64,000 bases of DNA from contig VHCJ01000011.1 in assembly GCA_016871755.1 (NCBI GenBank), forward strand, positions 1 through 64,000, given 5' to 3'. The first letter of the stretch is position 1. The number at the start of each line of letters is the position of its first letter. The position numbers and the translations under genes are program-made. The notes under the pieces were generated by a model. It made no database searches, was not told where the DNA came from, and saw only the letters and a program-made list of their open reading frames with translations. Source of the DNA: Verrucomicrobiota bacterium (GTDB taxonomy: Bacteria > Verrucomicrobiota > Verrucomicrobiia > Opitutales > Opitutaceae). Below, piece after piece: positions 1-64,000 of the stretch.

Positions 1-62
1 CCCGCATCCACGTCCCGCAGGTTGCGGACTTTCTCCTCCGTACTGTAGCGTTTCCCTTTCAT
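1..62 (-). CDS. IS3-like transposase OrfA, N-terminal fragment (runs off window)
   Basis: Only the first 20 residues are visible. They begin MKGKRYSTEEKVRNLRD, which resembles the helix-turn-helix start of IS3-family OrfA proteins (typically MK-K-RYS/T-EE-I-LRE). OrfA binds the element's inverted repeats and is usually joined to OrfB by programmed -1 frameshifting; neither can be checked here. A Shine-Dalgarno sequence AAGGA lies eight bases upstream of the ATG, within the element's leader. The identification rests on a short stretch, but the start codon, ribosome site and adjacent palindromic tip agree. Confidence 0.55.
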   Translation of the reverse strand, partial: MKGKRYSTEEKVRNLRDVDA

Positions 63-88
63 GATCTGGGTCCTTTCTGTTGGACCCA
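1..88 (-). mobile_element. Terminal part of an IS3-family-like insertion sequence
   Basis: The minus strand carries the beginning of an IS3-type OrfA (start codon at 62-60), preceded by a short leader that ends in a palindromic tip. CTGGGTCC (66-73) pairs perfectly with GGACCCAG (82-89) across an 8-base loop. Read outward on the plus strand the putative tip ends in CA at 87-88, as expected for TG...CA IS3 ends. From position 89 the sequence is continuous urate oxidase coding sequence. The rest of the element and the second terminal repeat lie outside the window, so the boundary is inferred from one side only. Confidence 0.6.
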
Positions 89-751
89 GACCGAACCTTC
101 AAGCGGCTCGAATTTCCGGGATCACGTCACGTCTTCTTCGTGATCATCCCCGGACAGCGGCGCATGGTCGCGGCCCTGCGGGAGGGCCGATCCCCGGATC
201 CGCAGGACGGACGCCGCGGGAAGCAGCGCAGCGTGCACAACAACTACTTCACCCTGCCGGTGGTGTTCACGATGTTCAGCCATCATTACGCCGCCACCTA
301 CATGCACCCGCATGGCTGGGCGGTGCTGGCGCTCATCGCGGGCGCCGGCGTGGCGATCCGGCACTTCTTCAACCTGCGACACAAGGGGGTCCTCGCCTGG
401 CAGTACCCTGCCCTCGGCGCCGCCTTGCTGGGCTTCGTCTTCTGGTGGACCGCCCCGCGCATCGTCCCCCTGCCGCCCGTCGAGGGACCGGTCACGTTCA
501 ACCGGGTCCGCAGCATCATCGGCCAACGCTGCGTCAACTGCCACGCCCCCGCACCCACCTTCCCCGGACTGGCCTCGGCCCCGGGCGGCGTGCTGCTCCA
601 TGAACCGGGCGAGATCGTGCGGAACGCCGAGCGAAGCTACGTGCAAGTGGTGGTCACGCGAATGATGCCGCTCGGCAACGTCACCCAGATCACCGAGGAG
701 GAACGGGCGGTCCTCGCCGCCTGGATCAAGGCGGGGGCCAAGATTGAGTGA
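80..751 (+). pseudogene. puuD: Urate oxidase PuuD (membrane, cytochrome c fused), 5'-truncated by an insertion sequence
   Basis: PuuD-type enzymes are membrane proteins that hydroxylate urate to 5-hydroxyisourate and pass electrons to a C-terminal c-type cytochrome. The readable frame of 223 residues covers only the C-terminal half. It contains the family stretch SVHNNYFTLPVVFTMFSHHY, two membrane segments (about residues 83-96 and 108-128), and a cytochrome domain with the haem motif CVNCH and a likely axial Met in RMMPLGNVTQIT. Family members are roughly 400 residues, so about 180 N-terminal residues are missing. Homology reads back to about base 89, where the insertion sequence tip lies; the apparent TTG start at 80 is inside that tip. 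The product is probably non-functional. It stands 45 bases upstream of gpt in a purine gene cluster. Confidence 0.72.
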
Positions 752-795
752 GCGGACGGCGTTGACTGCGCCCGGCGCGCGTCTTTGCTCTCTGC

Positions 796-1320
796 ATGGG
801 CGATGCCTCACGCTACGACGACGAGATTGTCATTTCCTGGCCGGAGCTGCACCGCGATGCGCGGTATCTGTCCGCCCAGCTGCATGAGCGGGGGGGCTGG
901 TCGGGGATCATCGCGATCACGCGTGGCGGACTGGTGCCGGCGGCCCTCGTCGCCCGTGAGTTGGAGATCCGCCTGATCGACACCGTTTGCCTCGCCAGCT
1001 ACGGCCTCGCCTCCACCGACGGAGCCGAGCAGCAGCAGACTGCAGTCAAGGTCCTCAAGGGAGTCGCGGGCAATGGCGAAGGCTACCTCCTGATCGACGA
1101 CTTGGTCGACACGGGCCGCACCGCCCAGGTCGTCCGCCAGATGCTGCCGATGGCGCACTTCGCGACGCTCTACGCCAAGCCGGCGGGACGTCCCTTCGTC
1201 GACACCTGCGTGAAGGAATTCAAGCAGAACAAGTGGATCTACTTCCCTTGGGACATCGACTACCGATTCTCGCGGCCGATCAAGGACAGCGGACGCGTCG
1301 GCCGCGCCCGCGATACCTGA
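796..1320 (+). CDS. gpt: Xanthine/guanine phosphoribosyltransferase
   Basis: This enzyme transfers phosphoribosyl from PRPP to xanthine, guanine or hypoxanthine, recovering nucleotides from free bases in the cytoplasm. The 174-residue product aligns throughout with the Gpt family: the N-terminal VISWPELHRDARYLS region, the base-side segment IIAITRGGLVPAALVAREL, and the PRPP-binding loop IDDLVDTG at residues 100-107. A C-terminal FPWDIDY segment matches the family's substrate-specificity hood. The last 25 residues go slightly past the usual end. It follows the damaged puuD on the same strand and is convergent with the adenine deaminase gene, so the hypoxanthine or xanthine made by its neighbours would be its substrate. 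Confidence 0.9.
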   Translation: MGDASRYDDEIVISWPELHRDARYLSAQLHERGGWSGIIAITRGGLVPAALVARELEIRLIDTVCLASYGLASTDGAEQQQTAVKVLKGVAGNGEGYLLIDDLVDTGRTAQVVRQMLPMAHFATLYAKPAGRPFVDTCVKEFKQNKWIYFPWDIDYRFSRPIKDSGRVGRARDT

Positions 1321-1321
1321 G

Positions 1322-1333
1322 GCGCGGCCGCGC
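1322..1333. repeat. Perfect 12-bp palindrome between convergent genes
   Basis: The 28-base gap between the convergent ends of gpt and the adenine deaminase gene contains GCGCGGCCGCGC, a perfect palindrome. The same 12 bases occur at 25893-25904, again between two convergent genes. There is no U-tract, so it is not a classical intrinsic terminator. It may act as a folded pause or 3'-end stabiliser, or simply reflect GC-rich composition. Confidence 0.35.
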
Positions 1334-1348
1334 GGGGCAAGAGGATGC

Positions 1349-3163
1349 TCACGCGGGCTCGAACACCGGCACGATCCGCATGCCAAGCACGTCGACGAGT
1401 CCCTTGTCGGTCAGTCGAAGTTCGGGGATCACGGAGAGGGGGAGCAGGTTGAATCCCATGTACGGAACGCGGCATCCGACCTCGTTCCACGCGCGCTTGA
1501 GCGCCGTCGTCTCCTCCGCCACCACGGTGGCGCGACGGTCGGACAGGAGTCCGGCAATCGGCAGCGCCACGCTTGCGAGCACCTTGCCGTCGCGCACGAC
1601 GCACACGCCGCCCTTGAGTCTCTTCACCGTGGCCAGAGCGAGTTGGAGATCCGCCTCGTTGGTACCGGCAAGCACGATGTTGTGCGCGTCATGGCCCACG
1701 CTGCTCGCCACCGCACCCCGCTGGAGACCGAAGTCCCGCAGCAGGCCATAGCCGACCCCGCCACCCTTGCCGTGACGTTCCACCACCGTCAGAAAACACA
1801 CGGGATGGGCCTTGAAGTGGTCCTCCCATGAAGGCGCGACGGCGAGCGGCAGGCGATCGTGCGCGGTCAGAATTCCCGGGGGTACGAGACGGATCACGTT
1901 GGCCGTGACCGGAACGGTCGGCAGCTCGGGGGTCAGCCGCAGTTTCCGGGGCAGCTTCACCGTCTGGTAGGCCGCGCGGGGATAGCGGTAGCGCCGGGTC
2001 AGCGCCCGCTCCAGCAGCGGCATGGTCTGGCGATCTTCGACCACCAGCGCGCCGCCGTACCACGTGTTTCGTACGTCCAGATCGTCGTTGAGCAGGACGA
2101 GGTCGGCGCGGCGCGAGGGCCCGAGTCCGCCGAATTCCCCATCAAGGCCATAGCGGGTCGCCGGATGCAGCGAGCCGCAGCTCCACGCCGTCGTCGCGGC
2201 GAGGCCGGCCGCCCGCGCCTGCCTCACCACCCAGTCCAAGCCGAACAGGAAAAGGTCGTCGGCGTCGCGGTCATCGGTGCAGACACACACGCGCTTCGGG
2301 TTGGCCCCGAGTTCGGTCACCGCGCGGATCGCCTGCGGCAGCGAGTGCCAGGGCGTCTGCGGGTTCCCGCCGCGGAGGAAGATCCAAAGGCCGTTCTCGA
2401 GGAAGTCGTTCGCGATCTCCCGGTCGATCGATTCATGGGTGTCGGTGATGCCGCTCGCCGCGCCCGCCGCGACGAACTCCCGGCCGTAGATGTGGCCGCA
2501 CACCGGTCGTCCCCGGCGGAGGGCCTGAGCGAGGATCGCATGGCTGCGCGCATCGCCCATCGCGACGGAAATGTAGTCCATCTTCTCGCCGAGCGCGACC
2601 GCCTCGGACCAGCGGTCAAAGAGCCGGCCGATCTTGCCCGGGGTAAGGTCCCCGCCGGCCGTCTCCAGGCGGGCGTTCGTGGCGGGAACCGTGCTGGGGA
2701 CCGTGAGGTAAACCGAAAGCGGCGCCCGCCGCGCGTCCTCCAGCATCCACTCAATGCCGGCGACGTCGCAGACGTTGCCGATCTCGTGCGAGTCGCAGAA
2801 TACGGTCGTCGTCCCGTTGCGCAGCGCCGCCTCGGCGAACGCGCAGGCCGTCATCATGCTGCTCTCGATGTGCACGTGCGGATCGACCAGACCCGGGGCG
2901 ACGATCCCACCCTGCGCATCGTAGACGGAGGTGCGGCCGGCAAAGCCGCTCCGCGTGAAGGCTCCGGCCGGCTTCACCACCGCGATCCGACCTCCCTTGA
3001 TCCAGACCTCGCGGTCCGGATGAATCCGGTCGGTGTAGGTCGAGAGCACTCGGGCTCCCGTGATGACGAGGTCGGGCTCCGTCCGCCCCATCGCCACGGC
3101 GGCGAGGTCCTGCGTCATGGTGTGGAGCGGCGCGACGGAAAAGCGGGTGAGTGGAGTCGCCAT
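1349..3163 (-). CDS. ade: Adenine deaminase
   Basis: Ade hydrolyses adenine to hypoxanthine and ammonia. The 604-residue protein shows the amidohydrolase layout: a small N-terminal beta domain, the metal-binding motif [13 protein letters not shown] (His96, His98), the segment [15 protein letters not shown], a mid-protein [13 protein letters not shown], and a C-terminal domain with [14 protein letters not shown] typical of the Ade family. The ATG at 3163 was chosen because the frame stays open far upstream only as a shadow of the next gene and family homology starts about 30 residues in. It lies 11 bases downstream of the nucleosidase gene on the same strand, so the two are probably co-transcribed. 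Together they release and deaminate adenine. Confidence 0.92.
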
Positions 3164-3174
3164 GGGAATCAGGA

Positions 3175-4116
3175 CTAGAGTTCGTCCACAACCTGACGCA
3201 GCACCCGGGCCGCGATGGCGGAGACGGATGCCTCGTTCTCGTCGATGGGATTCGCGCCGTGCTGCCCGCCAGCGAGGTCGCTGAGGCCGCGCACGATCAG
3301 GATCGGCGTGCGGTTCGCCCAGGCGACGTGCGCAAGCGCGGTCGACTCCATATCCGTGCAACGCGCCTGCCACACGCGGAACACCCACTCGCGATACGGG
3401 GCATTGTCGAGGAAGACCGCCCCCGCCACCCCGGTGCCTCCGACGCTGACCGCGATCTCCCGGCCCGCCTTGCGCTGCGCGGGCAGGTGCGGGACTGCGC
3501 GTCGGGCCGCGGCCAGCAAGGTCGGATCCGCTGGGAAAACCGGCATCGTCACGAAGTCCTCCTCCCCCTCCCGGATCGCCGTCACGTCGTTGGGGTAGAT
3601 CATGCCAAAGTTCTCGTAGGTCGCTTTGAAGTAGTCGGGGCGCACATGGCCGCCCTTGCCGTCGGGATTCAGGTACGCGGACTCCGCGTGATAGGCCCAC
3701 TGCTCCGGAATGACGACATCACCGATGGACAAGGACGGGTCAGTCCCCCCCGCGACGCCGGCAAAAAGCACGGCGGTGATCGGAAAGCGATCCAGCGCCA
3801 CCTGCAGTTGATACGCGGCGTTGACCAGACTGACCCCGGTTCGGAAAACCACGATGTCGAACCGACCGTAGCGTCCCCGCCAGTAGGTCAGTCCCTTGAT
3901 TGAAGTCTTCGTGAAGCCGTTCGACTCGCTGACCCCGAACTCCCGCTGCAGTGCGGTGATCTCCGGCGGATAGGCCGCGCAAAGCGCCAGCAACGGCCGA
4001 GGCTCCTGGTCGGCCGCGAACGCGGGCAGCAGCACCACGGCCAGGAAGAGACCCGCGCGGCGGACCAGGGAGCGAACGGAGGACAAGACGGCAAAAAGAC
4101 TCATGCGTGAGGTCAT
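3175..4116 (-). CDS. Exported purine nucleosidase/phosphorylase (MTA/SAH nucleosidase superfamily)
   Basis: The protein belongs to the PNP/UDP phosphorylase superfamily. It shows LFAGVAGG (phosphate/ribose region), [12 protein letters not shown], and near the C-terminus [14 protein letters not shown], the Met-Glu-Ser ribose-binding motif, followed by [13 protein letters not shown]. Unlike the cytosolic MTA/SAH nucleosidases it starts with a signal peptide: basic residues, a hydrophobic run GLFLAVVLL, and a likely cut after AFA at about residue 34. It should therefore act outside the cytoplasm, splitting nucleosides to free bases. The start could be 4116 or 4104 (MSLFAV); a TTG at 4143 is less likely. 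The substrate is not certain from sequence. It is paired with adenine deaminase and is divergent from a purine permease. Confidence 0.75.
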
Positions 4117-4169
4117 GGAGCACGTGGGGTGCCACTCACACAACCCTTTCGCGCCAAAGGATGTTTCGT

Positions 4170-4185
4170 TGGCATTGGAATAGCT
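4170..4185 (+). promoter_or_regulatory. Possible sigma-54 promoter for the purine permease
   Basis: TGGCATTGGAATAGCT matches the -24/-12 pattern TGGCACG-N4-TTGCW at TGGCA, at the invariant GC of the -12 element, and in spacing; it misses the CG after TGGCA and one T of the -12 box. It lies 52 bases upstream of the permease ATG within the divergent intergenic region. Control by nitrogen status would suit a purine uptake gene, but this is a single-site match. Confidence 0.3.
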
Positions 4186-4237
4186 TTACTTTCGGGTCCC
4201 CGTACGCCTCCCGTTACTGACACCCCAGACTTCCCCA

Positions 4238-5572
4238 ATGCTTAACCGCCTTTTTCACCTCGAGCAGAACAACACGACGGTCGGCCGCGAGTTGCAAGCC
4301 GGCCTGACCACCTTCGCGGCGATGGCGTACATCCTCGCCGTCAACCCCGCAATCCTCGCCAACACCGGCATGGACAAGGGTGCGCTGGTGACCGTGACGG
4401 CGCTGACGGCGGCGATCGCGTCCGGGCTGATGGCGCTCATCACGAACTACCCGATCGCGCTCGCGCCGGGCATGGGAATCAACGCCTTCTTCACCTTCAC
4501 GATCGTGCTGGGCAAGGGCGTACCTTGGTCGGAAGCGCTCGGCATGGTCTTCGTGAACGGCGTGATCTTCCTCGCGCTGTCGGTGACCGGGATCCGCGAG
4601 AAGATCATCGAGGCGATTCCCCATGCGCTGAAGATCGCCGTCACGTGCGGCATCGGTCTCTTCATCGCGTTCATTGGGCTCAAGAACGGCGGGGTGATCG
4701 TAGCGAACCCCGCCACGTTCGTCTCCCACGGCAACTTCGCCTCCGGGCCGGTGGCGCTCTGCCTCTTCGGCGTCATCCTCACCTCGATCCTCGTCGCACG
4801 GCGCGTGACCGGCGGCATCCTCATCGGCATCGCGGTCGTCACGCTGCTCGGCCTCTTCGTTCCCGGCGAGGCAGGCCGTGCCGTCACGGAACTTCCAACC
4901 CGGGTGGTCGACCTGCCGGCGTCTGCCGACCCAATCTTCTTCAAACTGACGTTTGGCTTCCTCACGGACGGCAACGCCCTGATGCTGGCGCTGCCGCTGA
5001 TCCTCACGCTGCTGCTCGTCGACATGTTCGACAACATCGGGACCTTGATCGGCGTCACCAAGCGGGCCGGATTCCTCCGCCCGGACGGCACGTTGCCGAA
5101 GGCCGGCCGCGCCCTCGTGGCCGACTCGCTCGCGACCCTCCTGAGCGCGCTCTTCGGGACGTCGACCGTGGTCAGCTACATCGAGTCGGCCGCCGGCGTG
5201 GAAGCCGGTGGCCGCACGGGTTTGACGTCGGTGACGACCGCCGTGCTGATGCTGCTGGCGCTCTTCTTCACGCCGCTGATTCTCATCATCCCGGCCGCCG
5301 CCACCGCGCCCGCGCTCGTGATCGTGGGAGTCTTCATGATGCAGTCGGTGACGGAGATCGACATGAGCGACTTCTCCATCGCGGTCCCGGCGGTGCTCAC
5401 GATCCTTGCGATCCCGCTCACCTTCAGCATCGCCGAAGGCATCGGCCTCGGCCTGATCGCCGCCGCCCTGCTCGCGATCGGCCTCGCGCAGCCAAAGCGC
5501 CTGCCGCTCCTTGGGTACGTGATCGCTGCGGTTTTCTTCGCCCAGTTCTTCCGCATCTGGCCCTTCCGCTGA
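4238..5572 (+). CDS. Purine permease, AzgA/PbuG type (NCS2 superfamily)
   Basis: This inner-membrane transporter of 444 residues probably imports adenine, guanine or hypoxanthine with protons. It begins close to the canonical family start (LNRLFHLEQNNTTVGRELQAGLTTFAAMAYILAVNP) and carries APGMGINAFFTF in the third helix region, LLVDMFDNIGTLIGV around residues 262-276, and the SYIESAAGVEAGGRTGLTSV signature near 310. About 12 to 14 hydrophobic segments are evident. It is divergent from the nucleosidase and deaminase genes, completing a nucleoside-to-base uptake route. Distinguishing adenine from guanine or hypoxanthine as the preferred substrate is not possible here. No Shine-Dalgarno sequence is visible before the ATG. 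Confidence 0.9.
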   Translation: MLNRLFHLEQNNTTVGRELQAGLTTFAAMAYILAVNPAILANTGMDKGALVTVTALTAAIASGLMALITNYPIALAPGMGINAFFTFTIVLGKGVPWSEALGMVFVNGVIFLALSVTGIREKIIEAIPHALKIAVTCGIGLFIAFIGLKNGGVIVANPATFVSHGNFASGPVALCLFGVILTSILVARRVTGGILIGIAVVTLLGLFVPGEAGRAVTELPTRVVDLPASADPIFFKLTFGFLTDGNALMLALPLILTLLLVDMFDNIGTLIGVTKRAGFLRPDGTLPKAGRALVADSLATLLSALFGTSTVVSYIESAAGVEAGGRTGLTSVTTAVLMLLALFFTPLILIIPAAATAPALVIVGVFMMQSVTEIDMSDFSIAVPAVLTILAIPLTFSIAEGIGLGLIAAALLAIGLAQPKRLPLLGYVIAAVFFAQFFRIWPFR

Positions 5573-5784
5573 TCGCGGATTCACACCGTCCGCCGTGCCT
5601 GCCCGGACGACGCTCGTGACGCCGACATTGGCGACGATCGTATCTCCTCCTTGCCCCTACTCCTTCGCGAGTCCCCCGATTCGAACGGGCTTTTCCAGCA
5701 TGCCGAAGGATCGCCGCGCGCGGATGTGACGATGGCAATTGCCGCGCTAAAACGGTGGCACGAGCGCGTGCCGATTCATCTCCC

Positions 5785-6408
5785 TCAAGACCATCGCAGC
5801 GGGCTGGGGGTGCTCATGGGCCGATTGGGCGGCCATATTGCACTGCCTGCATGGCGGAGAGGCGGCTCCAGTCTCCGCCCCTTCGCCATGGAGCCGCTCA
5901 AAAGCTGTACCGCAACCAACTGGTCAATGGTCGCCATTGGTAGGAAAACCCGGTTCGCGGAATGACCAAGAGGTTTGAATCCGAACTTGCGGTAGAATTG
6001 CAAGGCGCGTTCGTCTTTCGCGTCGGCGACGATCGCGAGCGACGCAACCTGCGCGGACTGCCGGTAGGCCCGGGTCAAGGCATCCATCAGGAGCAGATAG
6101 CCGGTGCCTGGGAAGCGCGCATCTCGGGCCAGTCTCCCCAAAAGGGTCGCGGGCAGGCGAGGATACCGAGGCAACTTCCTTTGCAGGGATTCCGGCAGTT
6201 CGCCGACTTCGACGGAAAATGAGGAAAGTGTGTAGTAGCCGGCGATCACCGCCGGCGACTCTGTCGCAACCATCACGAACGCTGCCGCCACGCGCCGCTC
6301 GACGTCCTTTCGTGCGAGTTGCTGGAGATAGAGATCAAGCGGTTCAATTCCACAACGGAAGCCAGCGCGATCGTGCACCCGCCCCAGGGGTTCAAAGCGA
6401 AAAGCCAT
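5785..6408 (-). CDS. GNAT-family toxin (TacT-like acetyltransferase)
   Basis: TacT-type toxins acetylate the amino group of aminoacyl-tRNA and so block translation. The protein has the family N-terminus (FRCGIEPLDLYLQQLARKDV), the acetyl-CoA loop RFPGTG, and the catalytic-tyrosine region ALQFYRKFGFKPL. It is 207 residues long, whereas relatives are usually about 160-175. Homology fades after about residue 166 (FLPMATIDQL), and the last 40 residues look like read-through into flanking DNA. Its ATG overlaps the antitoxin stop codon (TGATG), giving tight translational coupling. The antitoxin immediately upstream supports the toxin role. Confidence 0.82.
   Translation of the reverse strand: MAFRFEPLGRVHDRAGFRCGIEPLDLYLQQLARKDVERRVAAAFVMVATESPAVIAGYYTLSSFSVEVGELPESLQRKLPRYPRLPATLLGRLARDARFPGTGYLLLMDALTRAYRQSAQVASLAIVADAKDERALQFYRKFGFKPLGHSANRVFLPMATIDQLVAVQLLSGSMAKGRRLEPPLRHAGSAIWPPNRPMSTPSPLRWS
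5805..5817. repeat. 13-bp direct repeat, left copy (candidate attachment core)
   Basis: TGGGGGTGCTCAT occurs here and again at 8083-8095 in the same orientation, the two copies bracketing the toxin, antitoxin and integrase genes. This copy lies within the atypical 3' tail of the toxin gene, where its homology has already ended. A chance 13-base match in GC-rich DNA cannot be excluded. Confidence 0.3.
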
Positions 6409-6716
6409 CAGGTCTGGCCCGTGGCTGCCCGGTAGCGTCCGAAGGCGGCCCGCAATTCGGCATTGGGCGCCGGCGGCTCCAACAAGGAGCGGACAAAGCT
6501 CCGGGATTCTTCGTCGGACAAGCGCGCCAGACGGTGGTCTTCGATGGCTTTGCTCGCACTCGATTGCAGCGCGTAAATCAAGAAACTCTTTAGCGTCGCA
6601 TGCCCGGTGACGGCAGCAGCGCGCTCGAGTGTGTCCTTGAAATCACGCGAAACCCGCGCTTCCAAACGGGCGGTTCGGGCTTGGGGGCGGAGCGGCTTTC
6701 TGACAGCGGTGGCCAT
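6408..6716 (-). CDS. DUF1778 ribbon-helix-helix antitoxin (TacA-like)
   Basis: The 102-residue product has an N-terminal ribbon-helix-helix DNA-binding unit (TARLEARVSRDFKDTLERAA) followed by a flexible C-terminal half that in this family wraps the GNAT toxin. The ATG at 6716 fits the usual antitoxin length; the frame's upstream extension would run through the palindromic operator and is rejected. It precedes the toxin with a one-base stop/start overlap. By family behaviour it should bind its own promoter, and a perfect palindrome lies 9 bases upstream of its start, which supports autoregulation. Confidence 0.82.
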   Translation of the reverse strand: MATAVRKPLRPQARTARLEARVSRDFKDTLERAAAVTGHATLKSFLIYALQSSASKAIEDHRLARLSDEESRSFVRSLLEPPAPNAELRAAFGRYRAATGQT

Positions 6717-6725
6717 GGGTAGACC

Positions 6726-6744
6726 ATCCGGCAATTTGCCGGAT
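6726..6744. promoter_or_regulatory. Palindromic operator of the toxin-antitoxin operon
   Basis: ATCCGGCAA (6726-6734) and TTGCCGGAT (6736-6744) form a perfect 9-bp inverted repeat around a single central base. It lies 9 bases upstream of the antitoxin start on the minus strand, where the promoter and initiation region should be; CACTAT just before it (minus strand, around 6745-6750) could be a -10 box. Ribbon-helix-helix antitoxins typically bind such symmetric sites, so the TacA-like protein is the inferred ligand. Confidence 0.7.
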
Positions 6745-6808
6745 AGTGCAATTCTGAATTTTCGACCCAGCCGAACCGGCCGCGGCACAACCCATCGGCG
6801 TGCGCCCC

Positions 6809-8050
6809 TCACCCTGCCACTTTTCCCTCTTCGCCGTTAGCAAGACCAGGCACATTCGGCTGGGGGATGACCGCCGCGCCAGAGGCTGGGGGAACGGCCG
6901 CAAGGTTGCCGAACTGCACCTTTTTCGCAGCGCTCTGACTGTGGTCACGGCGCAAATGCCCGTAGGTCTGCATGGCGAGAACGCCGCCGTCGTTATGCCC
7001 CATCCACGCGGCAACCGTCGGCATGTCCACTCCCGACTCGATGCAAATCGTGGCAAAGAGATGCCGAAAATCGTGGTGCGTGAAACGCTGCATGCCAGGT
7101 TTCAGGCAGGCGGCATCGATCGTCTTTTGACACTCTTTGAGCCGAAAGATCGGATCCGTCGGCCTGAGGAGATTCGCTCCCTCGGATTTGAAACGGGCGG
7201 CGGACTCACGACGCGCGGTGATTTTTTTCAAGAAGGCGGCAAGTGCCGGGAAAAGTGGAATGAAACGGTCCGAAGAGTCGGACTTGTAGCCCGGGATGCG
7301 GACCTGTTCATGCGCCCAGGTAACGCACTGCCAGGTGATCACAGCGGCCTCTCCGAGGCGTGCTCCGGAGAGGGTGAGAAAGCGGCAAAAGTCAGCGGCT
7401 TCGGCTCCCCGCCCCCCGGGGGCGCCGTTGTTCTCCATCGCCGCGAACAGCTTCTCGACCTCCGCCATGCTCGGAAGGATGATTTTCGCTCTTACGACCT
7501 TCTTCTTTAGCCGGCCGGTTGGCGGCTTTACCGCGACGGGATTCGTGTGAATCTGCCCACGCTCCAAGGCAATGTCCATGAGGCGGCGCAACGTATCGAT
7601 GGCGAGGTTAACCGACGTGGCGGAGTTGCCCTTGATGGTGGTCTTGGCGCCAGGCGGCAGGTAGTTGGTACCTTCCAGTTTGAACCGCGTGACCCAGTCG
7701 AAGACGGCGGACGGAGTGATCTGCTTGGGCGCCATGAATTCGATATCAGGCCAAGTTTTCCTGAGCTTCTTGAGGGCGACCAGCCGCGCACTTACAGAAG
7801 CCGGTCGCAAATCGGAATCGGCCTTGGTCCGGGCGACGTAAACCGCGATCAGGTCGCCGACGGCGGCCTTGCCGGCCTCTACGTTGGCAATGCTGCCCCG
7901 ACGCTTGGCCACTTCCGCCGCCCTGTCCGCCAGGCGGAGCTTGGCGACCGAGAGCACATCAGTGTCGAGCTGGAACCATTTTTGCTTGCCGTGCAAAGTG
8001 AACCGCCCGTAGTAACCGCCGCTCTGTTTGTTGCGAAGCAGGCACTGCAC
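6809..8050 (-). CDS. Tyrosine recombinase / phage-type integrase
   Basis: The protein has the catalytic set of tyrosine recombinases: Arg231 (SGARLGEA), Lys256 (GYKSDSSDR), His326-x-x-Arg329 (THHDFRHLF), His352 (MGHNDGG) and the nucleophile Tyr363 (MQTYGHLRRD). An N-terminal arm-binding-like region (GYYGRFTLHGKQKWFQ) and a SAM-like core-binding domain (about 60-175) precede the catalytic domain. All catalytic residues are present, so it is probably active. The start is a GTG at 8050. The gene lies 123 bases from a tRNA gene but on its 5' side, whereas tRNA-targeting integrases usually sit beyond the 3' end. It probably mobilises, or once mobilised, the adjacent toxin-antitoxin pair. Confidence 0.9.
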   Translation of the reverse strand: MQCLLRNKQSGGYYGRFTLHGKQKWFQLDTDVLSVAKLRLADRAAEVAKRRGSIANVEAGKAAVGDLIAVYVARTKADSDLRPASVSARLVALKKLRKTWPDIEFMAPKQITPSAVFDWVTRFKLEGTNYLPPGAKTTIKGNSATSVNLAIDTLRRLMDIALERGQIHTNPVAVKPPTGRLKKKVVRAKIILPSMAEVEKLFAAMENNGAPGGRGAEAADFCRFLTLSGARLGEAAVITWQCVTWAHEQVRIPGYKSDSSDRFIPLFPALAAFLKKITARRESAARFKSEGANLLRPTDPIFRLKECQKTIDAACLKPGMQRFTHHDFRHLFATICIESGVDMPTVAAWMGHNDGGVLAMQTYGHLRRDHSQSAAKKVQFGNLAAVPPASGAAVIPQPNVPGLANGEEGKVAG

Positions 8051-8082
8051 GGAGGTTCTTTCTCATACATTGCGTTTTCCCT

Positions 8083-8095
8083 TGGGGGTGCTCAT
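8083..8095. repeat. 13-bp direct repeat, right copy (candidate attachment core)
   Basis: Second copy of TGGGGGTGCTCAT, located between the integrase start and the tRNA gene; see the copy at 5805-5817. The pair encloses about 2.3 kb holding exactly the three accessory genes. Confidence 0.3.
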
Positions 8096-8107
8096 ATTCA
8101 TGCCTCC

Positions 8108-8130
8108 ACTGTAGAAAACGACTGTAGAAA
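8108..8130. repeat. Two direct copies of ACTGTAGAAA (possible integrase arm sites)
   Basis: ACTGTAGAAA occurs at 8108-8117 and 8121-8130, a 13-base period, immediately upstream of the integrase gene. Short direct repeats beside an integrase gene are typical of arm-type binding sites. The stretch 8051-8173 is also clearly richer in A and T than the neighbouring DNA. No binding evidence exists beyond position and repetition. Confidence 0.35.
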
Positions 8131-8173
8131 GTTAATTCGGTGGTGCTTGTAAGTAGCTCAGAAAGCTTGGTTT

Positions 8174-8248
<75 letters not shown>

Positions 8249-8294
8249 CTCCCCCCCGCCCCGCAGGACAGCGCTCCGCTTGCCGCCGGAACCT

Positions 8295-10919
8295 CTAGAC
8301 TTCGCTGGGAAGCAGCCACCGGAAGTCGATCACCTTGAGGCGGCGTGGTCCAAGATTAGCCAGCGGGCCTGTCCGGTGATCCGCATCCTCCCCGGATTCC
8401 GTCATCGCATCGACGGCTTCTGCAAAGCGCTGGAGCGTCGCTTCCGCCCAGGCGCGCGCCAACACCCTTCCGGTTCGCGCGTCCTTCACGTCTGCATAGA
8501 CGCGGACCAGAAAGGTGTCGGACCGTGCCGTCAACCGGGCGCCGAGACGGCAGAGGAGGTCCCCTTGGTCGATCCAGCCCGGTAACCCCCGACTCCCGGT
8601 GGGAAGACCCGCATTCACGCCAGCGTCCGCGATCGCATCCTCCAGAACGCCCGAGTCAACAAAGTCAGCGACCGAGCGAAACGGTCGAGCGCGGGTTCGA
8701 CTGCGCGCCACCACTGCTGCGGCCAGCGCCGCTGCCCGGTCCGGCGTTTCGGTGTCCACGAGACCGCTCCCTTCGCCGTGCCGCGGCGTGCGAAGTCCGG
8801 CCCAGCCCGGCAGGCCGGTAACCTCCAGCGCCCCGCCCAGGAGCGCGGACCACGCGGGAACCGAAGTGGCGTTGACGTTGAACGCGCCGCGCACCCACCA
8901 CACCTCCGCTCCGGGGGCCGTCGGCTCAGGATCCGCCGCGTCCGTCCGCACCCGTCGCTCAAGAAAGGGGAAAGACCGAGCCGCCGCCCCCGCTCGCTCC
9001 GGATCCGAAGCCGCAACGCCGGGGAGAAAACAGGCCTCGTCGAACACGCGGTTGAACGCCCCGGCCCCCCGCGAGCCTACGCCTTCCCCTCGCTCGTCGA
9101 CGATCCCGCGCAGGCTGAGCAATGACGCCGCGGACGCGACCGGAACATCCCACCGGACCCCGCACGCCGCCGGCGGCAGCTGCGCCACCGTGAACTCTTC
9201 CGCCGTCGCGACGTTCGCCCAGGGGTCATCGGTCCACCGCGCTCCCGCCCGAAGCACCGCCGCGGACGCGACCGGCACGCGCGCATCCGCCGCCAGCGGA
9301 TCCACCGCCATGCCATACGCCGCGGTCCATGCTCCGGGACCGCCCTCCACCGTCGAAGGGATCACCTGCTCCACCAGCCTCCACCCTTCGCGGGCGCGCA
9401 ACGCACCGAGCGCTTCACCGCGCACCCGCAAGCTGACTTTCACGGTCGCCGCCGGAATCGCCTCCAGCAGCAGTTGCCACACCGGTTCGGCGTCATCCGA
9501 CGGCGACGGCACGACCCACGTCTCGACCTCCGACCCTCCGTCCAAGGCCAAGTCCCGACCTCCGCGCAGCAGAACCACCTCGCCGGGTGCCCAGTCGACG
9601 CGGATCCGATTCACCGCGCGCACCCGCGCTGCAGGTGGCGTCGCCTCATCGACCACCGTCTCGCCCGACGCGGAGGTGATGCGCAGTCCGGGAACTCCCT
9701 CCCACGCCACCTCCAACTCACCGGGCTCAACCGTCCGAGCCACCGCCCCGGCATTCCAGAGCGCAATGCGCAGCTCGTGACGCAGGTGCAATGCGTGCAC
9801 TCCGGGTGCCGTAGTCACCGCCATCAGACCCAACCAGAGCGAGGCCTCCACGATCCCCGGGCCCAGCCCATCCGCTCCGCCAGCCAGCGGACCGTGCTCG
9901 ATCGTTCGCGTGGGCCGCAAGGGCAAGGCCTCGCCCGATGCCACGCGGAGGCACAGTCGCTCCGCGAGCGTCGCGTCCCCGGCAGCGTCAGGGTTCGCCC
10001 AGTTCGTCCGCCAACCCGGCGACGCGGGGTTGGTGGAGGTCAGCAGGCCACGGCTGAGGGCCGTGACGTCGTGGAAGCGGCCGCGCAGCCGGGTCGGTGT
10101 GATGGCCGGGTCCAGCAGACGCAGGTGCGGGCGGGCGAAAAGCCTCTCCGATCGGGCGCGGATCTCCGGCGAGGCCACGTCGAGGCCGGGAAAGAGCATT
10201 TCCAGCCCGGTGCGCCGCGCGACGGTGGCGCGCTCCCAACGAATCGCCGCCTCGACCGACGCTGCAGGGAGGTCAGGCCACGCCTCCGCCGGCGAGGGCA
10301 TCGCGGGCTCCGCCGCAACGCAAAGACTCGCCTTCACCCCTTCGTCGAACACCGCATAGGTCGTGCGCACCTCGTACCGGGTTCCGGTGAGCGCGGTGCC
10401 CGGCAGCATCGGTCCATCGGGCTCGCGCCGCAGACGTGCCACCACGCGATCCCGCGCCGCGCTCACCGACCCCAAGCCCAGCAGTGTCACCGTTTCGGAC
10501 TCGCTGGCTCCGGTCGGGGCCGGGAGCCTCGCCGGCCACGTGGGATCCGATCGTTCGTCCTCCGATCCCTCTGCCAGCCAGCCCAGAAAGACGGGTTCCT
10601 CTCCCGCGACATCCCACACCCCAGCAAGGCCCCGACGCCCGTCGTCGAGCGTGGCAACGCGCCCCGCCCCCGCCGTCACCCGAAGGTCGGGACCGGCCAA
10701 CTGTTCCGCCCGCTCCCGCGCCCGATCCAACGCCGCCAGCACCGCCGCCCGCGCCCGGACGAAGGCGTCGACTTCCGGAGGCGTCGCCGCTCCGCGCTCG
10801 ATCAAGAATCCCAGCGTCCCGGTCCACACCGCCAGACACATCATCACCGCGAGCACCAGCAGCAAGGCGAAGCCGCCACGCCGTCTGCCTCGACGGATCG
10901 ACGTACTCGCACTCCTCAC
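8295..10919 (-). CDS. Large GspK-like minor pseudopilin / Verru_Chthon cassette protein A
   Basis: The 874-residue protein starts with a basic leader ending RRRGG, then [20 protein letters not shown], a pilin-type membrane helix. It lacks the Glu at +5, as GspK proteins do. The long globular part carries [15 protein letters not shown] and [12 protein letters not shown], which I recognise from the verrucomicrobial cassette protein A family. The start is the GTG at 10919: GGAGG lies seven bases upstream, and GTGA overlaps the stop of the preceding gene. It is last in a five-gene operon. The inferred role is a tip subunit of a pseudopilus; the cargo is unknown. Confidence 0.75.
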
Positions 10920-11977
10920 GGCATCACCTCCGGCAGGCGAAAGGCCCGCACCACGACGCGCGACTCCCGCTCCACGCACTCCCACCACGCGGCACCGAGC
11001 GCCCCCACCGCGGCTGCTTCGAGGCGGCGCAACACCCGGGCGCCGGTCGGTGTGAGGATGCGGAGAACGACATCGACGCGGGTCGGAAATCCATACACCA
11101 ACGGCATCGCCGCCCGCGTGGCGTCCGCCCCTTCACCCAAGGGCACCGCCGCCGGCTGCCCGTCCCGACCGTCCCGTCGGGTCGCCGCGAACCCACCGTG
11201 TCCCGGCTGCGGAAACACGCAGGTCTCCCGGCCGTCGGGCTGGGCGGCCCAGACCCGCACCCCGAAGTCGACAACGTCGGCCGCCAGCACCTGCTCGAAG
11301 CGGCGGGGGGAGCGGACGTTGCCCACGTTGTCGATCCGCGACGCGTCTGGCCTCCCGTAGGCCGGGGCGAAGAGGTCATACCCTGCGGCGAAGCTGGAAT
11401 CCGGGTCGTTCCACTCGGGGCCCGCCGGACGGGCCGCCCCACGGTAAAGGTGGTACGTCATCGGGGCCCGCGTCCCCACGGGCACCGCCGCGCTCGCGAC
11501 GAGGCGGCGGCGGACCAGCTGATAGGACACCGCGCGGGGCGCCGGCAGATTCGCCAGCCGGTCCGCCGTGTCCGGGATCTGCGTGAAGAAACGCAGCCAG
11601 AGGCCCGCCTGTCCAAAACGCAGCCGCGCGGCCGTCCCGCTCGCCCACTCCAACGAGCCCTCCACCGGCTTGACTCCGCCTGTCCAGTCCGCGTCCGCGA
11701 CGCCCGCATCGCCCCTCCCAACCTGGGGCTCCGACTGCCGGGTGACCGCGAACCAGACACCGCCGTCTGCCCGGATGACCGCCGTCTGCAGGTCGCTCTC
11801 GATCTGGCGAAGGACGATGTCCGCCGTCGACTCCACCGCGAGCCGATCCGCCACCGCCGAGAACCGTTGCCACGCGGAGACCAGCAGGCCCGTGATTCCA
11901 CCGGCGATCAGGCCCGTGAGCGCGAGCGCGAGCAGCAGTTCCACCAGCGAGGCCGCGCGCCGATGCCGGGTCGTCAT
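10916..11977 (-). CDS. GspJ-like minor pseudopilin / Verru_Chthon cassette protein C
   Basis: The 353-residue protein has a nine-residue leader (MTTRHRRAA) and a pilin helix with the conserved Glu in SLVELLLALALTGLIAGG. The expected Gly-Phe at the prepilin peptidase site is replaced by small residues, so processing may be inefficient or different. The C-terminal region contains VVDFGVRVWAAQPDG and a segment on interpreting values (FPTRVDVVLRILTPTGARVL), matching cassette protein C. Its stop overlaps the start of the protein A gene by four bases, and its start overlaps the preceding gene's stop by four bases (ATGA). It is inferred to be a pseudopilus tip component. Confidence 0.72.
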   Translation of the reverse strand: MTTRHRRAASLVELLLALALTGLIAGGITGLLVSAWQRFSAVADRLAVESTADIVLRQIESDLQTAVIRADGGVWFAVTRQSEPQVGRGDAGVADADWTGGVKPVEGSLEWASGTAARLRFGQAGLWLRFFTQIPDTADRLANLPAPRAVSYQLVRRRLVASAAVPVGTRAPMTYHLYRGAARPAGPEWNDPDSSFAAGYDLFAPAYGRPDASRIDNVGNVRSPRRFEQVLAADVVDFGVRVWAAQPDGRETCVFPQPGHGGFAATRRDGRDGQPAAVPLGEGADATRAAMPLVYGFPTRVDVVLRILTPTGARVLRRLEAAAVGALGAAWWECVERESRVVVRAFRLPEVMP

Positions 11978-12693
11978 CGGGAGTTCAAGTTGACCGCGAG
12001 ACTCCAGCGATGCCGCCTCGCCCGCTCCACCCAGACGGAGCGTCCTTCATACACCGGCCACGAGACCACGATCCACGCCGGAACGGCCGATCCTGGCCTT
12101 GCCGACGCTCCGTCCCCGGTCGCTCCCGGTGTTCGTTCGTCCGTGCCGTCCACGAGCACCAATTCGAACCGTGGCGCCGTCGATCCGTCCTCCAACGGCG
12201 CGGCGCTCGGAGCCCCACCGTCCGCCGCATCCGCCCATGCTCCCCAACCCGCGGCGTCGGCGAACCACACGCGCGGATCGTCCGACGCCAGCCCCGCCCA
12301 GTCGCTGGCCGAAACCCTCCGGTCGGCCGGAGCCCGACCCGACGGCCACGAGGCGCAGAGATTCGCCGCCGCCCGCTGCGCCACGCGCTGCTGACCCAGC
12401 GCGCCGGCCAGATCCGCCAAGGGGCCGAGGCCGCCGAGCAGCCCCACGGCCGCGAGCGCCAATACCAGCGCAAGCAGCGTCTCGACGAGGGTGAAGCCCG
12501 CCGAAGGATCTAGGCTTGGGGCCGTCCCGAGATGCCCCGCAACGCGCCTGCTCGCACCGCCGGAGTCGGGGCAGCCGGCGGCAGACCCGGGATGCGTTCC
12601 GGAACCGCACGGCGTGAGCGTCCGACGACGACGCCGCGCTGCGGCGGTCCCCGAGGCCGAGCCGCCCTTCAGATGATTTCGGCGCGGTTCCAT
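11974..12693 (-). CDS. GspI-like minor pseudopilin / Verru_Chthon cassette protein B
   Basis: The cleavage and helix motif G|FTLVETLLALVLALAAVGLL is canonical, but it is preceded by about 65 residues of Arg/Ser/Gly-rich sequence instead of the usual 5-25. No ATG, GTG or TTG lies in frame between the ATG at 12693 and the motif, so the long leader seems real. That ATG is one base past the preceding gene's stop. The C-terminal part holds AWIVVSWPVYEGRSVWVERAR, compatible with cassette protein B. It is placed third in the operon, as GspI is in type II secretion operons. 239 residues. Confidence 0.68.
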   Translation of the reverse strand: MEPRRNHLKGGSASGTAAARRRRRTLTPCGSGTHPGSAAGCPDSGGASRRVAGHLGTAPSLDPSAGFTLVETLLALVLALAAVGLLGGLGPLADLAGALGQQRVAQRAAANLCASWPSGRAPADRRVSASDWAGLASDDPRVWFADAAGWGAWADAADGGAPSAAPLEDGSTAPRFELVLVDGTDERTPGATGDGASARPGSAVPAWIVVSWPVYEGRSVWVERARRHRWSLAVNLNSR

Positions 12694-12694
12694 G

Positions 12695-13549
12695 TCAGAA
12701 GCACTCGCTCCCCGGCAGCAGCGTGGTGGTTCCATAGAGGCTCACCCTCACGCCGCGCACCCCGGCCGCCAGAGCAGCGTCGTCGTGAATGTCATCACCC
12801 CCGGCGCCCGTCGGCGGGGCCAGGACCACGAGGCAGGGCAAGGCTGTTCCCCCGGGTCGAAATTCGACGTAATCCCACGCGCGCCCGGCCGCTCCCGTCA
12901 CGCCCGCCACCGCGAACGTGGCGCGTCCCGAAAACTGCGAGGTCCGCCGGTCGTCGGCCCGCACCGTCCCGGCCGCGCCGCTGCGCCGTACAACCACTCC
13001 CTCCGGCAAGCTCCGCACACCCTCCATCGAACTCCACGCACCCGAGTCATCCGCTTCAACCACCCAATAGGACCCAGCGGGCGCGGCATCGTCGGCGACC
13101 GGGAAGACCACCCGGACAATCGCGCCCCGGGCCAGCGCCACCTGCCTCGCCTCGGCAAAAGCATCGCGCAGGAGGATCGCGCCGGCATCGAACACCGCTG
13201 GCCGCGAGCCCGACGGCGCCACCGCCGCCAGTCCTCCCGCCAGCAATCCCGCGATGGCGAGCACGAGCATCGTCTCGAGGAGGGAAAATCCCGCCTCGGG
13301 CCATCCGCGCGTCAGCCTGCGCGATGTCGGCGGGGGAACGCCCCGCCTCCCAGCAACGGCGTACCGGTTCAGCGCCGCGGCGAAGTCGCGCGCCGAACGC
13401 CGGCGCACAACACCCCCACCCCCCGCCACCGCGGGCCGCGTCGTCATGCTGGCCGGTTCGCGCGCTCGGCATCGCATCGAGAGACTGGAACCGCCATCAC
13501 CGGCGCGCCGGTTCCCAACCGACGGGAATTCGCGTGTCGCGCGTCGCAT
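12695..13549 (-). CDS. GspH-like minor pseudopilin / Verru_Chthon cassette protein D
   Basis: The prepilin motif G|FSLLETMLVLAIAGLLAGG is followed by AEARQVALARGAIVRVVF and SLPEGVVV, the pattern of cassette protein D and GspH (a conserved pilin core with a value-to-string style C-terminus). The ATG at 13549 has GAGGA seven bases upstream and lies ten bases after the preceding stop. This gives an unusually long leader of about 86 residues, rich in Arg and Gly. The latest alternative starts (ATG at 13447 or GTGs just after it) would still leave 40-50 residues. 284 residues in total. Confidence 0.68.
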   Translation of the reverse strand: MRRATREFPSVGNRRAGDGGSSLSMRCRAREPASMTTRPAVAGGGGVVRRRSARDFAAALNRYAVAGRRGVPPPTSRRLTRGWPEAGFSLLETMLVLAIAGLLAGGLAAVAPSGSRPAVFDAGAILLRDAFAEARQVALARGAIVRVVFPVADDAAPAGSYWVVEADDSGAWSSMEGVRSLPEGVVVRRSGAAGTVRADDRRTSQFSGRATFAVAGVTGAAGRAWDYVEFRPGGTALPCLVVLAPPTGAGGDDIHDDAALAAGVRGVRVSLYGTTTLLPGSECF

Positions 13550-13559
13550 CGAGAGGTCC

Positions 13560-14300
13560 TCAATCCCGCCAACTGCACATCGGCTCACGGCCATCTCCGG
13601 CTCCGACCGTCACGAACGCAATCCGCGCGCGCACTCCCGAATCGCGCAGCGTGCCCGCCCCGGCCAACGTGATCGGTTCGCCGAAGCCCTCGCGGGCGTT
13701 GCCCGGCCGCAACGGCGGCAGAACTGCTTCCTCGCCGCGAATCCACCCGTCGCCATCGCGATCATAAAGAACCGCGATGTCGCTGTTGCCGAAGGCATCG
13801 ACGACCACGGCCCGCGTCGCGGGCGCATCCAACCGCAGCCAGTCCGACGCCGCCGGTTCAAGGAAACGCAGGCGGCGCAGGTTGCCATTCAGTCCGTCCG
13901 CCAACGCCTCCCGGCCCAGCGAATCGCGACCCGTCAGGGCGCCAGCGAGGAGTTCCGACTCCAACAAACCTCCCGCCGCGATCTCCGGGTACGCTCCGTA
14001 CTCGGCCCGGTACCCTTCCAACGCCGCCCGCCACTGCGCGAACAGCGCCTGCGTCCGCACGACCCTCCCAAACTCGAGCGCTCTCCGCCCCGCCGGCAAC
14101 GCGAGTCCCCCGAGCACCGCCACCACCGCCAGCACCAACAGCAATTCGATCAGCGAGAACGCAGGCGGGCGGGCATCAGTCCACACGAAATCGCCACCCC
14201 GCGGCGAACACGTGACGCGCGCCGCCGAACGTCCGACCGTGCGGGCGCGCGCGCCGAACCTTCCCCGCCCGGACTGAACCCATCGAAATACCCCGCGCAT
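13560..14300 (-). CDS. GspG-like major pseudopilin
   Basis: The helix motif AFSLIELLLVLAVVAVLGG has Phe+1 and Glu+5 but Ala at -1 in place of Gly. After it come ALFAQWRAALEGYRAEYGAYP, a stretch typical of GspG-like major pseudopilins, and an Asp-rich DRDGDGWI segment that could bind calcium, as GspG does. The ATG at 14300 has AGGA six bases upstream and would give a 47-residue leader; a GTG at 14186 preceded by GGGGTGG would give a conventional nine-residue leader. This is the first gene of the operon, matching the G-H-I-J-K order of type II secretion. Confidence 0.7.
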   Translation of the reverse strand: MRGVFRWVQSGRGRFGARARTVGRSAARVTCSPRGGDFVWTDARPPAFSLIELLLVLAVVAVLGGLALPAGRRALEFGRVVRTQALFAQWRAALEGYRAEYGAYPEIAAGGLLESELLAGALTGRDSLGREALADGLNGNLRRLRFLEPAASDWLRLDAPATRAVVVDAFGNSDIAVLYDRDGDGWIRGEEAVLPPLRPGNAREGFGEPITLAGAGTLRDSGVRARIAFVTVGAGDGREPMCSWRD

Positions 14301-14411
14301 GCGCCATCCTAGCGCAGGCGCGGCGTCACCGTCAAAGCCCGGATCGGGCCGGCAGTTGTCCTTGCCGGGTGAATACATCGGCGCGGACGAGCCACCCGGC
14401 CTTTGGGGCGG

Positions 14412-16364
14412 TCACTCCTCCTGGGCCTGCAGGGCGGAGACGACCGAGAAGTCCTCGAGGGTCGTGGTGTCGCCCTTCACTTCGCCGCCGGCGGCGATTT
14501 CCTTCAGGATGCGGCGCATGATCTTGCCGGAACGGGTCTTCGGCAGCCCGGCGGCGAAGCGGACATCGTCCGGCCGCGCGAGCGAGCCGATCTCGCGGGC
14601 CACGTGGGCCCGGAGTTCCTCGCGGAGTTCCTTGGTTGCCGCGACGCCGGACTTCGTGATGACGAAGACAACGAGGGCCTGTCCCTTGAGTTCGTCGGGA
14701 CGGCCGACGACGGCCGCCTCCGCGACCGCGGGGTGAGAGACCATCGCGCTCTCGACCTCGGCGGTGCCGATGCGGTGGCCGGAGACATTCAGGACGTCAT
14801 CGATGCGGCCGACGACCCAGAGGTAGCCATCCTTGTCGATGCGGGCGCCATCACCCGCGAAGTAGTATCCCGGCAGTTCGCTCCAGTACTGCCGCTTGAA
14901 GCGATCGTCGTCGCCCCAGAGCGTGCGCAGCATCGACGGCCACGGATTCTTGAGGAAGAGCTTCCCGCCCGCGTCGCGCGGCACCTCGCGGCCCTGCTCG
15001 TCGAGGACCTTCGGCACCACCCCGAAGAAGGGCAGCGTGCACGAGCCCGGCTTGGTCGGGGTGACGCCCGGCAGCGGGGAAACCATGATCGCCCCGGTCT
15101 CGGTCTGCCACCACGTGTCGACGATCGGGCAGCGCTTCTTGCCGATCAGCGTGTGATACCACATCCACGCTTCCGGATTGATCGGCTCGCCGACCGAGCC
15201 GAGGAGGCGGAGGGACTTGAGGCTGTGCTTCTTCACGTGCTCGTCACCCCAGCGCATGAACGCGCGGATCGCAGTCGGTGCCGTGTAGAAGATCGTCGCC
15301 CCGTGCCGGTCGATCATCTCCCAGAAACGATCCGGGCCCGGCTGGTTCGGCGCGCCCTCGTACATCAGGATCGTCGCGCCGTTCGCCAGCGGACCGTAGA
15401 CCACGTAGCTGTGGCCGGTGATCCAGCCGATGTCGGCGGTGCAGAAATAGATGTCCGTCTCCTTCAGGTCGAAGACGTACTTCGTGGTGATCGCGGTGCC
15501 GAGCAGGTACCCGCCGGACGTGTGCAGCACGCCCTTGGGTTTGCCGGTGGAACCGGACGTGTAGAGGATGAAGAGCGGGTTCTCGCTGTCGAAGCCCTTG
15601 GCTCGGTGTTCGGCGGGGGCGGCATCGACGAGTTCGTGCCACCAGCGATCGCGACCCTCAGTCATCGTGACCGCGTTGCCGGTGCGCTTGAGCACGACGA
15701 CGTGCTGGACGCTCGGGGTGAAGCCGACCGCACGGTCGACATTCGCCTTGAGTTCAACGACCTTACCGCGCCGCCAGCCGCCGTCGGCGGTGAGGATCAC
15801 CTTCGCCTGGCAGTCGTTGACGCGATCCTTGATCGCCTCGCTCGAGAAACCGCCGAAGATCACCGTGTGGATAGCCCCAAGGCGCGCGCAGGCCAGCATC
15901 CCCACCGCCGCCTCCGGCACCATGGGCATGTAGATCGCCACCCGGTCACCCTTGCCCACGCCAAGTCCGGTCAGCACATTGGCAAAGCGGCAGACCTCGC
16001 GATGCAGCTGCTTGTACGTCAGCGTGCGAATGTCGCCCGGCTCGCCCTCGAAGATGATCGCCGCCTTGTTCTCGCGGGCGGTGCCGAGATGGCGGTCGAT
16101 GCAGTTCTCCGCGACGTTGAGCTGGCCTCCGACGAACCACTTCGCGTGCGGCAGCTTCCAGGAAAGCGCCTTCTTGAACGGGCGCCGCCAGGTGAGCAAC
16201 TCCTTGGCCTGCCGACCCCAAAACTTTTCTGGAGCGTTGACAGACTCCGCGTAAAGCTTCTTATATGCGGCGAGACTCCCAAGGTTCGCTTGGCGTTGAA
16301 ACTCGGCCGAAGGCCTGAAAACCCGACTTTCTCGGGATACTGAGGTAATCGTTTGGTCCGACAC
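14412..16364 (-). CDS. acs: Acetyl-CoA synthetase
   Basis: Acs activates acetate with ATP and CoA through acetyl-AMP in the cytoplasm. The 650-residue protein matches the family end to end: the N-terminal [14 protein letters not shown] region, the AMP-binding P-loop [11 protein letters not shown] near residue 268, [12 protein letters not shown], the hinge region [18 protein letters not shown], and the C-terminal acetylation-site motif [14 protein letters not shown], whose Lys is a known control point in this family. The start is a GTG at 16364; no Shine-Dalgarno sequence is visible. It is divergent from rho across a 136-base region and is not part of the pseudopilin operon, from which 111 bases separate it. 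Confidence 0.95.
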
Positions 16365-16500
16365 GTTGGTGGCTGTTAGGGGGTATGAGAGGGGATGTGC
16401 GCTAAGTGCGCCTCGCTCATATCTCGCGACAGGTTTTGCACGTCAAGCCCGGGCCACGGGTCCGTGCATACGCGCGCATACTAGAACGTACTCTTTTTCC

Positions 16501-17721
16501 ATGGATAATCAGACTGCCTCCCCGTCGGCCGCCACCCCTGCGCCGACTACCCCTCCCGCCCCTGCTTCGGGTCCCGTCGTCGCCGAACGTCCCGCGCCGC
16601 CCCCGGAGAACCTCGTGAAGGTCGAGGGCATCCTCGACATCGACTTCGCCAAGGGAGGCAACGGTCAGTTGCTCGACCTCTCGAAGTACGGCAAGCGCCG
16701 CCCGACGGACACGTTCGTACCGAAGGAACTGATCCGGCGCTTCAAGCTGAAGCCCGGCCAAATCATCAGCGGCACGGCCTACCCGGCCGAGGGCAAGTTC
16801 CCGAATCCGAAGATGAAGTTCATCGAGGCGGTCGACGGACTCTCGATCGAGGACCGCCGCAACAAGATCGACTTCATCAATCTCACCACGATCTCGCCGA
16901 ACCAGCAGCTCAAGCTGGAGTTGAAGGATGGCCGCCTCACCACCCGCGCCGTGGATCTGTTCTGCCCCATCGGCAAGGGCACGCGCGGCCTGATCGTCGC
17001 CCCGCCGCGGACGGGCAAGACCACATTGCTCCGCGACATCGCGCTCGGCGTGATCGAGAACCATCCGGAGTGCCACGTCATGGTGCTGCTGGTCGACGAG
17101 CGTCCCGAGGAGGTCACCGACTTCCGCCGCAGCGTCCCGGCCGAGATCTGGGCCTCCTCCAACGATGAACAGGTCGAGAGCCACGTTCGGGTCGCCGACC
17201 TCGCCATCGAACGCGCGCGCCGGCTCGTCGAGAGCGGCCGCGACGTCGTCCTGCTGCTTGACTCGCTCACCCGCCTCTCCCGCGCCCACAATACGATGCG
17301 CAACTCCGGCCGCACCGGCTCCGGCGGCCTCGACGTGCGCGCCTTGGAGAAGCCCCGCCAGCTCTTCGCCTCCGCCCGCCGCACCGAGGAAGCCGGCTCG
17401 CTCACCATCATCGCCTCCATCCTCGTCGAGACCGGCAGCCGAATGGACGACGTGATCTTCCAGGAGTTCAAGGGCACGGGCAACAGCGACCTCGTGCTCG
17501 ACCGCAAGTGCGCCGAGATGCGTCTGTGGCCGGCGATCAACATCCAGCAGTCCGGCACCCGCAAGGAGGAGCTGCTGCTCGACGCCAAGAAGCTCGACGC
17601 CATTCATTTCTTCCGCCGCGCGCTGGTGCAGCAGAAGATCGAGGAGGCGACCGAGACCATGATCGCCCGCCTGTCCAAGACGCGCACCAACGACGAGTTC
17701 CTGAAGCTCATCTCCCGCTGA
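16501..17721 (+). CDS. rho: Transcription termination factor Rho
   Basis: Rho is a hexameric RNA-dependent ATPase that ends transcription. The 406-residue protein has the RNA-binding domain (LRRF-type KELIRRFKLKPGQIISG), the Walker A loop APPRTGKT at 167-174, Walker B and the motif VDERPEEVTDF, the Q-loop/R-loop region GSGGLDVRALEKPRQLF, and the C-terminal EATETMIARLSKTRTNDEFL. The ATG at 16501 begins a Pro/Ala-rich 35-residue extension before the RNA-binding domain; extending further upstream would add unrelated sequence. Its presence fits the general lack of U-tract terminators in this window. Confidence 0.96.
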   Translation: MDNQTASPSAATPAPTTPPAPASGPVVAERPAPPPENLVKVEGILDIDFAKGGNGQLLDLSKYGKRRPTDTFVPKELIRRFKLKPGQIISGTAYPAEGKFPNPKMKFIEAVDGLSIEDRRNKIDFINLTTISPNQQLKLELKDGRLTTRAVDLFCPIGKGTRGLIVAPPRTGKTTLLRDIALGVIENHPECHVMVLLVDERPEEVTDFRRSVPAEIWASSNDEQVESHVRVADLAIERARRLVESGRDVVLLLDSLTRLSRAHNTMRNSGRTGSGGLDVRALEKPRQLFASARRTEEAGSLTIIASILVETGSRMDDVIFQEFKGTGNSDLVLDRKCAEMRLWPAINIQQSGTRKEELLLDAKKLDAIHFFRRALVQQKIEEATETMIARLSKTRTNDEFLKLISR

Positions 17722-17776
17722 CGCCCGGAATTCCCTCTTGCCCCGCCCCGGAAAGTGCGGGACAAAGACCCTTCGG

Positions 17777-17812
17777 CCTCGCCCGCCTCGCCCGCCCCGC
17801 CCGCCCCGCCCG
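17777..17812 (+). repeat. Four tandem copies of a 9-bp CCYCGCCCG unit
   Basis: Between rho and the next gene, CCTCGCCCG is repeated twice and CCCCGCCCG twice, without interruption. On the plus strand the tract is C-rich and nearly free of A, which could suit Rho loading or slippage, but no function is shown. It would encode a Ser/Pro-Pro-Ala repeat if the GTG at 17755 were used as a start for the following gene. Confidence 0.7.
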
Positions 17813-17841
17813 CCCCCTCACCCACCCGCCACTCACCACGC

Positions 17842-19602
17842 ATGCATAGTTTCTCTGAGCAATGCCTCGACATGGCCCGCTCCATTCTGGGCCAGAATCT
17901 CGATGCCATTCAACCCGACGGCTCCCTCCTCCCGGTTCAGGGCGAGCAGAGCCGCCTCGACGAGCCCGGCCACGCCGCCTACGCGCTCGGTGAGTACTAT
18001 CGGGCCACCGGAGAAACGACGCTGAAGGGACACGATCTGGTCGACCTCGCCGCCCGCTGCGTCACCGCCCAGATGTTCACCGAGCCGGCCGCCGAGAATG
18101 GTCTGGCCTACGCCTCCCTCGGCCTCCTCTGCTTCGGTCCGTCCAAGGAGCGCAACCCGGTCTGGGAACGCCTCGTCGAGGAAACCCAGGTCCGCATCGA
18201 CAAGCAACTGCTCCACCGCAGCGACTTCGACAACCACTGGCAGGCGTTCAACATCGCCAAGGCCGTCGCCCGCTTCAGCTTCGGCCTGTCCAAGAAGGAC
18301 GAGACGTCACGCCTGATCGAGCGCCTCGTCGATCGCATCAATCAGACCAGCTCCACCGGGTTCTTCGATGACTCGACCGGTGGCCTCGGCGGCAACTTCA
18401 ATCTCTACGGGGTGATGACGTTCGTCTTCATCCGCTCCGCCCTGCAGCTGCACGCAAACAGCGGGGTCCGCGACCGGAAGCTGCCAACGCTGCGGACGTA
18501 CGCCGAGAAGTACATCCGCATGATGCCGGACTCGGTCCGGGCCGACGGCTTGGGCTGGGCCTTCGGCCGCGCCGCCGGCGCCTACGGCCAGATGCACTGC
18601 ATCTCCATCATCCTGCAGGGGCTCCGCGATGGCTGGATTCCCGATGACCAGAAGCCGAAGTACCACGACATCCTGCGGCGGCTGTTCTTCTTCTTCTATC
18701 AAACCTACCTCGACCAGGAGCACGGCTTCGTCGACCTGCGCGACGAGGAGCGGACCGCCTACGCAAACCACACGACGCGCATGGCGAACTTCGACGCCGC
18801 GCGCTACCTGTGCCAGTGGTCCCGCCTCGCCAAGGCGGTCCAGCTGCCGCCGATCCCGCCGAAGCTCGAGGCTCCCAAGACCGCCGGCCGCTTCGTCATC
18901 TTCGACAAGTCCAACCGCAAGGAACAGGGAGTCTTCCTGTACCGCGACGCCGCCAGCGGGCTCCACTTCCAGATCCCACTCGTCTCCTGCGGCAGCGAAC
19001 CCGTCGCCGACGGTCTGCCTTTCCCGCACTGCCCGGGCATCTTCGACTGGCCGAACAATGTCTACGCGCCCATCATGCTCCCCGAACTCACCTTCGGCGA
19101 GCACGTCACCCTCCCCGCCTTCTACGGCAAGAACTGCGTCACGGGCCTCGGTCTGCGCAACAGTTTCTACTTCCGCTACGAGCAGCCCGAACTGATCAAC
19201 ACCAAGGAGGAAATGGTCAAGGGGCTCGGCAGCGTGAAGGTCCAATGGAACTTCTCCGGCAACAAGATCGGCTGCGAATTCGCCTACACCGTCAAGCAGC
19301 AGGTCACACTCGACAAGTTCCGCTACATGCTCGCGATCGCTGCGCCGCACTCGCGCTACCATGTCTCGGGCGCCCTCACGCTCGGACCCCAGGGCCAGCG
19401 CTGCGGGGTGAGCAAGAATGATTTCCAAGCGGCCTGGCGCGAAACCGAGGTGGTCAGCGCCGACCCGGTCTACCGGACAAACTACGGCAAGGTACACTAC
19501 CTGCAGTACCTCGTCCGCGACCACCCGCTGGTGATGCGGCCGGGACAGGTTTACCGGTTCCACGTCGAGTTCGAACCGGACATCGCCCACACGGAGCAGT
19601 AA
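17842..19602 (+). CDS. Conserved protein of unknown function, possibly alpha/alpha-toroid plus beta domain
   Basis: I do not recognise this 586-residue protein at family level. It has no signal peptide or membrane helix. Residues 1-370 are rich in amphipathic helices with repeated aromatic patterns ([67 protein letters not shown]), suggestive of an alpha/alpha barrel as in glycan-active enzymes. The remainder (from about 380) looks beta-rich, as in heparinase- or lyase-type proteins. The ATG at 17842 avoids a low-complexity Pro/Ala repeat reached only from a GTG at 17755. It stands between rho and hisF, which gives no functional hint. The carbohydrate link is an inference from helix pattern only. 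Confidence 0.6.
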
Positions 19603-19649
19603 CTCCGCCGATCCGCCGGCCCGCCGGAAGGCGAGCCGGCCCGTCCGCC

Positions 19650-20411
19650 GTGCTGTCGCGACGCATCATTCCCTGCCTGGACGTGACCGCCGGTCGCGTC
19701 GTCAAGGGCGTCCGCTTCCAGGAACTGCGCGACGCCGGAGATCCCGTGGAGTGCGCCAAGGCCTACGACGCCCAAGGCGCGGACGAACTGGTCTTCCTCG
19801 ATATCACCGCCTCCAGCGACGGCCGCCACATCATGCACGATGTCGTCGCCGCCACCGCCGAACAGTGCTTCATGCCGTTGACCGTCGGCGGGGGGCTGCG
19901 CTCGCTTGAGGACATCGAGGCCATGCTCCGCGCCGGCGCCGACAAGGTCTCCCTCAACACATCGGCCATCAAGGACCCGGGACTCATCCAGCGCGCCGCC
20001 GAACGTTTCGGTTCCCAGTGCATCGTCGTCGCGATCGACGCCAAGCGACGCGCCGGCACCGCCGCCTGGGACGTCTACACCCACGGCGGCCGCCACCCCG
20101 CCGGCCTCGACGCCGTGACTTGGGCCAAAGCCGCCGTCGCCCGCGGCGCCGGGGAGATTCTCCTCACCAGCATGGACGCCGACGGGACTCAGGCCGGCTA
20201 CGATTGCGCCCTGACCCGCGCCGTCAGCGATCGCGTCAGCGTTCCCGTGATCGCCAGCGGCGGCGCCGGCACGCTCGATCACTTTGTCGCCGCCTTCGCC
20301 GAGGGCCACGCCAGCGCCGCCCTCGCCGCAAGTCTCTTTCACTTCGGCGCCCTGACGGTTCCCGCCGTGAAGGAGCACCTCGCCGCACGCGGCATCCCGG
20401 TCCGTCGATGA
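19650..20411 (+). CDS. hisF: Imidazole glycerol phosphate synthase, cyclase subunit HisF
   Basis: HisF uses ammonia from HisH to turn PRFAR into imidazole glycerol phosphate and AICAR in histidine synthesis. The 253-residue TIM barrel begins [18 protein letters not shown] with catalytic Asp11, carries the second catalytic Asp130 in VVAIDAKR, and has the phosphate-binding segments TVGGGLRS and [13 protein letters not shown]. Length and motifs are those of the family. The start is a GTG. hisH is not beside it, so the subunit genes are separated. Confidence 0.96.
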
Positions 20412-20477
20412 TCTCGTCTGTGGCCCCATCCCGAAACCGGGGTTGAAAGCGCCCTCGTCCTTCCTAGCCTCTTCTCC

Positions 20478-20729
20478 GTGGAGCCCGCCGATCCCACCTC
20501 CCTGTCCTTCGAAGCCGCCTTGGAGCGGCTTGAGCGCATCGTCGACTCCATGGAGTCGGGCGACGTGCCGCTCGCGGACCTGCTGACCCGGTTTGAGGAG
20601 GGTTCCCGCCTCCTCAAGGCCTGCGAAGAGCGGCTCCGCGACGCGGAACTCCGGATCGATCTGCTCAAGCGCCAGAAGGACGGCACCTCCACCTTCACGG
20701 ATTTCCCTTCGGATCGCCCGTCGGCCTAG
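20478..20729 (+). CDS. xseB: Exodeoxyribonuclease VII small subunit
   Basis: The 83-residue product matches XseB, which forms a coiled-coil assembly on the large subunit XseA, a single-strand DNA exonuclease. Seen are SFEAALERLERIVDSMESGDVPLADLLTRFEEG and the later CEERLRDAELRIDLL heptads. GTG start at 20478. dxs follows 18 bases later, an association seen in many bacteria. xseA is not in the window. Confidence 0.93.
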   Translation: MEPADPTSLSFEAALERLERIVDSMESGDVPLADLLTRFEEGSRLLKACEERLRDAELRIDLLKRQKDGTSTFTDFPSDRPSA

Positions 20730-20747
20730 GCGCGCGCTCCTGCTCCC

Positions 20748-22709
20748 ATGAGCGATTCTCCCTCACCGTCCGACGCGTCCTCGAACCCGCCCGCGAGCCT
20801 CCGCCTGCTCGATGGCATCCGCGGGCCCGCCGACGTCCACGCGCTCGATCCCGGACAACTGGCGCAACTCGCCGCCGAAATCCGCGAGGAGATCATCCAA
20901 GTCACCGCCCGCAATGGCGGACACGTCGGACCCAATCTCGGAGTCGTCGAGCTGACGCTCGCCCTCCACCGGACCTTCGACTCCGCCACCGATCGGTTCG
21001 TCTTCGATGTCGCCCATCAGGGCTACGTGCACAAGCTGCTCACCGGGCGGGGCGGGGAATTCTTCCGCAAGCTGCGCCAGACCGGAGGCGCGAGCGGCTT
21101 CCTCCTGCGCAGTGAAAGTCCCCACGATGCGTTCGGCGCCGGTCACGCGGGCACCGCGCTCAGCGCCGCCCTCGGCATGGCCGCCGCACGCGACCTCCGG
21201 GGAACCGCGGAACACGTGGTCGCCGTCTGCGGCGACGCCGCCTTCACCTGCGGCGTCACGCTCGAGGCCCTCAACAACGTCGTCTCCTCCACCCGCCGGC
21301 TGATCGTCATCCTCAACGACAACGAATGGTCGATCGCCAAGAACGTCGGCGCCATCGCGCGGTACCTCAACCGTCTCTCGACGAATCGCACCTACAACCG
21401 CATCCATCAGGACCTCGAGAAGTTCTTCACGTCGCTCCCGGGCGGGCACGACATGCACCGGGTCTACCTGAAGTGGAAGCGCGAGACGAAGGACTTCTTC
21501 GTGGAGTCATCCCTGTTCGAGAAGTTCGGTCTGCGCTACCTCGGTCCGATCGACGGGCACAATCTTGAGGAATTGACCAAGAACCTGACGTTCGCGCGCG
21601 AGGTCGACGGGCCGGTCCTGCTCCACGTGGTTACGCAGAAGGGTCGCGGGCTCGAGGCCGCCATGGCTCACCCGGAGAAGTTCCACGGTCTCGGCGCGTT
21701 CGATCCCACCACGGGAGAAAGCGTCAAGCCAGCCCCGGACACGCCGCCGAACTATCAGGACGTGTTCGGCCGCGCCCTCGCCCGGTTCGCCAAGGCGGAC
21801 TCCTCCCTCGTCGGAATCACCGGCGCCATGCCCAGCGGCACCGGGCTGACCTATCTCGCTGCGGAATGCCCGCGGCAGTTCTTCGACGTCGGCATCGCCG
21901 AGGAGCACGCCGTGCTCTTCGCCGCCGGACTCGCCACCCAGGGCATCCGGCCCGTCGTGGCCATCTACTCGACGTTCCTGCAGCGGGCCTACGACCAGAT
22001 CATCCACGACGTCGCCCTCCAGAATCTCCCCGTCGTGTTCTGCCTCGACCGGGCCGGTCTCTCCCCGAACGACGGCCCGACCCACCACGGTCTGTTCGAC
22101 CTCGCTTACCTGCGCTGCGTGCCGCACGCGACGATCATGCAACCGAAGGACGAGGACGAACTGGTGGACATGCTCCACACGGGCCTCGAACTGCGGGCGC
22201 CGGCCTTCATCCGCTACCCGCGCGGAGCCGGCCGGGGGGTGCCGATCAAGGCGCAGCCGAGCTTCCTCACGCCCGGGCAAGCCGAGGTTCTCCGCGAGGG
22301 CTCGAACATCATGCTCTGGGCTCTCGGCCCAATGGTGGCGGATGCCCTCGCCCTCGCCGACCGCCTCGCCCGCGAGGAGAGCCTCAGCGTCGGCGTGGTC
22401 AACGCCCGCTTCGTCAAGCCGCTCGACCGCAACCTCCTCCTCAGCCACGGCGCCTGCATCCCGTTGATCGTCACGCTCGAGGACCATGTGCTGGCCGGCG
22501 GATTTGGCAGCGCGGTGCTGGAGGCGCTGCAGGAGGCGAACTGCGACGTCGCCGTCGAGCGCATCGGCTGGCCCGACCAATTCATCGACCACGGCAGCTC
22601 GGTCGCCATTCTCCGCGCCGCCCACGGGCTTTCCGCTGACGCGATGTACCAACGCGTCGTCAGTCGCTGGCGCAACCGCAGCACGGCCGCCGTCGATTCT
22701 CCGACCTGA
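20748..22709 (+). CDS. dxs: 1-deoxy-D-xylulose-5-phosphate synthase
   Basis: Dxs condenses pyruvate with glyceraldehyde 3-phosphate, the first step of the MEP isoprenoid pathway. The 653-residue protein has GHVGPNLGVVELTLALH, FDVAHQGYVHKLLTGR, the pyrimidine-binding half with DVGIAEEHAV and FLQRAYDQIIHDV, and DRAGLSPNDGPTHHGLFD. Two common motifs are altered. The usual GHSSTS is GHAGTA (132-137), and the thiamine-site GDG is GDA (162-164), though the following LNDN is kept. I take this to be a divergent clade rather than a broken gene, because all other regions are intact. It lies 18 bases after xseB and four bases from the convergent prmC. Confidence 0.92.
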   Translation: MSDSPSPSDASSNPPASLRLLDGIRGPADVHALDPGQLAQLAAEIREEIIQVTARNGGHVGPNLGVVELTLALHRTFDSATDRFVFDVAHQGYVHKLLTGRGGEFFRKLRQTGGASGFLLRSESPHDAFGAGHAGTALSAALGMAAARDLRGTAEHVVAVCGDAAFTCGVTLEALNNVVSSTRRLIVILNDNEWSIAKNVGAIARYLNRLSTNRTYNRIHQDLEKFFTSLPGGHDMHRVYLKWKRETKDFFVESSLFEKFGLRYLGPIDGHNLEELTKNLTFAREVDGPVLLHVVTQKGRGLEAAMAHPEKFHGLGAFDPTTGESVKPAPDTPPNYQDVFGRALARFAKADSSLVGITGAMPSGTGLTYLAAECPRQFFDVGIAEEHAVLFAAGLATQGIRPVVAIYSTFLQRAYDQIIHDVALQNLPVVFCLDRAGLSPNDGPTHHGLFDLAYLRCVPHATIMQPKDEDELVDMLHTGLELRAPAFIRYPRGAGRGVPIKAQPSFLTPGQAEVLREGSNIMLWALGPMVADALALADRLAREESLSVGVVNARFVKPLDRNLLLSHGACIPLIVTLEDHVLAGGFGSAVLEALQEANCDVAVERIGWPDQFIDHGSSVAILRAAHGLSADAMYQRVVSRWRNRSTAAVDSPT

Positions 22710-22713
22710 CGCG

Positions 22714-23580
22714 TCAGGCCGGCGGAATCACCGCCGCATGCAGCAGAAGGTAGCGTTCCCGGCCCGCCAGGTCCCGGAGGGACTCAACGTCCGCCCAACC
22801 CGCTGCGCGGGCGAACTCCGTCAACGCGCCATGCTGCTCGGGTCCGGTCTCAAGGGCGAGCAGGCCGCCTGAGTTCAACCGCGCGGCAGCACCGGCAATG
22901 AGGCGGCGAAGATCGGCCAAGCCCTCCTCGTCGCTGACCAAGGCCATCCGCGGATCGTGCTCGCGCACCTCCGGAGCCGCCGCCGCCACCTCGCGCGCGG
23001 CAAGGTAAGGCGGATTGCTGACGATGAGGTCGAAGCGCTCGCCCTCCAGCAGGGCATCAAACCATGAGCCCGCCGCGAAGTTCACGCGCTCGGCGAGCCC
23101 GATGGCCGCCGCGTTCTCGCGGGCCAGCGCCAGGGCGTCGGCACTGAGATCGGAGGCCGTGATTGCCCAAGCCGGGCGGGCGGCGGCCAGCGCGAGCGCG
23201 ATCGCGCCCGTTCCCGTACCGAGGTCCGCCACGCGCAGCGGCAGCGTCTCGGGCAGCCGAGAGAGCAGGATCTCGGTGAGGTACTCCGTCTCCGGGCGGG
23301 GCACGAGGGCGCGACGGTCGCTGCGCAGGCGCAGGCCGGCAAACTCGACCTCGCCCACGATGTGCTGGAGCGGTTCGCGGAGGCCGCGGCGGCGCACGAG
23401 CGGACGAATGCGCTCAAGTTCGGCATCGCTGAGCGGTTTCTCGAACTGGAGGTAAAGCTGCATGCGCTTCAGACCGAGGGCCTGCCCCACGAGGTGCTCC
23501 GCATTCAGTCGGGCGTTCTCGACTCCGCGCCCTTCGAGGAACTCGGCCGTGCGCTTGATGACTTCGAGCAAGGTCAGCAT
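22714..23580 (-). CDS. prmC: Release factor glutamine methyltransferase
   Basis: PrmC methylates the Gln of the GGQ motif in release factors 1 and 2, raising termination efficiency. The 288-residue protein has an N-terminal helical bundle (LLEVIKRTAEFLEGRGVENAR...EHLV), the PRPETEYL segment, the SAM-binding loop VADLGTGTGAIALALA and the catalytic NPPY in LIVSNPPYLA. It is 17 bases downstream of prfA on the same strand, so enzyme and substrate are in one operon, a common arrangement. Confidence 0.94.
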   Translation of the reverse strand: MLTLLEVIKRTAEFLEGRGVENARLNAEHLVGQALGLKRMQLYLQFEKPLSDAELERIRPLVRRRGLREPLQHIVGEVEFAGLRLRSDRRALVPRPETEYLTEILLSRLPETLPLRVADLGTGTGAIALALAAARPAWAITASDLSADALALARENAAAIGLAERVNFAAGSWFDALLEGERFDLIVSNPPYLAAREVAAAAPEVREHDPRMALVSDEEGLADLRRLIAGAAARLNSGGLLALETGPEQHGALTEFARAAGWADVESLRDLAGRERYLLLHAAVIPPA

Positions 23581-23597
23581 CGGAAGCGATCTCCCTC

Positions 23598-24722
23598 CTA
23601 GTCGTCGTCGCGGTCGGCCGCGCCCCGCCGCAGCACGAATTCCTGACCCGTGAGCGCCGCCAGCTTCTCCTCGAAGTCCACCGTCTGCAGCGCCGCAATG
23701 ATGCTGGCGAAGTCACCCTCCATCACCTGCGGGAGATTGTGCTGCGTCAGGCCGATGCGATGGTCGGTGACCCGGTTCTGCGGGAAGTTGTAGGTCCGGA
23801 TGCGCTCGCTGCGGTCGCCCGTGCCGATCTGGCTGCGGCGCTGCGCCGCGTACTTCGCGCGCTCCTCCTCCTCCTTCAGCTTGAGCAGCCGGGACCGCAG
23901 GACGGCCAGCGCACTTGCCTTGTTCTTCTGCTGCGAACGGCCGTCCGCGCAGAAAACGATCATCCCAGTGGGCTTGTGGATGACGCGCACCGCGGAGTCG
24001 GTTGTGTTCACGCCCTGCCCGCCCGGGCCGCTCGCGCGCTGCACCGTGATCTCGAGGTCCTGGGGGTCGATGTGCAGATCGACTTCCTCCGCCTCCGGCA
24101 GCACGGCCACCGTGACGGTGGACGTGTGGATGCGCCCGCTCGCCTCGGTCGCCGGCACGCGCTGCACGCGATGCACGCCGCTCTCGAACTTGAGCTGCCG
24201 GTAGACATCGGTCCCGGTGATGAGCACGCTGACCTCACGAAACCCGCCGCGCTCGGAGAGGCTGGAACTCATCGGCTCCACCTTCCAACCGCAACGGTCG
24301 GCGAACTTGAAGTAGGCGCGGGCAAGTTCGGAGGCGAAGAGCGCCGCCTCCTCGCCGCCCGTGCCCGCCCGGATCTCCATCACCGTGTTGCGCGAATCGG
24401 TCGGCTCCGGTGGGATCATTGCCCGCAGGACCGACGCGTGCAGTTCGCCCTGCCGTCGGCGCAAGTCAGGCAATTCCGCCGCCGCCAACTCGCGCAGCTC
24501 AGCGTCCGCCGCCGGATCCGCCACCATCGCCTCGGCCTCCGCGATCTCCCGCAGCGTCTTCTCGTGCGCCCGATGCTCCGCCAGCAGCTGGCCAAGCTTC
24601 TGGTGCTCCCGGCTCACCTCCGTCGCCCGCCGCGGGTTGGCGTAGAAGGAGGGCGCGGCCATCTGCGCATCGAGTTCATCGAGCCGGCGCTGGAAAGGAA
24701 GAATGGGAGGAAGGGAATCCAT
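23598..24722 (-). CDS. prfA: Peptide chain release factor 1
   Basis: RF1 reads UAA and UAG and triggers peptide release. The 374-residue protein has the anticodon-like PAT motif in VQRVPATEASGRIHTS, which marks RF1 rather than RF2, and the catalytic GGQ in ASGPGGQGVNTTDSAVRV. The C-terminal KNKASALAVLRSRLL and GDRSERIRTYNFPQNRVTDHR segments are conserved. It begins an operon with prmC. The presence of RF1 is relevant to the in-frame UAG at 38528, which it should read as stop. Confidence 0.95.
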   Translation of the reverse strand: MDSLPPILPFQRRLDELDAQMAAPSFYANPRRATEVSREHQKLGQLLAEHRAHEKTLREIAEAEAMVADPAADAELRELAAAELPDLRRRQGELHASVLRAMIPPEPTDSRNTVMEIRAGTGGEEAALFASELARAYFKFADRCGWKVEPMSSSLSERGGFREVSVLITGTDVYRQLKFESGVHRVQRVPATEASGRIHTSTVTVAVLPEAEEVDLHIDPQDLEITVQRASGPGGQGVNTTDSAVRVIHKPTGMIVFCADGRSQQKNKASALAVLRSRLLKLKEEEERAKYAAQRRSQIGTGDRSERIRTYNFPQNRVTDHRIGLTQHNLPQVMEGDFASIIAALQTVDFEEKLAALTGQEFVLRRGAADRDDD

Positions 24723-24836
24723 GCGGAAGCCGGGTCGCCCCGGCGATTTGCGAATTGCGTGCGGCAGGGTCCGCGGTTTCTGTTCGCGGAACGACCTCTC
24801 CGCCGGCCGTGCCGGCCCTAGCGGTGCTGATCAACG

Positions 24837-25877
24837 ATGGCCACCACGCTTTTCACTCAGAACATCATCGCCTGCATCTGGGACTTCGACAAGACGTTAA
24901 TCCCGGAATACATGCAGTCGCCCCTCTTCCGGCGCTACGGCGTCGACGAGGCCACGTTCTGGAGCGAGACCAACAGCCTCGTCGAACACTACCGGCGGCG
25001 CGGCTACCACCTTTCCAGCGAGATCGCGTACCTGAACCACCTCCTCACCTACGTGCTCGCCGGCAAGATGCCGAAGCTCAACAACCGCGTCCTGCGCGCC
25101 GCGGGTGGCGAGGTCTCGTTCTACCCGGGGCTTCCGGAGTTCTTCGACGCGGCCCGCGGGTTCGCTTCCGAGCGCGAGGCCTACGTGAAGCACGAGATCC
25201 AGGTCGAGCACTACGTGGTCAGCACCGGTCTGGCGGAGATGATTCGCGGCAGCCGCATCGCCTCCCACGTCGACGGGATCTGGGGCTGCGAGTTCATCGA
25301 GAGTCCGCTGCAGCCCGGCTTCCTGCGCCAGAAGGAACTGCTCATCGAGGCCGAGGCCGTGATTGCCCAGATCGGCATGGTCATCGACAACACGACCAAG
25401 ACGCGCGCGCTCTTCGAGATCAACAAGGGCACGAACAAGAACCCCGCGATCGACGTCAACGGAAACATCGCCCCGGAAGACCGTCGGATCCCGTTCCAGA
25501 ACATGATCTACATCGCGGACGGGCCCAGCGACATCCCGAGTTTCTCGGTCGTGAAGCGGGGCGGGGGCAAGGCCTACGCCGTCTACAACCCGGCCCGCTC
25601 CGACGAGTTCGCCCAGAACGACCGACTGCGCCAGGCGGGGCGCATCGACCACTATGGCCCGGCGGACTACGCGCTGGGCAGCAGCACGGCGCAGTGGCTC
25701 AAGCTCCACATTCAGGCGATGTGCGACCGGATCGTCAGCGACCGCGAGGCCGCCGTCGCCACGCGCGTTGCCCGCCCGCCGCGGCACCTCAATGCCTCCC
25801 CCGAGGAGGAAGCCGCTCGGAAGGCCAAGCTGCCCAGCGCCGAGCAGATGCTCCTCGGCGACGCGCCTTCGCGTTAG
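24837..25877 (+). CDS. HAD-superfamily phosphatase-like protein
   Basis: The 346-residue protein has the HAD motif I WDFDKTL (Asp16, Asp18), and a late motif IYIADGPSDIPSFSVVKRGGG that supplies the acidic residues of motif IV. Between them is an unusually long cap-like region of over 200 residues with VEHYVVSTGLAEMIRGSRI (the motif II Ser/Thr) and a conserved-looking NKGTNKNPAIDVNGNI. No signal peptide is present. The substrate cannot be told; a phosphatase acting on a small phosphorylated metabolite is the general expectation. The gene is divergent from prfA and convergent with a small lipoprotein gene. Confidence 0.8.
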   Translation: MATTLFTQNIIACIWDFDKTLIPEYMQSPLFRRYGVDEATFWSETNSLVEHYRRRGYHLSSEIAYLNHLLTYVLAGKMPKLNNRVLRAAGGEVSFYPGLPEFFDAARGFASEREAYVKHEIQVEHYVVSTGLAEMIRGSRIASHVDGIWGCEFIESPLQPGFLRQKELLIEAEAVIAQIGMVIDNTTKTRALFEINKGTNKNPAIDVNGNIAPEDRRIPFQNMIYIADGPSDIPSFSVVKRGGGKAYAVYNPARSDEFAQNDRLRQAGRIDHYGPADYALGSSTAQWLKLHIQAMCDRIVSDREAAVATRVARPPRHLNASPEEEAARKAKLPSAEQMLLGDAPSR

Positions 25878-25891
25878 CGATCGCGCGGTCC

Positions 25892-25905
25892 GGCGCGGCC
25901 GCGCC
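25892..25905. repeat. Perfect 14-bp palindrome between convergent genes
   Basis: GGCGCGGCCGCGCC starts 15 bases after the HAD gene's stop, in the 120-base gap facing the lipoprotein gene's end. Its 12-base core is the same as the palindrome at 1322-1333, also between convergent genes. It may serve as a bidirectional 3'-end structure; no U-tract is present. Confidence 0.35.
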
Positions 25906-25997
25906 GCCGCGCCCGGCCGCGGTGCCCGGAAACTCCGTCCCTCGGCGTTCCGCGCGTGCCGCGGGCCCTGCTCCCGCCACGACGCGTCATCCGACCG

Positions 25998-26399
25998 CTA
26001 CTCCCGCCGGCGCTCCGCCGTCGGCGGCGCCGCCACGAGGTTCACCACTTCAACCGGCTCCCCCCACTGCTGCAGACTCGGACCCGGGGGAAGGCGTCGC
26101 ACGCGGGCGACGACGCGGGTGCCATCGCGCCAGGTCGCTCCCGCCGGACCCACGACGCGAAGGCGCTCACCGGCGTCACTCACAATGCCCCAGAATCCGC
26201 CTTCCAGATCGAAGTGTCGCAGCGTGCCGCGGACCGTCTCTTCCGCCGGTGCCGCCTCCGCAGGCGGCGAGGCGGTGGACGCCGGCGCGGCTCCCGCCCC
26301 GCCCACCTCAGACTGGGAGCGGGGAGAACAGGCCGAGCTGCCAACAAGCACACCTGCGGACATGAACCATCCGATCCAGTACGGTGCCTTGGTCGTCAT
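25998..26399 (-). CDS. Small putative lipoprotein of unknown function
   Basis: The 133-residue product begins MTTKAPYWIGWFMSAGVLV and reaches GSSAC, an acceptable lipobox with Cys at residue 24. A Ser/Ala/Pro linker follows, then a compact beta-type domain (VRGTLRHFDLEGGFWGIVSD, LRVVGPAGATWRDGTRVVARV) resembling an OB-like fold by pattern. The ATG at 26399 places the signal sequence correctly; longer readings of this frame are out-of-family. No known family was recognised. It is inferred to be membrane-anchored outside the cytoplasm. Confidence 0.6.
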   Translation of the reverse strand: MTTKAPYWIGWFMSAGVLVGSSACSPRSQSEVGGAGAAPASTASPPAEAAPAEETVRGTLRHFDLEGGFWGIVSDAGERLRVVGPAGATWRDGTRVVARVRRLPPGPSLQQWGEPVEVVNLVAAPPTAERRRE

Positions 26400-26558
26400 G
26401 CCGGGATCGTAGGTGCGCCGAGTCGCCCGGCAAGCCCGGGTCACGGCCGTGCCGGGGTTCCGTTGCGCCCTGACCGCGGAACGACTCCTTCCGCGCGGCG
26501 ATGAAGGTTGCATCCGCGCTGGAGTTGCGTCGCGCCCGCGCCGGGTTTTCCTCGCGGG

Positions 26559-27746
26559 GTGACCGTTCCGCCCCTCTCCCGCCACGATCGTCTGCTCACC
26601 GCGCTGTGCTACGCCGCGATGATGACCCTCGCGATCGGCATCAATCTGCTGCCGGTCTACCTCACGACGCTCAGCGTCACGTTCGGCGGGGAGGCTGGCC
26701 TGACCAAGGAGCAACTCGGACGACTTGGCGCGGTCGGCTTCGGTGGATTGGTTGTCGGCATCCTCGTGACCGGGCCGATCGCCGATCGCTTCGGCACCAA
26801 ACCATTCGCCCTGCTCGGCAATCTCGGCACCTCACTGGGTCTCGTCGCGGCTGCGCTCGCGCCGTCCTACTCCTGGCTCCTCGTCGCCATCGTCATCCTC
26901 GGCCTCGGCGCCGGCATGCTCGACATGGTGCTGAGTCCGGTCGTGGCCGCGCTGCATCCCCACGACCGTGGGGGCGCGATGAACTGGCTGCATTCGTTCT
27001 ACTGCGTCGGGGCGGTGGTCACCATCCTGCTCGGAACCCTCGCGCTGCAACGCGGGCTGGGCTGGCGCGCGTCCTGCCTGATGCTCAGTCCGTTCCCCCT
27101 GCTGCTGCTCGCAGCAATGCTGCCGCTGCGCTTCCCGACGTTGAGCACCGATGCGCCGCGGGCGCCGCTGCGGTCGCTCGCCCGGAACCGCTGGTTCCAG
27201 ATCGCGCTCGTCGCGATCTTTCTCGGCGGCGCCACCGAACTCGGCATGGCCCAGTGGCTGCCCGCGTACGCCGAGGTTTCGCTCGGCTATCCCACGTGGA
27301 TCGGCGGCAGCGCGCTGCTGGCCTTCTCGGTCGCGATGGCGCTCGGGCGCATGGTCGTCGGCGCCGTCGGCACCCGCTGGAATCCGTTCGTCATCATGTT
27401 CTGGGGCTGCGCCTCGTCCGTCGTGCTCTTTCTCGGCGCGTCCTTCCTGCCCCATCCGGCCCTCGCGCTGGCCTGCGGGATCGCCGTCGGCTTCACCGGG
27501 AGCTGCCTGTGGCCGACCATGCTCGCGGTGAGCGCCGATCGTCACCCGGAGGGTGGCGCGACGATGTTCGGGGCGCTCGCCGCGCTCGGCAATGCAGGCG
27601 GGGTCTTCATGCCGTGGCTGGTCGGCTGGATCGCCGACCGCTCCACGCTCGCCCTCGGCCTCGCCATCTCGGCGGTCGCCCCCGCCGGCATGATGGTCAC
27701 GCTCCGCTACCTGCGCCGCCACGCGCCACGGCATCCGCTGGGCTAG
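26559..27746 (+). CDS. MFS transporter
   Basis: A 12-helix major facilitator protein of about 395 residues. The loop 2-3 signature is GPIADRFGTKPFALLGN, and the second half has a related loop ALGRMVVGAVGTRWNP. The hydrophobic pattern and SLGYPTWIGGSALLAFS resemble fucose-permease-like sugar transporters, but the substrate is uncertain. The GTG at 26559 was chosen because translation from the TTG at 26508 would add a polar leader before helix 1. Its stop codon overlaps that of the convergent enolase-superfamily gene in a shared CTAG, and the two may handle the same sugar acid. Confidence 0.85.
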   Translation: MTVPPLSRHDRLLTALCYAAMMTLAIGINLLPVYLTTLSVTFGGEAGLTKEQLGRLGAVGFGGLVVGILVTGPIADRFGTKPFALLGNLGTSLGLVAAALAPSYSWLLVAIVILGLGAGMLDMVLSPVVAALHPHDRGGAMNWLHSFYCVGAVVTILLGTLALQRGLGWRASCLMLSPFPLLLLAAMLPLRFPTLSTDAPRAPLRSLARNRWFQIALVAIFLGGATELGMAQWLPAYAEVSLGYPTWIGGSALLAFSVAMALGRMVVGAVGTRWNPFVIMFWGCASSVVLFLGASFLPHPALALACGIAVGFTGSCLWPTMLAVSADRHPEGGATMFGALAALGNAGGVFMPWLVGWIADRSTLALGLAISAVAPAGMMVTLRYLRRHAPRHPLG

Positions 27747-29173
27747 GCAATCGTCCGCCAGCCCGTCCCGACGCCGTCGAGCGCCAACTCCGCCCCGACC
27801 CCCAGGGGTGCCGCCAGCACGCTGTCGACCGCGATCCGACCCTCCGTCACGCTGAGCGTCGGCCAACCCCGCGGCGAGCGGTGGTAGAGATCGGGGTGCG
27901 CCGCGAGCGCCGCCTCCTGCACGGCGGCCGGCCAAGGCGAGAGGCCGGCGAAGTAGTGATGGCCGTTCCGCTCGACGCTGGTGATGCCGAGGATCGCCTG
28001 CACGGCCAGATCCTGCGGCAAGGCGACCGGGCCGATGTTCGACAGGTCCTCCCCGGAGTGCACGAAGGTCCCGCCGGTCGCCGCGCGGCGTTGCGCCATC
28101 AGCCCGGCATGCGCCACGCCCTTGAACACCCCTTTGCAGTTCTTGTGACTGGTCCCGGCATAACCGAGCGCCAGCGCTCGGCGGACGTCCTCCGGCTCCG
28201 CATCCGACTCGTCAATGATGATCACCGGCCGGTCCGCCCACCCGCGGAGATCCGCGGTCTCCGGGTCCAGCGCCACCTTGCGCGCCAGCGGTTGCTCGAC
28301 GAAGAGGAGCCGGTCCAGGCCGCGTCGCAGCAGCGGGTCCGCCATCACGCAGCCCCAGAATTCCCGGAACGCCTCCATCGAGGCGAAGCTCTCGTTCCCG
28401 TCGATCGAGAAGGCGTGGTCCGCCGGCGCGCGCGCCTCCAGGAGACGGAGAATCGCGCGGAGGCGCTCCCGCGCCGCCTCCGGCTGCCCGCCGTCGATCT
28501 TGAGCTTGAAGTGACGCAGGCCGTACGCCGCGATGCCCGCCTCGAGGCTCTGCGGCAGACCGTCGTCGATGCGGCTTCCGGGAGCGATCTCCTCCTCGGC
28601 CAGCGGGTCGAGCATCCCGACGGTATGCCGGCACCACAGCGCGCGCGGCGGATCCGCCGGCAGGAAGCTCTCCGGCGCCACGTCCCGGAGTTCGGGGTGA
28701 ACGTCGCCCAGCCGCACCCCGAGCGCGCCGCCCCGGAGCAATCGGCCCAGCGTGGTACGCTGCGAGCGCGCCAGCGCCTCCAGCAACGCGCGCTCCACCA
28801 GCGAGGTCCCGAACTGCGCCAGGAGCGGGGGATGCCCAGCCGCTGCTCCCCACGCCGCCTGCCGCCTCTTGAGATCAAGCCAGAACGCGAACGCCGAGTC
28901 CGCCCGGACGTCACGCGCCGCCGACGCCGCGTGCGTCACCACCGCGAGCAGGTCGTCAATCTCCCCGGCAATCGCACGCGACGGGTCCTTCGTAAACCAC
29001 TTCGGCGGCAGGTGATCCGCCGCCAGCCCCCGGAACCGGCCCGCCGGCGCTTCCACCTCAAGCCGGAGCACGACGTGCGGCACCTCGACCATCGTCACGA
29101 TGCCGTAGCGGAACGGCAGGCGGGCCCGGAGGTCGTGGCGGAGCAACTCGGCGGAAAGGACGCGGAGGGACAT
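27743..29173 (-). CDS. Enolase-superfamily enzyme (mandelate racemase/muconate lactonising-like)
   Basis: The 476-residue protein has the expected order of catalytic features: a KLK motif in HFKLKIDGG (about 223-225), metal ligands in SIDGNESF (Asp258), FVEQPLA (Glu293) and IIDESDAE (Asp321), then HKNCKGVFKG with a candidate general base Lys near 344. The enzyme would abstract a proton alpha to a carboxylate, as in sugar-acid dehydratases or racemases. It is longer than typical relatives (360-420) because of an extended N-terminal capping region. The ATG at 29173 matches where homology begins. It is convergent with an MFS transporter, suggesting uptake and conversion of an organic acid. Confidence 0.82.
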   Translation of the reverse strand: MSLRVLSAELLRHDLRARLPFRYGIVTMVEVPHVVLRLEVEAPAGRFRGLAADHLPPKWFTKDPSRAIAGEIDDLLAVVTHAASAARDVRADSAFAFWLDLKRRQAAWGAAAGHPPLLAQFGTSLVERALLEALARSQRTTLGRLLRGGALGVRLGDVHPELRDVAPESFLPADPPRALWCRHTVGMLDPLAEEEIAPGSRIDDGLPQSLEAGIAAYGLRHFKLKIDGGQPEAARERLRAILRLLEARAPADHAFSIDGNESFASMEAFREFWGCVMADPLLRRGLDRLLFVEQPLARKVALDPETADLRGWADRPVIIIDESDAEPEDVRRALALGYAGTSHKNCKGVFKGVAHAGLMAQRRAATGGTFVHSGEDLSNIGPVALPQDLAVQAILGITSVERNGHHYFAGLSPWPAAVQEAALAAHPDLYHRSPRGWPTLSVTEGRIAVDSVLAAPLGVGAELALDGVGTGWRTIA

Positions 29174-29443
29174 GAAGGGGGAAAGGGTGACGCGCGGGAA
29201 CGGGCCCTCGCAAGCCCGCAACGCCCCGGCCCGGTGTTCCGCGCCCGCCACCCGTCCGTCCGTGTCCGGCTGGTCGGCGGTCCGGCCAGACGTCAGCAGT
29301 CCAGCGAGGTTGCATCGCCACCCACGGACCGCATTGCGGCAACTCGCGCCGTCGTTCCGGTCCGCGGCCCGGCTCAGGGCATCGCTTGAGCCTCCGGCGC
29401 GGTCGTCAGCGACCGCGACTGCTTCGAAGCGCCGCCGGGCGAA

Positions 29444-31489
29444 TCAGTAGGTCGCCGTCACTTCAAGGCTCCACGTCCGCGGCGCCGCCGGCGTGCCGTG
29501 CCCGGCTCCTGGCGACATCGCACTGTAATAGCGCTCGTCGGTCAGATTGCGCCCCGCGACCCGCACCGCCCACCGGGTCCAGGCATGGCCGATCTCCGCT
29601 CCAAGAAGAGAGACCGCACGCTGCGCAAACGCCGCTTCCTCGCCTTCCGTGTAAAAAATCTTCCCCGTGCGGGAGGCGACCGCCGCAGCCTTCCAACCGC
29701 GGTCGCCGCCCCACTCCACGCGGAGGCTGCCGTCCGTGACGGGAACATATGGAGCGCGGCGACCCGAGAAACTCTTTCCGGTGTAAGGGTCCCGAAACTC
29801 CCGCAGCGTCACGTCCGTGTAACCGAAGTCGACCTGCACCGCCAGATTATCGACCGGTCGCCACGCCCACTCCACCTCCGCGCCCTGCGAGCGTGCCCGG
29901 GGAGCGTTCACCACGAGGTAGTCGTCCGCCGCCGCCTTTGTCGCGAACGAGCGCTCGATCTGGTAGCCCTTGATCCCGTAGCCGAAGAACCGGACCGTCA
30001 GCGCAAGCCGCCGGTCGGCGGAGGCGCGGGTGAAGCCCGCTTCAAGGACGCGCGTCCGCTCGGGTCCGAACTCGGCCAGCGCCGCGTTGCCGGTGAACGC
30101 GGAATAGCCGCCCGGCTTGAAACCCGCCCCGACACCCGCAAAGAGCGTCGTCTGCGCACCCCACTCGTAGCGTCCCGCCAGCTTGGGCAGGAACACCCGC
30201 GAGCGTTGGTCGCGCTCGTAGCGCTGCTTCCCGGGCGCCGACTCCACGCGAACGATGCCGCGCCGCGATTCCTCCGCCCGCGCGCCGGCGGTCAGGGTGA
30301 AGGCGTCGCCAAGCCGCACGGTGCGCTCGCCGAAAAGGGCGATCTGGCGGGCGTCGATCGTGTACGAGGAACTCTCCAGCACGAACGTTCCGAACGCCCG
30401 CGTAAACGCGCCATCCGTGCCGCCATCCGATGCGAAGAGTCCGGCGTGCCAGCGCGCGGCGGCGTCGGTGTCGGACTCGAGGCGGATCTCCTCCGACCAC
30501 AGTCGCTGACGCAGGCTCGAGCCGTTGAACAACTCCGCCGGACCGAACGCGAGCACGCTGGCGTAGGGTCCCAGTTCCCAGTCGGTGGCGCTCGTCGTCG
30601 TCGTCACGCGACCCATCGCCGTTTCGAAGCGCCCGGTGAGTCCGACATTGAGGGCGTCAACCGCCATCGTGCCGTCGTTGCGCCGCTTCACCGTGTCGAG
30701 GCTCCCGCCGAGCGGCACGAGCGGCTGCGCGCCATCCCGCGCCCGCAGTGCCGTCGCCAGCAGGATCCACTCCGCGTTCGCGCTCGGCCGGAAGCGGAAC
30801 CGCGCCAGCGCCTCCCGGCTGTCGCGGTGATCAACATCCTCGCGCCGCGTCTCGTTCCACAGGTAGCCGTCCCGCCGCTGCCAGCCCGCGCTGACCAAAG
30901 CATCGACGCGCCCGACCGCCGCCGCTGCGGTCTGGACCGACAGCGCCGCGCTCCGGGCACCGAAGCCGCCCACCGCGGCGGCGGCGGTGGCCCGCGTTCC
31001 GGATCCGGCCCGCGGGGTGTGCAGCGTGATCACGCCCGCCGAGCCCGCCCGGCCGTAGACCGTATTCTGACTGGGACCGCGGTGGATCTCGGCGGAGGCA
31101 AAACCAACGAGGTTCACCGGCACCGTGAAGCCCGATCCCAGCGGGACGTCGTCGAGGTAGAAGCTGACCGCCGGCTCGCCGAAGATCGGCGTGTTGGTGA
31201 GCCCACGCAGCGCGAAGGTGTCATTGAACGAGTGGGCCTCATTTGTCGCGACGTGGAGGTTCGCCGCGCGCTCGCTGAGCGTCGCCAGCGTCCGGTCCGA
31301 AATCGGTCCGCCCGCAAGGTCGATCCGCGAGACGGTCGCGGGCGACTCCGTGAGCAGCGTCGCCGTGATCACCACGGGCGCCACCGGCACCGCGGGCTCC
31401 GCGGGGGCCGTCGGCCTCGTCTGGGCGCGACTGGGCGGGAGCAGCGCGCCGAGCGCGGCGATCATCAGGAGGATTCGGGATCTCACCAT
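29444..31489 (-). CDS. TonB-dependent outer membrane receptor
   Basis: The 681-residue protein has a signal peptide (RILLMIAALGALLPPSRAQT), a short region with VVITATLLTE that could be the TonB box, and a plug domain (residues about 50-165, with FALRGLTNTPIFGEPAVSFYLDDVP and IEIHRGPQ-like IHRGPSQNTVYGR). A beta-barrel follows, ending RTWSLEVTATY with the terminal aromatic needed for outer-membrane assembly. The ATG at 31489 is preferred over the TTG at 31495. It imports a siderophore, cofactor or glycan with TonB energy; the ligand cannot be told. The FAD oxidoreductase gene lies 59 bases upstream on the same strand. Confidence 0.9.
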   Translation of the reverse strand: MVRSRILLMIAALGALLPPSRAQTRPTAPAEPAVPVAPVVITATLLTESPATVSRIDLAGGPISDRTLATLSERAANLHVATNEAHSFNDTFALRGLTNTPIFGEPAVSFYLDDVPLGSGFTVPVNLVGFASAEIHRGPSQNTVYGRAGSAGVITLHTPRAGSGTRATAAAAVGGFGARSAALSVQTAAAAVGRVDALVSAGWQRRDGYLWNETRREDVDHRDSREALARFRFRPSANAEWILLATALRARDGAQPLVPLGGSLDTVKRRNDGTMAVDALNVGLTGRFETAMGRVTTTTSATDWELGPYASVLAFGPAELFNGSSLRQRLWSEEIRLESDTDAAARWHAGLFASDGGTDGAFTRAFGTFVLESSSYTIDARQIALFGERTVRLGDAFTLTAGARAEESRRGIVRVESAPGKQRYERDQRSRVFLPKLAGRYEWGAQTTLFAGVGAGFKPGGYSAFTGNAALAEFGPERTRVLEAGFTRASADRRLALTVRFFGYGIKGYQIERSFATKAAADDYLVVNAPRARSQGAEVEWAWRPVDNLAVQVDFGYTDVTLREFRDPYTGKSFSGRRAPYVPVTDGSLRVEWGGDRGWKAAAVASRTGKIFYTEGEEAAFAQRAVSLLGAEIGHAWTRWAVRVAGRNLTDERYYSAMSPGAGHGTPAAPRTWSLEVTATY

Positions 31490-31548
31490 GGTCAAAGCGG
31501 GCGGAGCCCCACCGCAGCAGGGCCAGGGAGTGACAGTGTCCGGCGGAC

Positions 31549-33036
31549 CTAAGCCGCGGGTGACGCTGGCGCCACCGGGGCCGCAGGGCCAGCGTGCCCG
31601 CCGGAACCGCGCAACGAGAAGAGAAACTTGTCGATCTTGTTAGCCGTAATCACGCCGTAATTGATCGTGCCGAGCCAGCCCGACATGATGATGCCGACGC
31701 TGCCCGCGTGAAACAGGCCCGGCAGTTGTTCGGGCAGGTCCATCGACACCTTCAGGCCCTCGAACTTGGTCCCGAACGAGGTCCCGCCCAAGTGAGTCGT
31801 GTAGCGCTCAATCGTACGCGGCGTCGCCGCCTCCGTCCAGTCCACCCGCTCCCGGACCCCGGGGATGAAGCGCTCCAGCGCGGCCAGCGACTCCTCGATC
31901 AACCGGTGCTTGTGCCGCGCGTACTCCTCCTCGCTCAGCGCCGCCCAGTCGGGATAGCGGCCATTCAGCGACGCCACCACCGTGTACCGGTCGGAGCCCG
32001 GGCGCGTATCGGGGTAGTACACGGAGAACGTCCGGCTCGTGGTGTGGAAGTCCGTCAGTTCCTCGCTGCTGAACGTGGGCGCCGACGACGTGAAAACGAG
32101 GTCACCGATGTGCGGGATCGTCTCCCCCTTCCGGATGCCGAGGTAAACCTGGCAGGACGACGAATTGATCCGGACCGCCTTCGCCGCCGCGACGTACGCC
32201 GGATCAAAGTGCTCCTCACCCGCGAGCCGGAACACGGTGTTCTTGATGCTGGCGTTCGACAGGACCGCCCGCGCCCGGATCACGCGTCCGCCCTTGGCCA
32301 CGATGCCCGCCGCCACCCGTCGCCCGTCGCGCTCCTCCACAAGGATGCGCTCGACCAGCACCCGCTTGCGGCACTCCACACCGTTCAGGCGCAACTCCGC
32401 CACCATCTTCTCGATCAACAGGTCCGAGCCCCCGCGGAACGTGAACACGCCCGAACCCATGAAGTTGGAGAAGACGATGCCGTAGGTGATCGCCGGGTCG
32501 TCGAGCGTCGAACCGTTGGCGTAGGCGATCGGCTCCATCAACAGGCGATGCACGTCGCCGCGACCGGGGAAGAAACGTTCAAACAACTCCCGCGTCGTCT
32601 CCGGGTTGTTGTCGTAGTAGTTCATCGAACGCAGGTAATCGTAGAACCGCTCCACCGTCTCCCGCGGCACCAGAAACTGCTCCACCAAGACGCGCGTGTA
32701 GTCATCGCGCGTGAAGGTCGTCCAGACATCCATTTGCGGATTCACGAAGCGCACGTCCTTCAGCTGGACGATCGCGTCCGCGATCTCGCGGGTCCAGTAC
32801 TTGCGGCACGATTTGATCATCCCGCTGGGGAAGCCGTGCAGGGAAATGTCGAAGATGTGTCCACCCTTGCGCGTGAACCACGTGGCCAAGCCGCCGAACT
32901 GGTAATGATGTTCGAGCAGCAGCACGCGGTGCCCCGCCTTCGCGAGCACATTCGCCCCGGTGAGTCCACCGAGTCCGCTGCCGATGACGATTACATCGTA
33001 CTCGTCAGCGGCGCCCTTGAGCCAGTCATACGCCAT
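31549..33036 (-). CDS. FAD-dependent oxidoreductase, CrtI/retinol-saturase-like
   Basis: The 495-residue protein opens with the dinucleotide motif [18 protein letters not shown] followed by [14 protein letters not shown], and ends with [25 protein letters not shown], the C-terminal FAD motif of phytoene desaturase-type enzymes. It resembles the group containing carotene isomerases and all-trans-retinol saturases. No other carotenoid genes are near, so the substrate may be a polyene, isoprenoid or quinone. The C-terminus is an Ala/Pro-rich tail. The downstream TonB receptor on the same strand may be in the same transcript. Confidence 0.8.
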
Positions 33037-33245
33037 GGAGCGTCCAAAAGAGGCGGCGCCGCCGGAAAGCGCAACTGGGAAGTGCCGTGGTCCCCGCCGC
33101 GAGTCCGCGCGGCTTGCTCCTCCGGCGTGAAGTCACGGTGCGCCACGTGCTTGTGCACGCGGCGGCTCCGGCCCCGCGACGATGGCCGCCGCGCGGCGGG
33201 TGCAATCCTGTTGACGCGCCTCCGGGGCGCGGGGCTGAATGCCGC

Positions 33246-36128
33246 ATGTTCCCCCGATTCCGCCGCACGCTCGGCCTCGCGGCTGCACTCCTCGTTTCGC
33301 TCGCGTCACTGCTCGGGGCGATCCCGTTCCCGCATGATCAGAGCGATCTCCGCCCCGAGCCGACGATCCGCTTCGGGACGCTGCCGAACGGCGTCCGCTA
33401 CGCGGTGATGGCCAATGCCGAGCCGAAGGGCCGCGCCTCGCTGCGGCTTCTGGTCAACGCCGGGTCCCTGCAGGAGGAGGAAGACCAGCGCGGCCTTGCG
33501 CACTTCCTCGAGCACATGGCCTTCAACGGCAGCCATCGCTACCCGCCGGGAACGCTCATCGAATTCTTTCAGCGGATGGGCATGAGCTTTGGCGCGGACA
33601 CGAACGCCAGCACGTCCTTCGACCGCACGCTCTACCTGCTGGAGCTCGCCGACACCGGCGCGGCGACCCTCGACGAGGGACTGCGGGTGTTCGCCGACTA
33701 CGCCGGCGGGCTCCTGCTGCAGCCGGCCGAACTCGACCGCGAGCGCGGCATCATCCTCTCCGAGAAGCGCGCCCGCGACAACGTCAACTTCCGCACCTTC
33801 GTCGCCGATCTCGCGTTTACGCTTCCGGAGTCGCTCTTCCCCCACCGCCTGCCCATCGGTGAGGCGTCCGTCATCTCCCACGCTCCGCGCGAGCGGTTCG
33901 TCGACTTTTACGACACATGGTACCGTCCGGAGTTGATGAGCGTCATCGCCGTCGGCGACTTCAGCGTCGAGGACGTGATCCCGCGCATCGAGGCCGCGTT
34001 CAAGGATCTCACGGCCCGCGCGCCCGCGCGGCCGGGTCCCGACATCGGCCGCGTCTCCCCGGAATCCGGCCTCCGCGTGCACTACTATCCGGAGCCCGAG
34101 GCATCGATCACAAGCATCGCGGTGCGGACGGTGGCGCCGCTCGCCGCCCGGCCGGACACCGCCGCCGAGCGACTCTCCTCCCTGCCGCGCACCGTCGCCA
34201 ACGCGATGATCAAGCGGCGCTTCGCCACGCTCGCCAAGCAGGAGAAGACGGCATTCGTGAACGCCCAGGTCCGCACCAGCGACCAATTCGACTTCTTCCG
34301 CGAGTCGGAACTGGATGTCTCCGCCAAGCCGGAGCTCTGGGCCGAGGCCCTCGCCGCGAGTGAACAGGAACTCCGCCGGGCCCTCGAGCATGGCTTCCAA
34401 CCGGGGGAACTGGCCGAGGTCCGCGCCGCGTTCATCAACGCCCTCGAACAAGGCGTGCGCACCGCCGCCACCCGCCGCTCCCCCGCCCTCGCCGAGGACC
34501 TGGCCAACGACCTGCTCCGCCGTCGCGTCAGCACCGATCCGCAAACCGAGCTGGCCCTGTTCCGTCCCGCGCTGGAAGCGCTCACGCCCGCCGACTGCCA
34601 CGCCGCCCTGCGGGCCGCGTGGTCCGCCCCAGGTCGCCTTCTCTCGGTGAGCGGCAACGTCGTCATCGCGGATGCTCCGGAGACCATCCGTCGCACCTAC
34701 GAGGCGTCGCTCGCCCAACCCGTCGCCGCCCCGGCCGCCGAGGCCCGCGTGGCGTGGGCGTACTCCGACTTCGGCCAGCCCGGCGCCGTCGCGGACCGCT
34801 CCGAGGTTGCCGACCTCGTCATCACGCGCATCCGCTTCGCCAACGGGGTCCGACTCAACCTGAAACGCACCGACTTCGACGCGGGCCGCATCCTGTTCTC
34901 CGCCCGCATCGCGGGAGGCGCCATGACCGAGCCCGCCGGCCAGCGCGGCCTCGCCTCCATCACGTCGGCGACGTTCGACGCCGGCGGTCTCGGCCGCCAC
35001 AGCACCGCCGACCTTCAGCGCATCCTTGCCGGGCGCACCGTGTCGGTGACGTTCCGCACCGCGCCCGACGCCTTCGAGTTTAGCGGCAGCGCCTCGCCGC
35101 GCGACCTCCGCCTCGCGCTTGAGTGGCTGACCGCGAAGATCACCGATCCGGGCTACCGCCCGGAGTCGCTCCGCCTCGCCCACAAGGGGCTCGAGCAGAT
35201 GTACGCCGGCTTCGCCCACACGCCCAATGGCCCGGTCTCCACCGAGGTCGCCAACCTCATCGCCAGCGGCGATCCGCGCTTCGGCACGCCTCCCAAGGAG
35301 GTCATGCTCGCCCGCACCCTCGACGAAGTCCGCGCCTGGCTCACCCCCGCCCTCCGGCGCGGTCCGCTCGAGATCGGCGTGGTCGGCGACTTCGATCCGG
35401 CCGCCCTCGTCGAAGCGGTGGCCGCAACGCTCGGCGCCCTCCCCGCACGCGACGAGCGTCAGGACGACGCGGCGTTCCGCCGTGTCGCTTTCCCCGACGC
35501 GCCGTTCCGCCGCTCCTACACGATCGATTCCAAGGTGCAGAAGGGATTGGCGCTCTTCTACTGGCCCACCACCGATGGTCGCGAGGCCCACGTGAGCCGC
35601 CGCCTCAACCTGCTCGCCAGCGTCGTCACCGACCGCATGCGGCTGCGGCTGCGTGAGGAGATGGGCGGCACCTACAGCCCGAGCGCCCGGAGCGTCGCCA
35701 GCGACGCCTTCCCCGGCTACGGATACCTGACCAGCGGGATCGACATCGATCCGGGATCGGTCGAGCCGATCGTCCGCGCCGTCACCGCCTTGAGCGCCGA
35801 ACTTGCCCGCGACGGGGTCAGCGAGGACGAGCTGACGCGGGCGAAGCGCCCTGCCCTGACTGCGATCCGCGAGAGCACGCGGAACAACACGTACTGGCTC
35901 AACAGCGTCGTGGCCCGGGCCCAGGAGCGACCGCAAGGACTCGACTGGGCGCGCGATCGCGAGGCCGATGTCACCGCGATCACGAAGGCGGAATTGGACC
36001 AACTCGCCCGCGTCTATCTGGATCCCGCCCGCCTCTCCCACGCCATCGTGGTTCCCGCCGCCGCTCCAGCGCCGGCCGCCGCGAACGCCGCACCCCCCGC
36101 CACCACCGCCGCGCCGGGCGCACCCTGA
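33246..36128 (+). CDS. M16-family zinc protease, tandem-domain, exported
   Basis: The 960-residue protein has a signal peptide (LGLAAALLVSLASLLGA) and two M16 modules. The first holds the inverted zinc motif HFLEH (His86, Glu89, His90) and a downstream ERGIILSEKRARDN that supplies the third ligand. The second half (from about residue 530) has the M16 fold with no zinc motif (RGLASITSATFDAGGLGRHS at the equivalent site), as in PqqL-like and other two-domain proteins. A Pro/Ala-rich C-terminal tail ends the chain. It is likely a periplasmic peptidase. The start is the ATG at 33246; the frame's upstream extension lacks gene character. RNase R follows after 17 bases. Confidence 0.9.
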   Translation: MFPRFRRTLGLAAALLVSLASLLGAIPFPHDQSDLRPEPTIRFGTLPNGVRYAVMANAEPKGRASLRLLVNAGSLQEEEDQRGLAHFLEHMAFNGSHRYPPGTLIEFFQRMGMSFGADTNASTSFDRTLYLLELADTGAATLDEGLRVFADYAGGLLLQPAELDRERGIILSEKRARDNVNFRTFVADLAFTLPESLFPHRLPIGEASVISHAPRERFVDFYDTWYRPELMSVIAVGDFSVEDVIPRIEAAFKDLTARAPARPGPDIGRVSPESGLRVHYYPEPEASITSIAVRTVAPLAARPDTAAERLSSLPRTVANAMIKRRFATLAKQEKTAFVNAQVRTSDQFDFFRESELDVSAKPELWAEALAASEQELRRALEHGFQPGELAEVRAAFINALEQGVRTAATRRSPALAEDLANDLLRRRVSTDPQTELALFRPALEALTPADCHAALRAAWSAPGRLLSVSGNVVIADAPETIRRTYEASLAQPVAAPAAEARVAWAYSDFGQPGAVADRSEVADLVITRIRFANGVRLNLKRTDFDAGRILFSARIAGGAMTEPAGQRGLASITSATFDAGGLGRHSTADLQRILAGRTVSVTFRTAPDAFEFSGSASPRDLRLALEWLTAKITDPGYRPESLRLAHKGLEQMYAGFAHTPNGPVSTEVANLIASGDPRFGTPPKEVMLARTLDEVRAWLTPALRRGPLEIGVVGDFDPAALVEAVAATLGALPARDERQDDAAFRRVAFPDAPFRRSYTIDSKVQKGLALFYWPTTDGREAHVSRRLNLLASVVTDRMRLRLREEMGGTYSPSARSVASDAFPGYGYLTSGIDIDPGSVEPIVRAVTALSAELARDGVSEDELTRAKRPALTAIRESTRNNTYWLNSVVARAQERPQGLDWARDREADVTAITKAELDQLARVYLDPARLSHAIVVPAAAPAPAAANAAPPATTAAPGAP

Positions 36129-36145
36129 TCCAACCCGCCCCGGCG

Positions 36146-38431
36146 ATGTCTCCCCAGGCCGTGACCGCTCTCCGCGAGGCCATCCTGCGTCACGTCGCCA
36201 GCGCGGGCTACCGCCCCACCGACGAGGCCGGCCTCGCCCGCGCCCTCGGCGTGCCCAAGCCGCGCCGCCGCACCCTCACCCACACGGTGCGGCTGTTGAT
36301 CAGCAGCGGCGCCCTGCGCCGCGTCCAGGGCGACCGCCTCGCGCCGGGGGAGTCCGCGTCCTCACCCGCGGACGAGGGCCTCATCGTGGGTCGCATCGCC
36401 TTCCGCGCCGGCGGCCACGCCTTGGTCACGCCCCAGCGCGCCATCAACGCGCCCGGACCCGCTCCGCAGGCCTTCTTCATCCCGGCCGAGGATACGGACG
36501 TCGCCCGACACGGCGACCTCGTGGCGATCCGGCCCGCCGGCGGAGCCCCGTCGCGGGGACGCGATCGGGATCGCGGTGGTGGGGAGCCGCGCGCCCGCGT
36601 CGTCCGCGTCGTCGAACGCGCCCGCACGACGCTCGTCGGCCACCTCAAGACGATCCGCCACGTCTTTTACGTCACCCCCGACGACCCACGCCTCATCCAC
36701 GACATCGCCGTCCCGGACCCGGCCGCAGGTCCGGAAGCCACCGGTGCCCGTCCCGGCGACAAGGTCGTCGTGCAGCTCGCGGAGTGGCGCGAGCGTTCCC
36801 GCATCCCGGAGGGCCGGGTCATCGAGCGTCTCGGCGAGATGTTCGCGCCGCGGGCCGAACTCGCCGGCGTCTACCGGAAGTTCAACCTCGCGGAGGCCTT
36901 CCCGGAGGCCGTGCTCGCCGAGGCCGCCGCCCTCCCCGCCACCGTCCCGCCCGAAGCCGCGGCTGACCGCGAGGATTTCCGGGCCACGCCGGTCTTCACG
37001 ATCGACCCCGATGATGCCAAGGACTTCGACGACGCGCTGAGTCTCGAGGAACTGCCGCACGGCGCGGTGCGCGTCGGCGTGCACATCGCCGATGTCTCCG
37101 CCTACGTGCGCCCCGGCACGGCACTCGACGCTGAGGCCCAGCGCCGCGGCAATTCCACCTACCTCGTCGGCACCGTGGTGCCGATGCTCCCGGAAAAGCT
37201 GTCGAACGGACTCTGCTCGCTGGTCGAGGGACAGGACCGGCTCTGCCGCGCGGTCATCCTCACCTTTGACCGCCGCGGCCGGATCACCGACGCCCGTTTC
37301 GCCGCCACCGTGATCCGCAGCCGCAAGCGTCTCACGTACCGTCAAGCCTACGGGCTGCTCTTCACGGACGACCTCGCGGCCATCCGCGCGCTGCCGCTCC
37401 CCGCCAAGCACGCCACCGGGTCCACCGGCCGGGCCCTGTCCTTGCTGGACGACGCCGAACTCACCGGGTTGCAGCAGATGGTCCGCCGGCTCTGGCAACT
37501 CGCCGAGGGACTCCGCCGCGCGCGCATGGCCGCAGGCTCGCTCGATCTCGACATGCCGGAGGCCAAGATCTTCGTGGACGCCGAGGGTTTCGCCGAGCGC
37601 ATCGAGCGGATCGAGCACGACGAGAGTCACCAACTGATCGAGGAGTTCATGCTCGCCGCGAACGAGGCGGTCGCGCGCGCCACGCGCGAGCGGCACCGCG
37701 CGTCACTCTACCGCGTCCACGACGAACCCGACCCCGAGAAACTCATCGAGCTGCGGGAGTTGCTGGGCACGCTGGGCGTGACGGCCGGGGACCTCACCCG
37801 GCGCGCCGAGGTGGTTGGACTCCTTGAACGCCTGCACCAGCACCCGCAGGGTCACGCCCTCCGCACGCAGTTGCTCCGCAGCCTGAAGCGCGCCGCCTAC
37901 CGGGCGTCTCCCGACGGCCACTACGGACTGAACAAGTCCGACTACACCCACTTCACCTCGCCGATCCGCCGCTACGCCGACCTCGTCGTGCACCGCGTCC
38001 TCGCCACGATCCCGGCGAAGGCCGACGATCCCGCCGGCGCGCGGCAGGTTTACGGGCGCGCGGAGCTGGAGGGACTCGGCGAGCATCTCAGCCTCACCGA
38101 GGCCAACTCCCAGGAGGCCGAGCGCGAGTCCCAGAAGATCAAGCTCCTCGAATTCTTCGAACGCGAGTTGCACAAGCGCGTGCGCGGCCGCTTCCCCGCC
38201 CTCATCACCGACGTCCGTCCACAGGGTCTCTTCGTGGAACTCACTGAGTCCATGGCCTTCGGGCTGATCGGCGCCGCCACCCTCACCGACGACACCTACC
38301 TGCCCGCGCCCGATGGCCGGGCCCTGATCGGGCGACGGACCCGTCGCCGCCTCGGGATCGGCTCCGTCGTCGAGGTCCGGGTCGCCGCCGTCGATCGCTT
38401 CAAGCGCCAGATCGACTTCCGCCTCGCCTAG
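36146..38431 (+). CDS. rnr: Ribonuclease R
   Basis: RNase R degrades structured RNA 3' to 5'. The 761-residue protein has an N-terminal helix-turn-helix region (RRTLTHTVRLLISSGALRRV), cold-shock domains, the RNB catalytic domain with its Asp cluster in TIDPDDAKDFDDALS, VHIADVSAYVRPG, and the C-terminal RNB pattern YTHFTSPIRRYADLVVHR. A final S1 domain (VRGRFPALITDVRPQGLFVEL) follows. The Lys-rich tail common in proteobacterial RNase R is absent. It lies 17 bases after the M16 protease gene. Confidence 0.93.
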   Translation: MSPQAVTALREAILRHVASAGYRPTDEAGLARALGVPKPRRRTLTHTVRLLISSGALRRVQGDRLAPGESASSPADEGLIVGRIAFRAGGHALVTPQRAINAPGPAPQAFFIPAEDTDVARHGDLVAIRPAGGAPSRGRDRDRGGGEPRARVVRVVERARTTLVGHLKTIRHVFYVTPDDPRLIHDIAVPDPAAGPEATGARPGDKVVVQLAEWRERSRIPEGRVIERLGEMFAPRAELAGVYRKFNLAEAFPEAVLAEAAALPATVPPEAAADREDFRATPVFTIDPDDAKDFDDALSLEELPHGAVRVGVHIADVSAYVRPGTALDAEAQRRGNSTYLVGTVVPMLPEKLSNGLCSLVEGQDRLCRAVILTFDRRGRITDARFAATVIRSRKRLTYRQAYGLLFTDDLAAIRALPLPAKHATGSTGRALSLLDDAELTGLQQMVRRLWQLAEGLRRARMAAGSLDLDMPEAKIFVDAEGFAERIERIEHDESHQLIEEFMLAANEAVARATRERHRASLYRVHDEPDPEKLIELRELLGTLGVTAGDLTRRAEVVGLLERLHQHPQGHALRTQLLRSLKRAAYRASPDGHYGLNKSDYTHFTSPIRRYADLVVHRVLATIPAKADDPAGARQVYGRAELEGLGEHLSLTEANSQEAERESQKIKLLEFFERELHKRVRGRFPALITDVRPQGLFVELTESMAFGLIGAATLTDDTYLPAPDGRALIGRRTRRRLGIGSVVEVRVAAVDRFKRQIDFRLA

Positions 38432-38473
38432 ACTCGCGGGACAACGCTCCGGTCCTCCTCCCGCCCACCCTTC

Positions 38474-39009
38474 ATGAGTTCCCACTACGCGTTCGCCCCC
38501 CGCTTCATCGAAGCCTACTGCCACGCCTAGGAGGCCTACCGCCGTGCTCCGGCCTCGGCGCTGGCCGAAATCACCGCCCGGAGCGGCCCATGGCTCGCCG
38601 CCAACGGCGTTTCCGTCCAAGCGCTCTACGACTACGTCGACGATGACGAACGCTACGGTGAGCCTGGGGAGGCCCGCGCTCTCATGATCGAATCCGTCCG
38701 CCGCGATTACTTCCTCAATGTGCAGGACGGGCGCCCCAGCTCCACGCTGCTCGACCCCGAAACCCTGCCGGCCAAGGACGCCACGGTCGACGGCATCGCC
38801 TGGCTCCCGCGGCTGGCCGCCAAGGCCTACGCCAAGCTGCGCGGCGAACTGCCGGCGTCCCTGATGTATGCGTGCGGCGGCGACCGGGCGTTTCTTGAGA
38901 ACTACGATCTCGATCCAGCCGAGTTCCTGACCGCCCTCTGGCGTTGCGGGGGGATCCCACCCCCATCGCCGCGTGGATCCGGAAGCGGGCAAACACCACG
39001 CGCAGTTGA
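38474..39009 (+). pseudogene. DUF5069-like gene with an in-frame UAG and a frameshift
   Basis: Reading from the ATG at 38474 gives MSSHYAFAPRFIEAYCHA, then UAG at 38528-38530, and continues in the same frame with gene-like sequence. This includes LMIESVRRDYFLNVQDGRP, VDGIAWLPRLAAKAYAKL and MYACGGDRAFLENYDLDPAEF, the pattern of DUF5069 proteins. At a run of six G (38948-38953) the frame is lost. Shifting by one base restores DPTPIAAWIRKRANTT and a stop at 39007-39009, where the family should end. Restoring the frame needs one extra G. Two independent lesions point to a decayed gene; sequencing error in the G run is possible for the second only. An ATG at 38684 could start a partial product. 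Confidence 0.7.
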
Positions 39010-39052
39010 CGGTTGCAGGGGCCGCGGTAGGTTCTGAGCACCCCTCCCCGCG

Positions 39053-39529
39053 ATGACGTTCACCCTCCTCATCAACGGTCAGTCGCGCACCGTCGAGGCG
39101 CCCGCTGACACGCCCTTGCTCTGGATCCTCCGGGACCATCTCAACCTCGTCGGCACAAAATATGGCTGCGGCATGGGCGTATGCGGCGCCTGCACCGTCC
39201 ACATCAACGGCGTGCCGCTGCGCTCCTGCCAGATGCCGGTCTCCACGGCCGCGGGCGTGCGGATCACCACCATCGAGGGTCTTTCGGATGATGGCTCCCA
39301 TCCGCTCCAGCAGGCCTGGATCGAACAGGATGTCGCCCAGTGCGGCTACTGCCAATCCGGCCAGATCATGACGGCGGCCGCGCTCCTTGCCGCCAATCCG
39401 GCGCCTTCGGACGGCGACATCGACAACGCGATGGCCGGGAACCTCTGCCGCTGCGCCACCTACCTCCGCATCCGTTCCGGCATCCACCGCGCCGCTGAAC
39501 TCGCCGCCGCGAAGGGAGGTGCCGCATGA
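39053..39529 (+). CDS. Molybdenum hydroxylase small subunit, (2Fe-2S) protein (IorA-like)
   Basis: This electron-transfer subunit of xanthine-oxidase-family enzymes has 158 residues. The plant-type ferredoxin cluster is held by Cys39, Cys44, Cys47 ([14 protein letters not shown]) and Cys59, and a second helical-domain cluster by CGYC and NLCRC. This matches isoquinoline 1-oxidoreductase alpha-type subunits rather than a three-domain xanthine dehydrogenase. Its stop overlaps the start of the large subunit by four bases (ATGA). It accepts electrons from the molybdenum site; a final acceptor such as a cytochrome is not encoded next to it. Confidence 0.93.
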
Positions 39530-41748
39530 GCCGCACCGACTCCGCCTCGCTCGGACGAAGGGACTTCCTTCGCCTCTCCCTGCTCGGGGGCGGCGGGCTC
39601 GTGCTCGCCACCCAGATCGACTTCCTCGGCGACGCCCAGGCAGCCACGGTTTCCGTGGCCAGTCCCGCCGGCGACGCCGCGGCGCTCAATGCATTCGTCC
39701 GGATCGCCGCCGACGGCACCGTCTCGATCGCCGCCCACACGCCCGAGTGCGGCCAGGGTGTCCGCACCTCCCTTCCCATGCTCGTGGCCGAGGAACTGGA
39801 GGTGGACTGGGAGTCCATCCAAGTCGAGGTCGTGCCGCTCGACGCCGCCTACGGCGCGCAGTTCGCCGGCGGCAGCACCGCAATGCCGCGTTGCTACACG
39901 CCCTTGCGCCAGATGGGGGCCACCGCCCGGATCATGCTCGTCGGCGCCGCCGCCGCGCGCTGGAACGTGCCCGCAGCGGAGTGCCATGCGGCGAGCGGAC
40001 GGGTCATTCACACCGCCTCCGGGAAGTCGTTCGCGTACGGGGAACTGGCCACCGAGGCCGCCCAGCGTCCAGTGCCTGCCGCCAAGGACGTGCCGCTCAA
40101 GCCGGCCTCCGAATTCCGGATCATCGGCCGTCGCATCACCGGGGTCGACAACGCCGCGATCGTCACCGGCAAGCCGCTCTTCGGCATCGACCAGACGCTG
40201 CCGGGCATGCTCCACGCGTCCTACGAGAAGTGTCCCGTCTTCGGCGGGCGCGTCGTCAGCGCCAATCTCGCCGAGGTCAAGGCCCTGCCGGGGGTGCGCG
40301 ATGCCTTCATCATCGAGGGCACCAAGGACATCCGCGGGCTCGTCCCGGGCGTGGCCGTCATCGCGGACTCAACGTGGGCTGCGTTCAGCGCCCGGCGCAA
40401 GCTGCGGGTCAAGTGGGACGAGGGTCCGCACGCCAATGACAGCTGGGCCGGCTTCCTCGAGCAGGCCCAGGCCGCCGGCACCGCCAAGCCCGGCCAGACT
40501 CTGCGGCAGGACGGGGCCGTGGCCGACACGCTCGCCGCCGCTACGGCCAGCCGGCGCGTCGAGGCGGTCTATTCCTATCCTTTCATCTCCCACGCAAATC
40601 TCGAACCGCAGAACTGCACCGCGTGGTTCCACGACGGCATCATGGAGCTCTGGGCGCCGAGCCAGCGTCCTTCCGGCGGTCAGGACCTCATCCACGAGAC
40701 GCTCGGGCTGCCCAAGGACAAGATCCGCGTGCACATCACGCGCATGGGTGGCGGCTTCGGGCGGCGCCTGAGCTCGGACTTCATGGTCGAGGCCGCCGCC
40801 ATCGCGCAGCGCGTGAACGCCCCGGTCAAGCTCACGTGGACCCGCGAGGACGATCTCCGGCATGACCATTACCGCCCGGGCGGCGTGCACTTCATGAAAG
40901 GTGCCGTCGACGCCAACGGCGCACTCGCCGCTTGGCACGATCATTTCGTCACGTTCGGCAACGACGGCCGACCCGGCAGTGGTGGCTCGCTCAGCCCGGA
41001 CGAGTTCCCCGCCCGCTTCGTCCCCCACTACCAGGCGGAGATGACCGTGATCAATTGCGGCATCCCGATGGGACCGTGGCGGTCTCCGGGCAGCTGCGTG
41101 TTTGCGTTCGTCTTCCAGTGCTTCATCGACGAACTGGCCCACGCGGCCGGACGCGACCCGCTGGACTTCCGCCTCGCCCTGTTGGGGGACCGCGGGATGG
41201 TCACCACCCCCGGCGAACGGCCGAACGGCTATGACGCCGCCCGCATGCGCGGGGTCGTCTCGCTCGCCGCCGAAAAGGCCGGCTGGGGCTCGCCGCTGCC
41301 GCGCGGGCGCGGACGGGGCATCGCCTTCCACTTCAGCCACCGCGGCTACTTCGCCAACGTCGCCGAGGTCACCGTTTCCCCGGCGGGCGCGCTGAAGGTC
41401 GACCGCGTGGTCATCGTCGGCGACGTGGGATCGCAGATCGTCAATCCAAGCGGCGCCGACAACCAGGTCGAGGGTTCCGTGCTCGACGGGCTCAGCGCCG
41501 CCTACCAGGAGCTCGATCTTGAGCGCGGTCGGATCGTGCAGTCCAACTTCCACGAATACCCGCTGCTTCGGATCACCGACGCACCGCGTGTCGAGGTGCA
41601 TTACCGGCTCACCGACAATCCGCCCACTGGCCTGGGCGAGCCGGCGCTGCCTCCGGTCGCCCCGGCGATCGCCAACGCCGTCTTCGCCGCCACGGGAAAG
41701 CGCATCCGCAGTCTGCCGTTCTCGCGGACCGATCTGCGCTGGTCCTGA
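39526..41748 (+). CDS. Molybdenum hydroxylase large subunit, Tat-exported (IorB-like)
   Basis: The 740-residue protein starts with a twin-arginine signal ([17 protein letters not shown]), so the two-subunit enzyme should be carried folded to the periplasm. It has the IorB-type split arrangement with MSRT... then [37 protein letters not shown] and [20 protein letters not shown] of the molybdopterin-binding domains, and a C-terminal [22 protein letters not shown] with the conserved catalytic-Glu region GLGE. Substrates of relatives are N-heterocycles and aldehydes. It cannot be assigned to purine oxidation from sequence, though a purine cluster lies elsewhere in the window. Confidence 0.92.
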
Positions 41749-42006
41749 GATCGTCCGCCGCCGTCGCACGCTCCCGGCGATCCGCTTCATCCGGGGCGGG
41801 CGCCAGGCAGCGTGAAGCTACGAGCGCGGTTCACCCTCAGCCACGCGAGGGGTCCACCTTCATCGACCGCCGGTTTCACCGACGCCCGCCCCGCCGCCCA
41901 CTGGGCGATTCCCGTCGCGGCGCGGGCATCCGCCATGCCCGCCCGGCGGCCACACCGGGAGCGCCGCCCGTCCGAAGGCGATTGAGGTGCATCCTTGGCC
42001 CGACCT

Positions 42007-44241
42007 TCACTCGAGCCGGAATTCGTCGTCGGGCGCGGCGCTCGGTTTCGCGCGGGCGCGAGCGAGGGCATCGGCGGGAAGGAAGGGAGCGTAGCGCGTG
42101 AGCCACTCGTCGATCTTCTCCAGATAGGCGGAGGGATCGTAGGGTGCGGTCACCGGATCGAAGCGCTCAACGGGCCGCGCGCGCTGCCAGTCGCTGCCGC
42201 GCCCGCGCTCCTTCGCGACGAGGTAGTAGGAGACCTTGTCGCCCAAGCCCGGCCGGCGCTCCATCTGGAGCGCCGCCTCCGCACTCGCGCGGCGCGGCTT
42301 GCCGCCCGCCGCGATGAAGCGTTCATACGCCTCGGCACTTTGGCTGAGGCTCTCCGTGCGCGCCAGTTCCCCCACCGGCACCTCCCGCCGCGCCATCCGG
42401 CGCCGCAGCTCCGGCAGCGCCTCCAGCGGCGACGCGTCGCGCAGGCCCAGCAGGTGCTCGATCAACTGCTCCGTCAGCGTCCGCAAGTAGGGCTCCATCC
42501 CGCGCGAGCGCAACGCGCTGCCGCGGAGGATGACGCGGTGGTCGTCGCGCAGCGCATAGTTCTTCGCCTTGTAGCAGAACATCGCGGGATACCGGCCGTC
42601 GAACTCCAGTTCGAGTCCCGGCGGCAGGAGCGGCGCCACGCGCCCGAGCAGAGCCTCCGGGTGATCGTAAAATTCGTCGGAGGAAAGGTAGATTCCGTCC
42701 GTATCCGCCTCCAGCAGGACGCAGCCAGCGGCCGCGAACCCTTCAATGAGGCGGTGCAGCACCTCCCGCCCCTGCCGTGTCACCTCCGCCGCGAGTTTGC
42801 CGTCCGCGAAGCGCGCCCCGGAGAAACCGAGATATCCGTAGAACGAGTTGATGAGGATCTTGAAGCTGGCCTGCCTCGCCCCGGACTCCCGCCGGAGTTC
42901 CTCGGTCCCGGCCGTGCGGGCGAGTTGCTTGTAGCGGAGGCGGTAGTCACGGAGGCTCCGCAGCGTCCGCAGGAACACCCCGAGTTCATCCGCCGCCGGG
43001 TTGCGCCCGATCTGCAGCAGGAGGCTGGGATAGAGCGACGCCACGTCGAAGTGCAGCACGTTGCGGAACACTCCTTCCCGGAAGCTCCGGGTGAAGCCGC
43101 CTTCAAACAGGGCGATCTCCGGGGGGCGCGGGCACGCTTGGCCGGCGTGGTAGTACTCCTCCAGGAACAGGAGATCGATCCGCGAGGTCGTGCCGCGCAG
43201 GGTCGCATCCTGCAACAGCACCGGAAAGGTCCGGGTCTGCTCGAAATACGTGGGCAGCAGCAGGTCGGCGAGGCCCTGCGTCTCGCGCAGGTCATCGGAG
43301 AGGTAGCGCAGGAACCGGGACCGGTCCTCCACGAAGGTCCGCGAGAGTTGGGTCGGGTCGATGTAGGTCCGCCCTTCCGCCCCCGTCGCCGCCGGCACCG
43401 TGATGCCCAGCGCCACCGCCACGTCCTTGAGTCCGTACGACGTCAGCTCCCGGGCCGTCAGGTCGTAGGTCTGCACGAGGAAATAGGTGTCGATCACCGC
43501 CCGCCCCGGGAGGTCGCAGCGGGGAAAGTCGAGCCAGCGTTCCCCAACCTTGAACCGACTGCTCCGCCACGTCGCCGACGCGCCAAACCGGCCCCAGGCA
43601 CACGGCACCTTCAGTCGCCGCGCACGCTGCCGGAGGTAATCGAGGTCAAAGCGGAACAGGTTGTGTCCTTCGATCGTATCCGGATCCTCCTCCGCCAGCG
43701 CCGCGCCGAATGCCACGAGCAGCGCCCGCTCCGCCTCATCCGTCGGCGCCTCCAACTGCAGCAGGCGTTCACGGCCTCCGCAGCGGAGCCCGATCGCGAG
43801 CACCCGGTCCAACGGTCGGGCTGCGTCGCTGAAACCGCCGTCCGCGCTCCCCGTCTCAATGTCGAGCTGGACGCGGCGCAGCCGCGCAAAGGGCAGTCCC
43901 GCGAAGAGTCGGCGCCGCGTCTGCAGCAGGTACTGGGTCTCCCAAGGCTGCACGCGGTCGGTCTCGCCCCCGCACTCCCGCCACGCCCGCGACCAGCCGT
44001 CGAGCGCCTCCGGATCCGGCGCCTCCGCCAAGCCCGCATAGAAGCCGGTTCCCGCCAGCGGGCGCCACGAACCGCCTTCCGGAGCCTCCGCGCCGGGCTT
44101 CCCCGCAGTCCAGCAGAACGGACGGAGGCGGTCGCGCTCGACGCGACGCGCGCCCGCCGCGTCCTCGACGTGGAGGAAGACCTCCCCACCAGGCGCAACC
44201 CAGAGTCCGCAGATCGACTCCGACACGGGGACGGAAAGCAA
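42007..44241 (-). CDS. B-family DNA polymerase (Pol II-like)
   Basis: The 744-residue protein has proofreading motifs Exo I (VQLDIETG), Exo II (GHNLFRFDLDYL) and Exo III (RYLSDD), and polymerase motifs A (FDVASLYPSLL), B (KILINSFYGYLG) and C (EADTDGIY). All catalytic acids are present, so both activities are expected. It is slightly shorter than E. coli Pol II (783). The start is a TTG at 44241; a GTG five codons later is possible. Such polymerases usually serve damage tolerance or repair. No LexA-like box was identified upstream. It is not accompanied by replication genes. Confidence 0.92.
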   Translation of the reverse strand: MLSVPVSESICGLWVAPGGEVFLHVEDAAGARRVERDRLRPFCWTAGKPGAEAPEGGSWRPLAGTGFYAGLAEAPDPEALDGWSRAWRECGGETDRVQPWETQYLLQTRRRLFAGLPFARLRRVQLDIETGSADGGFSDAARPLDRVLAIGLRCGGRERLLQLEAPTDEAERALLVAFGAALAEEDPDTIEGHNLFRFDLDYLRQRARRLKVPCAWGRFGASATWRSSRFKVGERWLDFPRCDLPGRAVIDTYFLVQTYDLTARELTSYGLKDVAVALGITVPAATGAEGRTYIDPTQLSRTFVEDRSRFLRYLSDDLRETQGLADLLLPTYFEQTRTFPVLLQDATLRGTTSRIDLLFLEEYYHAGQACPRPPEIALFEGGFTRSFREGVFRNVLHFDVASLYPSLLLQIGRNPAADELGVFLRTLRSLRDYRLRYKQLARTAGTEELRRESGARQASFKILINSFYGYLGFSGARFADGKLAAEVTRQGREVLHRLIEGFAAAGCVLLEADTDGIYLSSDEFYDHPEALLGRVAPLLPPGLELEFDGRYPAMFCYKAKNYALRDDHRVILRGSALRSRGMEPYLRTLTEQLIEHLLGLRDASPLEALPELRRRMARREVPVGELARTESLSQSAEAYERFIAAGGKPRRASAEAALQMERRPGLGDKVSYYLVAKERGRGSDWQRARPVERFDPVTAPYDPSAYLEKIDEWLTRYAPFLPADALARARAKPSAAPDDEFRLE

Positions 44242-44269
44242 GGGGGGCGGCCGGGCCGCCCACTCCCGC

Positions 44270-44617
44270 CTAGAACGGGCGGATGTACACCATCACAACC
44301 GAGATCGCACTGAGCGCGAGCGCCACCCAGATGAACAGCCCGGCCTTTTCGCGGCGGCGGTAACCCATGCCAGCGAGGGCCGAGAGCGCGAGCCAGGCGA
44401 CGAGCTTAACGACCGCCCAGCCGCCGGCAAAGGCGTAGATGCCCTGCCACATGCGGATGCCCGTCAGGAAAATCAGCAGGCTGGAGACACCGGTCCAGAT
44501 CATGACTGACTTGCGCGACGCCGCCGGGGCGGCGAAGGCATAGAAGGTGAAGCCGATCAGCACCAAGGCTGACAGGACGTGCAGGACGTGCAGGGCGTTG
44601 TACTCGTGGGGATTCAT
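44270..44617 (-). CDS. Small four-helix membrane protein
   Basis: The 115-residue protein has about four hydrophobic helices: VLHVLSALVLIGFTFYAFA, VMIWTGVSSLLIFLTGI, AVVKLVAWLALSALAGM and LFIWVALALSAISVVMVYI. A conserved-looking N-terminus MNPHEYNALHVLHV and a GYRRREKAG loop lie on the polar side. I do not recognise a named family. The ATG at 44617 begins the first helix in the right place; the frame is open further upstream only as a shadow of the next gene. It follows the glycosyltransferase region divergently and precedes the DNA polymerase gene by 28 bases. Confidence 0.7.
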   Translation of the reverse strand: MNPHEYNALHVLHVLSALVLIGFTFYAFAAPAASRKSVMIWTGVSSLLIFLTGIRMWQGIYAFAGGWAVVKLVAWLALSALAGMGYRRREKAGLFIWVALALSAISVVMVYIRPF

Positions 44618-44752
44618 GCAGGGAAAGCGTGGGGGGCTCCGGCGCGCCGCGCGAGACCGAACACACCCCGAATGCGGTACCAGATGCAGGCCCTTTTCGA
44701 AGTCAATCGGGCTGGACCCGGCCATTTCCGGCTTGGTCGTCCCCGACGAACC

Positions 44753-45535
44753 GTGAGACGCTCCGCCCTTCGCGTGTCCTCCCTTCCCTCCTCCCCTCCT
44801 CCGACCCGGCGCCGGCTCTCCGTGATCGTGCCGGTGTTCAACGAGATCGCCACCGTGCGCATCGCGCTGGACGCGCTGCTCGCCAAGGAGATCGCGGGCT
44901 GGGAAATCGAGGTCATCATCGTCGAGAGCAACTCCCGCGACGGTTCGCGCGAGGTCGTGCAGGGCTTCGCCGGGCATCCCCGCGTGACGCTCCTCCTGCA
45001 GGAACGGCCGCGGGGCAAGGGCTTCGCGGTCCGTGAGGGGTTTGCGCGGGCCACCGGCGAGGTCTTCCTTATCCAGGACGCCGACTTGGAGTACAGCCTC
45101 GACGACTACGAACGCCTGATCACGCCCATCGCCGAGGGTCGACACCGGTTCGTACTTGGCTCCCGCCACGCGGCCGGCGGCGGCTTCTCGCTCCGACGCT
45201 TCGCCGACCAGCCGGTCCATGCCTTCGTCCTGAACTGCGCCCACTGGACCTTCGCCGGGCTCATCAACGTCTCCTGCGGCGTCTGGCTGCGCGATCCGTT
45301 CACGATGTACAAGGTCTTCCACCGCGACTGCATCGAGGGACTCCGCTTCGAGAGCAACCGCTTCGACTTCGACTGGGAGCTCCTCATCAAGCTCATCCGC
45401 CGCGGCCACCGCCCGGTCGAAATCCCGGTCTGGTACCGGTCACGGTCGTTCAAGGAGGGCAAGAAGATCTCCGTCATCCGCGATCCGCTGACGTGGCTGT
45501 GGGCGCTGGCCAAGTTCCGCTTCCAGCGGCTCTGA
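44753..45535 (+). CDS. Family 2 glycosyltransferase (dolichyl-phosphate mannosyltransferase-like)
   Basis: The 260-residue cytoplasmic GT-A enzyme shows LSVIVPVFNEIATVRIALDAL at the nucleotide-binding start, VIIVESNSRDGS, GKGFAVREGFARATGEVFLIQDADLEY with the metal-binding Asp-x-Asp, and the C-terminal FDWELLIKLIRRGHRPVEIPVWYR typical of the DPM1/DPG synthase-like branch. No membrane segment is present apart from a short hydrophobic stretch. It may make a lipid-linked sugar. GTG start at 44753; the SNF2 helicase gene follows after 16 bases. Confidence 0.88.
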   Translation: MRRSALRVSSLPSSPPPTRRRLSVIVPVFNEIATVRIALDALLAKEIAGWEIEVIIVESNSRDGSREVVQGFAGHPRVTLLLQERPRGKGFAVREGFARATGEVFLIQDADLEYSLDDYERLITPIAEGRHRFVLGSRHAAGGGFSLRRFADQPVHAFVLNCAHWTFAGLINVSCGVWLRDPFTMYKVFHRDCIEGLRFESNRFDFDWELLIKLIRRGHRPVEIPVWYRSRSFKEGKKISVIRDPLTWLWALAKFRFQRL

Positions 45536-45551
45536 ACGCCCGCCCCGCTGC

Positions 45552-48107
45552 ATGCTGCGCCTGATCCTGCCGCCGAACCTCGCCGCCGCCGCCGCCCGCG
45601 ACGCGATCGCCGTGCAGGTGCGCGTGGATCTGGACCGCCCGCCGGCTCCGGAATGGCTTCCCGCCCTCGCCGCCCTCCAGCGGCTCGGCGCCCCGCCCCA
45701 GCGTTCGCTGGTGCTGCAGGTGACCCGCGAGCAACTGCGGGACCTGGTGACGCGCTTGCGCGGACTGCCCGCCTTCGCGTGGGCCCGCGAACCGGACCGT
45801 CCCTTGCTTTGGGTGAGCGATGTCCTGCGCGGCGTGAGCGAGCACCTTGGGTCCCCCACCGCCCCGGCCGCGGGCGGAGGAATGGATCGCACCGCCGCTC
45901 CCGCACCGCCGCGCCCGCTCTCCGCCGCCCGGCCGAGTCCGGCGACGCGCCCAGGCACGTCGGCCTCCGCCGCCACGACCGACGGCGGGCGGCGCGTCTC
46001 CGCCTCCGCTTCCGCCGCCACACCGCTGCAGGTCGACGGATCCGAGCACTTCCTCGCGGTCACGCTCCCGTCGCGCGAGCACGCCTCCTATCAGGCGGCG
46101 CACGATCTGCTGCGCGCCCACGGGTTCACGCTCGAGCCGTCGAATCGACGCTGGTGGCTGCGCGACCGCCACAAGGTGCTCAACTTCCTCGCAGCCCACG
46201 GTCCGCAGTTGCGCGAGGACTTCCGCGCCACGTTCACGGACAACTTCACGCGCCTCACCGCGCGGCTGTCGCCGGCCCGGGTGCTGACCGAGGCGCGGGC
46301 GGCGAACGGGGGGTTTGAGGTCACGCTCGGCCTCGACATCCCCCCCGGCGAGACGGCGGCGGTGCAGGCGGCGCTCGCCTCCCACCGGCACTACGTCGAG
46401 TCCGCCGGCGGCGTCCTTCTCCTCGAACCCCGCATCATGGCGCGGCTCCGGGAGGGCCAGCAGATCCTCGCGGGCGAGCCCGGCGCCGGCGGCGCGGTGG
46501 CGCGCCGCACGCACCGCGTCCCGGCCGCGCGGCTGCCCGAGGTCGACTCCCTGCTCGGCGAGATCGCCCCGCACTTCGCGCCGCCGGACGCGTGGCGCGA
46601 ACGCAGCGCGGCACTTCGGGATCTCACCCTCCTCGCCGCCGTCCCCCTGCCGGAGCCCCTCGGCGTCACCCTTCGCCCCTACCAGCGTCTCGGCGTGGCG
46701 TGGCTCCATCACCTCTACCGCAGCGGGCTCGGAGGAATCCTGGCCGACGAGATGGGTCTGGGCAAGACGCTCGAGGCCCTCGGTCTCGCGGCTGCGGTCC
46801 TCCGCGAGCACGGCGGCTGCGTGCTCATCGTCTGCCCCGCTTCGCTGCTGGAGAACTGGCGGCGCGAGGCCGTCCGCTTCACGCCGCACCTCCGCGTGCG
46901 GGTCCACCACGGCCAGGGTCGCCACGAGCGCGCGGACCTCACGGAGCGCGCCGACCTCCTCATCACCTCCTACGGGACGCTGGTGCGCGATCAGGAGCGC
47001 TTCGCCGCGATCGACCTCACCTGCGTCATCGGCGACGAGGCGCAGCACCTCAAGAGCCGTCGTTCGCAGAACGCGCAGGCGATGCGTTCGCTCCGGGCCC
47101 GCGGGCGCTTCCTGCTCACGGGCACGCCGGTCGAAAACGCCCTCGACGACCTTCGTTCGCTCTTCGAGGTCCTGATGCCCGGGCTCCTCCGCCGCCCGCC
47201 CCCGGGCGCGCGGGGCGAGGAAAAACAGTGGTACGACGAGCGCCTGCGCGCGCAGGTCGCCCCTTACATCCTGCGGCGAACCAAGGCGGCGGTGGCTCCG
47301 GAATTGCCCGCGCGCATCGAACAGGTGCTCTGGTGCGAACTCACCCCCACGCAGGCCCACACTTACCGCCGCATCCAGGAGGAGGGCGAGCGGGCGCTCC
47401 TCGATCTCCAGGCCGGCGGCGCCGGTGAGGCGACGCTGCGCCTCGCCGCGCTCACCCAGCTCCTGCGGCTGCGGCAGGTCTGCTGCGATCCCCGCTTGCT
47501 CCCCCGCGGCGCCGGCGGCCCGGATACCGTTTCCGCAGCCGATCCAGCCGCCGACTCCGGAAGCTCGGGCGACTCCAGCGACTCGGCCGACTCCGCCAAG
47601 CTGGAGGCCTTCCGCGAACTCCTCGACGAGGCCCTCGACGATGGCCACCGGCTGCTGGTCTTCTCGCAGTTCACGTCGCTGCTGGCACTGCTCCGCGCCG
47701 AACTCGACGCCCAGGCCATTCCCTACTGCTCGCTCGACGGCAGCCTCTCACCCGCCGAACGGCAGGCCGCGGTCGATCGCTTCCAGCAGCACTCGCCTCC
47801 CATCCCCGTCTTCCTCCTGTCGCTGAAGGCCGGCGGCACCGGACTGAACCTGACGGGCGCCGATACGGTCGTGCACTTCGATCCGTGGTGGAATCCCGCC
47901 GCCGAGGCGCAGGCCACGGACCGCGCACACCGCATCGGCCAGACCCGGGTGGTGACCAGCTACAAGCTTATCTGCGCGGGCACCGTGGAGGAGAAGGTTC
48001 TCGGACTTCAGGAACGGAAGCGTGCCTTGCTCGCCGATGTATTCGAGGCAAGCGACGCCGCCGCAGCGCGGCTTTCGCTCGACGACCTCCGCGAGTTGCT
48101 CACTTAG
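45552..48107 (+). CDS. SNF2-family DNA-dependent ATPase/helicase
   Basis: The 851-residue protein has Walker A GILADEMGLGKT, the DEAQ-type motif II VIGDEAQHLK, motif III FLLTGTPVEN, and the C-terminal helicase motifs FLLSLKAGGTGLNLT and ATDRAHRIGQTRVV. The first 350 residues are not helicase and include an Ala/Pro/Arg-rich stretch (about 110-160). A Ser/Asp-rich linker near 670-685 (DSGSSGDSSDSADS) separates the two helicase lobes. Such bacterial proteins use ATP to move on DNA and displace bound proteins; RapA-like roles in transcription or repair are possible. A SWIM zinc motif was not seen. Confidence 0.9.
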   Translation: MLRLILPPNLAAAAARDAIAVQVRVDLDRPPAPEWLPALAALQRLGAPPQRSLVLQVTREQLRDLVTRLRGLPAFAWAREPDRPLLWVSDVLRGVSEHLGSPTAPAAGGGMDRTAAPAPPRPLSAARPSPATRPGTSASAATTDGGRRVSASASAATPLQVDGSEHFLAVTLPSREHASYQAAHDLLRAHGFTLEPSNRRWWLRDRHKVLNFLAAHGPQLREDFRATFTDNFTRLTARLSPARVLTEARAANGGFEVTLGLDIPPGETAAVQAALASHRHYVESAGGVLLLEPRIMARLREGQQILAGEPGAGGAVARRTHRVPAARLPEVDSLLGEIAPHFAPPDAWRERSAALRDLTLLAAVPLPEPLGVTLRPYQRLGVAWLHHLYRSGLGGILADEMGLGKTLEALGLAAAVLREHGGCVLIVCPASLLENWRREAVRFTPHLRVRVHHGQGRHERADLTERADLLITSYGTLVRDQERFAAIDLTCVIGDEAQHLKSRRSQNAQAMRSLRARGRFLLTGTPVENALDDLRSLFEVLMPGLLRRPPPGARGEEKQWYDERLRAQVAPYILRRTKAAVAPELPARIEQVLWCELTPTQAHTYRRIQEEGERALLDLQAGGAGEATLRLAALTQLLRLRQVCCDPRLLPRGAGGPDTVSAADPAADSGSSGDSSDSADSAKLEAFRELLDEALDDGHRLLVFSQFTSLLALLRAELDAQAIPYCSLDGSLSPAERQAAVDRFQQHSPPIPVFLLSLKAGGTGLNLTGADTVVHFDPWWNPAAEAQATDRAHRIGQTRVVTSYKLICAGTVEEKVLGLQERKRALLADVFEASDAAAARLSLDDLRELLT

Positions 48108-48233
48108 CCGGCAGCGAGTCGCCCGCGCCGCGGCCGAGGGGTGCCGCGCCTCCCAGTTTGTCGCACCCCGCGTGTCCGCGCACACACCCCTTCGCCTCAC
48201 CTCACGCGGCACCGCGCCTCTCAAACCGCCGTC

Positions 48234-49256
48234 TCAGCCTCGCGTCCGGACCCCGCGGGGACCGAACAACTGCTCCAGCACGGTCTCAAGATCCTCACCC
48301 GGAACGACGGCCCCGCGGTGTCGGCTGATCAACGCACGGGAACGCGCCGCCGCAATCGCCGGTTCGTCGAGATCGAAGAGCCTCACTTCACCGGGCTTCC
48401 AGTCCTTCACGTCCGCCGGCTCCAGCGCCCGCCACCGGAAGGGCAGTCCGGTGGCGTTGATCCAAATGTCCCAGCCTCCGACGAACGCGCCGTCCCGCCG
48501 CTCCACGAGGCCGGGATAGCGTTCCACGAAGTCCGGGATGCGAAGCGATGCGATGCGGACGCGCAGGACCGGTTTCATCTCCTCGAAGTACTCCTCCAGC
48601 GAATCGACCCGACCGTCGCGCAGCGCGTTGAAGAGGTCGAGGGGATCGATGCCCATCAGGTTGAGCCCATTCCAAAGGCCGTGCGCATTCGGTGAGCCGA
48701 AGCCGCGGCTGCCGTACCACGCCGCGAACTGCCGCGTCACCATCAGCCCGATCTCGAAGTGCAGATGCGCCCGCTCGCGGGGAATGGTGTACCCGCCGGC
48801 CGACCGGCCCATCGTGCCAATCGTCTGGCCACGCTTCACCACCGCCCCCAGCCGGAGCGCGGGATCGATCGCCCCGAGGTGCGCGTAAAGCGAGTAGACC
48901 GCCGGCTTCGCCGCCGGATGCTCAAGGACGACGTAACGTCCATAGCCGCCCGATCCCGGCGCCGGAGCGAGGTGCCGCACCACGCCGTCCATCACCGCAA
49001 AGATCGGATCCGTCGCTTCCCCTCGCTTGTCCCGGCCGATCGGCTTCAGGTCCAAGCCTTCATGGAATTGCCGGCCGCCGCTGCGCGTGCCTCCGAAGAG
49101 TCCGGATGCAATCTCCGCCGACGCCGTCGGCTGCACGTAGCTTTCCAGAGGCCGACGCTCCGCCCACGCGGGATTCGGCGTCGGCCACGTCAACGGGAGA
49201 TTGTCCGCCCTCGCCACCGCGAGGAGCGCAAGTCCGAGCAGCCACCGCCAGATCAT
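48234..49256 (-). CDS. M23-family peptidase, exported (LytM-like)
   Basis: The 340-residue protein has a signal peptide (WRWLLGLALLAVARAD) and the peptidoglycan-hydrolase motifs FHEGLDL (His-x3-Asp) and HLHFE (His-x-His), so the zinc site appears intact. Its C-terminal half (RIPDFVERYPGLVERRDGAFVGGWDIWIN) is an added beta-type domain of unknown role. Start ATG at 49256, overlapping the hemW stop by four bases, so the pair is co-transcribed. It is likely periplasmic, acting on cell-wall cross-links. Confidence 0.88.
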   Translation of the reverse strand: MIWRWLLGLALLAVARADNLPLTWPTPNPAWAERRPLESYVQPTASAEIASGLFGGTRSGGRQFHEGLDLKPIGRDKRGEATDPIFAVMDGVVRHLAPAPGSGGYGRYVVLEHPAAKPAVYSLYAHLGAIDPALRLGAVVKRGQTIGTMGRSAGGYTIPRERAHLHFEIGLMVTRQFAAWYGSRGFGSPNAHGLWNGLNLMGIDPLDLFNALRDGRVDSLEEYFEEMKPVLRVRIASLRIPDFVERYPGLVERRDGAFVGGWDIWINATGLPFRWRALEPADVKDWKPGEVRLFDLDEPAIAAARSRALISRHRGAVVPGEDLETVLEQLFGPRGVRTRG

Positions 49257-50506
49257 GGTTGATCCGCCCCCACCGCCGTCGCTGACGACGCCGGCTCCTG
49301 GAATGGGTCCCCGGCCAGTCCCAGCCACTCCTCGCCCACCGCGTCCGCGAGCAGGCGTCCCCGGTCGGTCAGGCGTAGGCGCCCACCATCGCTCCCGATC
49401 AAGCCCTCGATCTCCAGCCGCTCCAGCCGGGAGTTCACTTCCCGCCACAGTGCGTCGCCGCGGCCCTCCGCCGCCAGTTCCGGCTCAAAGCGCCGCTGCA
49501 AGCCCTCCAGCGACACCCCGGCGTTCATGCGCAGTCCGAAGATCAGGCAATCTTCCAGCAACTGCGCCGCGGAGAGCTCCTCGCGTTCCTCCGACGCCCG
49601 GCGTCCCGCCCGCACATCGTCCGCCCAGCGCGCGAGATCCGCCGGGTTGCGCCCCCGCCAGCGATCCTGCTGCGACGCGGCCGCCGGCCCCAAGCCCACC
49701 CACTCACCCATCTCCCACGTGGCTAGGTTGTGGCGGCACCGGTGACCGGGTCGGGCGAAATTCGAAACCTCATACTGAGCGTACCCAGCGGCGGCCAAAT
49801 GCGCCCACGTGGCCTCGTACAACCGCGCCTCCCGATCCGGGTCGAGCCGCACCTTGCCCTGCGCCAGCCGCACCCACAGGGCCGTGTCCTCTTCGAAGGT
49901 CAGGCAATAGGTCGACAGGTGATCCGGCCCCAGGGCGATGACTTCGTCAAGGTCCCCCAGCCAGTCCGCCTCTTCCTGCCCGGGAAGCGCGAACATGAGG
50001 TCCACATTCACACTGGCGAAGCCGACGGCGCGCACGCGTTCGTACGCCTGCAGCGCCTGCTCCCGGGTGTGCTGCCGCCCCAGCCCGTCCAGCAAGTCGG
50101 GACGCAGGCTCTGCACCCCGATCGACACCCGGTTCACGCCCAGGTCCCGGAGGACGCGGAGGCGGGCCGGGGTCACCGATGCCGGGGCGAGCTCGACCGT
50201 CCACTCCGCCGCCGCCGCCAGCGGAAGTCGGCGCACCGCCGTCCCGAGGCGCTCCAGTTGCCCGGGCGACAGGAGGCCGGGCGTGCCGCCGCCCCAAAAC
50301 ACCGTCTCCACCGCGCGCCCCGACCAATCAACCAGCGCCGCCTCCTCCTCCACGCCCGCGAGGTACTGCGCGATCTTCCCGGCATCGGGCCGCACTTGGT
50401 AAAAGGCGCAGAAGTCACAGGTGCTCGAGCAGAACGGCACGTGCACGTAGAGGCCGGTCCGACGCGGCGCGACCACCCCGTTCGGAATGAACTCGTGCGT
50501 TGCCAT
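49253..50506 (-). CDS. hemW: HemW-like radical SAM protein
   Basis: The 417-residue protein has the radical SAM cluster motif CSSTCDFC (Cys-x3-Cys-x2-Cys) in YVHVPFCSSTCDFCAFY, FWGGGTPGLLSPGQLERL, SIGVQSLRPDLLDGLGR, NVDLMFALPGQ, and the C-terminal HemW domain. This is the set that separates HemW haem chaperones from HemN: the extra Cys of HemN is absent. ATG at 50506 was preferred because the frame's upstream extension enters the lipoprotein gene's leader. It is divergent from the lipoprotein gene and overlaps the M23 gene downstream. Confidence 0.92.
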   Translation of the reverse strand: MATHEFIPNGVVAPRRTGLYVHVPFCSSTCDFCAFYQVRPDAGKIAQYLAGVEEEAALVDWSGRAVETVFWGGGTPGLLSPGQLERLGTAVRRLPLAAAAEWTVELAPASVTPARLRVLRDLGVNRVSIGVQSLRPDLLDGLGRQHTREQALQAYERVRAVGFASVNVDLMFALPGQEEADWLGDLDEVIALGPDHLSTYCLTFEEDTALWVRLAQGKVRLDPDREARLYEATWAHLAAAGYAQYEVSNFARPGHRCRHNLATWEMGEWVGLGPAAASQQDRWRGRNPADLARWADDVRAGRRASEEREELSAAQLLEDCLIFGLRMNAGVSLEGLQRRFEPELAAEGRGDALWREVNSRLERLEIEGLIGSDGGRLRLTDRGRLLADAVGEEWLGLAGDPFQEPASSATAVGADQP

Positions 50507-50557
50507 TGCTGACGGTTTGTGTTCGTTTCCCACTCGGTTTTCCCCTCTTCCTTGCCA

Positions 50558-51472
50558 ATGCACAACAGCCGCATCTCCCACGCGAGACGATTCTTCCTCC
50601 TGCTCGGCGCCGCCTTCGGGCTGCTCGTCCTCACCGGCTGCGAAGAGGTCAAGATCAACGACCTCACGCCTTCATCCCTCGCCGAGAATCCGTCCCAGAT
50701 CTACACCGTCTCGGCCCGCATCTCGCCGAAGACGTCAGCCGTCGTCCCGGGCAGTCTCGTGGCGCGGCTGATCATCGACGGCAAGAACTTCGAAATGCAG
50801 CCGAGTTCACTGGGGCAGGACATCTACGAGTACGATTTCCCGCTTCCGTCCGGCCGCTCGCAGATCGCCTACTACTTCCTCGTCACCTACCAGGTCGAGA
50901 ACAACGGTGTCGTCGCCTCCCGCGAGGCCTACACCGGCGTCCGCACCCTCGGGGTCGTCGGTCGCTACGTCCTGTCCCTCGAGGTCAATCGCGCCCCGGT
51001 GGGCGCCAAGGTGAGCATCCTCGGCCGCGGCTTCACCCCGACCGATGTCGTGTTCCTCGACGACTCCCCCGCCCGCACCGTGTTCGAGTCCCCGAACTCC
51101 CTCGGTTTCTTCGTCCCGCCCGTCGCGCCGAACAAGACCTACCGCGTCTCCCTCGGCGGCGCCGCCGGTTCGCCGGTCGGCACGTTCCGCGTGGACGGGG
51201 GTTCCGTCAGCGTCTCCCCTGGCTCCCTCACCCTCCGCCCGCGGGAAACGCGGCCGCTCACCTTCACCATCCCGAACGTCGCCCCCGTCGGCGGTCTCCT
51301 GCTCGACGTGACCACCGACGTCCCGGAAAGTGTCATCATGCCCGAGGTGATCATCCCGGCCGGTCAAACCACCGTCACGATCAACGTGCAGGGGGGTCGC
51401 CCGGGCTCGGGAAGCCTCTTCCTCAAGGGCTACGGCGAGGGTGAAGTGACCGTCCCCGTGACGGTCAAGTGA
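50558..51472 (+). CDS. Lipoprotein with a TIG/IPT-like domain
   Basis: The 304-residue product has a signal peptide ending in the lipobox LTGC, so it should be anchored to a membrane by the Cys at residue 28. The central VNRAPVGAKVSILGRGFTPT segment resembles an IPT/TIG immunoglobulin-like fold, and the C-terminal part (SVSPGSLTLRPRETRPLTF, IIPAGQTTVTINVQGG) looks like a second beta-sandwich. The IPT match is by pattern. No function can be stated. Start ATG at 50558, 51 bases from the divergent hemW start. Confidence 0.72.
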   Translation: MHNSRISHARRFFLLLGAAFGLLVLTGCEEVKINDLTPSSLAENPSQIYTVSARISPKTSAVVPGSLVARLIIDGKNFEMQPSSLGQDIYEYDFPLPSGRSQIAYYFLVTYQVENNGVVASREAYTGVRTLGVVGRYVLSLEVNRAPVGAKVSILGRGFTPTDVVFLDDSPARTVFESPNSLGFFVPPVAPNKTYRVSLGGAAGSPVGTFRVDGGSVSVSPGSLTLRPRETRPLTFTIPNVAPVGGLLLDVTTDVPESVIMPEVIIPAGQTTVTINVQGGRPGSGSLFLKGYGEGEVTVPVTVK

Positions 51473-51488
51473 GGTCCCGGGGACGGCC

Positions 51489-52493
51489 TCACTCCCGCAC
51501 CCACTCCCATCGCACAGGCCGGTGATCGCTGGCCTGCGCGACGTCCGGGCCGTCCAGCACCGTGGCCTGCATCGTCCCGGGAATGCGGAGCAGGGCTTCG
51601 GACACGAGGATGTAGTCGACCCGTGAATACACGTCGTCGCGCGCGAAGCGGTGAGTCCACCGTTCGCCGCGCGAATCCGCGGCGTCCACGATCTGGAACA
51701 GGCGGCGTGGCCCCTGCTCACGGAAGCGGGCGAGCACCGGACTGCTGCGGGCGTCGTTGAAGTCACCCGCGACGACCACGCAGCCGGTTTCGAGGTCCGG
51801 CACCCGCTCCAGCACGCGGCGGCGAATCGCCTCGGCCTCCCGCAGGCGCAGGCCGGCCGATCCGGGATCGTCGTCCTCACGGGCGACGCGGCTCTTGAGG
51901 TGAAGTCCAAACACGATCAACTCCCCCGCGCCGTCGACCCAGCGCAGTTCCAGCAACCCGCGGCGCACCGGCTCACTCCTGCCCGCATGGAGACTGCGGA
52001 GGTCGGTGTGCGCCCGGACCTCGCGGGGCGCGCGCCGCGACAGCCATGCCAGCCGCCGGTCGGGGTCCGCCGCAGCCACGACGCCGCCGTGAGCGTACCG
52101 CACTCCGTCGGATCGCAGGTCGCGGCGCAGCTCCGCGAGGAAGTCCTCGCCGCCGATCTCCTGCAGGATCAACACGTCGGCATCCAGCCGCGCGATGACG
52201 GCGCGGAGGGCCGATTTTTCGAGTTCGGGCTTCGGGTAGGAGCGACGGAAGGTGCCCTCGACCCGCCGGTCGGCCAGGGTGTAGTTGCCGACGTTGTAGG
52301 TGGCGATCACCCACGGCGGCCGGGTGCCCGCCGGCACGGGCGCGGACCACAGTCCGCCGACCAGCGCGAGGCCGAGGATCGCCGCGAGGCCCCGTCGCCC
52401 CAGCGTCACGGAGCCCGTTGCTGAGACTCCGGACCGCCGGGCGCCAGCGACGGCGGCGGACGTGATGCCGCTTCGCCGCGCCCGACCGATCAC
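51489..52493 (-). CDS. Endonuclease/exonuclease/phosphatase-family protein, exported
   Basis: The 334-residue protein has the EEP fold's catalytic signatures: ATYNVGNYT (Asn), LILQEIGG (metal-binding Glu), FGLHLKS, VVAGDFNDA, DYILVS and the terminal SDHRPV (Asp-His pair). A hydrophobic stretch at about residues 34-50 (RRGLAAILGLALVGGLW) suggests export or anchoring, preceded by about 30 polar residues. The GTG at 52493 overlaps the M48 protease stop by four bases (GTGA). Relatives include extracellular nucleases and phosphodiesterases; the substrate is open. Confidence 0.85.
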   Translation of the reverse strand: MIGRARRSGITSAAVAGARRSGVSATGSVTLGRRGLAAILGLALVGGLWSAPVPAGTRPPWVIATYNVGNYTLADRRVEGTFRRSYPKPELEKSALRAVIARLDADVLILQEIGGEDFLAELRRDLRSDGVRYAHGGVVAAADPDRRLAWLSRRAPREVRAHTDLRSLHAGRSEPVRRGLLELRWVDGAGELIVFGLHLKSRVAREDDDPGSAGLRLREAEAIRRRVLERVPDLETGCVVVAGDFNDARSSPVLARFREQGPRRLFQIVDAADSRGERWTHRFARDDVYSRVDYILVSEALLRIPGTMQATVLDGPDVAQASDHRPVRWEWVRE

Positions 52494-53743
52494 GCCGTCT
52501 TCAGCAGGGCCCGTTCGCGCTCGACCAGGGTGGGATGCGAATAGTGGAACCCGCTGTACCACGGATGCGGCGTGAGGTTGGAGAGGTTCTTCTCCGCGAG
52601 CTTCCGCAGCGCCGACACCAACGGTGCCGGGCCCTGGGTGGCATCGCGGGCGAACGCGTCCGCCTCATACTCCTGGGCGCGGAACAGGCGGTTGGAGATC
52701 GGCGAGCACCAGAAGGCCACCGGGCCACTGAGCAGGGAAAACAGGAGAAAGGCCGGAGCGATCTCGCCCGCCGGGAAACCGAAGGCCGGGTTGAACCAGT
52801 CGCTGGCCGCGAGGCTGGCCACAATCCAGAGGCCGCCGAACTGCGTGAGCGCCGAAATCGCCAGGCGCTGGGGAATGTGTCCGCGTCGATAATGCCCCAC
52901 CTCATGGGCCAGAACGGCCTCCAGCTCCTCCGCCGTCAACTGGGCGATCAGCGTGTCGTAGAGCACGATGCGCCGGAAGCGGCCAAACCCGGTGAAGAAG
53001 GCGTTCGAGTGGGCCGAGCGCTTCGAACCGTCGATGACTTCGATCGTCGACGCCCGGAATCCCGTGCGCTCGGAAAGCGCCAGCAGCCGGGTGCGCAGTT
53101 CGCCCTCCGGCAGCGGCGTGAGTCGGTTGAAGAGCGGGAGAATGAACTTCGGATAGCCGACCAGCAGGAGCAGTTGGAAGGCGAACAGCGCCGCGAACGC
53201 CCAGATCCACCAGAATTCCCCCACCCAGCGCACCAGCGAGAGCACCAGCCAGAGAATCGGGAAGCCGATCACCACCGTGAGCGCGAGGCCCTTGAGCTTG
53301 TCGGCCACCCACAGGCCAGGGGTGCTCTTGTTGAAGCCGAACCGCTGCTCCACCCGGAACTGCGACCACCATTCGAAGGGCACGCCGGGCAACGCCAGCA
53401 ACAGCCCGGCAGCAAGGATGAACAGGGCGTCATCCCACTTCGGCGCCCCGGGAGCCAGCACGGCGACGTGCGCAAACAGCAGGGGCAGGACTCCCCCGAA
53501 AAGCACCAGCGCCAGCACGCCCGTCTCAAACAGACTCTCCAGCACATCCAGCCGCTGGTGCGCGAGGGCGTACTCGCCCGACCGCCGGAAGGTCGGGGCG
53601 TCCATGATCGCCAGGGCCGCCGGCGGCGGCGACCCCGCCGCCCGCCGGATCTCGCGCCGGTTCAACCACTCCAGCCACAGGTCCCCGGCAAGATGCAGCA
53701 GCATCAACGCTCCCACCACCAGCATCACCGTCGTCGCACTCAT
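52490..53743 (-). CDS. M48-family membrane metalloprotease (Ste24/CAAX protease-like)
   Basis: The 417-residue protein has several membrane helices and the zinc-binding motif HEVGH in VLAHEVGHYRRGHIP, with the third ligand Glu in EYEADAFA. SNAFFTGFGRFRRIVLYDTLI is typical of Ste24-type M48 proteases. It is inferred to act in the inner membrane on membrane proteins, a quality-control role similar to HtpX. ATG at 53743 starts the first helix (TVMLVVGALMLLHLAG). It is co-transcribed with the EEP gene that overlaps it by four bases. Confidence 0.9.
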   Translation of the reverse strand: MSATTVMLVVGALMLLHLAGDLWLEWLNRREIRRAAGSPPPAALAIMDAPTFRRSGEYALAHQRLDVLESLFETGVLALVLFGGVLPLLFAHVAVLAPGAPKWDDALFILAAGLLLALPGVPFEWWSQFRVEQRFGFNKSTPGLWVADKLKGLALTVVIGFPILWLVLSLVRWVGEFWWIWAFAALFAFQLLLLVGYPKFILPLFNRLTPLPEGELRTRLLALSERTGFRASTIEVIDGSKRSAHSNAFFTGFGRFRRIVLYDTLIAQLTAEELEAVLAHEVGHYRRGHIPQRLAISALTQFGGLWIVASLAASDWFNPAFGFPAGEIAPAFLLFSLLSGPVAFWCSPISNRLFRAQEYEADAFARDATQGPAPLVSALRKLAEKNLSNLTPHPWYSGFHYSHPTLVERERALLKTA

Positions 53744-54194
53744 GCGCTCCAGCCAATCCCTTTCCGCCGCCGCGTAAAGCCCGCAGCCCACATTGCCCCG
53801 CCCCAAACGGTCCACCTTCCCCGCCGAGCGGGCCCGCCCAGCCGGTCTCCCACCCCCGGAAACGGGCGCGGAGGAGCGAGCAGCGTCGGTCGTCCACCCC
53901 ACCGACGGATCAACGCGGTCCGCGGTGACGTACATCGGCCAAGCCGCCAGCGGCGGGCTGGACACGGTGGGGCGAAGCGGGTACGCCAGCGTGGCATATG
54001 GGTCTCCCGGCAAACCGGCACACGTGGCACGCGCCCCGTGCGGCAGCAGGGTGCAACGCTTCGCTCGGAGGCGGGACGGGAGGCCATGGCGACGCCGACG
54101 CGGCAGTCGTTCGGGACCGTGGCGCAGGATCGGATCGGGCACGCCACGGATGGGTTTCTCAACCTCGCCCTGCGGAGGGCACGGGGCTGACGGC
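53744..54194. other. 451-base intergenic region with no convincing gene
   Basis: This gap separates the M48 protease from the divergent membrane glycosyltransferase. Open frames across it read as Arg/Gly/Pro-rich sequence without recognisable motifs. A 34-codon frame at 54086-54190 (MATPTRQSFGTVAQDRIGHA...) is compositionally protein-like but too short to judge. No tRNA, riboswitch or clear promoter was found. Confidence 0.5.
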
Positions 54195-55760
54195 GTGCAG
54201 ACAGGATCGACCACCCGAGAGCCGGCCTCCGGCCCGCGCGGTGGACGGGCGTGGTGGCTGGCGGCCGCCGCCGTGCTCCTGCTCGGTTTCGGGCTGCGGG
54301 TCGCGTATTACTGGGAGGGATATAGTCACCCCGACGAGTCCATCACCACCGAGGTGGTCGGACACATGCGGCGCTCGGGAGACTGGGACACGAACTGGGC
54401 CAAGGCAGCGAACCTGCCGACCGAGTTTCGCGACGATCAATACAACTTCTCGTCGCACCTGTATGCGACCTACTTCTTCTACCGCTTCGTCAAGTGGGTC
54501 CCCGGGACGGAGGAGTTCCGCGGGCGGGAGGGCGGGTTCTGGGTCTACCGGCTCTTCTCGGTCCTGATGGCGACGGGGGCGCTGGGACTGACACTCGCGC
54601 TGGCCCGGCGGGCGGGCGGGAACGGCGTGGCCCTCCTCGCGGGTAGACTCACGGCGGTCTCGGTTCAGCTCGTGCAGGACGCGCACTACTCGCGCCCCGA
54701 TGCGTTCGTCACCGCGCTCACGGTAGCCGCGGTGGCGCTCTGCTGGCCAGCCAGGCGGCTGCGATTCGCCGCGGTCGCGGGCGGGGCGTTCCTGCTCCGC
54801 CTGCTCGTGGCCTGCAAGGTCTCGCTGCTGCTTCTCGCGTGGCTGCCGGGCGTGCCGTTGCTCGCGGCGGCGGAGAGCGTCCGGCGCCGCGTGGCCGGGG
54901 GAGCCACGGCGCTCCCGGCCATGCTTGCGGGTTTCGCGTGCGGCGTGCCGGGAGCGCTCACCCGACCGGACGTGTTCCTCCATGGAGTTTCGCAGCTCAT
55001 GAAACAGTACTCCGGGGCGCATCCACCCCACAGTCACCTCGACGGCGGGATGGTCGCGGATTTCATGGGGGGATACTATGCGGAGACGATCGGCTGGGCG
55101 GGACTGCTGGGCGGAGTACTGGGCATCGTCACCCTGGCGCGGCAACGCCGGTGGGCCACGCTGGTGCTGCTGGCGGGGCCGGTGGCCTCGTTCGCCGGGT
55201 ACTTCGCCACGCGCGAAGTCTTCTTCGAACGCAACGTGAGTCATGTGCTGCCGCTCTTCTTCATCCTCGTGGCCTTGGGGACGATGGAGGCGGTTGCGTG
55301 GGCCTCACGTTACGCGGAAGGCCGATGGGGGCGGTTGGGGCGATTGGCCGGGCTCGGGCTCGGCCTGCTTCTCCTGACTCCGCCAGCGATCCGGTACACG
55401 TGGCCGCTCGTCTCCGTCGAGTATTCCGGAATCGGGGCGAGGCGGCTCGCCGCGTTCGAGGCGGAGCTGCGTGATCGACATCCCGAGGCCGAGTGGCGGG
55501 AGGTGGGGCTGCTCAACGACGGTCCACTGCTCGCCGTCGCGAAGGATCTCGGGGCCGGCGGTCAGTCGCTCCTGCTCAGGGTGACCGACTACGGCGATGA
55601 GTGGACGGCATTCAACCTGAGTCTGCTGGAGACCCGGTTTGCGGCCAAGCTCGTGGCGGACTATCCGAGCACCTTTCCCGATCTGCCGGTCTGCACGCTC
55701 CACACCTACAACAGCTCCCGCAGCCGCTACTACCTTGTCACGGGCCTGCGCGGCCGCTGA
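54195..55760 (+). CDS. Membrane glycosyltransferase, GT-C fold (GT39/ArnT-like)
   Basis: The 521-residue protein begins with a hydrophobic helix (WWLAAAAVLLLGFGLRVAYYW) and then the periplasmic loop with SHPDESITTEVVGHM, whose acidic pair is the catalytic site pattern in PMT/ArnT-type enzymes. At least eight further helices follow, and a soluble C-terminal domain of about 120 residues ends the protein. It would transfer a sugar from a lipid-linked donor on the outer face of the inner membrane. GTG start at 54195. The gmd-fcl pair lies downstream on the other strand, consistent with surface glycan assembly. Confidence 0.78.
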   Translation: MQTGSTTREPASGPRGGRAWWLAAAAVLLLGFGLRVAYYWEGYSHPDESITTEVVGHMRRSGDWDTNWAKAANLPTEFRDDQYNFSSHLYATYFFYRFVKWVPGTEEFRGREGGFWVYRLFSVLMATGALGLTLALARRAGGNGVALLAGRLTAVSVQLVQDAHYSRPDAFVTALTVAAVALCWPARRLRFAAVAGGAFLLRLLVACKVSLLLLAWLPGVPLLAAAESVRRRVAGGATALPAMLAGFACGVPGALTRPDVFLHGVSQLMKQYSGAHPPHSHLDGGMVADFMGGYYAETIGWAGLLGGVLGIVTLARQRRWATLVLLAGPVASFAGYFATREVFFERNVSHVLPLFFILVALGTMEAVAWASRYAEGRWGRLGRLAGLGLGLLLLTPPAIRYTWPLVSVEYSGIGARRLAAFEAELRDRHPEAEWREVGLLNDGPLLAVAKDLGAGGQSLLLRVTDYGDEWTAFNLSLLETRFAAKLVADYPSTFPDLPVCTLHTYNSSRSRYYLVTGLRGR

Positions 55761-55783
55761 CGGATGGTTGAAGTGCATCCGGG

Positions 55784-55799
55784 GCGGGCGCACGCCCGC
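55784..55799 (+). terminator. Hairpin after the glycosyltransferase gene
   Basis: GCGGGC (55784-55789) and GCCCGC (55794-55799) pair across a four-base GCAC loop, 24 bases past the stop codon. No U-tract follows, so it is at best a 3'-end stabiliser or part of a Rho-dependent end. Confidence 0.3.
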
Positions 55800-55940
55800 G
55801 CGGAACGTCGCGGGGCTGGACTCGGCTTTGATCTCGGCCGTCGCGCTGTCTGCGACGACCAGCCAACTAGCGGCCAGCGACCGGACGCCGAGGTCGAGAG
55901 CAAAGGACAAAGCCTGACCCTCCGTGGCTTGAGGGACGGG

Positions 55941-56930
55941 TCAGTGCCGCCAGGTTCCGGCCGCGCGTTCGCGGCGGTAGGCGACGACGGTTTCCGGCAG
56001 GCCTTGCTCAAGGGGAATGCGCGCCCGCCAGCCGAGCCGCGTCAGGAGCGAGACGTCGAGGAGCTTCCGCGGCGCCCCGTCCGGACGCGCGGTGTCCCAG
56101 ACAATGCGGCCGCGGTAGCCGACCGCCGCCGCCACGCGCTCCGTCAACTCCCGGATCGTCAGATCCACCCCGCTGCCCACGTTCACCCAGTCCGGGGGAT
56201 CCGCCCGGCGCAGCAGAAACACACCGGCGTCCGCCAGGTCGTCCACATGGAGAAACTCCCGCCGCGGCGCCCCCGTGCCCCACGCGCTCACTTCGGCGGC
56301 ACCCGCCCGCGCCGCCTCGTCGAAGCGCCGGATCAGGCCGGGCAGCACGTGCGAGTCCTCCGCGTGGTAGTTGTCGCCGGGGCCGTAGAGGTTCGTCGGC
56401 ATCACCGAGTGATACGCGAGTCCGTGCTGCCGGCGACAGGCCTGCGCCAGCTTGAGGCCCGCGATCTTCGCGATCGCATAGGCTTCATTCGTCGGCTCGA
56501 GCGGTCCGGTCAGCAGGGCCTCCTCCGCCATCGGCTGCGGCGCCAGCCGGGGATAGATGCACGAACTGCCGAGGAAGAGCAGCCGGGGCACCCCGGCGCG
56601 CCGCGCACCGTCAATCAGGTTCAGGGCGATCGCGAGATTCTCCCGCAGGAACTCCTCCGGTCGCGTCGCGTTCGCATGAATCCCACCCACCCGCGCCGCC
56701 GCCACGATCACGGTCCGGGGCCGGACGTCCGAGAGAAAACGATCCACGGCAACGCGGTCCGTCAGGTCGAGGCCCTCGCGCCGGGAACGGACCACCACGT
56801 CGGCGTCGGGCTCGCGCTCCAGGCGGCGGACGAACGCCGCTCCGACCATGCCGGTGTGCCCGGCGACGAACACGCGCCCCAGCGGGGTGTCGGAACGCTC
56901 GCTCGTCGGCAGATGCCCCGGGGCCGCCAT
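55941..56930 (-). CDS. fcl: GDP-L-fucose synthase
   Basis: This enzyme epimerises and reduces GDP-4-keto-6-deoxymannose to GDP-L-fucose. The 329-residue short-chain dehydrogenase has the NADP-binding GHTGMVG (about 24-30), AARVGGIHAN, the SSCIYP segment, and the catalytic YAIAK (Tyr-x3-Lys) in NEAYAIAKIAG, plus VNVGSGVDLTIREL. It begins four bases after the gmd stop, in one operon. Its N-terminal 18 residues are a polar extension. Confidence 0.95.
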   Translation of the reverse strand: MAAPGHLPTSERSDTPLGRVFVAGHTGMVGAAFVRRLEREPDADVVVRSRREGLDLTDRVAVDRFLSDVRPRTVIVAAARVGGIHANATRPEEFLRENLAIALNLIDGARRAGVPRLLFLGSSCIYPRLAPQPMAEEALLTGPLEPTNEAYAIAKIAGLKLAQACRRQHGLAYHSVMPTNLYGPGDNYHAEDSHVLPGLIRRFDEAARAGAAEVSAWGTGAPRREFLHVDDLADAGVFLLRRADPPDWVNVGSGVDLTIRELTERVAAAVGYRGRIVWDTARPDGAPRKLLDVSLLTRLGWRARIPLEQGLPETVVAYRRERAAGTWRH

Positions 56931-56934
56931 GCGC

Positions 56935-57951
56935 TCAGGGGGGCGGCAGGCGCGCGATCTGCGCCTCCCGCTTCGCCAGTTCCAAGTCGGCCTCCACCAT
57001 CAGCCGCACCAACTCCTTGAAGCGCACCCGCGGCTCCCAGCCGAGGCGCTCCCGCGCCTTGGCCGGGTCCCCGATCAGCAGGTCAACCTCCGCCGGCCGC
57101 TCGTACCGTGCGTCGTGCCGCACGTGGCGCTCCCAGTCCAGCCCGAGGAGCGAAAACGCCTCCACACAGAATTCGCGAACGCTGTGGGTCGCGTTCGTCG
57201 CGACGACGTAGTCGTCCGGCGTCTCCTGTTGCAGCATCCGCCACATGACTTCGACGTACTCCTTCGCGTAGCCCCAGTCGCGCCGCGCCTCGAGGTTGCC
57301 GAGGTAGAGCGCGTCCTGCAGGCCGACCTTGATGCGCGTGGCCGCCCGGGTGATCTTTCGCGTGACGAAGGTTTCGCCGCGGCGCGCGCTTTCGTGGTTG
57401 AAGAGAATGCCGCTGCTCGCGTGCAAACCGTAGCTTTCGCGGTAGTTCACGGTGAGCCAGTGCGCGTACACCTTGGCACACCCATAGGGCGAGCGCGGCC
57501 AGAAGGGCGTCCGCTCCGTCTGCGGAACTTCCTGCACCTTGCCAAACATCTCGGACGAGGAGGCCTGGTAGAAGCGGACTTTGCGCACGAGGCCCGCCTC
57601 CCGGATGGCCTCAAGGATCCGCTGCACGCCGAGACCGTCGACGTCACCCGTGTACTCCGGAATGTCGAAGGACACGCGGACGTGCGACTGCGCCCCGAGG
57701 TTGTACACCTCATCGGGCTGCAGCTCGTACAGCAACTTGACCATCTGCACCGAGTCAGCGAGGTCGCCGTAGTGCAGGAAGAGCCGTACCCCGTTGACAT
57801 GCGGGTCGCGGTACAGGTGCTCGATCCGCGCCGTGTTGAAGGTCGAGGCGCGGCGAATGACGCCATGCACCTCGTAACCCTTGGACAGCAGCAGCTCCGC
57901 CAGGTACGAACCGTCCTGGCCCGTGATGCCGGTGATCAGGGCTTTCTTCAT
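56935..57951 (-). CDS. gmd: GDP-mannose 4,6-dehydratase
   Basis: Gmd makes GDP-4-keto-6-deoxymannose, the precursor for GDP-L-fucose and related sugars. The 338-residue protein has the NADP-binding [32 protein letters not shown], the catalytic region [16 protein letters not shown] and [10 protein letters not shown] (Tyr-x3-Lys), and [15 protein letters not shown]. The ATG at 57951 is the family start (MKKALITGI). It is upstream of fcl; the two suffice for GDP-L-fucose from GDP-mannose. Confidence 0.96.
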
Positions 57952-58063
57952 CGGGTGACAGCCGGAGGCTGGCCGCCTCCCGCCCCGCCCGCAAGCCTGC
58001 AGGTCACCCCGGGCGGCGCGAGATGGCCATTGCCGCCGCGTCGGGGTCCGCCACCCTCCCGCC

Positions 58064-58597
58064 ATGGAGATCACGCTGATCGCCGCCCAGTCCCTCGACG
58101 GTTTCATCACCCGCCATGCCGAGCCGGGGACGGCCTTTACTTCGTCCGAGGACCAGCGCCACTTCGCCGCGGCGCTGCAACGCCATGACGCGTCGATCAT
58201 GGGCGGAGAGACATATCGGGTATCGCGCGCCTTCATCCGCGACCGCCTGACGCTGGCGCGTCGCCGGGTGGTGCTGACCCGCGCGCCGGAGCGGTTCGCG
58301 GGCGACGCGGTCCCGGGGTGTCTGGAATTCACGGCGGAGCCCGTCGAGGCCTTGGTCGCGCGCCTGCGCTCGCTCGGACACCGGAGCTGCGCCCTGCTCG
58401 GCGGAGCCCAGATCCATCAGCTCTTCCTCGCCCGTGGACTGGTCGACGGCCTTGAATTGACGCTGGAGCCCCGCCTCTTCGGCCGCGGCACGCCGCTGGT
58501 GGATGGCCTCGCTGACGCGCGGCTGCAACTGATCGAGTGCCGTCCCTTGGAGGCGAGCAGCACGCTGCTCGCCCGGTACCGGGTTCTGCGCGCATAG
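58064..58597 (+). CDS. Dihydrofolate reductase-fold / RibD C-terminal-like reductase
   Basis: The 177-residue protein has the RibD C-terminal pattern: [14 protein letters not shown] at the first strand, [14 protein letters not shown] (the nucleotide-phosphate loop), [18 protein letters not shown] near the NADPH-binding end, and [14 protein letters not shown]. It is a stand-alone domain without the RibD deaminase, as in many small DHFR-like proteins. It likely reduces a small carbonyl substrate with NADPH, but whether it takes part in riboflavin synthesis cannot be told. Confidence 0.82.
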
Positions 58598-58771
58598 CGC
58601 GGCTTCCGCGGGACGCGTGCAGGCGCCGCGCGTTGCGTCCGAGCCCACACGCTCAGTCCCAGCCGGTGACGACGCAATCCTGTCCCGCGCACCGCGCTGA
58701 AGATTCACGTACCGGCTTGGGAGATCGCGTCCTGCGCCACGAGGCCGCGTGGTTCCTGCAAGCTCGCGCGC

Positions 58772-60691
<1,920 letters not shown>

Positions 60692-60800
60692 GCGTTGAGG
60701 GTGCGCGGGAACTGGGCCGGGACGAGCGCAATCGCCGCGCGACCGGATTCCCGCGTGCGCTTTGTCTCGCCTTTGCGCGGGATTGCTCCGCACTGCGGGG

Positions 60801-62225
60801 ATGCCGTTCTCGCAGCTTGGTCTGCATTCCAGTCTCGTCCGTGGTGCCCAGGCGATGGGCTACGCCGATCCCACGCCGATCCAACTTCGCGCGATCCCGA
60901 TTGTGCTGTCGGGCCGCGACCTGATCGCCTCCGCCCAAACCGGCACGGGCAAGACCGCGGCCTTCGCCCTCCCCGTGCTCAACCGCCTCGGCCCCCACAA
61001 GGCCGGCGCCCCGCGTGTCCTCGTGCTGGAACCGACGCGCGAACTCGCCGCGCAGGTGGAGACGTCGTTCCGCGACCTCGGCCGGTTCACCGACCTGCGC
61101 GCGACCGTGCTGCACGGCGGCGTCGGCTACGGCCGCCAGCGCAGCGACCTCCGTGCGGGCGCCGACATCGTCGTCGCCACCGTGGGCCGCCTCCTCGATT
61201 TCCTGCAGGAGCGCACGCTGCGGCTGGACGCGGTCGAGGTGTTGATCCTCGACGAGGTCGACCGCATGCTCGACATGGGCTTCATCCACGACGTGAAACG
61301 CATCGTCGAGATGTGCCCCAAGCAGCGGCAGACGCTGTTCTTCTCCGCGACGGTGCCGCCGGAGATCGAGGCCGTGGCCCGGTTCGCCCTGCGCGATCCC
61401 GCCCGCGTCGAGATCGGCGTCGCCCGCTCCGTCAACGAATCCGTGAAGCACGCGCTCTATCCGGTCCGCTTCGAGCAGAAGTTCGACCTCCTCCTCGCGC
61501 TGCTTGAGCGCACGGATTTCCAGAGCGTGATCATCTTCTCCCGCACGAAGCACGGCGCAGACCGCATTGCGCGCAAACTGAAGGCGGCGAACCATTCCGT
61601 GGCCGTTCTCCACGCGAACCGGTCGCAGAACCAGCGGATCGAGGCCCTGGCCGGCTTCAAGGCCGGGCGCTACGAGATCATGGTCGCGACCGACATCGCC
61701 GCCCGCGGCATCGATGTCGCGGGTGTCTCGCACGTGATCAACTACGACGTCCCGGAGAACCCGGAGGACTACGTGCACCGCATCGGCCGGACCGGTCGGG
61801 CGATGGCCGTGGGCGATGCCTTCACGCTGGCCGAGCCGGACAACGCCGGCGACGTGCGCGACATCGAGCGGTTCATTGGTCAGCGCATCCCGCAGCTTTC
61901 CCTCGACGGCTTCCCCTACCTCGGCGGCGGAGCTCCGGTGATCGACACGCAGCGCCCCGGCGGCGGCGGCGGGGGCCGGCAGCGCGGCGGGCGCCCCGGT
62001 TCTTCGCACGGCCAGCGCCCCGGCGGCGGGCGGCGCCCGCCCGGCCCCTCGGGCGCACCCAGCGGCCACGCGGGGTCCGGAGGTTCCCACCAAGCCGGCG
62101 GCGGATCCGGCCCCGGGGCCGGATTCGGTTCAGGCGGAGGCTCCAGCTCGGGGGGCGGAGTGGGTCGCGGTGGTCCGGGCGCCGCCCACCCTGGAGTCCG
62201 CGGCCGCTTCCGCGGGCGCCGCTAG
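60801..62225 (+). CDS. RhlE-like DEAD-box RNA helicase with Gly/Arg-rich tail and a DEVD motif II
   Basis: The 474-residue protein has the Q motif (YADPTPIQLRAIP), Walker A AQTGTGKTAAF, PTRELAAQV, FSATVPPE, ARGIDVAGVSHVINYDVP and HRIGRTGR. Motif II reads LDEVDRMLDMGF, that is DEVD in place of DEAD, a conservative variant at the third position. The last 100 residues are a low-complexity Gly/Arg/Ser tail (GGGGGGRQRGGRPGSS...) suited to RNA binding. Start ATG at 60801. It is convergent with purM, two bases apart. Confidence 0.92.
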   Translation: MPFSQLGLHSSLVRGAQAMGYADPTPIQLRAIPIVLSGRDLIASAQTGTGKTAAFALPVLNRLGPHKAGAPRVLVLEPTRELAAQVETSFRDLGRFTDLRATVLHGGVGYGRQRSDLRAGADIVVATVGRLLDFLQERTLRLDAVEVLILDEVDRMLDMGFIHDVKRIVEMCPKQRQTLFFSATVPPEIEAVARFALRDPARVEIGVARSVNESVKHALYPVRFEQKFDLLLALLERTDFQSVIIFSRTKHGADRIARKLKAANHSVAVLHANRSQNQRIEALAGFKAGRYEIMVATDIAARGIDVAGVSHVINYDVPENPEDYVHRIGRTGRAMAVGDAFTLAEPDNAGDVRDIERFIGQRIPQLSLDGFPYLGGGAPVIDTQRPGGGGGGRQRGGRPGSSHGQRPGGGRRPPGPSGAPSGHAGSGGSHQAGGGSGPGAGFGSGGGSSSGGGVGRGGPGAAHPGVRGRFRGRR

Positions 62226-62226
62226 C

Positions 62227-63333
62227 CTAGCGCACCTGCAACGTGTCGCCCTCGAACGCGAGGCCGAGGGGCGGGACGGTCACCGCCTTGCGTGCCCCGT
62301 CGCGACGCACCTCGCCCGCGATCCACGCATCGTGGCCCGCCTCCTGCGCCGCCATCACGACGGCGGCGGCCGCCGCCGCCGGCACGTAGGCCGCGAAGCC
62401 AACGCCCATGTTGAAGGTGGCGTAGGCCTCACGCAACGAGACCGGACCCGCCTCCATGATGAACTGGAACAGGGCCGGGATTTCCCGCGGCGTATGGATC
62501 TCGTAGACGAAGGGCTCCTCGGCGCGCATCAGCTTGCGCCAACCATGCCCGGTGACGTGGGCGAGGTAGTGCAGCGGCAGGCCCCGCTCGAGACAAAGAC
62601 GCACGAACCGCACGTAGATCACCGACGGCGCGAGCAGGGCTTCACCGTAGGTGCGGGGATCGCCGTGCGCGATGGGCGTGTGGTAGCCTTTGGGCAGTCG
62701 CTCGGCGATGAGCCGGCACAGCGAGAGCCCGTTGGTCTGCACGCCCGACGAGGCGAGGAACACAATCGCGTCGCCCTCGCGCACCGCACCGGAAATGCGG
62801 TCCGACTTCGGGGCGATGCGGCCCACCGCGGATCCGGCGAGCACGATCGTGTCGGGATTGACCACGCCCTTGAGCGTCGGCGTCTCGCCGCCGCCCCAGA
62901 CGGCGCCGGACTGGCGGCACCCCTCGGCGAACCCCTCCACGAGCAACGCCATCCGCTCTGCATCCGCGAACCATCCGGAATCCCCCACTGCGGCATGCAT
63001 GGCGACGGAGACCGGCAACGCGCCGCAGGTGATCAGATCATTGACGATCGTCGCCACCGTATCGATCGCGATCTCGCGGTAGCAGCACCGCCCGCCCTCG
63101 CGACGGAACGCATCGGCAACGAGGTTCTTCGTGCCGAGCCCCTCCTCGACATGCGCGAGAAAATGGTCCGGGCCTTCCAAGAGGTAAGCGCTCTCGCCGC
63201 GGACGGAGGCCGGCTCCTCATACCCGTGCGCGGCGAGCGCACCGGCGGTCGAGCGCGCGGCCCGCTGACAGGCCCGCTTGAAGGCGTCGAGTTGGTCGTA
63301 ACTCACGCCGGAGGACTCGTAGTTCAAGCTCAT
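62227..63333 (-). CDS. purM: Phosphoribosylformylglycinamidine cyclo-ligase (AIR synthetase)
   Basis: PurM closes FGAM to AIR with ATP in purine synthesis. The 368-residue protein starts NYESSGVSYDQLDAFKR and shows GTKNLVADAFRREG, VNDLITCGALPVS, VWGGGETPTLKGVV, LASSGVQTNGLSLCR and VTGHGWRKLMR. These correspond to PurM core motifs, though several residues differ from the proteobacterial consensus, marking a divergent branch. Its start overlaps the purF stop by one base (TGATG), so the two are translated together. Confidence 0.85.
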   Translation of the reverse strand: MSLNYESSGVSYDQLDAFKRACQRAARSTAGALAAHGYEEPASVRGESAYLLEGPDHFLAHVEEGLGTKNLVADAFRREGGRCCYREIAIDTVATIVNDLITCGALPVSVAMHAAVGDSGWFADAERMALLVEGFAEGCRQSGAVWGGGETPTLKGVVNPDTIVLAGSAVGRIAPKSDRISGAVREGDAIVFLASSGVQTNGLSLCRLIAERLPKGYHTPIAHGDPRTYGEALLAPSVIYVRFVRLCLERGLPLHYLAHVTGHGWRKLMRAEEPFVYEIHTPREIPALFQFIMEAGPVSLREAYATFNMGVGFAAYVPAAAAAAVVMAAQEAGHDAWIAGEVRRDGARKAVTVPPLGLAFEGDTLQVR

Positions 63334-64000
63334 CAATAGGACCGCCCCACGTTGCGCTCGTAATAATTCACGTAGGCCTGATTCACCACCCGGTAGCCAC
63401 CGGGGGTCGGGTAGTTGCCGGTGAAGTACCAGTCCCCCGCACTGCCCGGCACGGCGGCGTGCAGGTTGCCGATCGTCTGGAACAGGATCCGGATCTCCCC
63501 CTTCCACTCCGTGTCCTTGGGACGGACCAACTCGGTGATGCGCGCCGCGATCTCGTCATCCGAGAAGGGAGCGTAGATGCCCCGAACCCGGTTCTCGAGC
63601 GCCGCGTCGGCAGGACGCTCCACCTCGGCGCGGCAGGCCCGGTAGGTCTCCTCCAGCAGGTCGTTCATGCCCCGCTCCTTGATGAGCGAAATCGCGGCCT
63701 CGAAGGCGATGAACTTGCCGAGCTCAGACATGTCGATCCCGTAGCAGTCCGGATATCGGATCTGCGGGGCGGTTGAGACGATGACGATCCGGCGCGGCTG
63801 CAGGCGGGTCAGGATCCGCAGAATCGAGCGGCGCAGCGTGGTGCCGCGGACGATCGAGTCGTCGACGCAGACGAGATTGTCGTCCGGTCGCACCGAGCCG
63901 TACGTGATGTCGTAGACGTGGCTGGCGAGCTGGTTGCGGAAGCTCTCCTGGCCGATGAAGGTGCGGATCTTGACGTCCTTGCTGACCACCTTCTCGCCAC
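63333..64000 (-). CDS. purF: Amidophosphoribosyltransferase, C-terminal part (runs off window)
   Basis: PurF makes phosphoribosylamine from PRPP and glutamine, the first committed step of purine synthesis. Only the phosphoribosyltransferase half is inside the window. It has RTFIGQESFRNQLASHVYDI, the PRPP loop LVCVDDSIVRGTTLRR and PPQIRYPDCYGIDM-like APQIRYPDCYGIDM, all standard. The frame is open to the window edge with no start, so the glutaminase half lies beyond 64000. It is upstream of purM and overlaps it, an operon like those in many bacteria. Confidence 0.9.
   Translation of the reverse strand, partial: GEKVVSKDVKIRTFIGQESFRNQLASHVYDITYGSVRPDDNLVCVDDSIVRGTTLRRSILRILTRLQPRRIVIVSTAPQIRYPDCYGIDMSELGKFIAFEAAISLIKERGMNDLLEETYRACRAEVERPADAALENRVRGIYAPFSDDEIAARITELVRPKDTEWKGEIRILFQTIGNLHAAVPGSAGDWYFTGNYPTPGGYRVVNQAYVNYYERNVGRSY

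Follow-up and report, generated by a model that had tools for sequence, protein, structure and literature searches.

Which filament is served by a set of prepilin genes that lies apart from any motor? The question is raised by five consecutive genes in a 64,000-nt stretch of verrucomicrobial DNA (hereafter the window), which the initial annotation took for a stand-alone pseudopilin cassette of the Verru_Chthon type. All five reading frames lie on the minus strand where that annotation placed them, without internal stops (Table 1). The first four encode a prepilin N-terminus with Glu5, while the last, encoding protein A, is without Glu5. An ATPase, a platform protein and a secretin had been described as absent nearby and, in a search covering the whole 92-kb contig, matches to PF00437, PF00482 and PF00263 were indeed all located on other contigs. 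We propose, with a probability of roughly 0.7, that the five proteins are minor pilins of the verrucomicrobial type IV pilus, in which they make up the tip and priming complex.

Table 1. Features of the cassette, in positions of the window
Feature	Open reading frame	Feature positions	Strand	Basis or remark
GspG-like pilin, P0005	13560-14378	13560..14300	-	Glu5, Pro22; globular domain matches GspG only
GspH-like minor pilin, P0004, counterpart of Verru_Chthon D	12695-13594	12695..13594	-	GspH profile and family matches
GspI-like minor pilin, P0003, counterpart of Verru_Chthon B	11974-12735	11974..12735	-	family matches, position
GspJ-like minor pilin, P0002, counterpart of Verru_Chthon C	10916-11977	10916..11977	-	predicted fold, profile
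GspK-like large tip subunit A, P0001 (putative)	8295-10988	8295..10988	-	predicted fold; without Glu5
Predicted domain inserted in the GspK fold of A		9246..9863	-	model residues about 350-555, beta-sandwich
Conserved motif of the A family		8850..8888	-	consensus GAFNVNSTS..AW

The largest product, A (897 aa), models as a GspK-fold protein. Its model (871 residues, 45-row alignment, mean pLDDT 70, pTM 0.75) aligns with GspK 3ci0_K at Z 14.8 (242 of 280 residues, rmsd 3.1), with XcpX 5vtm_X at Z 14.1 and with chain T of the XcpGHIJK pseudopilus model 9a1f at Z 13.9. All structure matches other than GspK are confined to model residues 323-565 with Z at most 6.5, a value reached by C2-like sandwiches on the inserted region. 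This insert of ~200 residues is predicted to be a beta-sandwich, C2-like at low Z, part of which has a pLDDT below 60. Foldseek alone gave a weak signal for A, with 3ci0_K at rank 2 (E 0.29). The link between A and GspK is one of fold, since sequence searches of A past the N-terminus miss GspK. There, neither profile comparison nor PF03934 gave a GspK match, and the A profile met no relative among the sequences of solved structures. Neither NF037980 (cut-off 130 bits) nor PF03934, the sequence models of GspK, matches the window protein, and the best A relative reaches 27 bits, at its N-terminus only. PF03934 matches of ~800 aa in related genomes were considered as a second class of large K proteins and rejected, as they correspond to the HhH-containing Tex protein.

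Among 45 sequences of the A family, position -1 is occupied by G (42) or A (3), position +1 by F and position 5 by V, I, L, A, S or T in every case. Glu5 is therefore found in 0 of 45 A proteins, vs 110 of 110 proteins of the other slots. Absence of Glu5 was likewise reported for GspK and PilX (PMC7541494). Within the conserved motif, F677, N678, A686 and W687 are invariant in the 45 sequences.

The four smaller proteins were compared with Gsp profiles after removal of the first 28 mature residues, in order to exclude the shared pilin helix. These truncated profiles paired C with GspJ (6e-4), D with GspH (5e-5) and the product of the first gene with GspG (5e-4), all off-diagonal pairs being at 0.18 or worse. 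For the globular domain of B, GspI was the best of the five profiles, with an E value of 0.36. The C model (13 alignment rows, pLDDT 70) matched EpsJ 3cfi_B at Z 11.6 (153 of 160 residues), XcpW at 11.4 and GspJ at 10.8; ranks 1 to 10 were GspJ-type chains together with the Thermus pilin TTHA1219 (Z about 11), and the next unrelated chain scored 4.5. Family searches against NCBIfam gave, for slot C, Verru_Chthon C in 23, HpsC (NF038304) in 20 and GspJ in 7 of 25 members, with Glu5 in all 25; for slot B, GspI and Verru_Chthon B in 18 of 25 each; and for slot D, GspH in 24 and Verru_Chthon D in 22 of 24, the window protein itself scoring 24 bits with the GspH model (cut-off 80 bits). Pro22 is typical of GspG, and both Glu5 and Pro22 are present in 18 of 18 products of the first gene, the window protein of which does not reach the curated GspG cut-off. 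Predicted fold and globular-domain profile thus support C as a GspJ-like protein, and the globular-domain profiles support D as GspH-like and the first product as GspG-like, while the assignment of B as a GspI-like protein is weaker and comes from family matches and position.

The proposed order of type II minor pseudopilins, G-H-I-J-K, is borne out, and the fold comparison suggested for the single proteins led from the A model to GspK and from the C model to GspJ. The equation of A, C, B and D with K, J, I and H appears largely right: A and C agree by predicted fold, C and D by profile, and B by family matches and position.

The Verru_Chthon label fared less well. The window proteins fail the curated models, D scoring 19 of 70 bits and A, B and C giving no match. 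In the whole phylum, the TIGR02600 cut-off is passed in 7 of 288 genomes, the window genome not being among them, and in A proteins of Haloferula and Luteolibacter the model covers the N-terminal 60-90 residues only, or gives no match. None of 18 proteins or fragments that match the true Verru_Chthon_A model was found to have the motif of A, which had been read as a Verru_Chthon sign; several carry motifs of the GKINLNYQI type instead. Judged from these alignments, GAFNVNSTS..AW is a motif of the wider A family and not of TIGR02600, and A is, on sequence grounds, a distant relative of the TIGR02600 proteins without being a member by the curated model.

In the genome as a whole, three machines could be served by such a set. 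One type II system, on contig C2 (208-219 kb), comprises E-F-G-H-I-J-K and a secretin; a second, on contig C3, is split between 13-17 kb (G-H-I-J with a K-like gene) and 26-31 kb (F-E-D). The type IV pilus is represented by an Amuc_1098-family secretin (contig C6), PilT genes, a PilB-like ATPase and a PilC/GspF protein. A non-exhaustive N_methyl search of the assembly, which is 97% complete, returned the two type II sets, the window cassette and two single pilin genes. As no other minor-pilin set is among these matches, the window cassette would, by elimination, be that of the pilus.

Co-occurrence points in the same direction. PilT exceeds its cut-off in 49 of 57 related genomes, which is too common to discriminate, hence the pilus secretin was taken as the marker. 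In the window's class (94 of the 288 genomes of the phylum), 74 genomes have both A and the Amuc_1098-type secretin, 3 have A only, 4 the secretin only and 13 neither (Fisher 4e-10, related genomes being treated as independent); in the window's family, the same table reads 20/1/0/4. Nine of the 77 A-positives are short or weak matches, without which the counts become 65/3/13/13 (p 1e-6). Two of the four secretin-bearing genomes without A (G244 and G279) carry true TIGR02600 proteins; with all true TIGR02600 proteins counted as A and the weak matches removed, the table is 72/3/6/13. In many other classes, Amuc_1098-type secretins are present without A. Presence where the pilus machine is present, as expected of type IV minor pilins, is thus what the co-occurrence within the class displays.

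The cassette could instead be an additional minor-pseudopilin set for a type II pseudopilus, borrowing GspE, GspF and GspD and presenting particular substrates. Its gene order is that of type II systems, from which its relatives of known structure also come, and the genome holds two complete E/F/D sets from which it could borrow. However, GspE, GspF and GspD, which a type II system would encode with its pseudopilins, are not found on the 92-kb contig, and in two genomes type II genes persist where A is absent: G001 has a full set in one operon, and G013, which is also without the secretin, retains GspD/E/F together with G/H genes. Since both type II systems of the window genome own G-H-I-J-K genes and A tracks the pilus secretin within the class, the pseudopilus of the initial annotation is probably wrong, and we regard a type II role as unlikely.

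The surroundings of the cassette bear on a further alternative. In the window, it is flanked by acs-rho (14412-17721) on one side and by a tRNA-Met and a tyrosine integrase-like ORF (6809-8248) on the other. Of 57 related genomes, 42 have an A homologue, and 28 loci show three to five prepilin genes in fixed order immediately upstream of A, which argues that the cassette is more than a chance arrangement. As in the window, acs adjoins the cassette in 14 of the 28 loci, and in two more only rho is nearby; this recurrent neighbourhood suggests that the locus is old and vertically inherited. Many relatives carry an extra gene in front of the cassette, which is a better GspG (5wda E 5e-13; GspG profile E 8e-13) and is missing from the window and from its nearest relative. 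In most lineages, the gene after A encodes a secreted protein of ~240 residues, here called X, which the window and same-genus loci do not have at this place; 66 of the candidate ORFs downstream of A match one X profile, for which Pfam gave no family and NCBIfam no convincing match.

A function in surface polysaccharide export or gliding, similar to the cyanobacterial Hps pseudopilins and with type IV pili as the motor, is suggested by the HpsC matches among the J-slot proteins, the best of which reaches 4e-8. These matches may mean only that HpsC is GspJ-like. Next to the cassette lie acs, rho, a tRNA and an integrase-like ORF, and no glycosyltransferase or polysaccharide gene was seen there. 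We regard this explanation as very unlikely.

The gene starts and spacing of the window are unusual in part. The first gene could start at GTG 14186, giving an 8-residue leader, or at ATG 14300; its mature product, AFSLIELLLVLAVVAVLGGLALP, contains an EF-hand-like DRDGDG loop. The true start of H is uncertain, its mature part beginning at about 13288, and for I, the mature form of which is GFTLVETLLALVLALAAVGLL, the nearest start codons give a leader of 65-79 residues. Possible standard start codons thus allow leaders of 8-72 residues for the first gene, 39-101 for H and 65-79 for I. J (353 aa) has a leader of 7 residues, and an alternative start of A at GTG 10919 gives one of 15 residues. The genes had been described as mostly overlapping; this holds for J and I (ATGA, 11974-11977), while G/H and H/I overlap only with very long leaders. 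The distance from the stop of G to mature H is ~270 nt and from the stop of H to mature I ~200 nt; the corresponding distances in L056, the closest relative, are ~50 nt and ~30 nt. As L056 spaces the same genes by tens of bases, the longer gaps are lineage-specific; a second copy of the insertions before G, H and I was not found in the genome regions examined. That the cassette is a decaying relic here of a system still active in relatives, as the H and I leaders without a nearby standard start codon, the two intergenic gaps that exceed those of the nearest relative by about 170-220 nt and the missing first GspG-like gene and partner X might indicate, is highly improbable, given five frames open over their full length, a nearest relative that also does without the first G gene, same-genus loci without X and a J that is 69% identical to that of the nearest relative.

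At the tip of type IVa pili are minor pilins of the H-I-J-K type, which also prime pilus assembly (PMC10191384), and their type II pseudopilin homologues are thought to act likewise in tip formation and priming (PMC10191384, PMC7541494). For the verrucomicrobial pilus, we infer the assembly of the cassette proteins, their position at the tip and the type IV pilus, rather than a type II system, as the machine served. The complex would consist of one GspG-like pilin, H (D), I (B), J (C) and the giant K (A), from which the leaders would be removed by prepilin peptidase. In the inner membrane, I, J and K would pair via their helices and globular domains and nucleate the filament. Being without Glu5, K would be outermost and fit at the top of the filament only, H and the G-type subunits would be added under I-J-K, and the major pilin would be inserted beneath by the PilB/PilC-type motor, so that A would reach the filament tip with its inserted domain exposed.

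The organization of A genes varies between lineages. Some have a single cassette, often beside acs-rho, while others have two or more free-standing A genes. Akkermansiaceae and other groups are of the latter kind, often with two or more copies, and up to 14 A matches were found in one genome (G047).

Motivated by the multiple free-standing A genes and by partner X, a tentative and rather doubtful extension is that A proteins may be exchangeable type IV pilus tips of Verrucomicrobiota, in which a GspK fold, a displayed domain and partner X would do the job of PilY1 and the free-standing A genes of Akkermansia-like genomes would share one H/I/J set. The literature searched gave nothing on the Verru_Chthon cassette and nowhere describes a function for this verrucomicrobial gene set; a tip and priming complex is a testable job for the set and its distant Verru_Chthon kin, and would extend the range of known tip complexes by one with a giant K subunit that carries an extra domain. 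Paired free-standing A genes also occur in Akkermansia-like genomes, where the surface biology of the pilus draws wide interest.

Compared with known systems, the cassette shares with the type II minor pseudopilins GspH-I-J-K (ETEC GspKIJ, 3CI0; Pseudomonas XcpVWX, 5VTM) the gene order, the predicted K and J folds, the loss of Glu5 in K only and profile matches for H, J and G. It differs in the length of K (about 900 aa, compared with about 330) and the insert of ~200 residues within it, in a contig without type II machinery and in an A that gives no match to the GspK models at their cut-offs. With HpsC, the likeness is a resemblance at the level of GspJ, and the polysaccharide surroundings are not shared. 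With Verru_Chthon A (TIGR02600), A has in common the N-terminus and a GR.A.W.DE..K region, and the Verru_Chthon B, C and D models (TIGR02598, TIGR02599, TIGR02596) match most B-, C- and D-slot relatives of the cassette, whereas the window proteins are far under the curated cut-offs. With the type IVa minor pilins (FimU/PilV/PilW/PilX; PilHIJK), which have PilY1 at the tip, the cassette shares a four-protein H-I-J-K set encoded away from the pilus motor, in genomes with PilT and a pilus secretin; in contrast to these, the K of the cassette is a large, GspK-type subunit bearing an extra domain, and A is followed in many relatives by the secreted protein X.

In most relatives, the cassette of prepilin-like genes is headed by an additional GspG-like gene, whose product is the better match to GspG, and this front gene is absent from both the window and its nearest relative. 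At the opposite end, in most Verrucomicrobiota loci, the gene of the large GspK-like protein (A) is directly followed on its 3′ side by that of a conserved secreted protein of about 240 aa, here called X, which occurs in two copies after A in some loci. X belongs to no Pfam family and has no convincing match in NCBIfam. Neither in the window nor in the loci of the same genus does X follow A.

Some relatives hold multiple matches to the A protein (14 in genome G047 and 8 in G054). In genomes with a secretin fitting that of Akkermansia, the genes of two A proteins lie back to back close to pyrG and are not flanked by pilin genes.

Coordinates of features in the window and in the loci of relatives (L), with examples for X
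Feature	Locus	Positions
Intergenic stretch	Window	12499-12694
Intergenic stretch	Window	13292-13559
Tyrosine integrase-like ORF adjoining tRNA-Met	Window	6809-8248
Two neighbouring ORFs	Window	5785-6812
Additional GspG-like gene (example)	L205	4912-5589
X	L182	9730-10431
X	L181	9747-10466
X	L132	9936-10715
X	Other loci	
Back-to-back A pair	L234	8866-16032
Back-to-back A pair	L232	10360-17879
Back-to-back A pair	L236	7586-14730
Back-to-back A pair	L237	8806-15984

Inside the cassette, two intergenic stretches exceed their counterparts in the nearest relative by approximately 170-220 nt and leave the GspH- and GspI-like minor pilins without a nearby standard start codon. No second copy of either stretch was found in the genome regions searched.

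Directly downstream of A, the tyrosine integrase-like ORF adjoining tRNA-Met hints that an integrated element ends there, on the 3′ side of the cassette. Beside them, the two neighbouring ORFs read, from their sequences, like a putative pair of a GNAT toxin and a ribbon-helix-helix protein of the TacAT type.
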